Shown: in pieces, positions 1 through 30,618 of the stretch
Numbering within the stretch: position 1 is the first letter of the stretch
Layout: every line of letters starts with the position of its first letter
From: a virus
Reading direction: 5' to 3' (one strand)
Virus record (IMG/VR): IMGVR_UViG_3300043119_000131
Coordinates: 1 to 30,618 of that record
Length of the DNA: 30,618 bases
Translations under genes and position numbers: made by a program
The notes under the pieces: generated by a model
Database searches by the model: none
The model's input: the letters and a program-made list of their open reading frames with translations, nothing else
Told to the model about the DNA's origin: nothing

Positions 1-103
1 GTAGATGAGAATGGTTCTCATTAGCATCTGTTAATGACTACAAAGTCAGTAGTGTGTGGGGCGATGATGCAGCCTATGAAGGGGACTAAGCTGATAGCTT
101 TTA

Positions 104-164
104 CCTATGATGCCTGAGTCTAAGGGTTTTCCCTATGATGCACCAATGTAGTGCGTCTAAGGGT
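104..164 (+). repeat. Imperfect tandem repeat in the left control region
   Basis: Two units each begin with CCTATGATGC (104-113 and 132-141) and each contain GTCTAAGGGT (118-127 and 155-164). The second unit carries about nine extra bases between the two blocks. Such spaced repeats often serve as protein-binding or replication sites, but the function here is unknown. Confidence 0.6.
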
Positions 165-172
165 AAACACCT

Positions 173-209
173 AGTGCACCATTTTAGTGCATCACCATAC
201 ACCAGTGCA
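173..209 (+). repeat. AGTGCA short repeats
   Basis: AGTGCA occurs at 173-178, 186-191 and 204-209, with starts 13 and 18 bases apart; another copy lies at 305-310. The cluster directly follows the larger tandem repeat. No function is assigned. Confidence 0.45.
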
Positions 210-374
210 TTGTTGCAGCGCAACATAGCAAATAGCATAGGCAATATCCATGCCAATCAAGAATTGTGCCAAGCCATAAAACGGCCTATAACGCAAAAAC
301 TCATAGTGCATAGGTATTGGTATTAAAAGAAATAGATTGTCGAATCCCCACAATATGAAATGTTATGGGCTTTG

Positions 375-403
375 TTGGCATAGAATTTGCTATGTTATGC
401 CAA
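375..403. promoter_or_regulatory. Inverted repeat upstream of the early promoter (possible operator)
   Basis: TTGGCATA (375-382) and TATGCCAA (396-403) form a perfect 8-bp inverted repeat with a 13-base centre. It lies about 45 bases upstream of the -35 box of the early promoter. ATGCCAA recurs at 250-256 and 483-489, the latter downstream of the -10 box. This would fit a dimeric regulator site, but no cognate regulator is identified. Confidence 0.4.
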
Positions 404-448
404 TAGAAATTGCCTATGAGTTTGTCTAAACCGATAGAAAAGTTTTTA

Positions 449-476
449 TTGACAACATAGAAAACAATGCTATAAT
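449..476 (+). promoter_or_regulatory. Early sigma70 promoter with extended -10
   Basis: The -35 box is TTGACA (449-454), the spacer is 16 bp and the -10 box is TATAAT (471-476), preceded by TGC to give the extended -10 TGCTATAAT. Both hexamers match consensus exactly. It points at the first + strand gene (start 527), giving a predicted leader of about 40-45 bases. It would let unmodified host RNA polymerase begin early transcription. Confidence 0.85.
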
Positions 477-526
477 TTAGCCATGCCAAGCAATAACGCA
501 AAGCATACTAAAAAGGAAATAGCATC

Positions 527-763
527 ATGTACCCGCCATTAAAAGATAGTATCAAAGCATCGGAAGGCAAGTATTATGTAATTCGTAAAGCGTCATACAA
601 TGGGCGTACTACTGAAAAAGTAGAATGGCAAGTAGCGGAAAAACTGAATGTATCGGCTTACCATTCGTTACTAGGGCACACAACAAACCTTTGGCGGCTT
701 GAGCGTGAATTCCCTACAAAGCGTGATGCCATGCACTGGTTGTATATTTGCGCTGGTGTATAA
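527..763 (+). CDS. Early hypothetical protein, 78 aa
   Basis: This is the first gene behind the consensus early promoter. ATG 527 follows a good Shine-Dalgarno (AAAAAGGAAATAGC). The 78-residue product has basic patches and several aromatic residues, with no membrane segment or cysteine pair motif. I do not recognise a family. Its position makes a role in host takeover plausible, which is inference from location only. Confidence 0.7.
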   Translation: MYPPLKDSIKASEGKYYVIRKASYNGRTTEKVEWQVAEKLNVSAYHSLLGHTTNLWRLEREFPTKRDAMHWLYICAGV

Positions 764-791
764 TTCTATTTAACTTAAAAGGAACAACAAA

Positions 792-923
792 ATGACAATC
801 GAACGTACATTCCAAGGCGCATACAAGATTAGCGCAATCGTTAACGGCTATCTCGTAACCAAGCAATACATGGGTTATACTAAGCGGGAAGCTGTCGAAG
901 CATTCAAGGCTCTGAGCCGCTAG
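792..923 (+). CDS. Small hypothetical protein, 43 aa
   Basis: ATG 792 follows AAAAGGAACAAC, a good ribosome-binding site, 28 bases after the previous stop. The 43-residue product is basic and soluble, with a segment reading VNGYLVTKQYMGYTKREAV. Short phage proteins of this general shape (a display-like strand pair followed by a helix with EAV..FK) are common, but I cannot name a family. Tight spacing and a clear Shine-Dalgarno support it as a real gene. Confidence 0.6.
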   Translation: MTIERTFQGAYKISAIVNGYLVTKQYMGYTKREAVEAFKALSR

Positions 924-991
924 GCGAAAATTCTCTTAATGTGTCTCACCATTGGGGCACATTGGGGGCAATTTTGCCTTGCCGATAGGCG

Positions 992-1011
992 GCCTTTATT
1001 GGCCTTTATAG
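992..1011 (+). repeat. GGCCTTTAT direct repeat ahead of a small gene
   Basis: GCCTTTATT (992-1000) is followed by GCCTTTATAG (1002-1011) in the 100-base gap before the gene at 1024. The 10-mer GCCTTTATAG recurs at 2881-2890 and 2945-2954, also in an intergenic promoter gap. The shared placement suggests a regulatory word rather than chance. Confidence 0.45.
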
Positions 1012-1023
1012 AAAGCATTCACA

Positions 1024-1353
1024 ATGATACAAACACTTAACCAAAACTCTTTCATCCAAGCATTCGAGGATATGTTCAGAGATAAACAGTTTAGCCGCCG
1101 TGCCTTGATTTCCCTTTATGAATACTTTGACCAGTACGAACACGATACAGGAGAGCAAATAGAATTAGACGTAATCGCCATCTGTTGCGAATACAGCGAA
1201 GAAAGCTACAAAGACATAGCGGACAGCTACAATGTGACCTTAGACAGCCAAGACAGCGAAGCGGAGCATATCCAACAGGTCAAAGACTTTTTAGAGACTG
1301 AAACCATTATGGTCTCTGAAGATGACGGCATCATTGTTTACCAACAGTTTTAA
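1024..1353 (+). CDS. Acidic early protein, 109 aa
   Basis: The product is strongly acidic, especially its second half (DSQDSEAEHIQQ, ETETIMVSEDDG), with no cysteine pair or membrane segment. Proteins of this size and charge in phages are often interaction or DNA-mimic type inhibitors (for example of restriction enzymes), and several phages carry similar conserved acidic proteins. That role is inference from composition, not homology I can confirm. No strong Shine-Dalgarno precedes ATG 1024; the closest purine run is AGAAAG. Confidence 0.7.
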   Translation: MIQTLNQNSFIQAFEDMFRDKQFSRRALISLYEYFDQYEHDTGEQIELDVIAICCEYSEESYKDIADSYNVTLDSQDSEAEHIQQVKDFLETETIMVSEDDGIIVYQQF

Positions 1354-1363
1354 GGGGCATAAC

Positions 1364-1549
1364 ATGAATCAGAACATTAGATTTTTTGTATACAATGATG
1401 ATGCGATGGATGATGACCCAATTATTGAAGCCACAGAGCAAGAATTTTTAGACTATGATGGGGAAATCCATTACGAACGATTCACTGTAAGAGAAAATGG
1501 CTGCGCTCAAGTGTGCCTCACAAAATACCCTCAAGGAATGATAGAATGA
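1364..1549 (+). CDS. Small acidic hypothetical protein, 61 aa
   Basis: I chose ATG 1364 over an upstream in-frame ATG at 1322 because AAGGGG lies just ahead of it and the upstream choice would overlap the preceding gene by 32 bases. The product starts MNQNIRFFVYNDDAMDDDP and is acidic. It ends in an ATGA overlap with the next gene, which suggests coupled translation. No recognised family. Confidence 0.65.
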   Translation: MNQNIRFFVYNDDAMDDDPIIEATEQEFLDYDGEIHYERFTVRENGCAQVCLTKYPQGMIE

Positions 1550-1635
1550 CCTATAAAAACTTTCTCGCCTCTGTCTTAATGGCTTGCCTGTTGGCCTTGC
1601 CTTTTGTCTTATATTTCGGGAGTATGACGCAATGA
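1546..1635 (+). CDS. Single-pass membrane micropeptide, 29 aa
   Basis: This ORF is joined to both neighbours by 4-base ATGA overlaps. The 29-residue product is almost entirely one hydrophobic helix (about residues 6-25: FLASVLMACLLALPFVLYF). Linked overlaps on both sides are the main evidence that it is translated. The function is unknown; a membrane-acting early toxin or holin-like peptide is possible, but so is a chance ORF bridging two genes. Confidence 0.5.
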   Translation: MTYKNFLASVLMACLLALPFVLYFGSMTQ

Positions 1636-1859
1636 TTGACCTATTTCTAAGCCCTTTAACGCTAATTGAAAAGGGAAAGCAACATATCAAATTAGCAGAT
1701 GTGCAACAGGCATTGTTTGCAGCGTATGACCTAAAAAACGCAATGACTAAAGCAGATATGCGTAGACCTACGGAAAACGACAATATGGGCGAATGCCTGA
1801 CAGAAATAATTGAGTTTTTGGAGAGTTTAGAAGCAAAAACCGAAACAAGGGGTTTATAA
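1632..1859 (+). CDS. Hypothetical protein, 75 aa
   Basis: ATG 1632 overlaps the previous stop (ATGA), which I prefer to an upstream in-frame ATG at 1584 inside the preceding gene. The product is a helical, mixed-charge protein ending LTEIIEFLESLEAKTETRGL. It overlaps the next ATG by one base (TAATG). Not recognised; part of the tightly packed early cluster. Confidence 0.6.
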   Translation: MIDLFLSPLTLIEKGKQHIKLADVQQALFAAYDLKNAMTKADMRRPTENDNMGECLTEIIEFLESLEAKTETRGL

Positions 1860-1999
1860 TGTACTTAGTAAAATATGCCTCCAGTGGCATTGTAGCTGCA
1901 AGGTTTTTGCACCGGATAGACGCTAAAGATTTTATTCTGAACAATGAAGATTTAACGCTATCGGTTGGTTTATTTGTAATAGTTAAGGAATGGGCATAA
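1859..1999 (+). CDS. Small hypothetical protein, 46 aa
   Basis: The ATG overlaps the previous stop by one base (TAATG), and the stop lies directly ahead of the next gene. AAGGGG sits near -10. The 46-residue product (MYLVKYASSGIVAARFLHRI...) has mixed hydrophobic and charged residues without a clear membrane helix. Gene-to-gene contact on both sides is the main support. Confidence 0.5.
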   Translation: MYLVKYASSGIVAARFLHRIDAKDFILNNEDLTLSVGLFVIVKEWA

Positions 2000-2000
2000 A

Positions 2001-2219
2001 ATGGAAGTTACAATTACACACGATGGGATAGAATGGCAGTGCTTTTACGAGTACGATGCGCCACAAGAAGCGGACGACACCGACCCGGCTATTCCCGGCA
2101 TTGCAACAATTTTCCAAGTTTATATTGAGGGCAAGGGCGTGGAGCTTTACGACCATATAAACCCTAGCACAATACACGACTTGGAAGCCTTGCTGGAAGC
2201 GTCACATGAGGGCTTTTAA
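2001..2219 (+). CDS. Acidic hypothetical protein, 72 aa
   Basis: ATG 2001 follows AAGGAATGGGCATAAA, giving a usable Shine-Dalgarno inside the preceding gene. The protein is acidic and probably beta-rich in its N-terminal half (alternating ITHDGIEWQCFYEYDA). It overlaps the next gene by 14 bases. No family recognised. Confidence 0.6.
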   Translation: MEVTITHDGIEWQCFYEYDAPQEADDTDPAIPGIATIFQVYIEGKGVELYDHINPSTIHDLEALLEASHEGF

Positions 2220-2457
2220 GGGCATTATTGAGGGCTTTATTGTCGTCTTGGCTATATTGGCAGCGTTTGCCCTTGGGCGGGAGTATTCGGCCTTTGAAGC
2301 GGAGCTGGAATATGCTCAGGCTAAAGGCCAATGCTATAGCACGGAAGCTAAAACCCGCTATGCGGCAAAGGACAGCGATGGGTGGGTGTGCTTTATTCAA
2401 CACTGGGAGAATAAACGAAAGCCTAGAATAACCATGAGTAGGTTGACAATTGAATGA
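2206..2457 (+). CDS. Membrane-anchored protein with two cysteines, 83 aa
   Basis: An N-terminal hydrophobic helix (about residues 7-23, IIEGFIVVLAILAAFAL) is followed by a charged segment with two cysteines, consistent with a membrane-anchored domain that may lie outside the cytoplasm. It overlaps the previous gene by 14 bases and the next by 4 (ATGA). The family is unknown; a membrane-remodelling or superinfection-exclusion role would fit the topology but is inference. Confidence 0.6.
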   Translation: MRAFKGIIEGFIVVLAILAAFALGREYSAFEAELEYAQAKGQCYSTEAKTRYAAKDSDGWVCFIQHWENKRKPRITMSRLTIE

Positions 2458-2543
2458 CATTCACTATCTTTTTATCTATTCTTACAGGGATTGGCATTGT
2501 GTGTCTGCTTATAGGCTATTATATAGCGTTTAAACGGCCTTAA
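2454..2543 (+). CDS. Membrane micropeptide, 29 aa
   Basis: An ATGA overlap joins it to the preceding membrane-protein gene. The 29-residue product is one hydrophobic helix (about residues 3-25) ending in KRP, which predicts an inside-positive C-terminus. It resembles the 29-residue micropeptide at 1546 in size and placement but not in sequence. Translation is inferred from coupling. Confidence 0.45.
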   Translation: MTFTIFLSILTGIGIVCLLIGYYIAFKRP

Positions 2544-2624
2544 AGGGCTATTCCTGAGCTTTTATTGATTAACCAAGGGGTAGGGTGCTTGAATGCCTTA
2601 AAACCCCTTAAAACAAGGAAATAT

Positions 2625-2879
2625 ATGAAATGCGTTTGCTGCAACAAAAACCTTAGCGACTTTGAGGCTACACGCCGACACGCTTTGACCAATGACTTTT
2701 TGGATATGTGCAAAAGCTGCCTGAGCGAAGTGCAAAGGCTGTCACCATTGGCGACTAAAGACCGAATGGACTTAGACCACGAAGGGGAGGACTACGATGA
2801 GCCAGTGACCATTGATGATGACGACCACCCTTGGAGCAATGTTAAAAACAGTGTCGAAGATGAACAGCTTGGCCTATAA
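2625..2879 (+). CDS. Small zinc-finger protein, 84 aa
   Basis: ATG 2625 follows a strong AAGGAAATAT site. An upstream in-frame start at 2565 lacks one and would add a segment unlike the rest. Cysteines are arranged CVCC near residues 3-6 and CKSC near residues 41-44, a likely four-cysteine zinc site, followed by an acidic C-terminal half rich in Asp and Glu. Small zinc proteins of this kind often bind nucleic acid or host polymerase, but no family is certain. It is the last gene before a promoter-containing gap. Confidence 0.7.
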   Translation: MKCVCCNKNLSDFEATRRHALTNDFLDMCKSCLSEVQRLSPLATKDRMDLDHEGEDYDEPVTIDDDDHPWSNVKNSVEDEQLGL

Positions 2880-2957
2880 AGCCTTTATAGTCTATTAGTA
2901 CCTACTATTGATATAATATATATAGAAACCTAAAAGCCTTTAAAGCCTTTATAGTCT
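2878..2957 (+). repeat. 16-bp direct repeat flanking a promoter
   Basis: AAAGCCTTTATAGTCT occurs exactly at 2878-2893 and 2942-2957. The extended -10 at 2909-2917 lies between the copies. A partial copy (AAAGCCTTT) lies at 2933-2941, directly before the second copy. The first copy begins in the stop codon of the upstream gene. Paired repeats around a promoter suggest regulator binding. Confidence 0.6.
2909..2917 (+). promoter_or_regulatory. Extended -10 promoter candidate
   Basis: TGATATAAT gives a perfect TATAAT (2912-2917) with the extended TGN. No good -35 box is seen 16-18 bases upstream. It would drive the gene at 3014 and the primase-helicase. The region is AT-rich, so chance occurrence is possible. 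Confidence 0.5.
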
Positions 2958-3013
2958 TTAAAGAGCAAGAACCATGCCAACTACTAGCAACATCATGCTA
3001 AAAAAGGAAATAT

Positions 3014-3199
3014 ATGAAAGTAAAAGACGCTTTTTACACTGGGTTTGAGACCACAATTGAAGAAGAAGAAGCCCTCGCTGAAATGCACTACAAGACCACA
3101 TTGAACAATGTTGCCTTTTTGGTCGTAAAACATGGAAAAGACAATGTATTGGCTGAAATTGATGCGTATTTAGCATTAAAAGACATTAAAGGGGACTAA
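3014..3199 (+). CDS. Small acidic helical protein, 61 aa
   Basis: ATG 3014 follows AAAAAGGAAATAT, the strong site pattern used widely here. The product is helical and acidic (TTIEEEEALAEMH) with a hydrophobic core segment NNVAFLVVKHG. It is the first gene after the promoter gap and precedes primase-helicase. No recognised family. Confidence 0.65.
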   Translation: MKVKDAFYTGFETTIEEEEALAEMHYKTTLNNVAFLVVKHGKDNVLAEIDAYLALKDIKGD

Positions 3200-3253
3200 A
3201 TGCTTTTAGGTCTCATTATTATTGTTTGCATTATTAACATCATAGTGGAATAG
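3200..3253 (+). CDS. Possible 17-aa hydrophobic micropeptide
   Basis: ATG 3200 directly follows the previous stop, with AAAGGGG upstream as a good ribosome-binding site. The product is nearly all hydrophobic (MLLGLIIIVCIINIIVE). It may be a real membrane micropeptide, or a translated linker that carries ribosomes toward the primase start three bases after its stop. Very short, so low confidence. Confidence 0.3.
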   Translation: MLLGLIIIVCIINIIVE

Positions 3254-3256
3254 CAT

Positions 3257-4825
3257 ATGTCAGAAAGTAAACTATTATCTAAAGGGCCATGTCCCGATTG
3301 TGGGTCGTCAGATGCTTGTTGCACATATGACGATGGACACACCCATTGCTTTAAATGCAATACAACAAAAGCTGGAGGTAGTCCCTCCTCCTATAGTCCG
3401 AAGGTTAAGGAAAAAGTTATGGAAAACATACAGCCGAAAGGCGAAATTAAGGGCATTCCTGACAGAGGCATTACACGCTCAAGTTGTGAACGCTACAAGG
3501 TTTACACCGAGGCCGACAAGCAGCATTACAGCTACAAGAATGGCATTAAGACAAGGGTTGTCGCTACTAAAGAGTTTTTTAGTACAGGAAAGCTAGACAC
3601 ATTGTTTGGTCAGGAGCTATTCCCTGCTGGCGGTAAAACTGTAACCATCACGGAAGGCGAGCTAGACGCTCTAGCGGCCTTTCAGATGCAAGGAAGCCTC
3701 TACCCTACTGTTTCAGTGCCAAATGGCGCAGCAGGGGCTTTAAAGGCTTGTAAACAGGCTTTTGAATGGCTAGACACCTTTGACCTAGTGGTGGTGTGCT
3801 TTGATGGGGATGAGCCGGGGATTAAGGCAGCAAGGGAAGTGGCAGACCTGTTCGCAGGTAAGAGCAAAATTATGAAGCATATTGATGGCTTCAAGGATGC
3901 TTGCGACTACTTGGTGGCAGGGAAGGGTAAAGAGTTTGTAAGTGCTTGGTGGAAGGCAGAAGAACACCGACCGGAAGGCATTGTCAGCGTCCATGACATT
4001 ATGGACAGGCTGTTGGCTCCTCCAGTGGAAGGTGTGCCTTGGGCATTCCCGACATTGACGCAGCTCACCTATGGGCGGCGCAAGGGAGAGCTTTATGGCT
4101 TTGGTGCAGGGGTTGGGGTAGGTAAGACAGATGTGTTCACCCAACAGATTGCCTATGACATTGATGTGCTGAACGAGAAGGTAGGGGTTATTTACTTGGA
4201 GCAGAATGTCGTAGAAACTGCACAGCGAGTAGCGGGTAAGCTAGACAAGCGTCTGTACCACATCCCTGATGCTGGCTGGACACGAGAGCAATATGAGCAG
4301 AGCATTGACAGGCTAGACAAGCGTGGACAGCTGTATATGATGGAGCATTTTGGTGCTATGGATTGGGCTAGTGTGAAGAAAATCATTCGTTACTTCGCCA
4401 AGGCGTATGACATCAAGATGATTTATTTAGACCACCTGACAGCATTGGCAGCTAATGAGCAGGATGAACGGAGAGCATTGGACGGCATCATGGCAGACAT
4501 GGCCTCCCTTGCACAGAGCGATGGGCTAATCATTCACTTTGTGTCTCACCTCACCACACCGGAGGGGAAGGCACATGAGGAAGGCGGTAGGGTGCTGGAG
4601 AAGCATTTTACCGGAAGTAGGGCTATTGCACGATGGAGCCATTATATGTTCGGCTTGGAGCGTAATAAACAGGCAGAAGACCCTGTGGAGCGTCAAACCA
4701 CAACATTTAGGGTGCTGAAAGATAGGTTCGCCGGAAGTGCTACTGGTGAGAAGTTTGGAATATGGTATAATAGAAGTACAGGGATTTTAGAGGAGAAACC
4801 TCTTAATGTATTGGAAGAACTATGA
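3257..4825 (+). CDS. DNA primase-helicase (T7 gp4-like)
   Basis: This is a bifunctional replication protein: it makes RNA primers on the lagging strand and unwinds the duplex ahead of the polymerase as a ring. A four-cysteine zinc site (C12, C15, C31, C34) is followed by a TOPRIM domain with TEGE (E133) and FDGDE (D183, D185). The RecA-type helicase domain has Walker A GAGVGVGKT (283-291), a Walker B-like MIYLDHL (388-394, D392) and the later FVSHL and GSRAIARW motifs. At 522 aa it is a little shorter than T7 gp4 (566). Its C-terminus is mildly acidic (LEEKPLNVLEEL), where T7 gp4 contacts polymerase. It ends in an ATGA overlap with the next gene. Confidence 0.95.
   Translation: MSESKLLSKGPCPDCGSSDACCTYDDGHTHCFKCNTTKAGGSPSSYSPKVKEKVMENIQPKGEIKGIPDRGITRSSCERYKVYTEADKQHYSYKNGIKTRVVATKEFFSTGKLDTLFGQELFPAGGKTVTITEGELDALAAFQMQGSLYPTVSVPNGAAGALKACKQAFEWLDTFDLVVVCFDGDEPGIKAAREVADLFAGKSKIMKHIDGFKDACDYLVAGKGKEFVSAWWKAEEHRPEGIVSVHDIMDRLLAPPVEGVPWAFPTLTQLTYGRRKGELYGFGAGVGVGKTDVFTQQIAYDIDVLNEKVGVIYLEQNVVETAQRVAGKLDKRLYHIPDAGWTREQYEQSIDRLDKRGQLYMMEHFGAMDWASVKKIIRYFAKAYDIKMIYLDHLTALAANEQDERRALDGIMADMASLAQSDGLIIHFVSHLTTPEGKAHEEGGRVLEKHFTGSRAIARWSHYMFGLERNKQAEDPVERQTTTFRVLKDRFAGSATGEKFGIWYNRSTGILEEKPLNVLEEL
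4763..4771 (+). promoter_or_regulatory. Extended -10 promoter candidate inside the primase gene end
   Basis: TGGTATAAT has a perfect -10 (4766-4771) with extended TG. No good -35 box is present at the expected distance, though extended -10 promoters can work without one. It would supply transcripts of the small genes at 4822-5438 and the DNA polymerase. It lies within coding sequence (WYNRS), so chance cannot be excluded. Confidence 0.4.
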
Positions 4826-5115
4826 CTAAAGAAGTATTGAAACTTGCGCTTGAGGCGTTGGAGTTTATTCCTGAGAGTGGGTCTATGCTTGGTTCTCATG
4901 CTGAAGCGAAAAGGTTTGAAGCCATCACATCCATCAAAGCAGCCTTGGAACAAGAGCAAGAGCCTGTAAGTATTAAAAGATATTGTTCACAGTCTGAGCA
5001 AGAAATTGATGTATGGCCTTTCCCACCTGCTACAGGAGCTGTCCCTTGGACTAAACAACAAGAGAAAGCCTACCAGCAGCAGAAACAAGAGCAGCTCCCT
5101 GCTGCTCCCTTTTGA
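4822..5115 (+). CDS. Hypothetical phage protein with KLALEALE motif, 97 aa
   Basis: The product begins MTKEVLKLALEALEFIPESG and later has AITSIKAALEQEQEPV, a layout seen in many phage hypothetical proteins that share a short N-terminal helix pair and a variable tail. Function unknown. The C-terminal half is rich in Gln, Glu and Pro and looks disordered. The start overlaps the primase stop (ATGA), so it is probably translationally coupled. Confidence 0.7.
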   Translation: MTKEVLKLALEALEFIPESGSMLGSHAEAKRFEAITSIKAALEQEQEPVSIKRYCSQSEQEIDVWPFPPATGAVPWTKQQEKAYQQQKQEQLPAAPF

Positions 5116-5128
5116 AAGAACGAAATGA
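5113..5128 (+). repeat. Stop-SD-start cassette, copy 1
   Basis: TGAAAGAACGAAATGA begins with the stop codon (TGA 5113-5115) of the upstream gene and contains the start codon (ATG 5125) of the next. An identical copy is at 5439-5454, and a copy with one substitution is on the minus strand at 24284-24299. It works as a ready-made translation re-start linker. Confidence 0.7.
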
Positions 5129-5271
5129 ACTTATACGAAGTATGGACAGAGCGAGGCACATACGAATACGAAGCAGAGAACGCAGACGAGGCTCTCGACA
5201 AGTATTATGGCGACTACAATGGTTCAGGCGACTACGAAGTTATGGTAGAATTGATTGAGGAGAACTTATGA
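5125..5271 (+). CDS. Small acidic protein, 48 aa
   Basis: Too short for many gene callers, but it starts in the repeated stop-SD-start cassette and ends in an ATGA overlap with the next gene. The product (MNLYEVWTERGTYEYEAENA...) is acidic and aromatic-rich, with a YEV-EYEAENADEA pattern that recalls short phage proteins with one beta-hairpin and a helix. Function unknown. Confidence 0.6.
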   Translation: MNLYEVWTERGTYEYEAENADEALDKYYGDYNGSGDYEVMVELIEENL

Positions 5272-5438
5272 CTAAAGAAACAATCACAATTTCTAAAGAA
5301 GAACATACACAGCTTCTTGAAGACAGTCATTTCCTACAATGCTTACAAGATGCAGGAGTAGATAATTGGGACGGATATGATTTCGCCCAAGAAATGTACG
5401 ATAGTGAAAAAGACCTTGAAGACGCTGAGGAAAACTAA
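5268..5438 (+). CDS. Small acidic protein, 56 aa
   Basis: The ATG overlaps the previous stop (ATGA), with GAGGAG upstream as a strong Shine-Dalgarno. The product is acidic and hydrophilic (MTKETITISKEEHTQLLED... ending EDAEEN). It may be helical with an initial strand. No family is recognised. It sits just before DNA polymerase with a 12-base gap that carries the second cassette copy. Confidence 0.6.
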   Translation: MTKETITISKEEHTQLLEDSHFLQCLQDAGVDNWDGYDFAQEMYDSEKDLEDAEEN

Positions 5439-5454
5439 TGAAAGAACGAAATGA
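5439..5454 (+). repeat. Stop-SD-start cassette, copy 2
   Basis: This is identical to the 16 bases at 5113-5128 and contains the DNA polymerase start ATG 5451. The upstream gene stops one base earlier (TAA 5436-5438). It probably arose by duplication of a short initiation module. Confidence 0.7.
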
Positions 5455-7163
5455 GGCTAATCTTAGACATTGAATGTAACCTAGCCCATACTAAAATATG
5501 GCTTGTATGCACGAAGAACATTGACACCGGAGAAAAGAAAACATGGAAAGAAGCAAGCAGCCTGTCGGACTATTTAAAGGACGCTACACTAGTTATAGGC
5601 CAAAACATATTGGCGTTCGATGCACCGATGTTGAAAGCTATTTGGACGATAGAGATAGCTACGAGCCTCTTGTACGATACATTGATAGTAAGTCGGCTGT
5701 TAGAGCCGAGCAGAGAGAATGGTCATTCATTAGAAGCGTGGGGAAACAGGCTAGGGACACAGAAGACAAGCTATAGCTCTGCTTGGTCGTGGTTGATGGG
5801 ACGCAGGGAGGAATACAAAGGGGAGTGTTTTAATGCCCCCTCCCTTGGTCTCCTAGAAAACTATTGCCAGCAAGACTGTGAGGTGACACATAAGCTGTAT
5901 GAGCATGAGCTTCAAGAGCTTGCAGAGAAGGGCTTTAGTGAGCAAAGTGTGCTGTTGGAGCACGAAGTTGCGACTATCATAGCGGAACAAGAACGGAACG
6001 GCTTTAAACTGGATATACCATATGCAACCTGCCTACTTACTGACATCAAAGGAAAATTGGATGCTTTATATGAACAAATGCAAGAACGATGGCCTCCTGT
6101 CGTTATTAAACGAACCAGCGACAAAACTGGAAAGCCTCTCAAAGATGGGTTGGCTTCTTTTAATCCCGGCAGCAGGAAACAAATTGGAGAAAAGCTCATT
6201 GAGCTTGGATGGAAGCCCGACAAGCACACAGAAAACGGACAGCCTATAGTCGATGAGGGTGTGCTGTCGAAGATAGACCTGCCGGAAGCAGCCCCCATTG
6301 TGGAATATTTGATGCTACAGAAGCGTGTGGCTCAAATAGAAAGCTGGTTGGAGGCTGTAGGCAAAGACGGAAGGGTACACGGCAAGGTGGTTACTAACGG
6401 AGCTGTAACAGGGCGTATGACGCACAGCAGCCCCAACATGGCACAGATACCGAATGCAGGGAGTGTTTATGGCCCTGAGTGTCGTGAATGCTGGACAGTC
6501 GAAGACGGACAGGTATTGGTAGGAATTGATGCTAGTGGTTTAGAGCTACGAATGTTGGCTCATTACATGAAGGACAAGAACTATGTCAGAACAGTATGTG
6601 AGGGAAGCAGCAAAGAAGGTACGGATGTACACACAATCAATCAACGAGCAGCTGGACTACTTACTCGTGATAGCGCAAAGACTTTCATCTATGCCTTTTT
6701 ATATGGCGCTGGAGATGCAAAAATTGGTAGCATCGTTGGAGGAAACGCTCGAAAGGGTGGAGAGCTTAAGAAAAGATTTCTCTCACAGACACCAGCTCTA
6801 GCCAAGCTCATAGCTAGAGTAGCATCTTATGCTGCCAACGGCGATGTACCGGGCTTAGACGGAAGGAAGATTTGGATACGCTCTGAACACGCAGCCTTAA
6901 ACAGCTTGCTGCAAGGGGCAGGGGCAATTGTTATGAAGAAGGCTTTGTGTCTTTTTTACAACAAATGCAAGGAAAATTCTTGGCCTATAAAACTAGTTGC
7001 TAATGTTCACGATGAAATTCAGCTTGAAACATCTGAAAAGTATGCTATAATAGTAGGTGAAGCAGCAGTGCAAAGCATTGTTGAAGCAGGGGAGCATTTT
7101 GGTCTTAGATGCCCCCTGAATGGAGAATATAAAGTGGGTAAGACTTGGAGAGATACACATTAA
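5451..7163 (+). CDS. DNA polymerase, family A (T7 gp5-like)
   Basis: This is the replicative polymerase with proofreading. Exonuclease motifs: DIE (D6, E8), NILAFDAP (D57), YCQQD (Y138, D142). Polymerase motif A is GIDASGLELR (D360), motif B is RDSAKTFIYAFLYG (R406, K410, Y414) and motif C is VHDE (H520, D521, E522). At 570 aa it is much shorter than T7 gp5 (704). The roughly 70-residue thioredoxin-binding insertion that precedes FNPSSR in T7 gp5 is absent: only about 20 residues separate ERWPPV from FNPGSR. Processivity must therefore be obtained another way. Tyr in motif B predicts dideoxynucleotide sensitivity like T7. ATG 5451 uses the repeated cassette as its ribosome-binding site. Confidence 0.96.
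   Translation: MRLILDIECNLAHTKIWLVCTKNIDTGEKKTWKEASSLSDYLKDATLVIGQNILAFDAPMLKAIWTIEIATSLLYDTLIVSRLLEPSRENGHSLEAWGNRLGTQKTSYSSAWSWLMGRREEYKGECFNAPSLGLLENYCQQDCEVTHKLYEHELQELAEKGFSEQSVLLEHEVATIIAEQERNGFKLDIPYATCLLTDIKGKLDALYEQMQERWPPVVIKRTSDKTGKPLKDGLASFNPGSRKQIGEKLIELGWKPDKHTENGQPIVDEGVLSKIDLPEAAPIVEYLMLQKRVAQIESWLEAVGKDGRVHGKVVTNGAVTGRMTHSSPNMAQIPNAGSVYGPECRECWTVEDGQVLVGIDASGLELRMLAHYMKDKNYVRTVCEGSSKEGTDVHTINQRAAGLLTRDSAKTFIYAFLYGAGDAKIGSIVGGNARKGGELKKRFLSQTPALAKLIARVASYAANGDVPGLDGRKIWIRSEHAALNSLLQGAGAIVMKKALCLFYNKCKENSWPIKLVANVHDEIQLETSEKYAIIVGEAAVQSIVEAGEHFGLRCPLNGEYKVGKTWRDTH
7024..7051 (+). promoter_or_regulatory. Internal sigma70 promoter with extended -10
   Basis: The -35 box is TTGAAA (7024-7029), the spacer is 16 bp and the -10 box is TATAAT (7046-7051) within TGCTATAAT, the same extended -10 and spacer length as the early promoter at 449-476. 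It lies near the end of the polymerase gene and points at the structured leader and SSB gene, predicting a leader of about 235 bases. Confidence 0.6.
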
Positions 7164-7294
7164 AGCTCAATCTGATGCCCCAACTGCGTAGCGGGAGGGA
7201 AGGTGCGTTGTTCGCACGGCAGCATCCCAGTAGTATAGTAAGCTGGATTTTATATAACAGGAGCCTTACGGCTCCGCTTAAAAGGAAACTTAAA
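7164..7294 (+). other. Structured untranslated leader before the SSB gene
   Basis: This is the longest gap inside the + strand gene block. Seen directly: hairpin GTGCG/CGCAC (7203-7207, 7213-7217); hairpin GGAGCC-TTAC-GGCTCC (7260-7275), 19 bases before the start codon; and long-range pairings GATGC (7174-7178) with GCATC (7222-7226) and TGCG (7185-7188) with CGCA (7213-7216), the last competing with the first hairpin. The final hairpin has no T run, so it is not a usual terminator. It may control translation or stability of the abundant SSB, or encode a small RNA. The same frame is open back to 7145, but codons in it look random. Confidence 0.5.
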
Positions 7295-7711
7295 ATGACT
7301 GCAAAACCTATCTCAATCACCGGACAGCTGTACTACGCTTCTGACATGGTTCAATTTAACCAATACACAGAAGCCTCTAAGAAGTATTTGGTGAAGCTAG
7401 GAAACCTCTCTCCTGAAGATGTAGCTAAGGTGGAAGCCCTTGGTGTAAATGTCAGTAGCAACGAAGCTATGGGCCGCTATGTTACTTGTAAGAGTAACTT
7501 TGTTCATAAGCCTGTTGATGACGAAGGTAACGAAGTTGACCCAAAAACTATTGGCAACGGCTCTAAAGCCACTTTAATTGCAGCTCCTTATCCTTGGTCT
7601 TTTGCTAAGAAAAAGGGATTTGCTCTTTCTGCTGTTCGCCTTGTGGTTACAGAGCTTGTCACCTATGTGCCTTCTGCTAAGGTGGAAGAAGAAGCAGACA
7701 TGGAGCTGTAA
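7295..7711 (+). CDS. Probable single-stranded DNA-binding protein (T7 gp2.5-like role)
   Basis: The 138-residue product ends in an acidic tail (VEEEADMEL), as single-strand DNA-binding proteins do to contact polymerase and helicase. It sits between polymerase and exonuclease, where T7-like phages keep replication partners. The middle has a strand-rich pattern (MGRYVTCKSNF, KATLIAAPYPWSF, SAVRLVVTELVTYVP), consistent with an OB-type fold. ATG 7295 follows AAAAGGAAACTTAAA; I reject the in-frame start at 7145 because the leader has RNA-like structure and no site there. The assignment rests on context, tail and fold pattern, not on a diagnostic motif. Confidence 0.65.
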   Translation: MTAKPISITGQLYYASDMVQFNQYTEASKKYLVKLGNLSPEDVAKVEALGVNVSSNEAMGRYVTCKSNFVHKPVDDEGNEVDPKTIGNGSKATLIAAPYPWSFAKKKGFALSAVRLVVTELVTYVPSAKVEEEADMEL

Positions 7712-8409
7712 TGGCTCTGCCTCCTAAACCAACGGAGGCTGTCATTGATGCCGACTTCTTGGTCTATTCCGTTGCCTTCTCATGTAAAGATGTAGAGGAA
7801 CAATGGGCTAAGAATCGGCTCACTGAATGGCTGACCGACATGGTGTACATTCGTCTCAAATGTACTGATTACAAGGCGTTCATCACTGGTAAATCAAACT
7901 TCCGGTACTCCCTAGCTAAGACAGTGCCTTACAAGGGGAACAGGAAAGACGTAGAGAAGCCTGAACATTACGAGGCTTTAAGAAAGCACCTAACACGGCT
8001 GGAGGCTGTAACAACAGAGGGTGAAGAAGCTGATGATGCTGTAGGCATTGAAGCAAATGGCAAGAGCGTTTGGATTGTTCATGTGGACAAAGACCTAGAC
8101 CAACTACCGGGGTGGCACTACAACCCTGTAAAGGACTTGGAATATTTTGTTACTGAAGAAGAAGGACTAAAGAGCTTCTATTTGCAAATGCTGACAGGAG
8201 ACCGAATTGACAACATCCAAGGGCTTAAAGGCATTGGGCCTGTAAAGGCTGCTAGGCTGCTCAAGGGGCTGACAGGCGACAAGGAGATGTATGAGGCTGT
8301 TGTAGAGGCTTATAAAGCTGCTAAAGAGCCTGTAGAGCACATCTTAGAGAATGGACAGCTATTGTGGCTGCGGCGTGAGAAAGGACAGACATGGCAACCT
8401 CCAGCGTAA
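7711..8409 (+). CDS. 5'-3' exonuclease, FEN/T7 gp6-like
   Basis: This metal-dependent exonuclease removes RNA primers and degrades DNA for recycling and recombination. Family acidic residues are visible: IDADF (D13, D15), EEADDAVG (E106, D108, D109), HVDKDLD (D126, D128) and LTGDRIDNI (D164, D167). The last is followed by the helix-hairpin-helix DNA-binding loop GLKGIGPVKAARLL (171-184). Length 232 aa is shorter than T7 gp6 (about 300) but complete for the core. The ATG overlaps the SSB stop by one base (TAATG), and the 3' end overlaps the HNH gene by 19 bases. Confidence 0.88.
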   Translation: MALPPKPTEAVIDADFLVYSVAFSCKDVEEQWAKNRLTEWLTDMVYIRLKCTDYKAFITGKSNFRYSLAKTVPYKGNRKDVEKPEHYEALRKHLTRLEAVTTEGEEADDAVGIEANGKSVWIVHVDKDLDQLPGWHYNPVKDLEYFVTEEEGLKSFYLQMLTGDRIDNIQGLKGIGPVKAARLLKGLTGDKEMYEAVVEAYKAAKEPVEHILENGQLLWLRREKGQTWQPPA

Positions 8410-8780
8410 GGAAATATAATGGAGGGGAATGGACAGAAGCTAGGTTTAAGAGCTTTGTTGTCTCTGCTTTGCGAACAGCAACACAGAGGTGGCCTCCTAA
8501 ATATGCTGTCTTAGATGCTGCGTTTACACAGAGGAAGACCAATGTGAAGACAGGGAAACTTGCTAAACACTTTGAGTGCAACGCTTGTAAAGACGAGTTT
8601 GTAGCTAAAGAGGTGCAGGTTGACCACAAGAATCCAGCTGTAGACCCAAAGAAGGGATGGCAAGGATGGGACACATTCATTGACAGGCTGTTCTGTGAGG
8701 AAGCAAACCTGCAAGTGTTGTGTAAGCCCTGCCATGTCATCAAGAGTGCTAAGGAAAAGGAACAAAGGAAGAAACCATGA
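8391..8780 (+). CDS. HNH endonuclease in the replication block
   Basis: A 129-residue HNH nuclease with zinc knuckles CNAC (near residues 63-66) and CKPCH, the core QVDHKNP and a later ANLQVLC. AAAGGACAG precedes ATG 8391. It begins within the exonuclease gene and ends in an ATGA overlap with the next. Unlike the endonucleases in the structural block, it lacks their N-terminal finger and sits where T7 keeps its junction resolvase (gp3). It may therefore be a conserved replication or host-DNA nuclease rather than a homing enzyme. That role is inference from position. Confidence 0.85.
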   Translation: MATSSVRKYNGGEWTEARFKSFVVSALRTATQRWPPKYAVLDAAFTQRKTNVKTGKLAKHFECNACKDEFVAKEVQVDHKNPAVDPKKGWQGWDTFIDRLFCEEANLQVLCKPCHVIKSAKEKEQRKKP

Positions 8781-8986
8781 CGAAACTATTTATTGCGACA
8801 GATTATGACGATATGGATGAGGACGATGTAATAGATGACCAAACACTTTCATCAGGTGCTACAGAATTAGAAGCGGTAGAATCATTTACAAAACTTGTAA
8901 AGAGAACGCCTAAATTTGTTTACGAAATTGTTAATAAAAAACAAGTAACCACTCAAACACCAAGATATAGTTTTGTATCGGAGTAA
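8777..8986 (+). CDS. Acidic hypothetical protein, 69 aa
   Basis: The product begins MTKLFIATDYDDMDEDDV, very acidic in its first half and more basic later (KLVKRTPKF). An ATGA overlap couples it to the HNH gene, with AAAGGAAGAAACC as ribosome-binding site. No recognised family. Confidence 0.65.
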   Translation: MTKLFIATDYDDMDEDDVIDDQTLSSGATELEAVESFTKLVKRTPKFVYEIVNKKQVTTQTPRYSFVSE

Positions 8987-8990
8987 GAAC

Positions 8991-9158
8991 ATGGCATCTA
9001 TATCAATGTGTGAAGGGCATGGTTGCCCAATTAAGATGGAATGTGCTAGGTTTACCTCTAAAGCCTCTGAATGGCAGCCATTTCTTGTTGTCTCCCCTTA
9101 TGACCATAGGTTAAAGGAATGTGAGATGTTTATTGACAATACAAAGGAAGCAGCATGA
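8991..9158 (+). CDS. Cysteine-rich small protein, 55 aa
   Basis: I chose ATG 8991, four bases after the upstream stop, over ATG 8973, which overlaps it. Cysteines at residues 7, 12 and 18 (MCEGHGCPIKMECARF), with another near residue 45, suggest a zinc or iron-sulfur site. Short proteins with a CEGxGCP...C start occur in many phages, but their function is not known to me. It ends in an ATGA overlap with the next gene. Confidence 0.65.
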   Translation: MASISMCEGHGCPIKMECARFTSKASEWQPFLVVSPYDHRLKECEMFIDNTKEAA

Positions 9159-9472
9159 CAAATAAGTTTACATTTAAAGAAGAAGACGACATTGAGAACA
9201 AGGACATCACCTTTGTCGTAAGTTACGAAGATGGCACTCCTTGGCCTAAAGTGCTACAAGACTTTATCTTCTTCTTAGAAGCAACAGGCTATGTCGGTGT
9301 GCATAAGAAGGTTCGTATTGAATATTCTCCCTTCCGTGAAGAAGGCTGGCATGGAGAGTATTACGACAATGAAGAAGAAGACATCTTGGCTTGGGAAAAA
9401 GAATATGAAGAAGACAAGTGGTTGCAGCAACACCTACGAGAAACTAACGATGAAAATCCTAGTAATTCCTGA
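9155..9472 (+). CDS. Acidic hypothetical protein, 105 aa
   Basis: The product is very acidic (KEEDDIENKD near the start, YYDNEEEDILAWEKEYEEDK later) with several aromatic residues. Coupled by ATGA to the previous gene, it overlaps the phosphoesterase gene by 23 bases. Function unknown; the charge would fit a DNA-mimic or interaction protein. Confidence 0.7.
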   Translation: MTNKFTFKEEDDIENKDITFVVSYEDGTPWPKVLQDFIFFLEATGYVGVHKKVRIEYSPFREEGWHGEYYDNEEEDILAWEKEYEEDKWLQQHLRETNDENPSNS

Positions 9473-10214
9473 TACCCAGTGTAAGCCGGATACGCCTACC
9501 AAGCACCTGACATGGGCTGGTAAGGCTATCTGTGACTACAAACCCGACATTGTTATACACCTTGGAGACCATTGGGATATGCCTAGTCTCTCAAGCCATG
9601 ACAAGGCAGGTAGCAAGTATTTTGAAGGGAAACGCTACCTAGCAGACATAGAGGCTGGTAATGTGGGCATGGAAGCCCTCCTAGCCCCTGTTAAAGCCTT
9701 GCAGAAGACGCAGAAGGAGAACAAGCACAAGGTGTATAAGCCTCGTATGGTGTTCTTGAGGGGAAACCATGAGAACCGCATTGTACGAGCCATTAATAAC
9801 AACCCAATGCTAGAAGGACTGATGACGTATGACCATTGCAACACAAAAGATTGGGAAGTACATGACTTTCTTAGGCCAGTGTTTATTGCTGGTGTTGGGT
9901 TTTCTCATTATTGGCCTGTGGGTGCAATGGGTCGTCCTGCCGCTTCTCCTGCTGCAATTATTAGTAAGCTACATATGTCTTGCGTGGCGGGACATCAACA
10001 AGGAAAGCAAATAGCATATGGAAAGCGAGCTGATGGTAAGCCTATTTGTGCTATTGTTGCTGGCAGTTATTATCTACATGACGAAGATTATATGGACAAT
10101 CTTTCTAACAGGCATTGGCGAGGACTAGTTGTCCTTAATGATGTGCATGATGGTGGGTTTGATGAGATGCTGTTGTCTATTGAATACTTAGAACGCAAAT
10201 ATGGACTTGAGTAA
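9450..10214 (+). CDS. Metallophosphoesterase
   Basis: A 254-residue calcineurin-like phosphoesterase. Metal-binding motifs are in order: PDTQ (D8, Q10 where many relatives have His), HLGDHWD (D40), RGNHE (N106, H107) and later FSHYW (H153) and AGHQQG (H182). Members hydrolyse phosphomonoesters or diesters of nucleotides, nucleic acids or proteins; the substrate here is unknown. The neighbours (a dATP/dGTP diphosphohydrolase-like gene and RNR) suggest nucleotide metabolism or DNA end processing. ATG 9450 begins the conserved strand MKILVIPDT; the in-frame ORF upstream is a shadow of the previous gene. Confidence 0.88.
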   Translation: MKILVIPDTQCKPDTPTKHLTWAGKAICDYKPDIVIHLGDHWDMPSLSSHDKAGSKYFEGKRYLADIEAGNVGMEALLAPVKALQKTQKENKHKVYKPRMVFLRGNHENRIVRAINNNPMLEGLMTYDHCNTKDWEVHDFLRPVFIAGVGFSHYWPVGAMGRPAASPAAIISKLHMSCVAGHQQGKQIAYGKRADGKPICAIVAGSYYLHDEDYMDNLSNRHWRGLVVLNDVHDGGFDEMLLSIEYLERKYGLE

Positions 10215-10404
10215 CAAACAATATATCTCTCTTTCTTCCTTATCGAATGAAGATGGAGTTTATACTGTTCTTTGTCCTTGTGGTCAAAGACATCGACATA
10301 GTGAGAATAGTAATAAACCGTTTTTAAGAGTTAGTCACTGTGACTTACATATAACTTATTGGGTTGTACCTACAAAGGAAAATAATGAACAAAGCACAAT
10401 ATAA
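10201..10404 (+). CDS. Small Cys/His protein, 67 aa
   Basis: It overlaps the phosphoesterase gene by 14 bases and the next gene by 20. The product has CPCGQRHRH and later HCDLH, so it could bind zinc. The ribosome-binding site ahead of ATG 10201 is weak (AGAACG). Not recognised; overlaps on both sides and the Cys/His pattern support it modestly. Confidence 0.55.
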   Translation: MDLSNKQYISLSSLSNEDGVYTVLCPCGQRHRHSENSNKPFLRVSHCDLHITYWVVPTKENNEQSTI

Positions 10405-10819
10405 AGAAAGCTGCTCTCGACTAGGAGTGCCATATTATGAAGAAGATTATTATGAGAAAACACGAGAATATATCCGTAGCATATTGGAGCAACCCATGAG
10501 CGAGAAAGAGGAAAATAAAACTTTTGGTGTTAAGTTCGACATGGGCAAGCCTCAGTGGTCTTTAGTCCCTCCGGGGCCAATGGAAGAAGTTGTAGAGGTG
10601 CTCACCTATGGTGCTAACAAATATAGCCCTGACAATTGGCAGCACGTTGATGACCCTGACACTCGTTATTTCAATGCTGCTATGCGTCACATTTGGGCAT
10701 GGCGACAAGGAGAGCAATTTGATGCTGAAAGCCATAAGAGCCATTTAGCACACGCTGTGTGTTGCTTGCTGTTCCTGTTGGCTTTTGATGAAGACGCAGA
10801 AGATGACAGTGCTTTTTGA
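10385..10819 (+). CDS. dATP/dGTP diphosphohydrolase-like protein (DUF5664)
   Basis: The segment from about residue 45 (KFDMGKPQWSLVPPGPMEEV) through LTYGANKYSPDNW and AAMRHIWAWRQGE to KSHLAHAVCCLLFLL is the signature of the phage DUF5664 family, related to dATP/dGTP diphosphohydrolases of the all-alpha NTP pyrophosphatase type. Members would cleave purine dNTPs and so shift nucleotide pools; activity of this protein is inferred. ATG 10385 follows AAAGGAAATA, preferred over an upstream in-frame ATG at 10364. It overlaps the next small gene by 17 bases, and RNR lies downstream. Confidence 0.8.
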   Translation: MNKAQYKESCSRLGVPYYEEDYYEKTREYIRSILEQPMSEKEENKTFGVKFDMGKPQWSLVPPGPMEEVVEVLTYGANKYSPDNWQHVDDPDTRYFNAAMRHIWAWRQGEQFDAESHKSHLAHAVCCLLFLLAFDEDAEDDSAF

Positions 10820-10958
10820 GGAACTAAAAGAGAAGCTAGAAAGGCTTGATGAGATTTCCCTGCTGGAGCTGTTGAATGTCAGCAGCAGAGACCTCATCAA
10901 TGCCTTTGCAGATACAATAGAAGATAATATGGACAAGTTTTTAAAGGAAGTAGAATGA
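10803..10958 (+). CDS. Small helical acidic protein, 51 aa
   Basis: ATG 10803 lies within the end of the preceding gene and the stop overlaps the RNR start (ATGA), so it bridges two enzymes of nucleotide metabolism. The product is helical and acidic (FEELKEKLERLDEISLLELL...) and may form a coiled coil. Function unknown; a partner role for a neighbour is possible. Confidence 0.6.
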   Translation: MTVLFEELKEKLERLDEISLLELLNVSSRDLINAFADTIEDNMDKFLKEVE

Positions 10959-12847
10959 CCCCCTATCAAACATGGATTGCTAAGAGCCGTTATGCTCGGT
11001 TTTTAGACAACAAGGGACGGCGAGAGCATTGGCCTGAAACAGTAGCTCGTTATTTTGATTTTATGTCTAAGCACCTGAAAGACAACCACAGCTTTGTTTT
11101 AGAAGATGCTTTACGAGCAGAGTTGGAAGAAGCAGTTGTTGGTCTAAATGTTATGCCATCAATGCGTACTTTAATGACAGCAGGAGAGGCATTGGAGCGT
11201 CAGAACATTGCTGGCTACAATTGTGCGTATATGCCAATTGACGATGTAAAGAGCTTTGACGAGGCAATGTACATTCTTCTGTGCGGAACAGGTGTAGGCT
11301 ATAGCGTGGAGAATAAATATGTTAGCAAGTTGCCGGAGATTCCTGACACTCTATTTAGTAGCAACACTACTATTGTTGTATCCGACAGTAAAGAAGGTTG
11401 GGCTAAGGCGTTGCGCCAACTGCTTGCACTCCTTTATAGTGGGGAAATTGCTAAGTGGGACATCTCCAAGGTACGACCTGCGGGAGAACGCCTCAAGACT
11501 TTTGGTGGTCGAGCTAGTGGGCCTGAACCGTTGGTGGAGCTTTTCAAATACTGTGTGGCTAAGTTCAAAGGGGCAGCAGGACGAAAACTCACAAGTCTTG
11601 AAGCCCACGACATTCTTTGTAAAGTCGGCGAGGTGGTTGTTGTTGGTGGCGTACGTAGAAGTGCTATGATTTCCTTGTCTGACCTGTCTGACCACAAGAT
11701 GGCGACAGCAAAGGCAGGAAATTGGTGGGATACTAACGGACAACGTGCTCTTGCAAACAACAGCGCAACCTATGTCACTAAGCCGGATGTGGGTGAGTTT
11801 ATGCGTGAATGGACAAGTATTTATGAAAGCCATTCAGGTGAGCGTGGAATCTTTAATCGAGAGGCTTCAGAGAAGCAGGTAGCAAAGAATGGAAGACGTG
11901 AGACAGGACACGAGTGGGGTACAAACCCTTGCTCTGAAATCATCCTGCGTCCAAACCAGTTTTGTAACCTAAGCTCTGTTGTTGTGCGTAGCTATGACAC
12001 ACAGGAGAGCCTGTTGAAGAAGGTGAGACAAGCAACTATTCTTGGTACTTTCCAAAGCACCTTGACGAACTTTCCATATCTGCGTAAGACATGGAAAAAC
12101 AATACGGAAGAAGAACGCTTGTTAGGGGTGTCAATGACAGGTATTTTAGACAACGCTCTGTTAAATAACCCTGACGATACTCGGTTACCTGCTATTTTGG
12201 AGAAAATGAAAGATGCGGCTGTTGAAACAAATAAAGAATTTGCTTCTCTACTGGGAATCAATGCTTCTGCTGCAATTACAGCTATTAAACCTGAAGGGAC
12301 GGTAAGTCAGCTCACAGGTACTTCTAGTGGTCTTCATCCGCAGCATAGCTCGTTCTATGTGCGCCGTGTGCGCAGCGACAATAAAGACCCCCTGACAACC
12401 TTCTTGAAGGAACAGGGATTTAGCTGTGAGCCGTGTGTCTTGAAGCCTGACAGTACCAGTGTGTTTAGTTTCCCTGTTGCTGTTGCTGATGGAGCTGTGT
12501 TGCGAGAGGAACTTAACGCCATCCAGCACTTGAAGTTGTGGTTGTTATATCAGCGTCACTACTGTGAGCATAAGCCTTCTGTTACAATTTCTGTAAAAGA
12601 AGCTGAATGGCCTGAAGTTGGAGCATGGGTGTGGAATCATTTTAATGAGATTACTGGTGTGTCTTTCCTTCCTATGGATGGAGGAACATACAAGCAAGCT
12701 CCTTATACGGAATGCACAGAGGAGGAATATCTAGCTTTATTGGCTAGTAATCCAAACACCATTGAATGGGAGAAGTTTATGGAGAATACAGACAATGTTG
12801 AAGGGGTGCAGACCTTGGCCTGTGTTGCTGGTGTTTGTGAGATTTAA
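10955..12847 (+). CDS. nrdJ: Adenosylcobalamin-dependent (class II) ribonucleotide reductase
   Basis: Converts ribonucleotides to deoxyribonucleotides using adenosylcobalamin to make the thiyl radical. Catalytic residues align with the monomeric Lactobacillus leichmannii enzyme: C90 in GYNC (like C119), and NPCSEIILRPNQFC with N324, C326, E328 and C337 at the family's exact spacing (C408/C419). A C-terminal cysteine pair (C623, C628 in ACVAGVC) would re-reduce the active site. It is 630 aa against 739, so peripheral regions are trimmed. The substrate, di- or triphosphate, is inferred as triphosphate from the monomeric type. AAAGGAAG precedes ATG 10955. The host must make or import B12 for it to work. 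Confidence 0.92.
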   Translation: MTPYQTWIAKSRYARFLDNKGRREHWPETVARYFDFMSKHLKDNHSFVLEDALRAELEEAVVGLNVMPSMRTLMTAGEALERQNIAGYNCAYMPIDDVKSFDEAMYILLCGTGVGYSVENKYVSKLPEIPDTLFSSNTTIVVSDSKEGWAKALRQLLALLYSGEIAKWDISKVRPAGERLKTFGGRASGPEPLVELFKYCVAKFKGAAGRKLTSLEAHDILCKVGEVVVVGGVRRSAMISLSDLSDHKMATAKAGNWWDTNGQRALANNSATYVTKPDVGEFMREWTSIYESHSGERGIFNREASEKQVAKNGRRETGHEWGTNPCSEIILRPNQFCNLSSVVVRSYDTQESLLKKVRQATILGTFQSTLTNFPYLRKTWKNNTEEERLLGVSMTGILDNALLNNPDDTRLPAILEKMKDAAVETNKEFASLLGINASAAITAIKPEGTVSQLTGTSSGLHPQHSSFYVRRVRSDNKDPLTTFLKEQGFSCEPCVLKPDSTSVFSFPVAVADGAVLREELNAIQHLKLWLLYQRHYCEHKPSVTISVKEAEWPEVGAWVWNHFNEITGVSFLPMDGGTYKQAPYTECTEEEYLALLASNPNTIEWEKFMENTDNVEGVQTLACVAGVCEI

Positions 12848-13206
12848 TGGACAAAAAAGAAAAAAGAGCTAACTACTATCTTCGTAATAAAGAAAAAGCA
12901 GTTGCTCAAGGTAGTGCTTGGTATCGAGCTAATAAAGAAAAGACATTAGCTCGTTCTAGGTTACGACTAACAGGGGTGACACAGGAACAGTATGATGAGG
13001 CACACTTGAAACAAAAAGGTGTCTGCGCCATCTGCTCTTGTGTTTGTTCTACAGGTAAAAAACTATCTGCTGACCATTGCCACACAACAGGAGTCTTTAG
13101 AGGTCTTTTATGCGGCAAGTGTAACAAAGGACTTGGTTTATTTAATGACAATTTAACATTAATGGAGAAAGCTATGGACTATTTAAGGGAACACAATGAT
13201 TCCTAA
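12847..13206 (+). CDS. Endonuclease VII-type nuclease
   Basis: A 119-residue member of the T4 endonuclease VII (His-Me finger) family. It has zinc cysteines C60/C63 and C89/C92, catalytic DHCH (D76, H77) and N93 within CNKGLGLFN. The N-terminal region is lysine-rich with repeats like YYLRNKEKA and WYRANKEKT. T4 endonuclease VII resolves branched DNA before packaging; many small relatives are homing enzymes. It overlaps RNR by one base and the next gene by 11. RNR genes are frequent targets of phage homing nucleases, which makes that reading attractive. Confidence 0.88.
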   Translation: MDKKEKRANYYLRNKEKAVAQGSAWYRANKEKTLARSRLRLTGVTQEQYDEAHLKQKGVCAICSCVCSTGKKLSADHCHTTGVFRGLLCGKCNKGLGLFNDNLTLMEKAMDYLREHNDS

Positions 13207-13456
13207 AACCTTCCAGCTAGTAGGTTGTAAGTGGACAGTGAAAATAGTGAAGGACATGACGGATTTAGGCCGTTGTGACCCCGCTACATTTACTGTCTAT
13301 ATTAAGGAAGGTTTAAACCCCTCGTATGCAGAACAAACCTTCTTCCATGAGCTGACCCATGCCATTATGTTCTCTATGGGTCATAATGACCACGATGAGG
13401 TGTTTGTTGACGCTTTCGGTGCTTTGTTGCATCAATTTAATAGGAGTAAGAAATAA
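13196..13456 (+). CDS. Small HExxH zincin-like protein
   Basis: An 86-residue protein with HELTH (near residues 51-55) in FFHELTHAIMF, followed by DEVFVDAFGALL, which may supply a third metal ligand. This arrangement is typical of small phage zincin-like proteins distantly similar to ImmA/IrrE metallopeptidases. Whether it is a protease is unknown; it lacks any visible DNA-binding domain. AAGGGAACACA precedes ATG 13196. The stop overlaps the next start by one base. Confidence 0.75.
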   Translation: MIPKTFQLVGCKWTVKIVKDMTDLGRCDPATFTVYIKEGLNPSYAEQTFFHELTHAIMFSMGHNDHDEVFVDAFGALLHQFNRSKK

Positions 13457-13650
13457 TGCAAATTGATTTTGACTGGATTTCAGGACTAGCTGTTGGCATT
13501 GAAGCAGGAGCTGCTTACGAGATGGATGACGATGGGAACATTGATGACAGCTCTGTGGTAGAGAACATCACTGTCTCCCTTGGCTTCTTCCGAATGGAGA
13601 TATACTTCGGTGGAGGTGATGGAGGGAACCCTGTAGAGAAACAGGCATAG
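13456..13650 (+). CDS. Small acidic protein, last gene of the + strand block
   Basis: A 64-residue acidic product (YEMDDDGNIDDSSVVENITVSLGFFRMEIYFGGGDGG). AGGAGTAAGAAATA precedes ATG 13456, and the gene starts on the last base of the previous stop. The C-terminal half may form a beta-hairpin. Not recognised. The terminator hairpin follows after 23 bases. Confidence 0.65.
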   Translation: MQIDFDWISGLAVGIEAGAAYEMDDDGNIDDSSVVENITVSLGFFRMEIYFGGGDGGNPVEKQA

Positions 13651-13673
13651 CATTTGCTATTCGCAAACAGCAA

Positions 13674-13708
13674 AAAGCCGCTAGAGGGTATTTCCCTTTA
13701 GCGGCTTT
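13674..13708. terminator. Bidirectional rho-independent terminator between convergent gene blocks
   Basis: AAAGCCGCTA (13674-13683) pairs with TAGCGGCTTT (13699-13708), extended inward by GAGGG/CCCTT with one G-U pair to a 15-bp stem and a 5-base loop (TATTT). A-rich sequence lies on the left side (13672-13676) and T-rich sequence on the right (TTTGTTGTTT), so it can stop transcripts arriving from both directions. Confidence 0.93.
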
Positions 13709-13725
13709 GTTGTTTGTGGAGGCGA

Positions 13726-14136
13726 CTATTGCTTGCTACGAATCTCCATGATTTTCTCTAAGGTTCGTCCACCGAAATAGGCAGACATCACCAGCATTCC
13801 CCATTGACCTAACAGCTCAACATAGCTTGCCTGTGCGTTGTAGCCAAAGGCAGACATCATGGCAAAGAGGAAGTAACCCACGAAAATAGCTACAAGAGCC
13901 ATAGGTCGTATGTTCTTAGACAGCCAGCTGTCAGAAGCCATGTCAGCGTCCCAACGCTCAGAGACCCCTGCCTGTTCGGTCTTGTAGAGGTCAGTTTCGT
14001 TAGCCATCTTAGCCAGCTCTCCGCTTTGAGCAAGAACGGCTAGGTCTAGTTGTGCCTTGGCCTTGGCTTCAGGGTCGGGAATGAGCTTGTCGATGAGCTT
14101 CCCACCAACAGCTAAAAGTCCTGTAATATCAAACAT
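13726..14136 (-). CDS. Holin, 3TM/GTA-type
   Basis: The product (136 aa from ATG 14136) carries the GTA/3TM holin pattern: a short N-terminal hydrophobic helix, a charged middle with DLYKTEQAGVSERWDADMASDSWLSKNIRP, then two membrane helices (about 78-97 and 107-123) and a basic end. Holins form the membrane lesion that releases the endolysin at lysis time. I chose ATG 14136, which overlaps the upstream stop (TAATG) behind AAAGGA, instead of a longer in-frame start at 14205. It is the last gene of the minus-strand block. Confidence 0.85.
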   Translation of the reverse strand: MFDITGLLAVGGKLIDKLIPDPEAKAKAQLDLAVLAQSGELAKMANETDLYKTEQAGVSERWDADMASDSWLSKNIRPMALVAIFVGYFLFAMMSAFGYNAQASYVELLGQWGMLVMSAYFGGRTLEKIMEIRSKQ

Positions 14137-14606
14137 TAGTGTCCTTTCAATTCTAGTATGCCCCAACCAACTAGGGCAAATATAGCAGCTGCAACAAGGA
14201 CACAAAGAGCCATTGTCACAACTTCGTCTATTTCATTCTTCCTATTCTGTGCTGCTTTAGCGTCCAATATCTCTTGCACCTTACGGCGTTGAACAAGGCT
14301 GTTACGCTCCTGCACTATCTGACCCCATAGAGCACTCTGTCCCTGATTGATGAAGTGCCATTTAAGCTCCTCCTCAGCCTTGTTAAGCTCATGGAGCTGC
14401 ATCACTGTGCTCATGGCTTGACTAGTGTCAGAACTATACTTCTTTTTGGGGTCTTTAATAGCCTCCTTCGCTACAGCGTCCTTGGCATCAAAGAACTTCA
14501 TAACATCATGCGTTATGCCCTGAATGTCCTTCCCCATCTTTATAGCAGCTTGTATCCCTTTTATAGCCCCCTGTGCTACAGCAAAAGCAGTTATTGGGTC
14601 TATCAT
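14136..14606 (-). CDS. C-terminally membrane-anchored protein beside the holin
   Basis: A 156-residue protein with an Ala-rich N-terminus, a charged helical middle (LHELNKAEEELKWHFINQG, QERNSLVQRRKVQEILDAK) that could form a coiled coil, and one C-terminal membrane helix (about 129-151). It lies between the endolysin region and holin with a one-base overlap, so a lysis or envelope role is likely, such as a spanin-like component. The orientation is not that of a classical Rz, and it could equally be a virion membrane protein. ATAAGGCATAT precedes ATG 14606. Confidence 0.65.
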   Translation of the reverse strand: MIDPITAFAVAQGAIKGIQAAIKMGKDIQGITHDVMKFFDAKDAVAKEAIKDPKKKYSSDTSQAMSTVMQLHELNKAEEELKWHFINQGQSALWGQIVQERNSLVQRRKVQEILDAKAAQNRKNEIDEVVTMALCVLVAAAIFALVGWGILELKGH

Positions 14607-14613
14607 ATATGCC

Positions 14614-14772
14614 TTATGTTTTCTTTACTATAATAGTCCATTGACATATCTTCCCATCCTTTATGAACTCATTAGCCCCATAAGTAGAGCTAGGCTTAAT
14701 CTCTCTGCAAATAAGCACTAGCTGCTGCTGTGTATTGGGCCAAGGAGCTTCTGCTGAGACAGGAACTATCAA
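14614..14772 (-). CDS. Probable 52-aa gene with TTG start in the lysis cassette
   Basis: The 203-base gap between the endolysin and the next gene holds an open frame starting at TTG 14772 and ending TAA at 14614, seven bases before the next ATG. The product (VSAEAPWPNTQQQLVLICRE... ending KICQWTIIVKKT) is protein-like and has two cysteines. TAAGG lies 10 bases before the TTG; no ATG is available in this frame. It fills the gap almost perfectly, which supports it. It could be a small lysis accessory or a remnant of a longer gene. Confidence 0.5.
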   Translation of the reverse strand: MIVPVSAEAPWPNTQQQLVLICREIKPSSTYGANEFIKDGKICQWTIIVKKT

Positions 14773-14809
14773 CCGTATTTAGCCTTAGAGAGCTGGAAAT
14801 ATTCTTTAC

Positions 14810-15187
14810 TCACGGATAAACCTTTCTATCAAGCTCTATATGAGGCCCGTCCTTGAACCCTTTGAAGGTTCCACCCCAGACTAAAGGAATGTTAAGCTCC
14901 TTAGCCACACCGAGGATGTGCTGTGCAAGCTCCTCATACTTGTGGAACTCCCATGAAGCCTTCCCATCAATGAGCACACAGACATCCACAGCTTTTCCTG
15001 TTAAATGTCTGCTGTTCATGGTCTTGCTCTTACCAGCCGCTACAAGCTCTTTCTGGCGTTCTAGGGTGCGTAGGCCGTCTGTGATGCTGAAGTCGTAAGG
15101 AGGGGCTTCTATGGCCTTGTGCATCACCTTCTGTAGGTCTTCATGCACACAGGCTAAGAAAGCCTCGCTTTTAGTACCAAAGTTCAT
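14810..15187 (-). CDS. Endolysin, M15-type L-alanyl-D-glutamate peptidase
   Basis: A 125-residue zinc peptidase that cuts peptidoglycan cross-bridges after holin release. Active-site motifs: SRHLTGKAVD (H61, D68), VWGG (W104) and DGPHIEL (D113, H116), matching VanY/T5 Lys-like peptidases. There is no signal peptide, which fits holin-dependent export. It overlaps the upstream virion gene by 4 bases (ATGA), with GGAGGAATGAA as a strong ribosome-binding site. Confidence 0.92.
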   Translation of the reverse strand: MNFGTKSEAFLACVHEDLQKVMHKAIEAPPYDFSITDGLRTLERQKELVAAGKSKTMNSRHLTGKAVDVCVLIDGKASWEFHKYEELAQHILGVAKELNIPLVWGGTFKGFKDGPHIELDRKVYP

Positions 15188-16698
15188 TTCATTCCTCCGG
15201 GAGCAGACATCATGCCACTAGCTCCAGCAATGTAGTTAAGTAAGTCAGTGTTAATCCGAGGTGTGTAACGAGTACCTGAAGCAATTTCTTTAGAAAGGTT
15301 GGTCACTTCATTACTCTTTGCCAAGTTCCGTAAGAAACCTGCTCCATAAGCTGTTCCTTGTAGACCCGCAGCTAATAAAGGGCTTCCTGCAAGAGCTGTT
15401 GCTGCTGTTGCTCCTCCACCAATAAACATACTCTTACCAATCTGTAGATTAGCCAACATACTAGCAATCTTATCCGCAGTGGAAGATTTCTGAGCAGCTT
15501 TAATCATCTCCTGTTCCGATTTAGAGAACATATTAAACTCTTTCGAGTTTATAAGAGAAGTAAGTTTAGTTTGAATTTCTCTAGCTTCGCTCCGTCCGGG
15601 TTGACCAGCCGTTGTCTCTGCTTTAGTAAGAATGTTCTCAAAGATGTCTGCTTTACGAGACTGCTTCCAAGCCTGTCGTGCTTCAGTAGTTAGTTTCATT
15701 GCTTCCCCTGAATCAGCAGCACCTTTAACAAAATCAGCAGGTTTTAGATTAGACACGGTATCATCTATCTTCTCTACTACTTGACCAGCTAGGCGTTTAA
15801 GCGTGTCGCTAGAGTTTCTATCACGAGCAACGCTAGAAGCAACACTACGCATCTTCTCTGCAACTTGCCATGTTACAGGTTGGTTTGAAGCCATTGTCTC
15901 AAGTTTACCAATCAAGGCCATAACTTCTTTATCGTCTGCTGCTGCACTGGTTGGGGTTACTCCTTCTTTTGCAAGAGTAGCTCGTAAATCACCGAGACTA
16001 TTAGTAATGGTTGTTGGTTGTAGGGTTACACCAAGGCTGTTAGCTTTCTCGTAAATAGCTCCTGCATTATCACGAACTGCTTGAGGAGTAGGCAAGCCTT
16101 TTGCATCTCTTGTGCGGAACACGGTTTCAGCAAGTTTTCCACCTAGTTTCAATGCCCCACCTGTTGCAAGACCTGTAGCACCTCCAAAAGCTGCTGCTGT
16201 TCCTTGGTTTTGGTCTGCACTTCCTGCGCCATAAAGAGCACCTTGAATGGTGGGGTTGACAACTTCAGGAGCAAGACCAACATAAGGAGAAACTGCTTTA
16301 GAAACAGCTGCAAGAGGACGAGCTAATGGGTTTGCAAACGCACCAGCCACTTGACCAGCAAAACGACCACCTCCAGCCTCTGCGTCTCGTTGTTGTTGAG
16401 CTGCTAGGGCTTCTTCATATGTCCCTTTTCCTTGCATCTCATCTACTTTAGCAGCTAGTTTGTTAGCAGTACCGAAGGTCATAGTGTCTACAGCACCACG
16501 AAGTACATCTTCAGCAGTTGATAATGCCTTCTTACCTGTTTGGACAGCACTCTGACCCATCTGCTCTGCTTGAGAACCGGGCAGAGGAGCAGAAACATCT
16601 TCACCTAAATGAGTTCTAATTTTAGTAAGAGCTTCTTCATTAGACAATGTTTCAGGGAGGTCAAAGAACTGACCATTATATTCATAAACTTTACCCAT
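15184..16698 (-). CDS. Internal virion/ejection-type protein, 504 aa
   Basis: The product starts MGKVYEYNGQFFDLPETLSN, a short domain common at the N-terminus of podovirus internal virion proteins. Long Ala/Gly-rich and helical segments follow. A hydrophobic glycine-rich stretch near the C-terminus (about residues 425-455, FIGGGATAATALAGSPLLAAG) could insert into the membrane during DNA ejection. No lysozyme or transglycosylase motif is seen. It lies between virion genes and the endolysin. AAGGAAATAT precedes ATG 16698. Confidence 0.7.
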   Translation of the reverse strand: MGKVYEYNGQFFDLPETLSNEEALTKIRTHLGEDVSAPLPGSQAEQMGQSAVQTGKKALSTAEDVLRGAVDTMTFGTANKLAAKVDEMQGKGTYEEALAAQQQRDAEAGGGRFAGQVAGAFANPLARPLAAVSKAVSPYVGLAPEVVNPTIQGALYGAGSADQNQGTAAAFGGATGLATGGALKLGGKLAETVFRTRDAKGLPTPQAVRDNAGAIYEKANSLGVTLQPTTITNSLGDLRATLAKEGVTPTSAAADDKEVMALIGKLETMASNQPVTWQVAEKMRSVASSVARDRNSSDTLKRLAGQVVEKIDDTVSNLKPADFVKGAADSGEAMKLTTEARQAWKQSRKADIFENILTKAETTAGQPGRSEAREIQTKLTSLINSKEFNMFSKSEQEMIKAAQKSSTADKIASMLANLQIGKSMFIGGGATAATALAGSPLLAAGLQGTAYGAGFLRNLAKSNEVTNLSKEIASGTRYTPRINTDLLNYIAGASGMMSAPGGMK

Positions 16699-16706
16699 AT
16701 ATTTCC

Positions 16707-17933
16707 TTATTTAAGTTTAATAGGGTTTGCTGCTGTCCCTGCTGTTGGTTCGTCTTTATAATAAGGGTCTACGCCTTGTGATTTTCTACGGCTGTCGATA
16801 CGGCTTTTAAGTTTATTTTGAGCTGTATTGATAGCGTTATTATATTTAACCAATGCTTCTTGTGTTGCTTTAGTGTCGTTTCGACCATAAGAAGCAATAA
16901 GTGCTTTAGCAAAACGCAATACGTCAGCATCTGTCTGTACACCTTTTTCAGCACTAACTTGCAGATTAACAGCACTATCCACAGAGCTTTTCAAGTTTGC
17001 ATAAGCCCTGCTTTCAGGAGTGGAGTTTCCTGTAGCATTATCTGCATCATATTTCATGTTACGGATTGGCCCAAGCATCAAAGAGGATTGACCTGTTTTA
17101 GGGTCTGGAGTAACAGAAGAAATAGCAGCTTTAAGAACCTGCTGTTGCGCCCCTAATGTATCTACTTGAGCTAAGTCAGCATCTTCACCTTTTTGCAAGG
17201 AAGGTGCTAATGGTTTATTAGCAGCTGCTGCTTTCTTATCTTCAGCCCGAATTGCCGCCATCTCTACGGCAGTATCTCTACGCATCTGTGCAATTTCACG
17301 AGCAGTGGCTCCTGCCAGTTTAGCTGCTTCAATACGAGCATCTGCTGCAATTTGTGCTGTTTGAACACGACCTTCTTGAGCATCTCTACGAGACTGTGAT
17401 GCTTGCAAAGCTGCAAACACTTTGTCAGGGCTTCCATACTTAACCATAATGCCCATTACATCTTGCTCTGTAGCATTGGCAGGGAGTGCTGCTAGTTCTG
17501 CACGAAGTTGCTCCTCTTGACGAGCTGATACTTCTGTCTTTGTTGCGTCTGCTACATTCTTCCGTGTAATGGCTTGTGACTGCACCATTTCTTGAGCTTT
17601 AGCAAAGGCTTGCATTGCCTCGCTTCCATAGCCTTTAGCCTGAGCTGCTTGCCCCGCTTGCATGAGTCCTTGAGGTGTGGTTGTGTCAAACTGCTGGAGA
17701 ATAGCCTGTAGGTCAGAAGCCTTCTTCATCTCAGGGTCTTCTACACCTAATAGACTGGCAATGCCTCCTCCAAGCTGGCTACCTGCCATGTAGAGGCCAC
17801 TCCGTGCCCTATCAAAGCCATAAGGGTCATTGGGGGCGGTCTGTCCATAAGCATCTGCTGCTTTAGATAACGCTGCTTGTCGTCCTTGTTGTAGCTCGTA
17901 AGGGGAGCTTCCAAATAAACCTGTTGTTGCCAT
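16707..17933 (-). CDS. Internal virion/ejection-type helical protein, 408 aa
   Basis: Mostly predicted helix, rich in Ala, Gln and Lys, with long coiled-coil-like runs in the middle (AADARIEAAKLAGATAREIAQ... AVEMAAIRAEDKKAAA). The N-terminus MATTGLFGSSPYELQQGRQAAL is typical of podovirus virion proteins. Its place next to other virion genes suggests an internal or tail-tip structural role in DNA ejection. No enzyme motif seen. AAGGAAATAAT precedes ATG 17933. Confidence 0.65.
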   Translation of the reverse strand: MATTGLFGSSPYELQQGRQAALSKAADAYGQTAPNDPYGFDRARSGLYMAGSQLGGGIASLLGVEDPEMKKASDLQAILQQFDTTTPQGLMQAGQAAQAKGYGSEAMQAFAKAQEMVQSQAITRKNVADATKTEVSARQEEQLRAELAALPANATEQDVMGIMVKYGSPDKVFAALQASQSRRDAQEGRVQTAQIAADARIEAAKLAGATAREIAQMRRDTAVEMAAIRAEDKKAAAANKPLAPSLQKGEDADLAQVDTLGAQQQVLKAAISSVTPDPKTGQSSLMLGPIRNMKYDADNATGNSTPESRAYANLKSSVDSAVNLQVSAEKGVQTDADVLRFAKALIASYGRNDTKATQEALVKYNNAINTAQNKLKSRIDSRRKSQGVDPYYKDEPTAGTAANPIKLK

Positions 17934-17942
17934 ATTATTTCC

Positions 17943-18893
17943 TTAACTGAGCCAAGAACCGAGTAAACCACCCAAGCTACCAATTACTGAAGGGTTAGAA
18001 GCAGCCCCTTGAAGGACAGACTGCCAAGGGTTGTACGCATTAGCCTGAGCCTGTGAAGCTGTGCCGATGTTAGACAACACACCTGCCTTATACCCTGCAT
18101 CAGCACCAGCAGTGCCTAACGCCTGACTTACAGCCATAGGAGCAGCAGCTTGGCCTTCTAAGCCTGAAGCAACACCAAAGGCAGCCTTGTAGGGGTCGTA
18201 TGCAGCCGATTGAGCACCATATGTGCCTGACAGGGTGTTGAGGCCTGTACCAACCAAACCAGCACCAAACTGAGTGGCTTGTCGTCCTTGCTCTTGTGCT
18301 TGAGCAGCTAGTTGTGCGTTCTGTTGTGCAAGAGCGTTGTAATAGGCTTGAGCCTCTGGGTTAGCAGAGCCGAGGTTTCCACCCTGTGCTACAGACAAAC
18401 CAGCTCGTCCTGTGTTCTGTAGGTTCTGCTGTAGCTGTCCATACGAATAGTCACGAGAAGGCTGCAACAGGGCTTGTTGGCTTGCCATGTAGTCCTGAGC
18501 AGCTTGCTGTGGGCTAGTAGCTAAATATTGATTGCCAAGGTTGAACAGGCTCTGAACAGCTTGTGACGCAGGAGCTGTTGCCATTGCTCCCTGTCCTGCT
18601 TGGCCTAAGTAGCCTCCTGCTTGCTGAATGGCTCCTTCTCGCATTGCTGCAACATCAGGGGCAGCTTGGTAGCCAGCTCCAATGAGTCGTCCATTAGCAT
18701 CGTAGTTGTACCCGCTTTGACCAAACCTAGAGGTAACTCCTACAGGTCGAAACTGAGCACCTGCCGCAGCTCCAAACTGCTGTTGAGCAGCTGTATTAGC
18801 TGCATTGGTGGCACTCTGTCCGCCTAGATAGCCTCCTAATGCGTTTAGGAGACCCCCACCAAGTGTACTAGTAGCTGTATTGTCTATTGCCAT
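17943..18893 (-). CDS. Gln/Ala/Gly-rich virion protein, 316 aa
   Basis: Low-complexity helical protein with many Gln-Ala segments (QAYYNALAQQNAQLAAQAQEQ) and glycine-rich ends (LGGGLLNALGGYLGGQSA; GSLGGLLGSWLS). The composition recalls small ejection proteins such as P22 gp7 and similar proteins of environmental podoviruses. The hydrophobic glycine-rich ends could interact with membrane. TTAAGGAATAAT precedes ATG 18893; the next gene follows after nine bases. Confidence 0.6.
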   Translation of the reverse strand: MAIDNTATSTLGGGLLNALGGYLGGQSATNAANTAAQQQFGAAAGAQFRPVGVTSRFGQSGYNYDANGRLIGAGYQAAPDVAAMREGAIQQAGGYLGQAGQGAMATAPASQAVQSLFNLGNQYLATSPQQAAQDYMASQQALLQPSRDYSYGQLQQNLQNTGRAGLSVAQGGNLGSANPEAQAYYNALAQQNAQLAAQAQEQGRQATQFGAGLVGTGLNTLSGTYGAQSAAYDPYKAAFGVASGLEGQAAAPMAVSQALGTAGADAGYKAGVLSNIGTASQAQANAYNPWQSVLQGAASNPSVIGSLGGLLGSWLS

Positions 18894-18901
18894 ATTATTC
18901 C

Positions 18902-19651
18902 TTAAAATGAGGTTCCGGTGCGACCTGTGTCACGACCCATACTATCTCGGTCTCCTGTGTTGCCATAGCCGGGGCTGTCACCACCGAAGCCTCCACCTCC
19001 GCCGCCTTGTTGTCCTTGTGCTGTGGCAGGGTCTACACCCATTGGGTTTGCAGCAATACCTGCTCCTGTTGGAGAAGTAACTCCATATCCGCCGTTTGCT
19101 ACAGAAGTTCCATAACCACCGCCGCCGTAAGATGGGTCAGCAGCAATTAAACTAGCTAGGCGTTCTTGGTTTGCTCTTGCTTCAGCTACTGTTGCGTATG
19201 GGTTTGAAAGCTGACCTACTAAACCAGCTATAGAAGCACCGGGCAGGAATCCACCAAGTAAACCTGAATAATTGCTTAAACCTAGCGACAGATTACCTAA
19301 AAGTGTTGATGGCCCTGCTCCTGCCATTGGGCTTTCACTTCTAAAGCCTGCTTCTTGCATCTCCCCACGGTTTCCACCGCCGCTTCCTCGTGTCTGTGGA
19401 TATAGGTCTTCAAACAAACTACCAACAACGCTTTGCGGAACAACAGCTGTTGGAGCTGCATTTACAGGAGAATAACCATTTTGGCTATACCATTGCTGCA
19501 AAGCCTGTTGATACTCAGGAGTTAATGTCCCTGTAGTGGTTTGCTGTGTCTGAGGGTTATATGTTTGTTGTTGAGGAAAATACATAGCATAGGCATCTGC
19601 CATTGCCTTCAAGTATTCAGGGGTAACGCCGGAGCTAAATAGTTGTGCCAT
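18902..19651 (-). CDS. Glycine/glutamine-rich virion-associated protein, 249 aa
   Basis: The N-terminal part starts MAQLFSSGVTPEYLKAMADA and is followed by Gln/Thr-rich sequence. The C-terminal third is very glycine-rich (SYGGGGYGTSVANGGYG, GQQGGGGGGFGGDSPG). Such flexible tails are common in minor tail or ejection proteins. Between the collar gene and the other ejection-type genes with gaps of only 2-9 bases, it is likely part of the virion. No enzymatic motif. Confidence 0.55.
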   Translation of the reverse strand: MAQLFSSGVTPEYLKAMADAYAMYFPQQQTYNPQTQQTTTGTLTPEYQQALQQWYSQNGYSPVNAAPTAVVPQSVVGSLFEDLYPQTRGSGGGNRGEMQEAGFRSESPMAGAGPSTLLGNLSLGLSNYSGLLGGFLPGASIAGLVGQLSNPYATVAEARANQERLASLIAADPSYGGGGYGTSVANGGYGVTSPTGAGIAANPMGVDPATAQGQQGGGGGGFGGDSPGYGNTGDRDSMGRDTGRTGTSF

Positions 19652-19653
19652 GT

Positions 19654-20376
19654 TTATGTCTTAATAATGAAGAAGATACCAAGGGAAGGCTGTAAGTTTG
19701 CATCAGTACCAGACACACCTTCTGAGGAATTTGTTGTTGCTACAGTGATGCCAGTAGATGCTGAACCTGTAGTTCCTGAACCACCTGACCCTAATCCACC
19801 TGAACCAGAAGCACCGGGAGAGGCGGGGATAGTATACGAGTGTGCGTGAGTTGGGTCTGTAACTGTAGATGTTGCTGTATGTGTGTGTGTGACAACAACA
19901 GCATCTTTAGAACCTAGTGTCTGCGCTGCTGTGTATAAACCACCTGCACCGATAGGGCTACGGTTGTTGAAGTTGGGCAGATTAAAAGTTGTGCTTCCAT
20001 CTCCCACTCCGTAAGAAGTTCCAAGGAGGGCAAACAGAGCAGCATATGTGCTGCGACTAACAGCTGTTCCAGCGCACAACAAGAAGCCTGTAGGGGCTGT
20101 TGCTGTGGGCCACATTGTAATGCTTCCTGATGGGGAGGCATTGGCAATAACAAAAGCCGTAGTAGCTAGTTGTGTTGTGTTAGTACCTAAAGAAGCTGTT
20201 GGAGCAGCTGGAGTTCCTGTAAAGGTAGGAGACAAGCTATTAGCCTTTGTAGCTACAGCCGTTACGAGGTTATTAAACTCAGCATCTAGTTCAGTTCCTT
20301 TAACAATCTTTAGGGCATTGCCAGTGGAGAGACTGTCCTTAGATGCAAAGTTTGTACTTTTTGTATAATCTGTCAT
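19654..20376 (-). CDS. Tail-collar domain fibre protein
   Basis: A 240-residue receptor-interaction protein with a phage Tail_Collar (PF07484-type) domain: WPTATAPTGFLLCAGTAVSR, STYAALFALLGTSYGVGDGS and TFNLPNFNNRSPIGAG. The N-terminal stretch has fibre-type repeats (SLSPTFTGTPAAPTASLGTN). The C-terminal region holds a His-rich HTHT..THAH section, possibly metal-stabilised as in other short tail fibres. AAGGACACAC precedes ATG 20376. It lies directly after an inserted endonuclease gene. Confidence 0.85.
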   Translation of the reverse strand: MTDYTKSTNFASKDSLSTGNALKIVKGTELDAEFNNLVTAVATKANSLSPTFTGTPAAPTASLGTNTTQLATTAFVIANASPSGSITMWPTATAPTGFLLCAGTAVSRSTYAALFALLGTSYGVGDGSTTFNLPNFNNRSPIGAGGLYTAAQTLGSKDAVVVTHTHTATSTVTDPTHAHSYTIPASPGASGSGGLGSGGSGTTGSASTGITVATTNSSEGVSGTDANLQPSLGIFFIIKT

Positions 20377-20384
20377 GTGTGTCC

Positions 20385-20822
20385 TTAAACAATCTTTCCA
20401 TTTTTAATTGAGTGCTTATCAATATAAGCTATTGCTTTTGTTAAAACTAGTATAGATTCTTTTAATAATCCGATACCTGCATTACACCCATGACATAGAA
20501 GTTCTCTTACTTTACCTGTATCATGGCAGTGGTCTACATATAATTTTTGTTTTATTGCTTCTTGTTCATCAATTCCACAAATAGCACACTTATGGTTTTG
20601 TGCTATAAGAAGCGCTGTGTGTTCTTCTCTTGACATCCCATAAGATTGTTTTAAATGATAGTCTTTTCCATAGTCTCTCATTTCTTTCTTACGTTCTACA
20701 GTCATTGGTATACTTCGTATACAAGTTTTACAAATAGTTTTATGTTTACACTTCCTATCTGATGTCTTGTAATACTCTGTAATAGGCTGAATAACACCGC
20801 ACTTCTTACAACAATATGTCAT
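20385..20822 (-). CDS. Free-standing endonuclease VII-type homing nuclease
   Basis: 145 residues. The C-terminal endonuclease VII domain has C79/C82, DHCH (D97, H98), C110/C113 and N114. The N-terminal zinc finger C-x2-C (C5, C8) ... YYK ... C31-x2-C34 is shared in layout with the nucleases at 22357 and 26431. It is fitted between nozzle and collar genes: its start overlaps the nozzle stop by 4 bases and it ends eight bases before the collar start. Likely a homing enzyme that cuts a related phage's DNA at this junction; target unknown. Confidence 0.85.
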   Translation of the reverse strand: MTYCCKKCGVIQPITEYYKTSDRKCKHKTICKTCIRSIPMTVERKKEMRDYGKDYHLKQSYGMSREEHTALLIAQNHKCAICGIDEQEAIKQKLYVDHCHDTGKVRELLCHGCNAGIGLLKESILVLTKAIAYIDKHSIKNGKIV

Positions 20823-22360
20823 ACAATCTTCCCTGCCTTTGCGTGTATTTCGATTTTTTGGATACTTAAAGCACTTCCATAAATTTCGCTCTCATACCCT
20901 GTCTGTATTACCTTGCCGCTTCCTGTCGGATAAGCTACAATAGTTGTTAATGAAGTTCCGTCTGTATACTCACCAATATTATACTCTGAAACTCCGTAAT
21001 ATGCAACACTTTGTGTAGGAATTTTCACATTTTGTGCATAATAATTACCAGTGAAGTCATATCCCCATTTAACTGTTACATATTGGTCACTACCGCCAAT
21101 AACTACTGTTGATAGTTTCTTCAATACTGTAGTTACAGAAGGTTGTCCAAGGTCGGTGTGGTTAGTAAAGTATTGAAACCGATAGCTGGCTGCATTGTCT
21201 AAATAGCCTGTATATTTACCTACATAGCCAGCCTTACCGATTAATAGGCTTCCATCCCTACGACTACAGAAACAAGCAGGGGTAATACTATCCCAAGTTG
21301 TAACTCGTGCACTTCCGTCCTGTAGGGCCTGTTTTAGGTCGAAACAATACACCATGCTTAGGGAGGGTACGGTGAGTAGATAGAAGCTCTCTAAGGGGCT
21401 GTATACGCTCTTTACGAGGCTTAAATCAGTACCGTCTAATGCTCGCATCAAGTCATCACGGACATTCTTGCTCAAATCACGGAATGGAGCACTTTTCTCC
21501 TGAATGGTTCGCAGGATGCTTCGTACTCCTGTCTTAGACAAGAAGATGACATCGGTTCCTGTATTCTGCACACTATCTCTAGCAATGCAGCCGATACCAG
21601 TAATTGTATCAGACAACACCATCGTTGAAGGACTATTTGCACCTGAATATACTAATATATTTTCAGTACCAAGAATAAATAAGAAGTCATTATGTGCAGC
21701 AAGGGCAACAATTGTGTCATTACCGTTAGGCCACACAGTTGTAACATCTAATGTTCCAGCACTTCCTGTAGCATATTTCTGAGGGCTTGAAATGTCGCTC
21801 CACTGAATAAGACTCTTATCGGTGGTTGTGTCTACATTCCATACACGACCAAAAGCAGCTATACAGAAGTTGGATTGCTGAACTGTACCATTATAACCTG
21901 AAAGTTCACTAATGCGTCGATAGGTTGTGGTTGATAATGCAGCATCAAATACTAAAGGGTCATGGCCTCGTTGGAAGGCATATGCTGCTCCTCCTAGATG
22001 ACACACGCTCCAATTATCTCCTGTAATGGTTGGAGCTGTACCGCCTCCTCCGTATGTCATTTCTACAAGAGCACCGCTGTCTAGCTTAAACACCTTGTTA
22101 TTACCAGCAGCCATTGTGTATGGCGTACCGTCATCGCTAATATGCTCTGCAATTGTCTTAATTGTCGCACCATTAAGAGGAGTGCTAGTTGTGTTCTGTG
22201 GAGACCATCCCTTACGAGCACCAATACGACCAAACTTATCAATCACTGCATTATTAGCAACAAGAGCAAAACCAGAAGCTAGGTCTAAGCTGCTGTCTTG
22301 TGTGTTTAGTCCAAAGAAGCCGGGAGCTGTAATGCTATAAGTTTGTATATTTTGTGTCAC
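20819..22360 (-). CDS. Tail nozzle protein (tail tubular B / P22 gp10-like)
   Basis: A 513-residue beta-rich protein beginning with ITAPGFFGLNTQDSSLDLASGFA and NNAVIDKFGRIGARKG, the start typical of podovirus nozzle or stabilisation proteins. It goes on with repeated blades such as WNVDTTTDKSLIQWSDISSP and HNDFLFILGTENILVYSG, consistent with a beta-propeller. It would extend the tail tube below the adaptor and close it until ejection. An inserted endonuclease gene sits on each side, each overlapping by 4 bases. Confidence 0.8.
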   Translation of the reverse strand: MTQNIQTYSITAPGFFGLNTQDSSLDLASGFALVANNAVIDKFGRIGARKGWSPQNTTSTPLNGATIKTIAEHISDDGTPYTMAAGNNKVFKLDSGALVEMTYGGGGTAPTITGDNWSVCHLGGAAYAFQRGHDPLVFDAALSTTTYRRISELSGYNGTVQQSNFCIAAFGRVWNVDTTTDKSLIQWSDISSPQKYATGSAGTLDVTTVWPNGNDTIVALAAHNDFLFILGTENILVYSGANSPSTMVLSDTITGIGCIARDSVQNTGTDVIFLSKTGVRSILRTIQEKSAPFRDLSKNVRDDLMRALDGTDLSLVKSVYSPLESFYLLTVPSLSMVYCFDLKQALQDGSARVTTWDSITPACFCSRRDGSLLIGKAGYVGKYTGYLDNAASYRFQYFTNHTDLGQPSVTTVLKKLSTVVIGGSDQYVTVKWGYDFTGNYYAQNVKIPTQSVAYYGVSEYNIGEYTDGTSLTTIVAYPTGSGKVIQTGYESEIYGSALSIQKIEIHAKAGKIV

Positions 22361-22797
22361 TTATACTTCTCCAGATATTCTATACATTTGGATAATATCA
22401 GAATTGAATCCCGTGCGTGTCCTAATGCTGTATTGCAATGTTGACATATAAGTCCTCTTACCTTTTCTGTTTTATGGCAATGGTCTACAAATAGCATTTC
22501 TTTAGGAACATCTTTTGAATGTGTTTCACAAATAGCACATTTAAAGTCTTGTTCTTCTAGTTTCTTATCATACTCATCTAGACTTATACCATAACAATGT
22601 TTTAATTGTTTTCTTCGTTTCCTGAGTTTGAATTCCTCAGCAGTTAAGTTTTCTTTTAACTTTTCATAGGCATAACGCTGGTTTGTATTATGACAGTCTT
22701 TGCAGTTTTTTAGAAAACCACTTTTTTTGCTCTTTGATTTGTGAAATAAATGTTCTTCTTTATTTTCTTTACAAGTAGCACAACAAATCATGCCCAA
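22357..22797 (-). CDS. Free-standing endonuclease VII-type homing nuclease
   Basis: 146 residues. The N-terminal zinc finger (C6/C9, then FHKSKSKKSGFLKNC-x2-C at 32/35) is followed by a basic linker (KLRKRRKQLKHC) and an endonuclease VII domain with C87/C90, DHCH (D105, H106) and N122. It overlaps the adaptor stop by 10 bases and the nozzle start by 4. Sequence and layout are close to the nuclease at 20385, so the pair flanking the nozzle gene probably shares recent ancestry. Confidence 0.85.
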   Translation of the reverse strand: MGMICCATCKENKEEHLFHKSKSKKSGFLKNCKDCHNTNQRYAYEKLKENLTAEEFKLRKRRKQLKHCYGISLDEYDKKLEEQDFKCAICETHSKDVPKEMLFVDHCHKTEKVRGLICQHCNTALGHARDSILILSKCIEYLEKYK

Positions 22798-23447
22798 TTC
22801 CAGCTGTCTAGCTCGTTATATCGGCTTTGTTCAATTGCAATGTAGTCTGCTAATGCACTCTTGAACATTCCGTATGCTTCGCTATTTGTTAAGCCGCCAT
22901 CCTCACCACGCTCCACTAAAGACCGAGCAAGAGCCAACAGAATGACAGGTTCTTTAGGAACAATCATCGTGGCTGCATCAGTTGTCAGTTCATTCTGTGG
23001 CTGATAAATGTTGAAGAAGATTTGATATACACCATCAGGGATAGGGAACAAATCAACCTGAGTGTCTCCGTTACTATCTACACCGTTGAAGTTGAAGTAG
23101 TTAGGAGGGCCTTTCTGAGGAGAAGCACTGCTCAAGAAGCTCTGAGTCATACTAATACCGTCACGGCTTTCTAAGTGATAGCGGTTGGTATTGTTATAAA
23201 TCTCAATAACTTTGAAGCGAGAGCCTGTACCTACTAGGGCGTAGTTGAAGATGCCATCAGAGGTGTTAGCTGTCAAAGTTGTTGTGAGAGCGTTCCAATC
23301 GTAGGAGTCTTCAACTTGTCGTTTAGCATCGTTTACAAACTTACCGACCAGTTTAGATAGAGCGTTCTCGTTGACAGTGGTAACTTCTGGCTCACGCAAG
23401 CGAACAAGAACATCATTCACTAGGGATAGGAAAGTTGGTAAAGCCAT
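22788..23447 (-). CDS. Tail adaptor (tail tubular A / gp11-like)
   Basis: A 219-residue protein with the podovirus adaptor pattern: helical start (FLSLVNDVLVRLREPEVTTV), VNDAKRQVEDSYDWNAL, a strand-rich middle (LFPIPDGVYQIFFNIYQPQNEL) and a helical end (EPVILLALARSLVERGEDGG...). The adaptor forms the dodecameric ring between portal and nozzle. It lies directly before the nozzle gene apart from the inserted endonuclease. AAGAAATAAAC precedes ATG 23447. Confidence 0.82.
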   Translation of the reverse strand: MALPTFLSLVNDVLVRLREPEVTTVNENALSKLVGKFVNDAKRQVEDSYDWNALTTTLTANTSDGIFNYALVGTGSRFKVIEIYNNTNRYHLESRDGISMTQSFLSSASPQKGPPNYFNFNGVDSNGDTQVDLFPIPDGVYQIFFNIYQPQNELTTDAATMIVPKEPVILLALARSLVERGEDGGLTNSEAYGMFKSALADYIAIEQSRYNELDSWNWA

Positions 23448-23449
23448 GT

Positions 23450-23641
23450 TTATTTCTTCTTAGGTTTGCTTTTACCTGCCTCTGAGAGGGCAATGGCAAT
23501 TGCTTGTTTTGGATTCTTAACTACAGGGCCACCTTTGCCTGAATGGAGGGTTCCCTCTTTGTATTCCTTCATGACCTTCTCTGTCTTTGTTTTAGCTTTA
23601 TGGGTCGCTGTACGCTGACCTCGCATTGGCATGGCTTTCAT
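23450..23641 (-). CDS. Small basic protein (DUF6496-like)
   Basis: A 63-residue lysine-rich protein with the pattern KVMKEYKEGTLHSGKGGPVV followed by KQAIAIALSEAGKSK, which matches the small phage family DUF6496 found near tail and head genes. The charge suggests nucleic-acid or virion binding; function is not established. AAAGGAAACAT precedes ATG 23641. Confidence 0.75.
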   Translation of the reverse strand: MKAMPMRGQRTATHKAKTKTEKVMKEYKEGTLHSGKGGPVVKNPKQAIAIALSEAGKSKPKKK

Positions 23642-23650
23642 ATGTTTCCT

Positions 23651-23887
23651 TTATTTAATTCCGTGTGCGAATAAAAACTCTTTGAGAATATAAACTACTC
23701 CCAATATCCCCATCCAAACCAGACCAACTAGTGTCTTCTCAATGATGGCTTCTCGTAACTTAATGCTCTGAGCTTCTTTCCTAATGGCTAATCTCACCCA
23801 TTGCTGTTCTTCTTCAGTGAGGTGAGAGGAGCTTTTTAATGCTTCTGTTAGGTCTTTAATTAGTTCTAGGCGTTCATCTGAAGTCAT
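23651..23887 (-). CDS. Small membrane protein with charged N-terminus
   Basis: 78 residues. An N-terminal helical charged part (SDERLELIKDLTEALKSSSHLTEEEQQWV) is followed by one membrane helix (about residues 50-72, LVGLVWMGILGVVYILKEFLF). Similar short proteins occur among tail genes of other podoviruses; a holin-like or membrane-anchoring role is possible but not shown. An ATGA overlap couples it to the upstream gene. Confidence 0.65.
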   Translation of the reverse strand: MTSDERLELIKDLTEALKSSSHLTEEEQQWVRLAIRKEAQSIKLREAIIEKTLVGLVWMGILGVVYILKEFLFAHGIK

Positions 23888-24114
23888 GGCATTGCTGCCT
23901 TGATTTCATCGGGGGTTGTAGCAGCGTCAATAGCTGTTTGCATTTCAACATATTTAGTACGCACAGTCTGTCTTGCTGCTTCTGCTGCTGTTGCTTCAGA
24001 AGGAATAGTTGCTTTAATATCCAAAGGTGCAAACTCAGCAGACCGAGCAGCTCTCCTAGCATCATGGGCTATGTTCTTTGCCTTTGTGATGTCAATTACG
24101 ATACCCATGTCCAT
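23884..24114 (-). CDS. Small fibre-associated protein, 76 aa
   Basis: The product starts MDMGIVIDITKAKNIAHDARR and ends DAATTPDEIKAAMP, a helical layout common to small proteins encoded just after tail fibre genes, some of which assist fibre assembly. It overlaps the upstream small gene by 19 bases. Function inferred from position only. Confidence 0.6.
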   Translation of the reverse strand: MDMGIVIDITKAKNIAHDARRAARSAEFAPLDIKATIPSEATAAEAARQTVRTKYVEMQTAIDAATTPDEIKAAMP

Positions 24115-24287
24115 GCTCCTCTAAATGTTCGGTCTGATGGAATGTCTGCAACATCCACAATCTTGAATGGCTTGCCTTCAGGAACATCCTTGGCGGCAAT
24201 TTCCTCAATGGTTAAACCGCACTCAGCGGCTGGAATAATGACAGCCACACCACCATCGTCTGTTGGATAAATAATTCTTTGGTTCAT
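24096..24287 (-). CDS. Small fibre-associated protein, 63 aa
   Basis: The C-terminus has the pattern DVADIPSDRTFRGAWTW, which recurs in a family of small proteins next to phage tail fibre genes and is sometimes linked to fibre assembly. ATG 24287 lies within the third copy of the stop-SD-start cassette, whose TGA is the fibre stop codon, so translation is probably coupled to fibre translation. Confidence 0.7.
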   Translation of the reverse strand: MNQRIIYPTDDGGVAVIIPAAECGLTIEEIAAKDVPEGKPFKIVDVADIPSDRTFRGAWTWVS

Positions 24288-24299
24288 TTTGTTCTTTCA
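24284..24299 (-). repeat. Stop-SD-start cassette, copy 3
   Basis: On the minus strand this reads TGAAAGAACAAAATGA, one substitution away from the two + strand copies (5113-5128, 5439-5454); the match to copy 1 extends two further bases (AC). The TGA is the tail fibre stop and the ATG starts the next gene. Confidence 0.6.
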
Positions 24300-26441
24300 G
24301 CGGAAAATAGAGACACAAACTAATGCTTGGTCTCTCAATGTTTGCGAAACAGAGAAATACCCAGTTTGCACTCTTACGCTTGTTGTAGAAAGCGCTATGG
24401 GATTAGATTGGTCGCTGGGCGTAGGCGATACGTAAGGGTAGTTAATTGCGCTTGATGTATTAACACCATAATTTACATCCGATATAGCAGTCGTGAAGTT
24501 AACTGTGTAATCACCAGTGCCGTTATCGGTAATACTCGACACATTCCCGCTTGCACGAATAGCTACAGTGCCTGTGCCGTTGAAGTTTACCCATGCACGG
24601 CAACCGTAAGCAGTGGCGGCGGAACCGTATCCTGAGTTAAACAACAAGTTGCCGCTGGAGTCGATACGCATACGCTCGTTTGCACCAGCCCGGATGCGAA
24701 AGTCATACAGACCGCCAGCATTTGTCGTGATTGTTTCAAGAGAAAACTGCACCGCTGGACTTGTTGTATCGCTTGATGCGAAATCAATACGACCAGTAAC
24801 GTCATTTGCCGATTGAGATGTGTTGCTGTTACGCAGTGTTAATACACCGCCGCCAGACTGAGAAACTTCAAGCAAACTTCCCGGCGAAGCAGTACCAATA
24901 CCTACATTACCTGCAAAATAGTTCTGCGCTGTTCCTGACGCATAGATGTTCCACTTGTCCGTGCCACTAGAAACAAACGATGCGATACCGTAATTGTTTG
25001 TTCCCTGAGTTTGGTTGGCAATGTAAAGGCCGTACTGACTGGTGATGGTAGAACCTGCGCCCTTGGTTACATCATCTACTTGATGACCAGCTACCAAGGT
25101 AGTGGTGTAGGAAGCTGCTTCTGTTGAAAGGGCGGTGTACGTGCCTCGAACGGAAGCTGTACCAGCTTGCGAACCAGTTACTCCAATACGAACACCGTAC
25201 TGATTTGTTCCTGCCAAAGCTGAGTTTCTGACATACATTGCGGCTGCGGAACTCACGGCTCCTCCAGTCGCCATATACCCATTGACAGTCACAGTGTCTG
25301 TAGTTGCATCTCCAAGGGTAGTGTTGCCTGTGACATTTGCAGTGCCATTTACGGAAAGTGTTGAAGATGGAGAAGTAGTACCAACACCAACATTACCTGC
25401 GTTAGTAACAACAAAAGGTGTTGAGTCGGGGTTGGCAGCATCTTCAACTAATAAAGAATTGCCTGTTCCTGTATTGGTAATGCGTAAAGCGTCAGTAGAC
25501 GAACTAGCAACAATTGTTGCACTTGAAATGTCTGTAATTGTTCCACCAGTGATGGCTACAGCATTAGCATTCTGAGTGGCAAGAGAGCCGAGTCCTAAGT
25601 TTGTTCTTGATGTAGATGCGCTTGATACATCAGATAGGTTATTAGCAGCAACCAGTGTCCCTGCACCGGAAACATAAGCAGCAACCCATGCACTGCCTGT
25701 GTAAACCTTCATAACAGCACTACCAGTATTAAAATACAGAGCACCTGTTAGCAAAGCATTGCCATCATTGTCTACTGTTGGGTCAGTAGTCTTTTCACCC
25801 AAATATTTATCATCAAAATTATCAAAAGCAGCAAGGGCTTGGTCTCTGGCAGCAGCCGAAGCAATAGCAGATGTGGCAGCATCAGTGGCTGATGTTGCAG
25901 CGTTAGAAGCCTGTGTGGTGGCTGTAGCCGCAGATGTAGAAGCCCCTGATGCGCTAGTAGCTGCATTAGATGCTTGAGTTGTCGCTATCCCTGCCTGTGT
26001 GGTTGCTGTCGAAGCTGAAGCAGCAGCATTGGTTGCGCTTGTCGAAGCATTGGACGCTTGTGTGGAGGCATTAGATGCTGATGTAGAAGCATTGGACGCA
26101 CTAGTGGATGCCGCTGATGCACTTGTGGAGGCATTAGAGGCACTTGTAGCAGCCTCTGACGCGCTGGTTGAGGCCGAACTAGCCGAACTAGCTACGGACG
26201 CAACAGAGGCCTCTGCGGAGCTTGCAGAGGAACTGGCAGCAGATGCGCTATTGGCTGCGCTTGTGGCACTAGCAGCAGCTGCTGTAGCTGATGTAGCTGC
26301 AAGTTCTGCTTGAACGGTAGCAGCTGCCGTGAAGCCAGCAATGGTGCTCACTTCAATATCTGTTGTGGCATCTCCTCCACCACCGACACCACGGTAAATC
26401 GTGCATTTTAGATGCTTGTGTTTTGGAAAATCACAGAACAA
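24297..26441 (-). CDS. Tail fibre protein, 714 aa, TTG start
   Basis: Receptor-binding fibre. After a short N-terminal segment (TIYRGVGGGGDATTDIEV, near residue 14) comes a long Ala/Ser/Thr repeat (about 50-210, ASTSASNAS-like units) expected to form a trimeric coiled coil. Beta-rich sections follow, including LYFNTGSAVMKVYTGSAWVA, NLSDVSSASTSRTNLGLGSL and two copies of an NVG[VI]GT-SP motif. The C-terminus has no visible chaperone domain. The only usable start is TTG 26441, seven bases after AAAGGGG, and it lies inside the end of an HNH gene. The first dozen residues (FCDFPKHKHLK) do not look like a fibre N-terminus, so the original start was probably changed when the nuclease gene arrived. 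Confidence 0.85.
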   Translation of the reverse strand: MFCDFPKHKHLKCTIYRGVGGGGDATTDIEVSTIAGFTAAATVQAELAATSATAAAASATSAANSASAASSSASSAEASVASVASSASSASTSASEAATSASNASTSASAASTSASNASTSASNASTQASNASTSATNAAASASTATTQAGIATTQASNAATSASGASTSAATATTQASNAATSATDAATSAIASAAARDQALAAFDNFDDKYLGEKTTDPTVDNDGNALLTGALYFNTGSAVMKVYTGSAWVAAYVSGAGTLVAANNLSDVSSASTSRTNLGLGSLATQNANAVAITGGTITDISSATIVASSSTDALRITNTGTGNSLLVEDAANPDSTPFVVTNAGNVGVGTTSPSSTLSVNGTANVTGNTTLGDATTDTVTVNGYMATGGAVSSAAAMYVRNSALAGTNQYGVRIGVTGSQAGTASVRGTYTALSTEAASYTTTLVAGHQVDDVTKGAGSTITSQYGLYIANQTQGTNNYGIASFVSSGTDKWNIYASGTAQNYFAGNVGIGTASPGSLLEVSQSGGGVLTLRNSNTSQSANDVTGRIDFASSDTTSPAVQFSLETITTNAGGLYDFRIRAGANERMRIDSSGNLLFNSGYGSAATAYGCRAWVNFNGTGTVAIRASGNVSSITDNGTGDYTVNFTTAISDVNYGVNTSSAINYPYVSPTPSDQSNPIALSTTSVRVQTGYFSVSQTLRDQALVCVSIFR

Positions 26442-26934
26442 TTCTATTCCCCTTTTGTATGTTTGTTATGGCAGGAATTACCTGCAAGTTCCACGGAACG
26501 TGTAAACCACATACTTTCTTTCCTTTAAGCGGAACAATATGGTCTACATGATACTGCGAGTTCATTACACTTGAAGTCCACTGAGCTAATAAATATTCTG
26601 TCTGAATGTTTTTATAGTCTTCCTCAGTTAACCAAGGAGGAGAAGCATTTAACTTTCGTGTTCGATAGTTACTTGCTTTTGCACAGTTCTTACCTTTATT
26701 TAGTCTTACCCACAAACTGTTATATATTTTATTTGCAGCTTTTGCTTTATCTAAGTTTGCGTAATACCAAGTTGAGGCTCGTTGTTTTGCTTTTTCTCTG
26801 TTTTTAGCAGAATAAGCATTGTCCATAATCCTCTTACATTCTCTACATTCTGTAGAAACTCCATCATTTTTACTTTTGTTTTTTCCGTATTCGGTTAAGT
26901 TTTTTAACTCTCCGCAGCTATAACAAAGTTTCAA
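26431..26934 (-). CDS. HNH homing endonuclease with N-terminal zinc finger, TTG start
   Basis: 167 residues. The N-terminal finger C4-x2-C7 ... C30-x2-C33 matches the layout in the nucleases at 20385 and 22357, but here it is joined to a classical HNH domain: YHVDHIVPLKGK (D131, H132), WNLQVIP (N149) and NIQKGNR (N158). The start is TTG 26934 with AAGGAAAC nearby, inside the preceding small gene. The 3' end overlaps the fibre start by 11 bases. Likely a mobile gene placed before the fibre gene. Confidence 0.83.
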   Translation of the reverse strand: MKLCYSCGELKNLTEYGKNKSKNDGVSTECRECKRIMDNAYSAKNREKAKQRASTWYYANLDKAKAANKIYNSLWVRLNKGKNCAKASNYRTRKLNASPPWLTEEDYKNIQTEYLLAQWTSSVMNSQYHVDHIVPLKGKKVCGLHVPWNLQVIPAITNIQKGNRIVL

Positions 26935-27097
26935 GAGCTGTTTCCTTCTTTTTGGCTTGTTTTACAGGCTTCTGTACAACTTCTTGTACAGCTTCTTCTT
27001 CAACAGCAGAATATTCAGCGTGTTTTAACATCTCTCTGATGTCTTGTTCAACCAAATATTCGTAAACTTGTCCGGTGTGTACACATTTAAATTTCAT
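26918..27097 (-). CDS. Small capsid-downstream protein, 59 aa
   Basis: ATG 27097 follows AAAGGAGAACCT, one of the best ribosome-binding sites in the window. The product begins MKFKCVHTGQVYEYLVEQDI and turns Glu/Lys-rich toward the end (AVEEEAVQEVVQKPVKQAKKK). Short proteins of this kind occur next to capsid genes in podoviruses, but the function is not known to me. It lies after the capsid terminator and is overlapped at its 3' end by the HNH gene. Confidence 0.65.
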   Translation of the reverse strand: MKFKCVHTGQVYEYLVEQDIREMLKHAEYSAVEEEAVQEVVQKPVKQAKKKETALETLL

Positions 27098-27141
27098 AGG
27101 TTCTCCTTTATGGAACGCTCTTATTAAAAGCCCTCTAAAAA

Positions 27142-27168
27142 GGAGAGAGTCCTTTTGAGACTCTCCCC
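27142..27168 (-). terminator. Terminator downstream of the capsid gene
   Basis: On the minus strand GAGAGTC pairs with GACTCTC around a 7-base loop; the stem extends past one mismatch with two more G-C pairs and is followed by TTTTT. It begins ten bases after the capsid stop. It probably limits read-through, so capsid mRNA exceeds that of the tail genes. Confidence 0.85.
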
Positions 27169-27177
27169 TCTTGTCGC

Positions 27178-28101
27178 TTAGGCTGGTACAGCCAATGCAA
27201 CAGCTGCGCCATCACGCAACTCTTTAACACCGTACAGGGTATCAGCAGTGAACAGAGTACCGAGGTATTCTTGTTTGTACTGAGTCTGTGAACGGATACC
27301 CATTTGCTCTGCAAGCACAGCGAAGTCTTTATGACCCATCAATGCAATACGGCAAGCGGTTGAGCCGGAAGCGGTGTCAGCGTTGTTGGTGACGAACACA
27401 GGAACGCCATAAACATTACCAACTTCACCGTTACGGATGACATTGCTAGAACCGGACTCACCAACGAAGGCTTGTTCAGTAAAGCGAGCAATACCCATCA
27501 TGGTGTTACGGCTTGAAGGAGGAACAATGAGGAAGCGACCATCCATAGGAACATCAGCGTCATCAAGACGTTGAATACTACGGCGGATAGCAGCATCAGT
27601 GAGAGCACCCAAGCCAGTGTTAGCAGCAGCAACATAAGCAGTTGTACCGTCAGCACCGGAGAAAGCACCGGAGTAAGCAGTAGTACCGCCACCACCTTGA
27701 ACACCACGGCCCAAAGCAACCAAATCGCTATCTACTTGACGAGCCAAGGCATAGCCAGCATCTTCAGTGTAGAAAGCACGGAGCGAAGACAATGCTTGTG
27801 TTTCCACAATGTCTTCAATCAAGCGGCTATATTCATAGTGCTTGTCGATAGTGACAACAACTTCGCTCTCAGTTGCAGCAATCAGTGTTACCTGAGTAGA
27901 AGCAGCTTTAGCAGAAGCAGAACCACGGGTGGGAGCAGGAATATGAACGGAGTCACCTTTCTTGCCTTTGAAGCTCATCTTTTTGATAAGGTTAGCGAGA
28001 ACCAGATTCTTCTGGTAAGCAGCAACGATTTCATCCGACCAAATTGCGGGGATGAACGTTGCAGCAGTCGTCTTAGTGACGTTATTAGTACCGAGAGCCA
28101 T
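27178..28101 (-). CDS. Major capsid protein
   Basis: A 307-residue protein beginning MALGTNNVTKTTAATFIPAIWSDEI. It contains a stretch typical of HK97-fold podovirus capsid proteins: LVLANLIKKMSFKGKKGDSVHIP, ESEVVVTIDKHYEYSRLIED, QVDSDLVALGRG and MDGRFLIVPPSSRNTMMGI. It lies directly after the scaffold and before a strong terminator, the usual arrangement. AAGGAAATTTAAAT precedes ATG 28101. There is no sign of a frameshift extension. Confidence 0.9.
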   Translation of the reverse strand: MALGTNNVTKTTAATFIPAIWSDEIVAAYQKNLVLANLIKKMSFKGKKGDSVHIPAPTRGSASAKAASTQVTLIAATESEVVVTIDKHYEYSRLIEDIVETQALSSLRAFYTEDAGYALARQVDSDLVALGRGVQGGGGTTAYSGAFSGADGTTAYVAAANTGLGALTDAAIRRSIQRLDDADVPMDGRFLIVPPSSRNTMMGIARFTEQAFVGESGSSNVIRNGEVGNVYGVPVFVTNNADTASGSTACRIALMGHKDFAVLAEQMGIRSQTQYKQEYLGTLFTADTLYGVKELRDGAAVALAVPA

Positions 28102-28131
28102 ATTTAAATTTCCTTAAAATTAATGTTATCA

Positions 28132-28151
28132 CCTATGGCAGGAGCCGTAGG
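28132..28151. other. Short hairpin between scaffold and capsid genes
   Basis: CCTATGGC (28132-28139) and GCCGTAGG (28144-28151) can pair around AGGA, with one T-G wobble on the + strand and one C-A mismatch on the minus strand, where transcription runs. No T run follows. It may stabilise capsid mRNA, but it is weak. Confidence 0.3.
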
Positions 28152-28154
28152 CGA

Positions 28155-28922
28155 CTATTTGACCCGTCCTTCAGCATAAGCAGCCATAATGTCGTCAGAC
28201 AAGGCTTCATACCTCCGGGGGTCAGTCATGCGTAGCCGAATGAGGTCAGCACGTCTATACACTTTCTGTGAAGTTTCTCCAGAACCGCCTGTGTCTACAC
28301 CAACTGCTCTCAAGTTCTGTTTTAGGACTTGTTGTCCATCAGCACGAGTTTGTTGGCTTTTTACAGAGCGAATCTGTTTGAATGTTGAAAGAAGCTCGTC
28401 AGCAGCTTGCAGGTCATATTGAGCATCAGCTTGTGCGTATAAATTTAGTCGCACAGGCGAAGCCTTAACCCACTCAATAAACTCTCCGTCTTTTACTACT
28501 TCTGCCATGTCAGGGTGCTTTTTGTTAAGCATTTCCTGAGTACGCATATTTCGCATCTCTTGTGCTGCTTGTTTAGCGGCAAGCACATCGGGGTGTTTAT
28601 CTACTGCATTCCGAACAGCCTTCTGGGGGTCTTCAAAGAAGTCGTATTCGTTTTCTTGTACAGAGTCTTGTTGCTTAGGAGCGAGTTGTTGTTTAATGAG
28701 TTCATCTGCGAGTTTACGAACCTCACCTACTTCTTGTGCCTGTCGCCCAATGAGCTTTTCAGCCTCTTGGTGCATCGTCACAATGTCCTCCAAACTCTTG
28801 CCCGAATATTTATCGGGAATCCGGGGCTTTTCAGCTACTACTTCCTCTACATTCTGAGAGTCAGTTTTCGTAATATCATCAAACTGTTCATTAGACAGTT
28901 CTTCTTGTTCAATCAGTGCCAT
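28155..28922 (-). CDS. Scaffolding protein
   Basis: A 255-residue charged helical protein upstream of the capsid gene, where podoviruses keep the scaffold. It contains IPDKYSGKSLEDIVTMHQEA and a coiled-coil stretch (LIGRQAQEVGEVRKLADELIKQQ), and ends with a basic region (RRADLIRLRMTDPRRYEAL) likely to bind the coat protein. It would direct procapsid assembly and then leave. GAAAGGTATAC precedes ATG 28922. Confidence 0.82.
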   Translation of the reverse strand: MALIEQEELSNEQFDDITKTDSQNVEEVVAEKPRIPDKYSGKSLEDIVTMHQEAEKLIGRQAQEVGEVRKLADELIKQQLAPKQQDSVQENEYDFFEDPQKAVRNAVDKHPDVLAAKQAAQEMRNMRTQEMLNKKHPDMAEVVKDGEFIEWVKASPVRLNLYAQADAQYDLQAADELLSTFKQIRSVKSQQTRADGQQVLKQNLRAVGVDTGGSGETSQKVYRRADLIRLRMTDPRRYEALSDDIMAAYAEGRVK

Positions 28923-28983
28923 GTATACCTTTCATCCTGCCCGTATGGGTTTTAGGACATTTAAATATGAATCCAGCTTGTGC

Positions 28984-29217
28984 TTATTCAGCGGCCTTCT
29001 TCTGTTCTTGTTTCTGTTTCTCTGCTCGCTTTCTTACCCAAGCATCTGCTGCTCCGGGGAAAGCTCCTGTAATGCCTTCAAGGGCAATGCGGGGCTTAGA
29101 AACAATCCGTAAAGCATCCTTGCCGCAGGTAGAACACCTGTCAGTTCGGATGGCTTCATCTACATACCGTTCAGTGATGTGTGAGTTGTCGCAAAGAAAT
29201 TCAAATATTCGTTTCAT
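28984..29217 (-). CDS. Small zinc-ribbon protein
   Basis: 77 residues with a degenerate FmdB-like zinc ribbon: FLCDNSHITERYVDE, then CSTCGK and RIVSKPRIALEGITGAFPGA, followed by a Lys/Gln-rich tail. Small proteins with this EGITG[AS]FPGA pattern sit between portal and scaffold genes in many phages; their function is unknown. It overlaps the upstream gene by 17 bases. Only C9, C28 and C31 are candidate ligands, so metal binding is uncertain. Confidence 0.7.
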   Translation of the reverse strand: MKRIFEFLCDNSHITERYVDEAIRTDRCSTCGKDALRIVSKPRIALEGITGAFPGAADAWVRKRAEKQKQEQKKAAE

Positions 29218-29443
29218 TTACAATGTCCTCATACACTTCTTCACACATCGCCTTGCGGTTTAAAACTAAATCAATGATGTCCAACTGGCCTTGGCGAAAC
29301 TTCAATTGTTGTTCGTCCTTCACCGTGTAGATGTTATTGATAGAGGTTTTAATCTTTTCAAAGTCCTCAATGAGTGCTTTCCACCCTTCGGTAGCCATCA
29401 TTGAGAATGTTTCTTCGTAATATGTTTGTAACGCTTTGTCCAT
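29201..29443 (-). CDS. Small helical protein downstream of portal, 80 aa
   Basis: A hydrophilic helical protein (YYEETFSMMATEGWKALIEDFEK ... FRQGQLDIIDLVLNRKAMCEE) found between portal and scaffold genes of several podoviruses; function unknown. GAAAGGACG lies ahead of ATG 29443. It might be a coiled-coil partner of portal or scaffold, which is inference. Confidence 0.65.
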   Translation of the reverse strand: MDKALQTYYEETFSMMATEGWKALIEDFEKIKTSINNIYTVKDEQQLKFRQGQLDIIDLVLNRKAMCEEVYEDIVNETNI

Positions 29444-29461
29444 GTAGGAGCGTCCTTTCTG

Positions 29462-30618
29462 TTATTTTTTAATCATTTGTAGCTGTGCAATTCGTTCATT
29501 AGAGCGAATGTCAGCTTCTTTCAAATTTACTTGTTTTTCTTTCAGCATCATGTCAGCTAGTTTCAGACGCTTCTCAAAGTCTCCTCCGTTATCGAGGTTT
29601 GTAGAAGCTGCTGTAACCATCTTCACTCGTTGTTCAACAGGGAGAAGTTGTGTCTCCATCTGTGTCTTCTGAGCATCGGCTGCTTTAGACGCTGCGCTTG
29701 CTTGTAGGTCAGCTGTTTGAGCTGCTGCAAGGGCTGCTGCTGCCTCTTGTTGCTGTTGTGCTGCTTGGGTTGCATTAGGGTCAGGCTGACTCATCTGCTC
29801 AAGCGTAGACATAAGCTCTGCTCTGTTGGACAAGCTGCTGTTAGCAAGAATGCCTTTAAGCAATACAGGGAGAACAGGAGTGTTAGGGCCAAGCGTTTGC
29901 AAGAGACCAATCATCTGCTGCTGTTCAAACTCACGAGCCAAGATGCCAAGGGTGGCAGTTGGAATGAATGTGACATCAACTGACGGATAACGCTCAGGGT
30001 CAAACTGCATATAGCGGTAGGCAGCTTTATAGATGAAAGGCATCATAAAGTCTTCTTGGAAGTTCACCAAGGTACGCTTGTACTTCTTGATGATTCCAGC
30101 CATCGCCATCGACATTCCCTGAGAGCCACCTTCACGAGGCACATTGGAGGGAAGACCTGCACTATCCACTGTTCCTGTCGCTTGAAGCAACATTCTCTCA
30201 AAGTTCTGGGCTGCTGCTGGAGCATCCTGTGTGCTTTGACCGAAGTGGAAGGGGAACAAGATGTCAGCAGGAGGGCCGTTTGTCAGGAAGCTCTTACCGG
30301 GCTTAATTTCAAACTTAGCACCTCGTGGAAGCCGTGTAGCATCCATACCCATCATAGGGGCTGTTGTAAGGGCTACAGAGTCCATATGAGCACGAAGCTG
30401 ACCGTCAATAGCCTTCTGCATATTGTAGGCTTTTTCAACCGTTCCACGCCCATAGAAGCGTCCCGGCACTGTATCGTCCTGATAAGCTACTAGCGGCCTA
30501 TCCTTCATCATGTACGGGTTTTCTTCAGCCTTCAGGAGCATCGAGTCATTAGCAATGACAATGATGGCTTCTACCAGCTCTGAGTAGTCGTCAGCAAGAG
30601 AGTCTTCGGGGAACAAGT
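29462..30618 (-). CDS. Portal protein, C-terminal part (5' end beyond window)
   Basis: About 385 residues of a P22/T7-type portal are present; the reading frame runs off the right edge, so the N-terminus is missing. Visible features: DDTVPGRFYGRGTVEKAYNMQKAIDGQLR, a MMGMDATRLPRGAKFEIKPG segment and VPREGGSQGMSMAMAGIIKK. A Gln/Ala-rich helical C-terminus (about the last 110 residues) is likely the barrel or crown region. The portal forms the ring through which DNA is packed and ejected. Terminase genes probably lie further right. Confidence 0.88.
   Translation of the reverse strand, partial: LFPEDSLADDYSELVEAIIVIANDSMLLKAEENPYMMKDRPLVAYQDDTVPGRFYGRGTVEKAYNMQKAIDGQLRAHMDSVALTTAPMMGMDATRLPRGAKFEIKPGKSFLTNGPPADILFPFHFGQSTQDAPAAAQNFERMLLQATGTVDSAGLPSNVPREGGSQGMSMAMAGIIKKYKRTLVNFQEDFMMPFIYKAAYRYMQFDPERYPSVDVTFIPTATLGILAREFEQQQMIGLLQTLGPNTPVLPVLLKGILANSSLSNRAELMSTLEQMSQPDPNATQAAQQQQEAAAALAAAQTADLQASAASKAADAQKTQMETQLLPVEQRVKMVTAASTNLDNGGDFEKRLKLADMMLKEKQVNLKEADIRSNERIAQLQMIKK

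Follow-up and report, generated by a model that had tools for sequence, protein, structure and literature searches.

Modular zinc fingers are already known in phage homing nucleases of the T5orf172 class, so the principle of a modular DNA-binding part is not new (PMC10448857). In ICP1 and its relatives, zinc-finger DNA-binding parts of the CapR/DUF723 type are repeated and shuffled among these homing endonucleases, and their genes lie beside essential virion genes (PMC10448857). The T5orf172 proteins have another nuclease fold and another finger (CapR CxxC..CxC), and the shuffling was shown within that class (PMC10448857), whereas the head described here serves three other cores. The ShiLan-domain HNH element likewise combines an HNH nuclease with zinc fingers and has a disjunct distribution (PMC11855218). 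Its authors compare a segment brought in by the insertion with target-gene sequence past the insertion point (PMC11855218), a situation comparable to the repeated gene end described below. It differs in being placed within a methylase gene, in a different frame, and in having zinc fingers that flank the HNH domain (PMC11855218).

F-CphI of cyanophage S-PM2 was demonstrated in vitro to be a homing endonuclease with an Endo VII catalytic motif, assigned to the DHHRN / Endo VII-type family (PMC6083498). As far as consulted, that paper discusses only the C-terminal catalytic motif and does not describe a head. The head profile built here matches F-CphI at E 3.2e-8, and an Endo VII core follows. 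F-CphI therefore resembles two of the genes examined here, EVII1 and EVII2, in being a free-standing gene with the same zinc head at the front and an Endo VII core at the C-terminus. It differs in its target, as it cuts psbA and a nearby intron protects it (PMC6083498), whereas the genes studied here occupy virion-gene junctions, and no intron was noticed with them. Among cultured phages, gp13.5 of EcoDS1 (Kayfunavirus, E. coli) has a zinc head and an Endo VII core and lies between virion genes 13 and 14, at another site and with other neighbors.

A structural counterpart is the restriction enzyme Hpy99I (PDB 3FC3, 3GOX). A profile of headed Endo VII proteins aligns to it over both head and core (E 2.4e-21, residues 75-199). 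In addition, the first Cys4 unit (Hpy99I 64-106) superposes on the head of the HNH3 model (residues 1-40) with Z 5.7, an rmsd of 1.5 Å over 39 aligned residues, and 31% identity. A head-only profile searched against PDB sequences gives a weak Hpy99I match (E 0.48), so the connection is drawn from the joint profile together with the structure. On these models, the match shows a shared fold and not sequence reading. Hpy99I also carries extra residues before its head, whereas the proteins considered here start directly at the head.

Nuclease genes and their shared zinc head

The stretch analyzed here (the window) is an IMG/VR record of 30,618 bases that encodes a family A DNA polymerase, a ribonucleotide reductase, a major capsid protein, an SU10-type adaptor, and tail genes. 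A megablast search of 20.6 kb of it against cultured phages returned no match. Four nuclease genes lie between other window genes. Three of them are on the minus strand, at the positions given in an earlier note: EVII1 (20385-20822, 145 aa), EVII2 (22357-22797), and HNH3 (26431-26934, 167 aa). The fourth, EVII4 (12847-13206, plus strand, 119 aa), directly follows the ribonucleotide reductase gene. EVII1, EVII2, and EVII4 match Pfam Endonuclease_7 with E-values of 1.1e-21, 2.1e-21, and 2.7e-20, respectively, which agrees with the Endo VII assignment in the earlier note. EVII1, EVII2, and HNH3 are best read as optional homing endonucleases of known kinds that share a partly exchangeable arm, which the sources found do not describe. 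What is new is the head itself, its occurrence with three different cores, the use of shared insertion sites, and a ladder of 15-residue repeats.

EVII1, EVII2, and HNH3 have in common an N-terminal zinc head with the pattern Cx2C-x22-Cx2C. It occupies residues 1-38 of EVII1 (20709-20822; C5, C8, C31, C34) and of HNH3 (26821-26934), and lies at 22678-22791 in EVII2. Profiles of the first ~40 residues, built separately for the Endo VII family, the HNH family, and a third nuclease family from related phages, match one another with probabilities of 98.6-99.3%, whereas the core profiles of the same families do so at 1-4%. Against the 158 window ORFs, the head profile returned only HNH3 (2.9e-12), EVII1 (5.6e-9), and EVII2 (4.3e-8), with the next best match at E 51. 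This also bears out the earlier observation that the Endo VII protein at 12847 has no zinc head.

Profiles with one family left out were equally informative. A profile of HNH and third-nuclease heads recognized the Endo VII heads at E 1.5e-5 and 2.5e-5, and a profile of Endo VII and third-nuclease heads recognized the HNH head at E 4.7e-8. Because omitted families are still recognized, the heads are homologous across unrelated cores, as the earlier note had proposed for the three window proteins, and a chance Cx2C pattern is excluded. The cysteines at alignment positions C5, C8, C31, and C34 are invariant in all three head families, including the 38 homologs of the EVII1 family. AlphaFold models of EVII1 (pLDDT 94.9) and HNH3 (pLDDT 91.3), each computed for one chain with neither DNA nor zinc, place head strands at 2-4, 11-13, 17-19, and 27-31 and a helix from 32, at identical positions. 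The folds of these two heads thus agree, where unrelated folds would have spoken against a common head.

Neither Pfam nor NCBIfam contains a model that matches the head above threshold. In PHROGs, the head lies inside many families, some of which carry no nuclease annotation. In PHROG 5767, 12813, 6611, and 6762, it matches the C-terminal end; these families are not annotated as nucleases, and one is labeled a sigma factor. A small window ORF at 2565-2879 has a CxxC..CxxC pattern but matches neither the head profile nor Pfam.

The cores behind the head are of at least three types (Endo VII, HNH, and the third nuclease), a lower bound drawn from a carrier set biased towards the queries used. 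In the EVII1 and EVII2 family, the Endo VII motif (CX2-4C, D-H-x-H, R, CX2C, N) is present, and C79, C82, D97, H98, H100, R106, C110, C113, and N114 are invariant in 38 homologs. The Pfam match covers the C-terminal part, namely residues 56-135 of 145 in EVII1 (20418-20657) and 64-144 of 146 in EVII2 (22366-22608). The EVII1 model aligns structurally with T4 Endo VII (Z 6.9) and Hpy99I (Z 6.3) over the core only.

The HNH3 core (residues 96-167, 26434-26649) has no Pfam or NCBIfam match, and the HNH3 profile has none among PDB sequences. It shows a conserved HNH-like pattern (HVDHIVPL..CGLHVPWNLQV..N..K) in 61 homologs, and its best structural fits are FnCas9 HNH domains, at middling Z-scores of 4.5-4.7. 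With this motif and these fits, the core is described here as HNH-like, where the earlier note spoke of a classical HNH domain. The third headed nuclease has a core of the form ..SPSIDRIDS.KGYT.DNIQIISWKANR.K, has no Pfam match above threshold, and occurs at L007 2819-3355, at L065 4298-4843, and in about 80 others (L numbers denote related loci).

Insertion sites and mobility

The headed nuclease genes lie at three junctions among the tail genes, all on the minus strand. Site A joins the SU10-type adaptor gene (22788-23447; Pfam SU10_adaptor E 1.4e-10) to a 513-aa tail gene, t513 (20819-22360, GTG start), and carries EVII2. Site B joins t513 to the collar-domain gene (19654-20376; Pfam Collar E 8.8e-23) and carries EVII1. 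Site C, occupied by HNH3, lies between a 59-aa gene (26919-27097), whose final codons overlap the HNH3 start, and the tail fiber gene (24297-26441), whose TTG start at 26441 is inside the HNH3 end. The overlaps of 4-17 bases reported earlier are present as described.

There are 509 stretches related to t513 in viral contigs. Use of t513 as the query yielded 80 related loci, in which sites A and B were each readable in 79. Site A holds an Endo VII gene in 6/79 loci and is directly joined in 73/79. Site B is occupied in 12/79 (five EVII1-type genes and seven of the third nuclease) and directly joined in 67/79. At empty junctions, the flanking genes meet within 0-26 bases. The empty site A reads ..GGCATGACACAA.. 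in L005-L007 and L009-L012 (in L005, ..GGAATTGGGCATGACACAACAAATAC..). The empty site B, found in L005, L006, L009, and others, reads ..GGCAAGATTGTTTAAGGACACAC... At site C, the HNH3 gene is present in L004 and L011 and absent from the same junction in L009, L013, L015, L018, L020, and L022. The nuclease genes are therefore optional and sit seamlessly at precise junctions, rather than being ancestral and fixed. Junction sequences also show both flanking genes left intact, and the proposal that insertion costs little or no sequence holds, as almost none is lost relative to empty relatives.

The details of each junction differ. At site A, EVII2 splits an ATGA overlap of empty phages, so EVII2 can start at the old ATG while t513 now starts at GTG. 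The EVII2 start is more likely the ATG at 22791 (MICC..), with which the following gene starts in empty relatives. At site B, EVII1 has the C-terminal tail KNGKIV (20388-20405), which repeats the t513 end AKNGKIV seen in empty relatives. Similar end pairs occur in several other carriers, so insertion seems to duplicate the last t513 codons in at least some of them. At site C, the fiber start changes from ATG in empty L013 and L015 to TTG in the window, and the N-terminus reads MFCDFPKHKHLKCTIYRG in the window versus MFCDFPKHKHVKSTIYRG in L013. A frameshifted fiber start, with ATGCACG near 26405 taken as a broken ATGACG, was rejected because L013 and L015 share the longer N-terminus MFCDFPKHKH.. 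and differ by the ATG to TTG change only.

Among carriers fetched with nuclease queries, a set that is biased by those queries and in which some contigs were fetched twice, the third nuclease lies at site B in 83/84 placed copies, and the remaining copy abuts the same tail gene. In the same biased set, Endo VII copies with a recognized flank number 35 at site A and 21 at site B. One HNH-type gene was found at site A (L149). A further slot follows the ribonucleotide reductase gene, where the window has EVII4, L162 a headed HNH gene, L242 a headed Endo VII gene, and L021 nothing, so that the reductase gene of L021 abuts gene 13196. Just upstream of a ribonucleotide reductase gene, L340-L343, L345, and L349 encode Endo VII proteins, most of which are preceded by two tandem zinc-ribbon-like units.

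Fifteen-residue repeats as a second module

The HNH proteins carry a linker between head and core that consists of tandem 15-residue helical repeats with the pattern Y/W...NKE/DK. In HNH3, the linker spans 26650-26820 (repeats NREKAKQRASTWYYA / NLDKAKAANKIY..), and the model places helices at 32-45, 47-60, 62-79, and 81-96. Self-similarity across 53 homologous linkers peaks at lag 15 (z 21.6) and lag 30 (z 15.7), whereas the other lags from 5 to 29 remain below 2. Linker lengths also favor steps of 15 (59, 74, and 89). Such regular steps point to a spacer between the gripping and the cutting part whose length can be adjusted.

These repeats represent a second shared module, which the earlier note had missed. 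A repeat profile from which the window's own family had been left out matched only two window proteins, HNH3 (E 4e-5) and EVII4 (E 6.2e-5). Two 15-aa repeats like those of the HNH3 linker form the start of EVII4. The best relative of EVII4, in L339, unites head, repeats, and Endo VII core in one protein. As judged from these architectures, the two modules reassort: head and core in EVII1 and EVII2, head, repeats, and core in HNH3, and repeats and core in EVII4. Separately, an ORF at L163 2-487, close to a headed HNH gene, joins 15-aa repeats to an unrelated C-terminal part; it may represent a gene fusion or an assembly fault.

Head replacement, the question of targeting, and probable recent turnover

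We consider it probable that EVII1, EVII2, and HNH3 are optional free-standing homing endonucleases built from a DNA-gripping arm and a cutting core, a reading in which we infer cleavage, homing, and contact between head and DNA. In a mixed infection, the enzyme would cut a competing phage at its empty junction, and repair templated by the carrier would copy the nuclease gene into the cut. The arm would begin with a Cys4 zinc head resembling the first repeat of Hpy99I, extended in the HNH protein by a rod of 15-residue helical repeats, and the cutting core would be an Endo VII or HNH domain. Most likely, the head touches DNA and helps to hold and orient the core, with specificity probably divided among head, linker, and core. 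Arm and core would be separable over evolutionary time, so that heads get replaced. An extension of this model, which we regard as rather unlikely, is that head and 15-residue repeats form a swappable and length-adjustable DNA-addressing arm recombined between unrelated cutting domains, whereby arm exchange and the gain or loss of rungs would retarget the nuclease or overcome resistant targets.

Two comparisons within the HNH family illustrate this separability. Between L100 and L158, a block of ~250 bp corresponding to head and linker differs; DNA similarity drops abruptly at this block, its sides are 76% and 82% identical, and cores and both flanks stay alike. Between L129 and L141, the differing block is ~110 bp and comprises the head only, again with core and both flanks alike; very fast local divergence may be an alternative to replacement in this pair. 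The insertion site is unchanged in both cases. These alignments support a head that is separable and exchangeable within the HNH family and that is not by itself the insertion-site address. The earlier idea of a modular head exchanged between cores is thereby backed within this family, while exchange between different core types would have been an old event. Two further apparent swaps with core identity 1.0 (L336) were discarded, since the ORF involved reaches the end of its locus, which is 361 bases long.

How much of the target is read by the head is the point on which explanations diverge. The reading first proposed holds that the head is the true address, which alone reads the target, so that a head swap retargets the nuclease. 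Between sites A and B, Endo VII cores are 54% identical and heads 20%, whereas heads within one site are 53-74% identical, as expected if the head is tuned to its site; the replacement of heads while cores persist points the same way. Yet Endo VII and third-type heads at site B are only 18% identical, not above any cross-core pair, so a strict rule that heads follow sites across cores is not supported and the head cannot be the sole address. Both replacements, moreover, left the site unchanged, sites A and B may each represent one clade, which would reduce the covariation to one event, and ~38 residues make a small Cys4 module for specifying a unique site. A review describes such motifs in HNH restriction enzymes as structural rather than sequence-reading (PMC4081073). 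The term targeting head is thus sustained by the divergence of Endo VII heads between sites and weakened by same-site heads and replacements, and a head acting alone as the address appears rather unlikely. The converse explanation, in which the head is a folding or structural part only and specificity lies wholly in linker and core, can account for the differing same-site heads and for proteins such as EVII4 at 12847, which lack the head but keep an intact core, and is in line with the zinc that maintains the fold in HNH enzymes (PMC4081073). It is likewise doubtful, as the head is a separate zinc unit with four cysteines strictly conserved across three unrelated cores, and its Hpy99I counterpart lies within the N-terminal region responsible for DNA binding and dimerization (PMC3765158).

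Two other explanations concern the nature of the genes and the origin of the head. The Pfam domain name, Recombination endonuclease VII, would suggest phage Holliday-junction resolvases or packaging nucleases instead of mobile elements. This is improbable for genes that most close relatives lack, without another gene at the site to compensate, and of which one genome can hold several copies. T4 Endo VII itself aligns to the core only, with profile positions 63-125 matching T4 residues 7-73, rather than over the full length with the motif at the N-terminus, whereas the homing enzyme F-CphI (PMC6083498) has the head and core layout. Independent gain of a similar zinc ribbon by each core has in its favor that Cx2C pairs are common, as the unrelated ORF at 2565-2879 illustrates by fitting the bare cysteine pattern. 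Such convergence is very improbable, because non-cysteine positions match too, left-out profiles recognize heads at 1e-5 to 1e-8, and EVII1 and HNH3 heads share one predicted fold.

A single zinc head, unmodeled in Pfam, connects phage nucleases of the Endo VII type, the HNH type, and a third class, and is tied both to a DNA-bound enzyme of solved structure (Hpy99I) and to an enzyme whose homing activity is proven (F-CphI). Natural experiments are at hand: one site holds different cores in different phages, a single core family occurs at two sites, and heads have been replaced by themselves. Such natural chimeras make target-setting in phage homing nucleases directly testable.

Turnover of these genes appears to be recent in places. 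Over 13.6 kb, L004 matches the window at 99.96% identity, and it also carries EVII1, EVII2, and HNH3; it is nearly the same phage and does not count as an independent carrier at sites A-C. It has a further headed Endo VII gene (13573-14036) in the 3' end of an M15 peptidase gene, which is absent from the window. There, the peptidase 3' end differs, and the nuclease frame runs into GPHFQLSKAKYG, the 3' end seen in the empty L006. The window retains at 14769-14812 (end of 14810-15187) a 31-base remnant (..TTTCCAGCTCTCTAAGGCTAAATACGGTTGA) of the L006-type end, behind its own different M15 peptidase end; among possible recombination histories, this sequence looks like the trace of a homing gene gained and lost.
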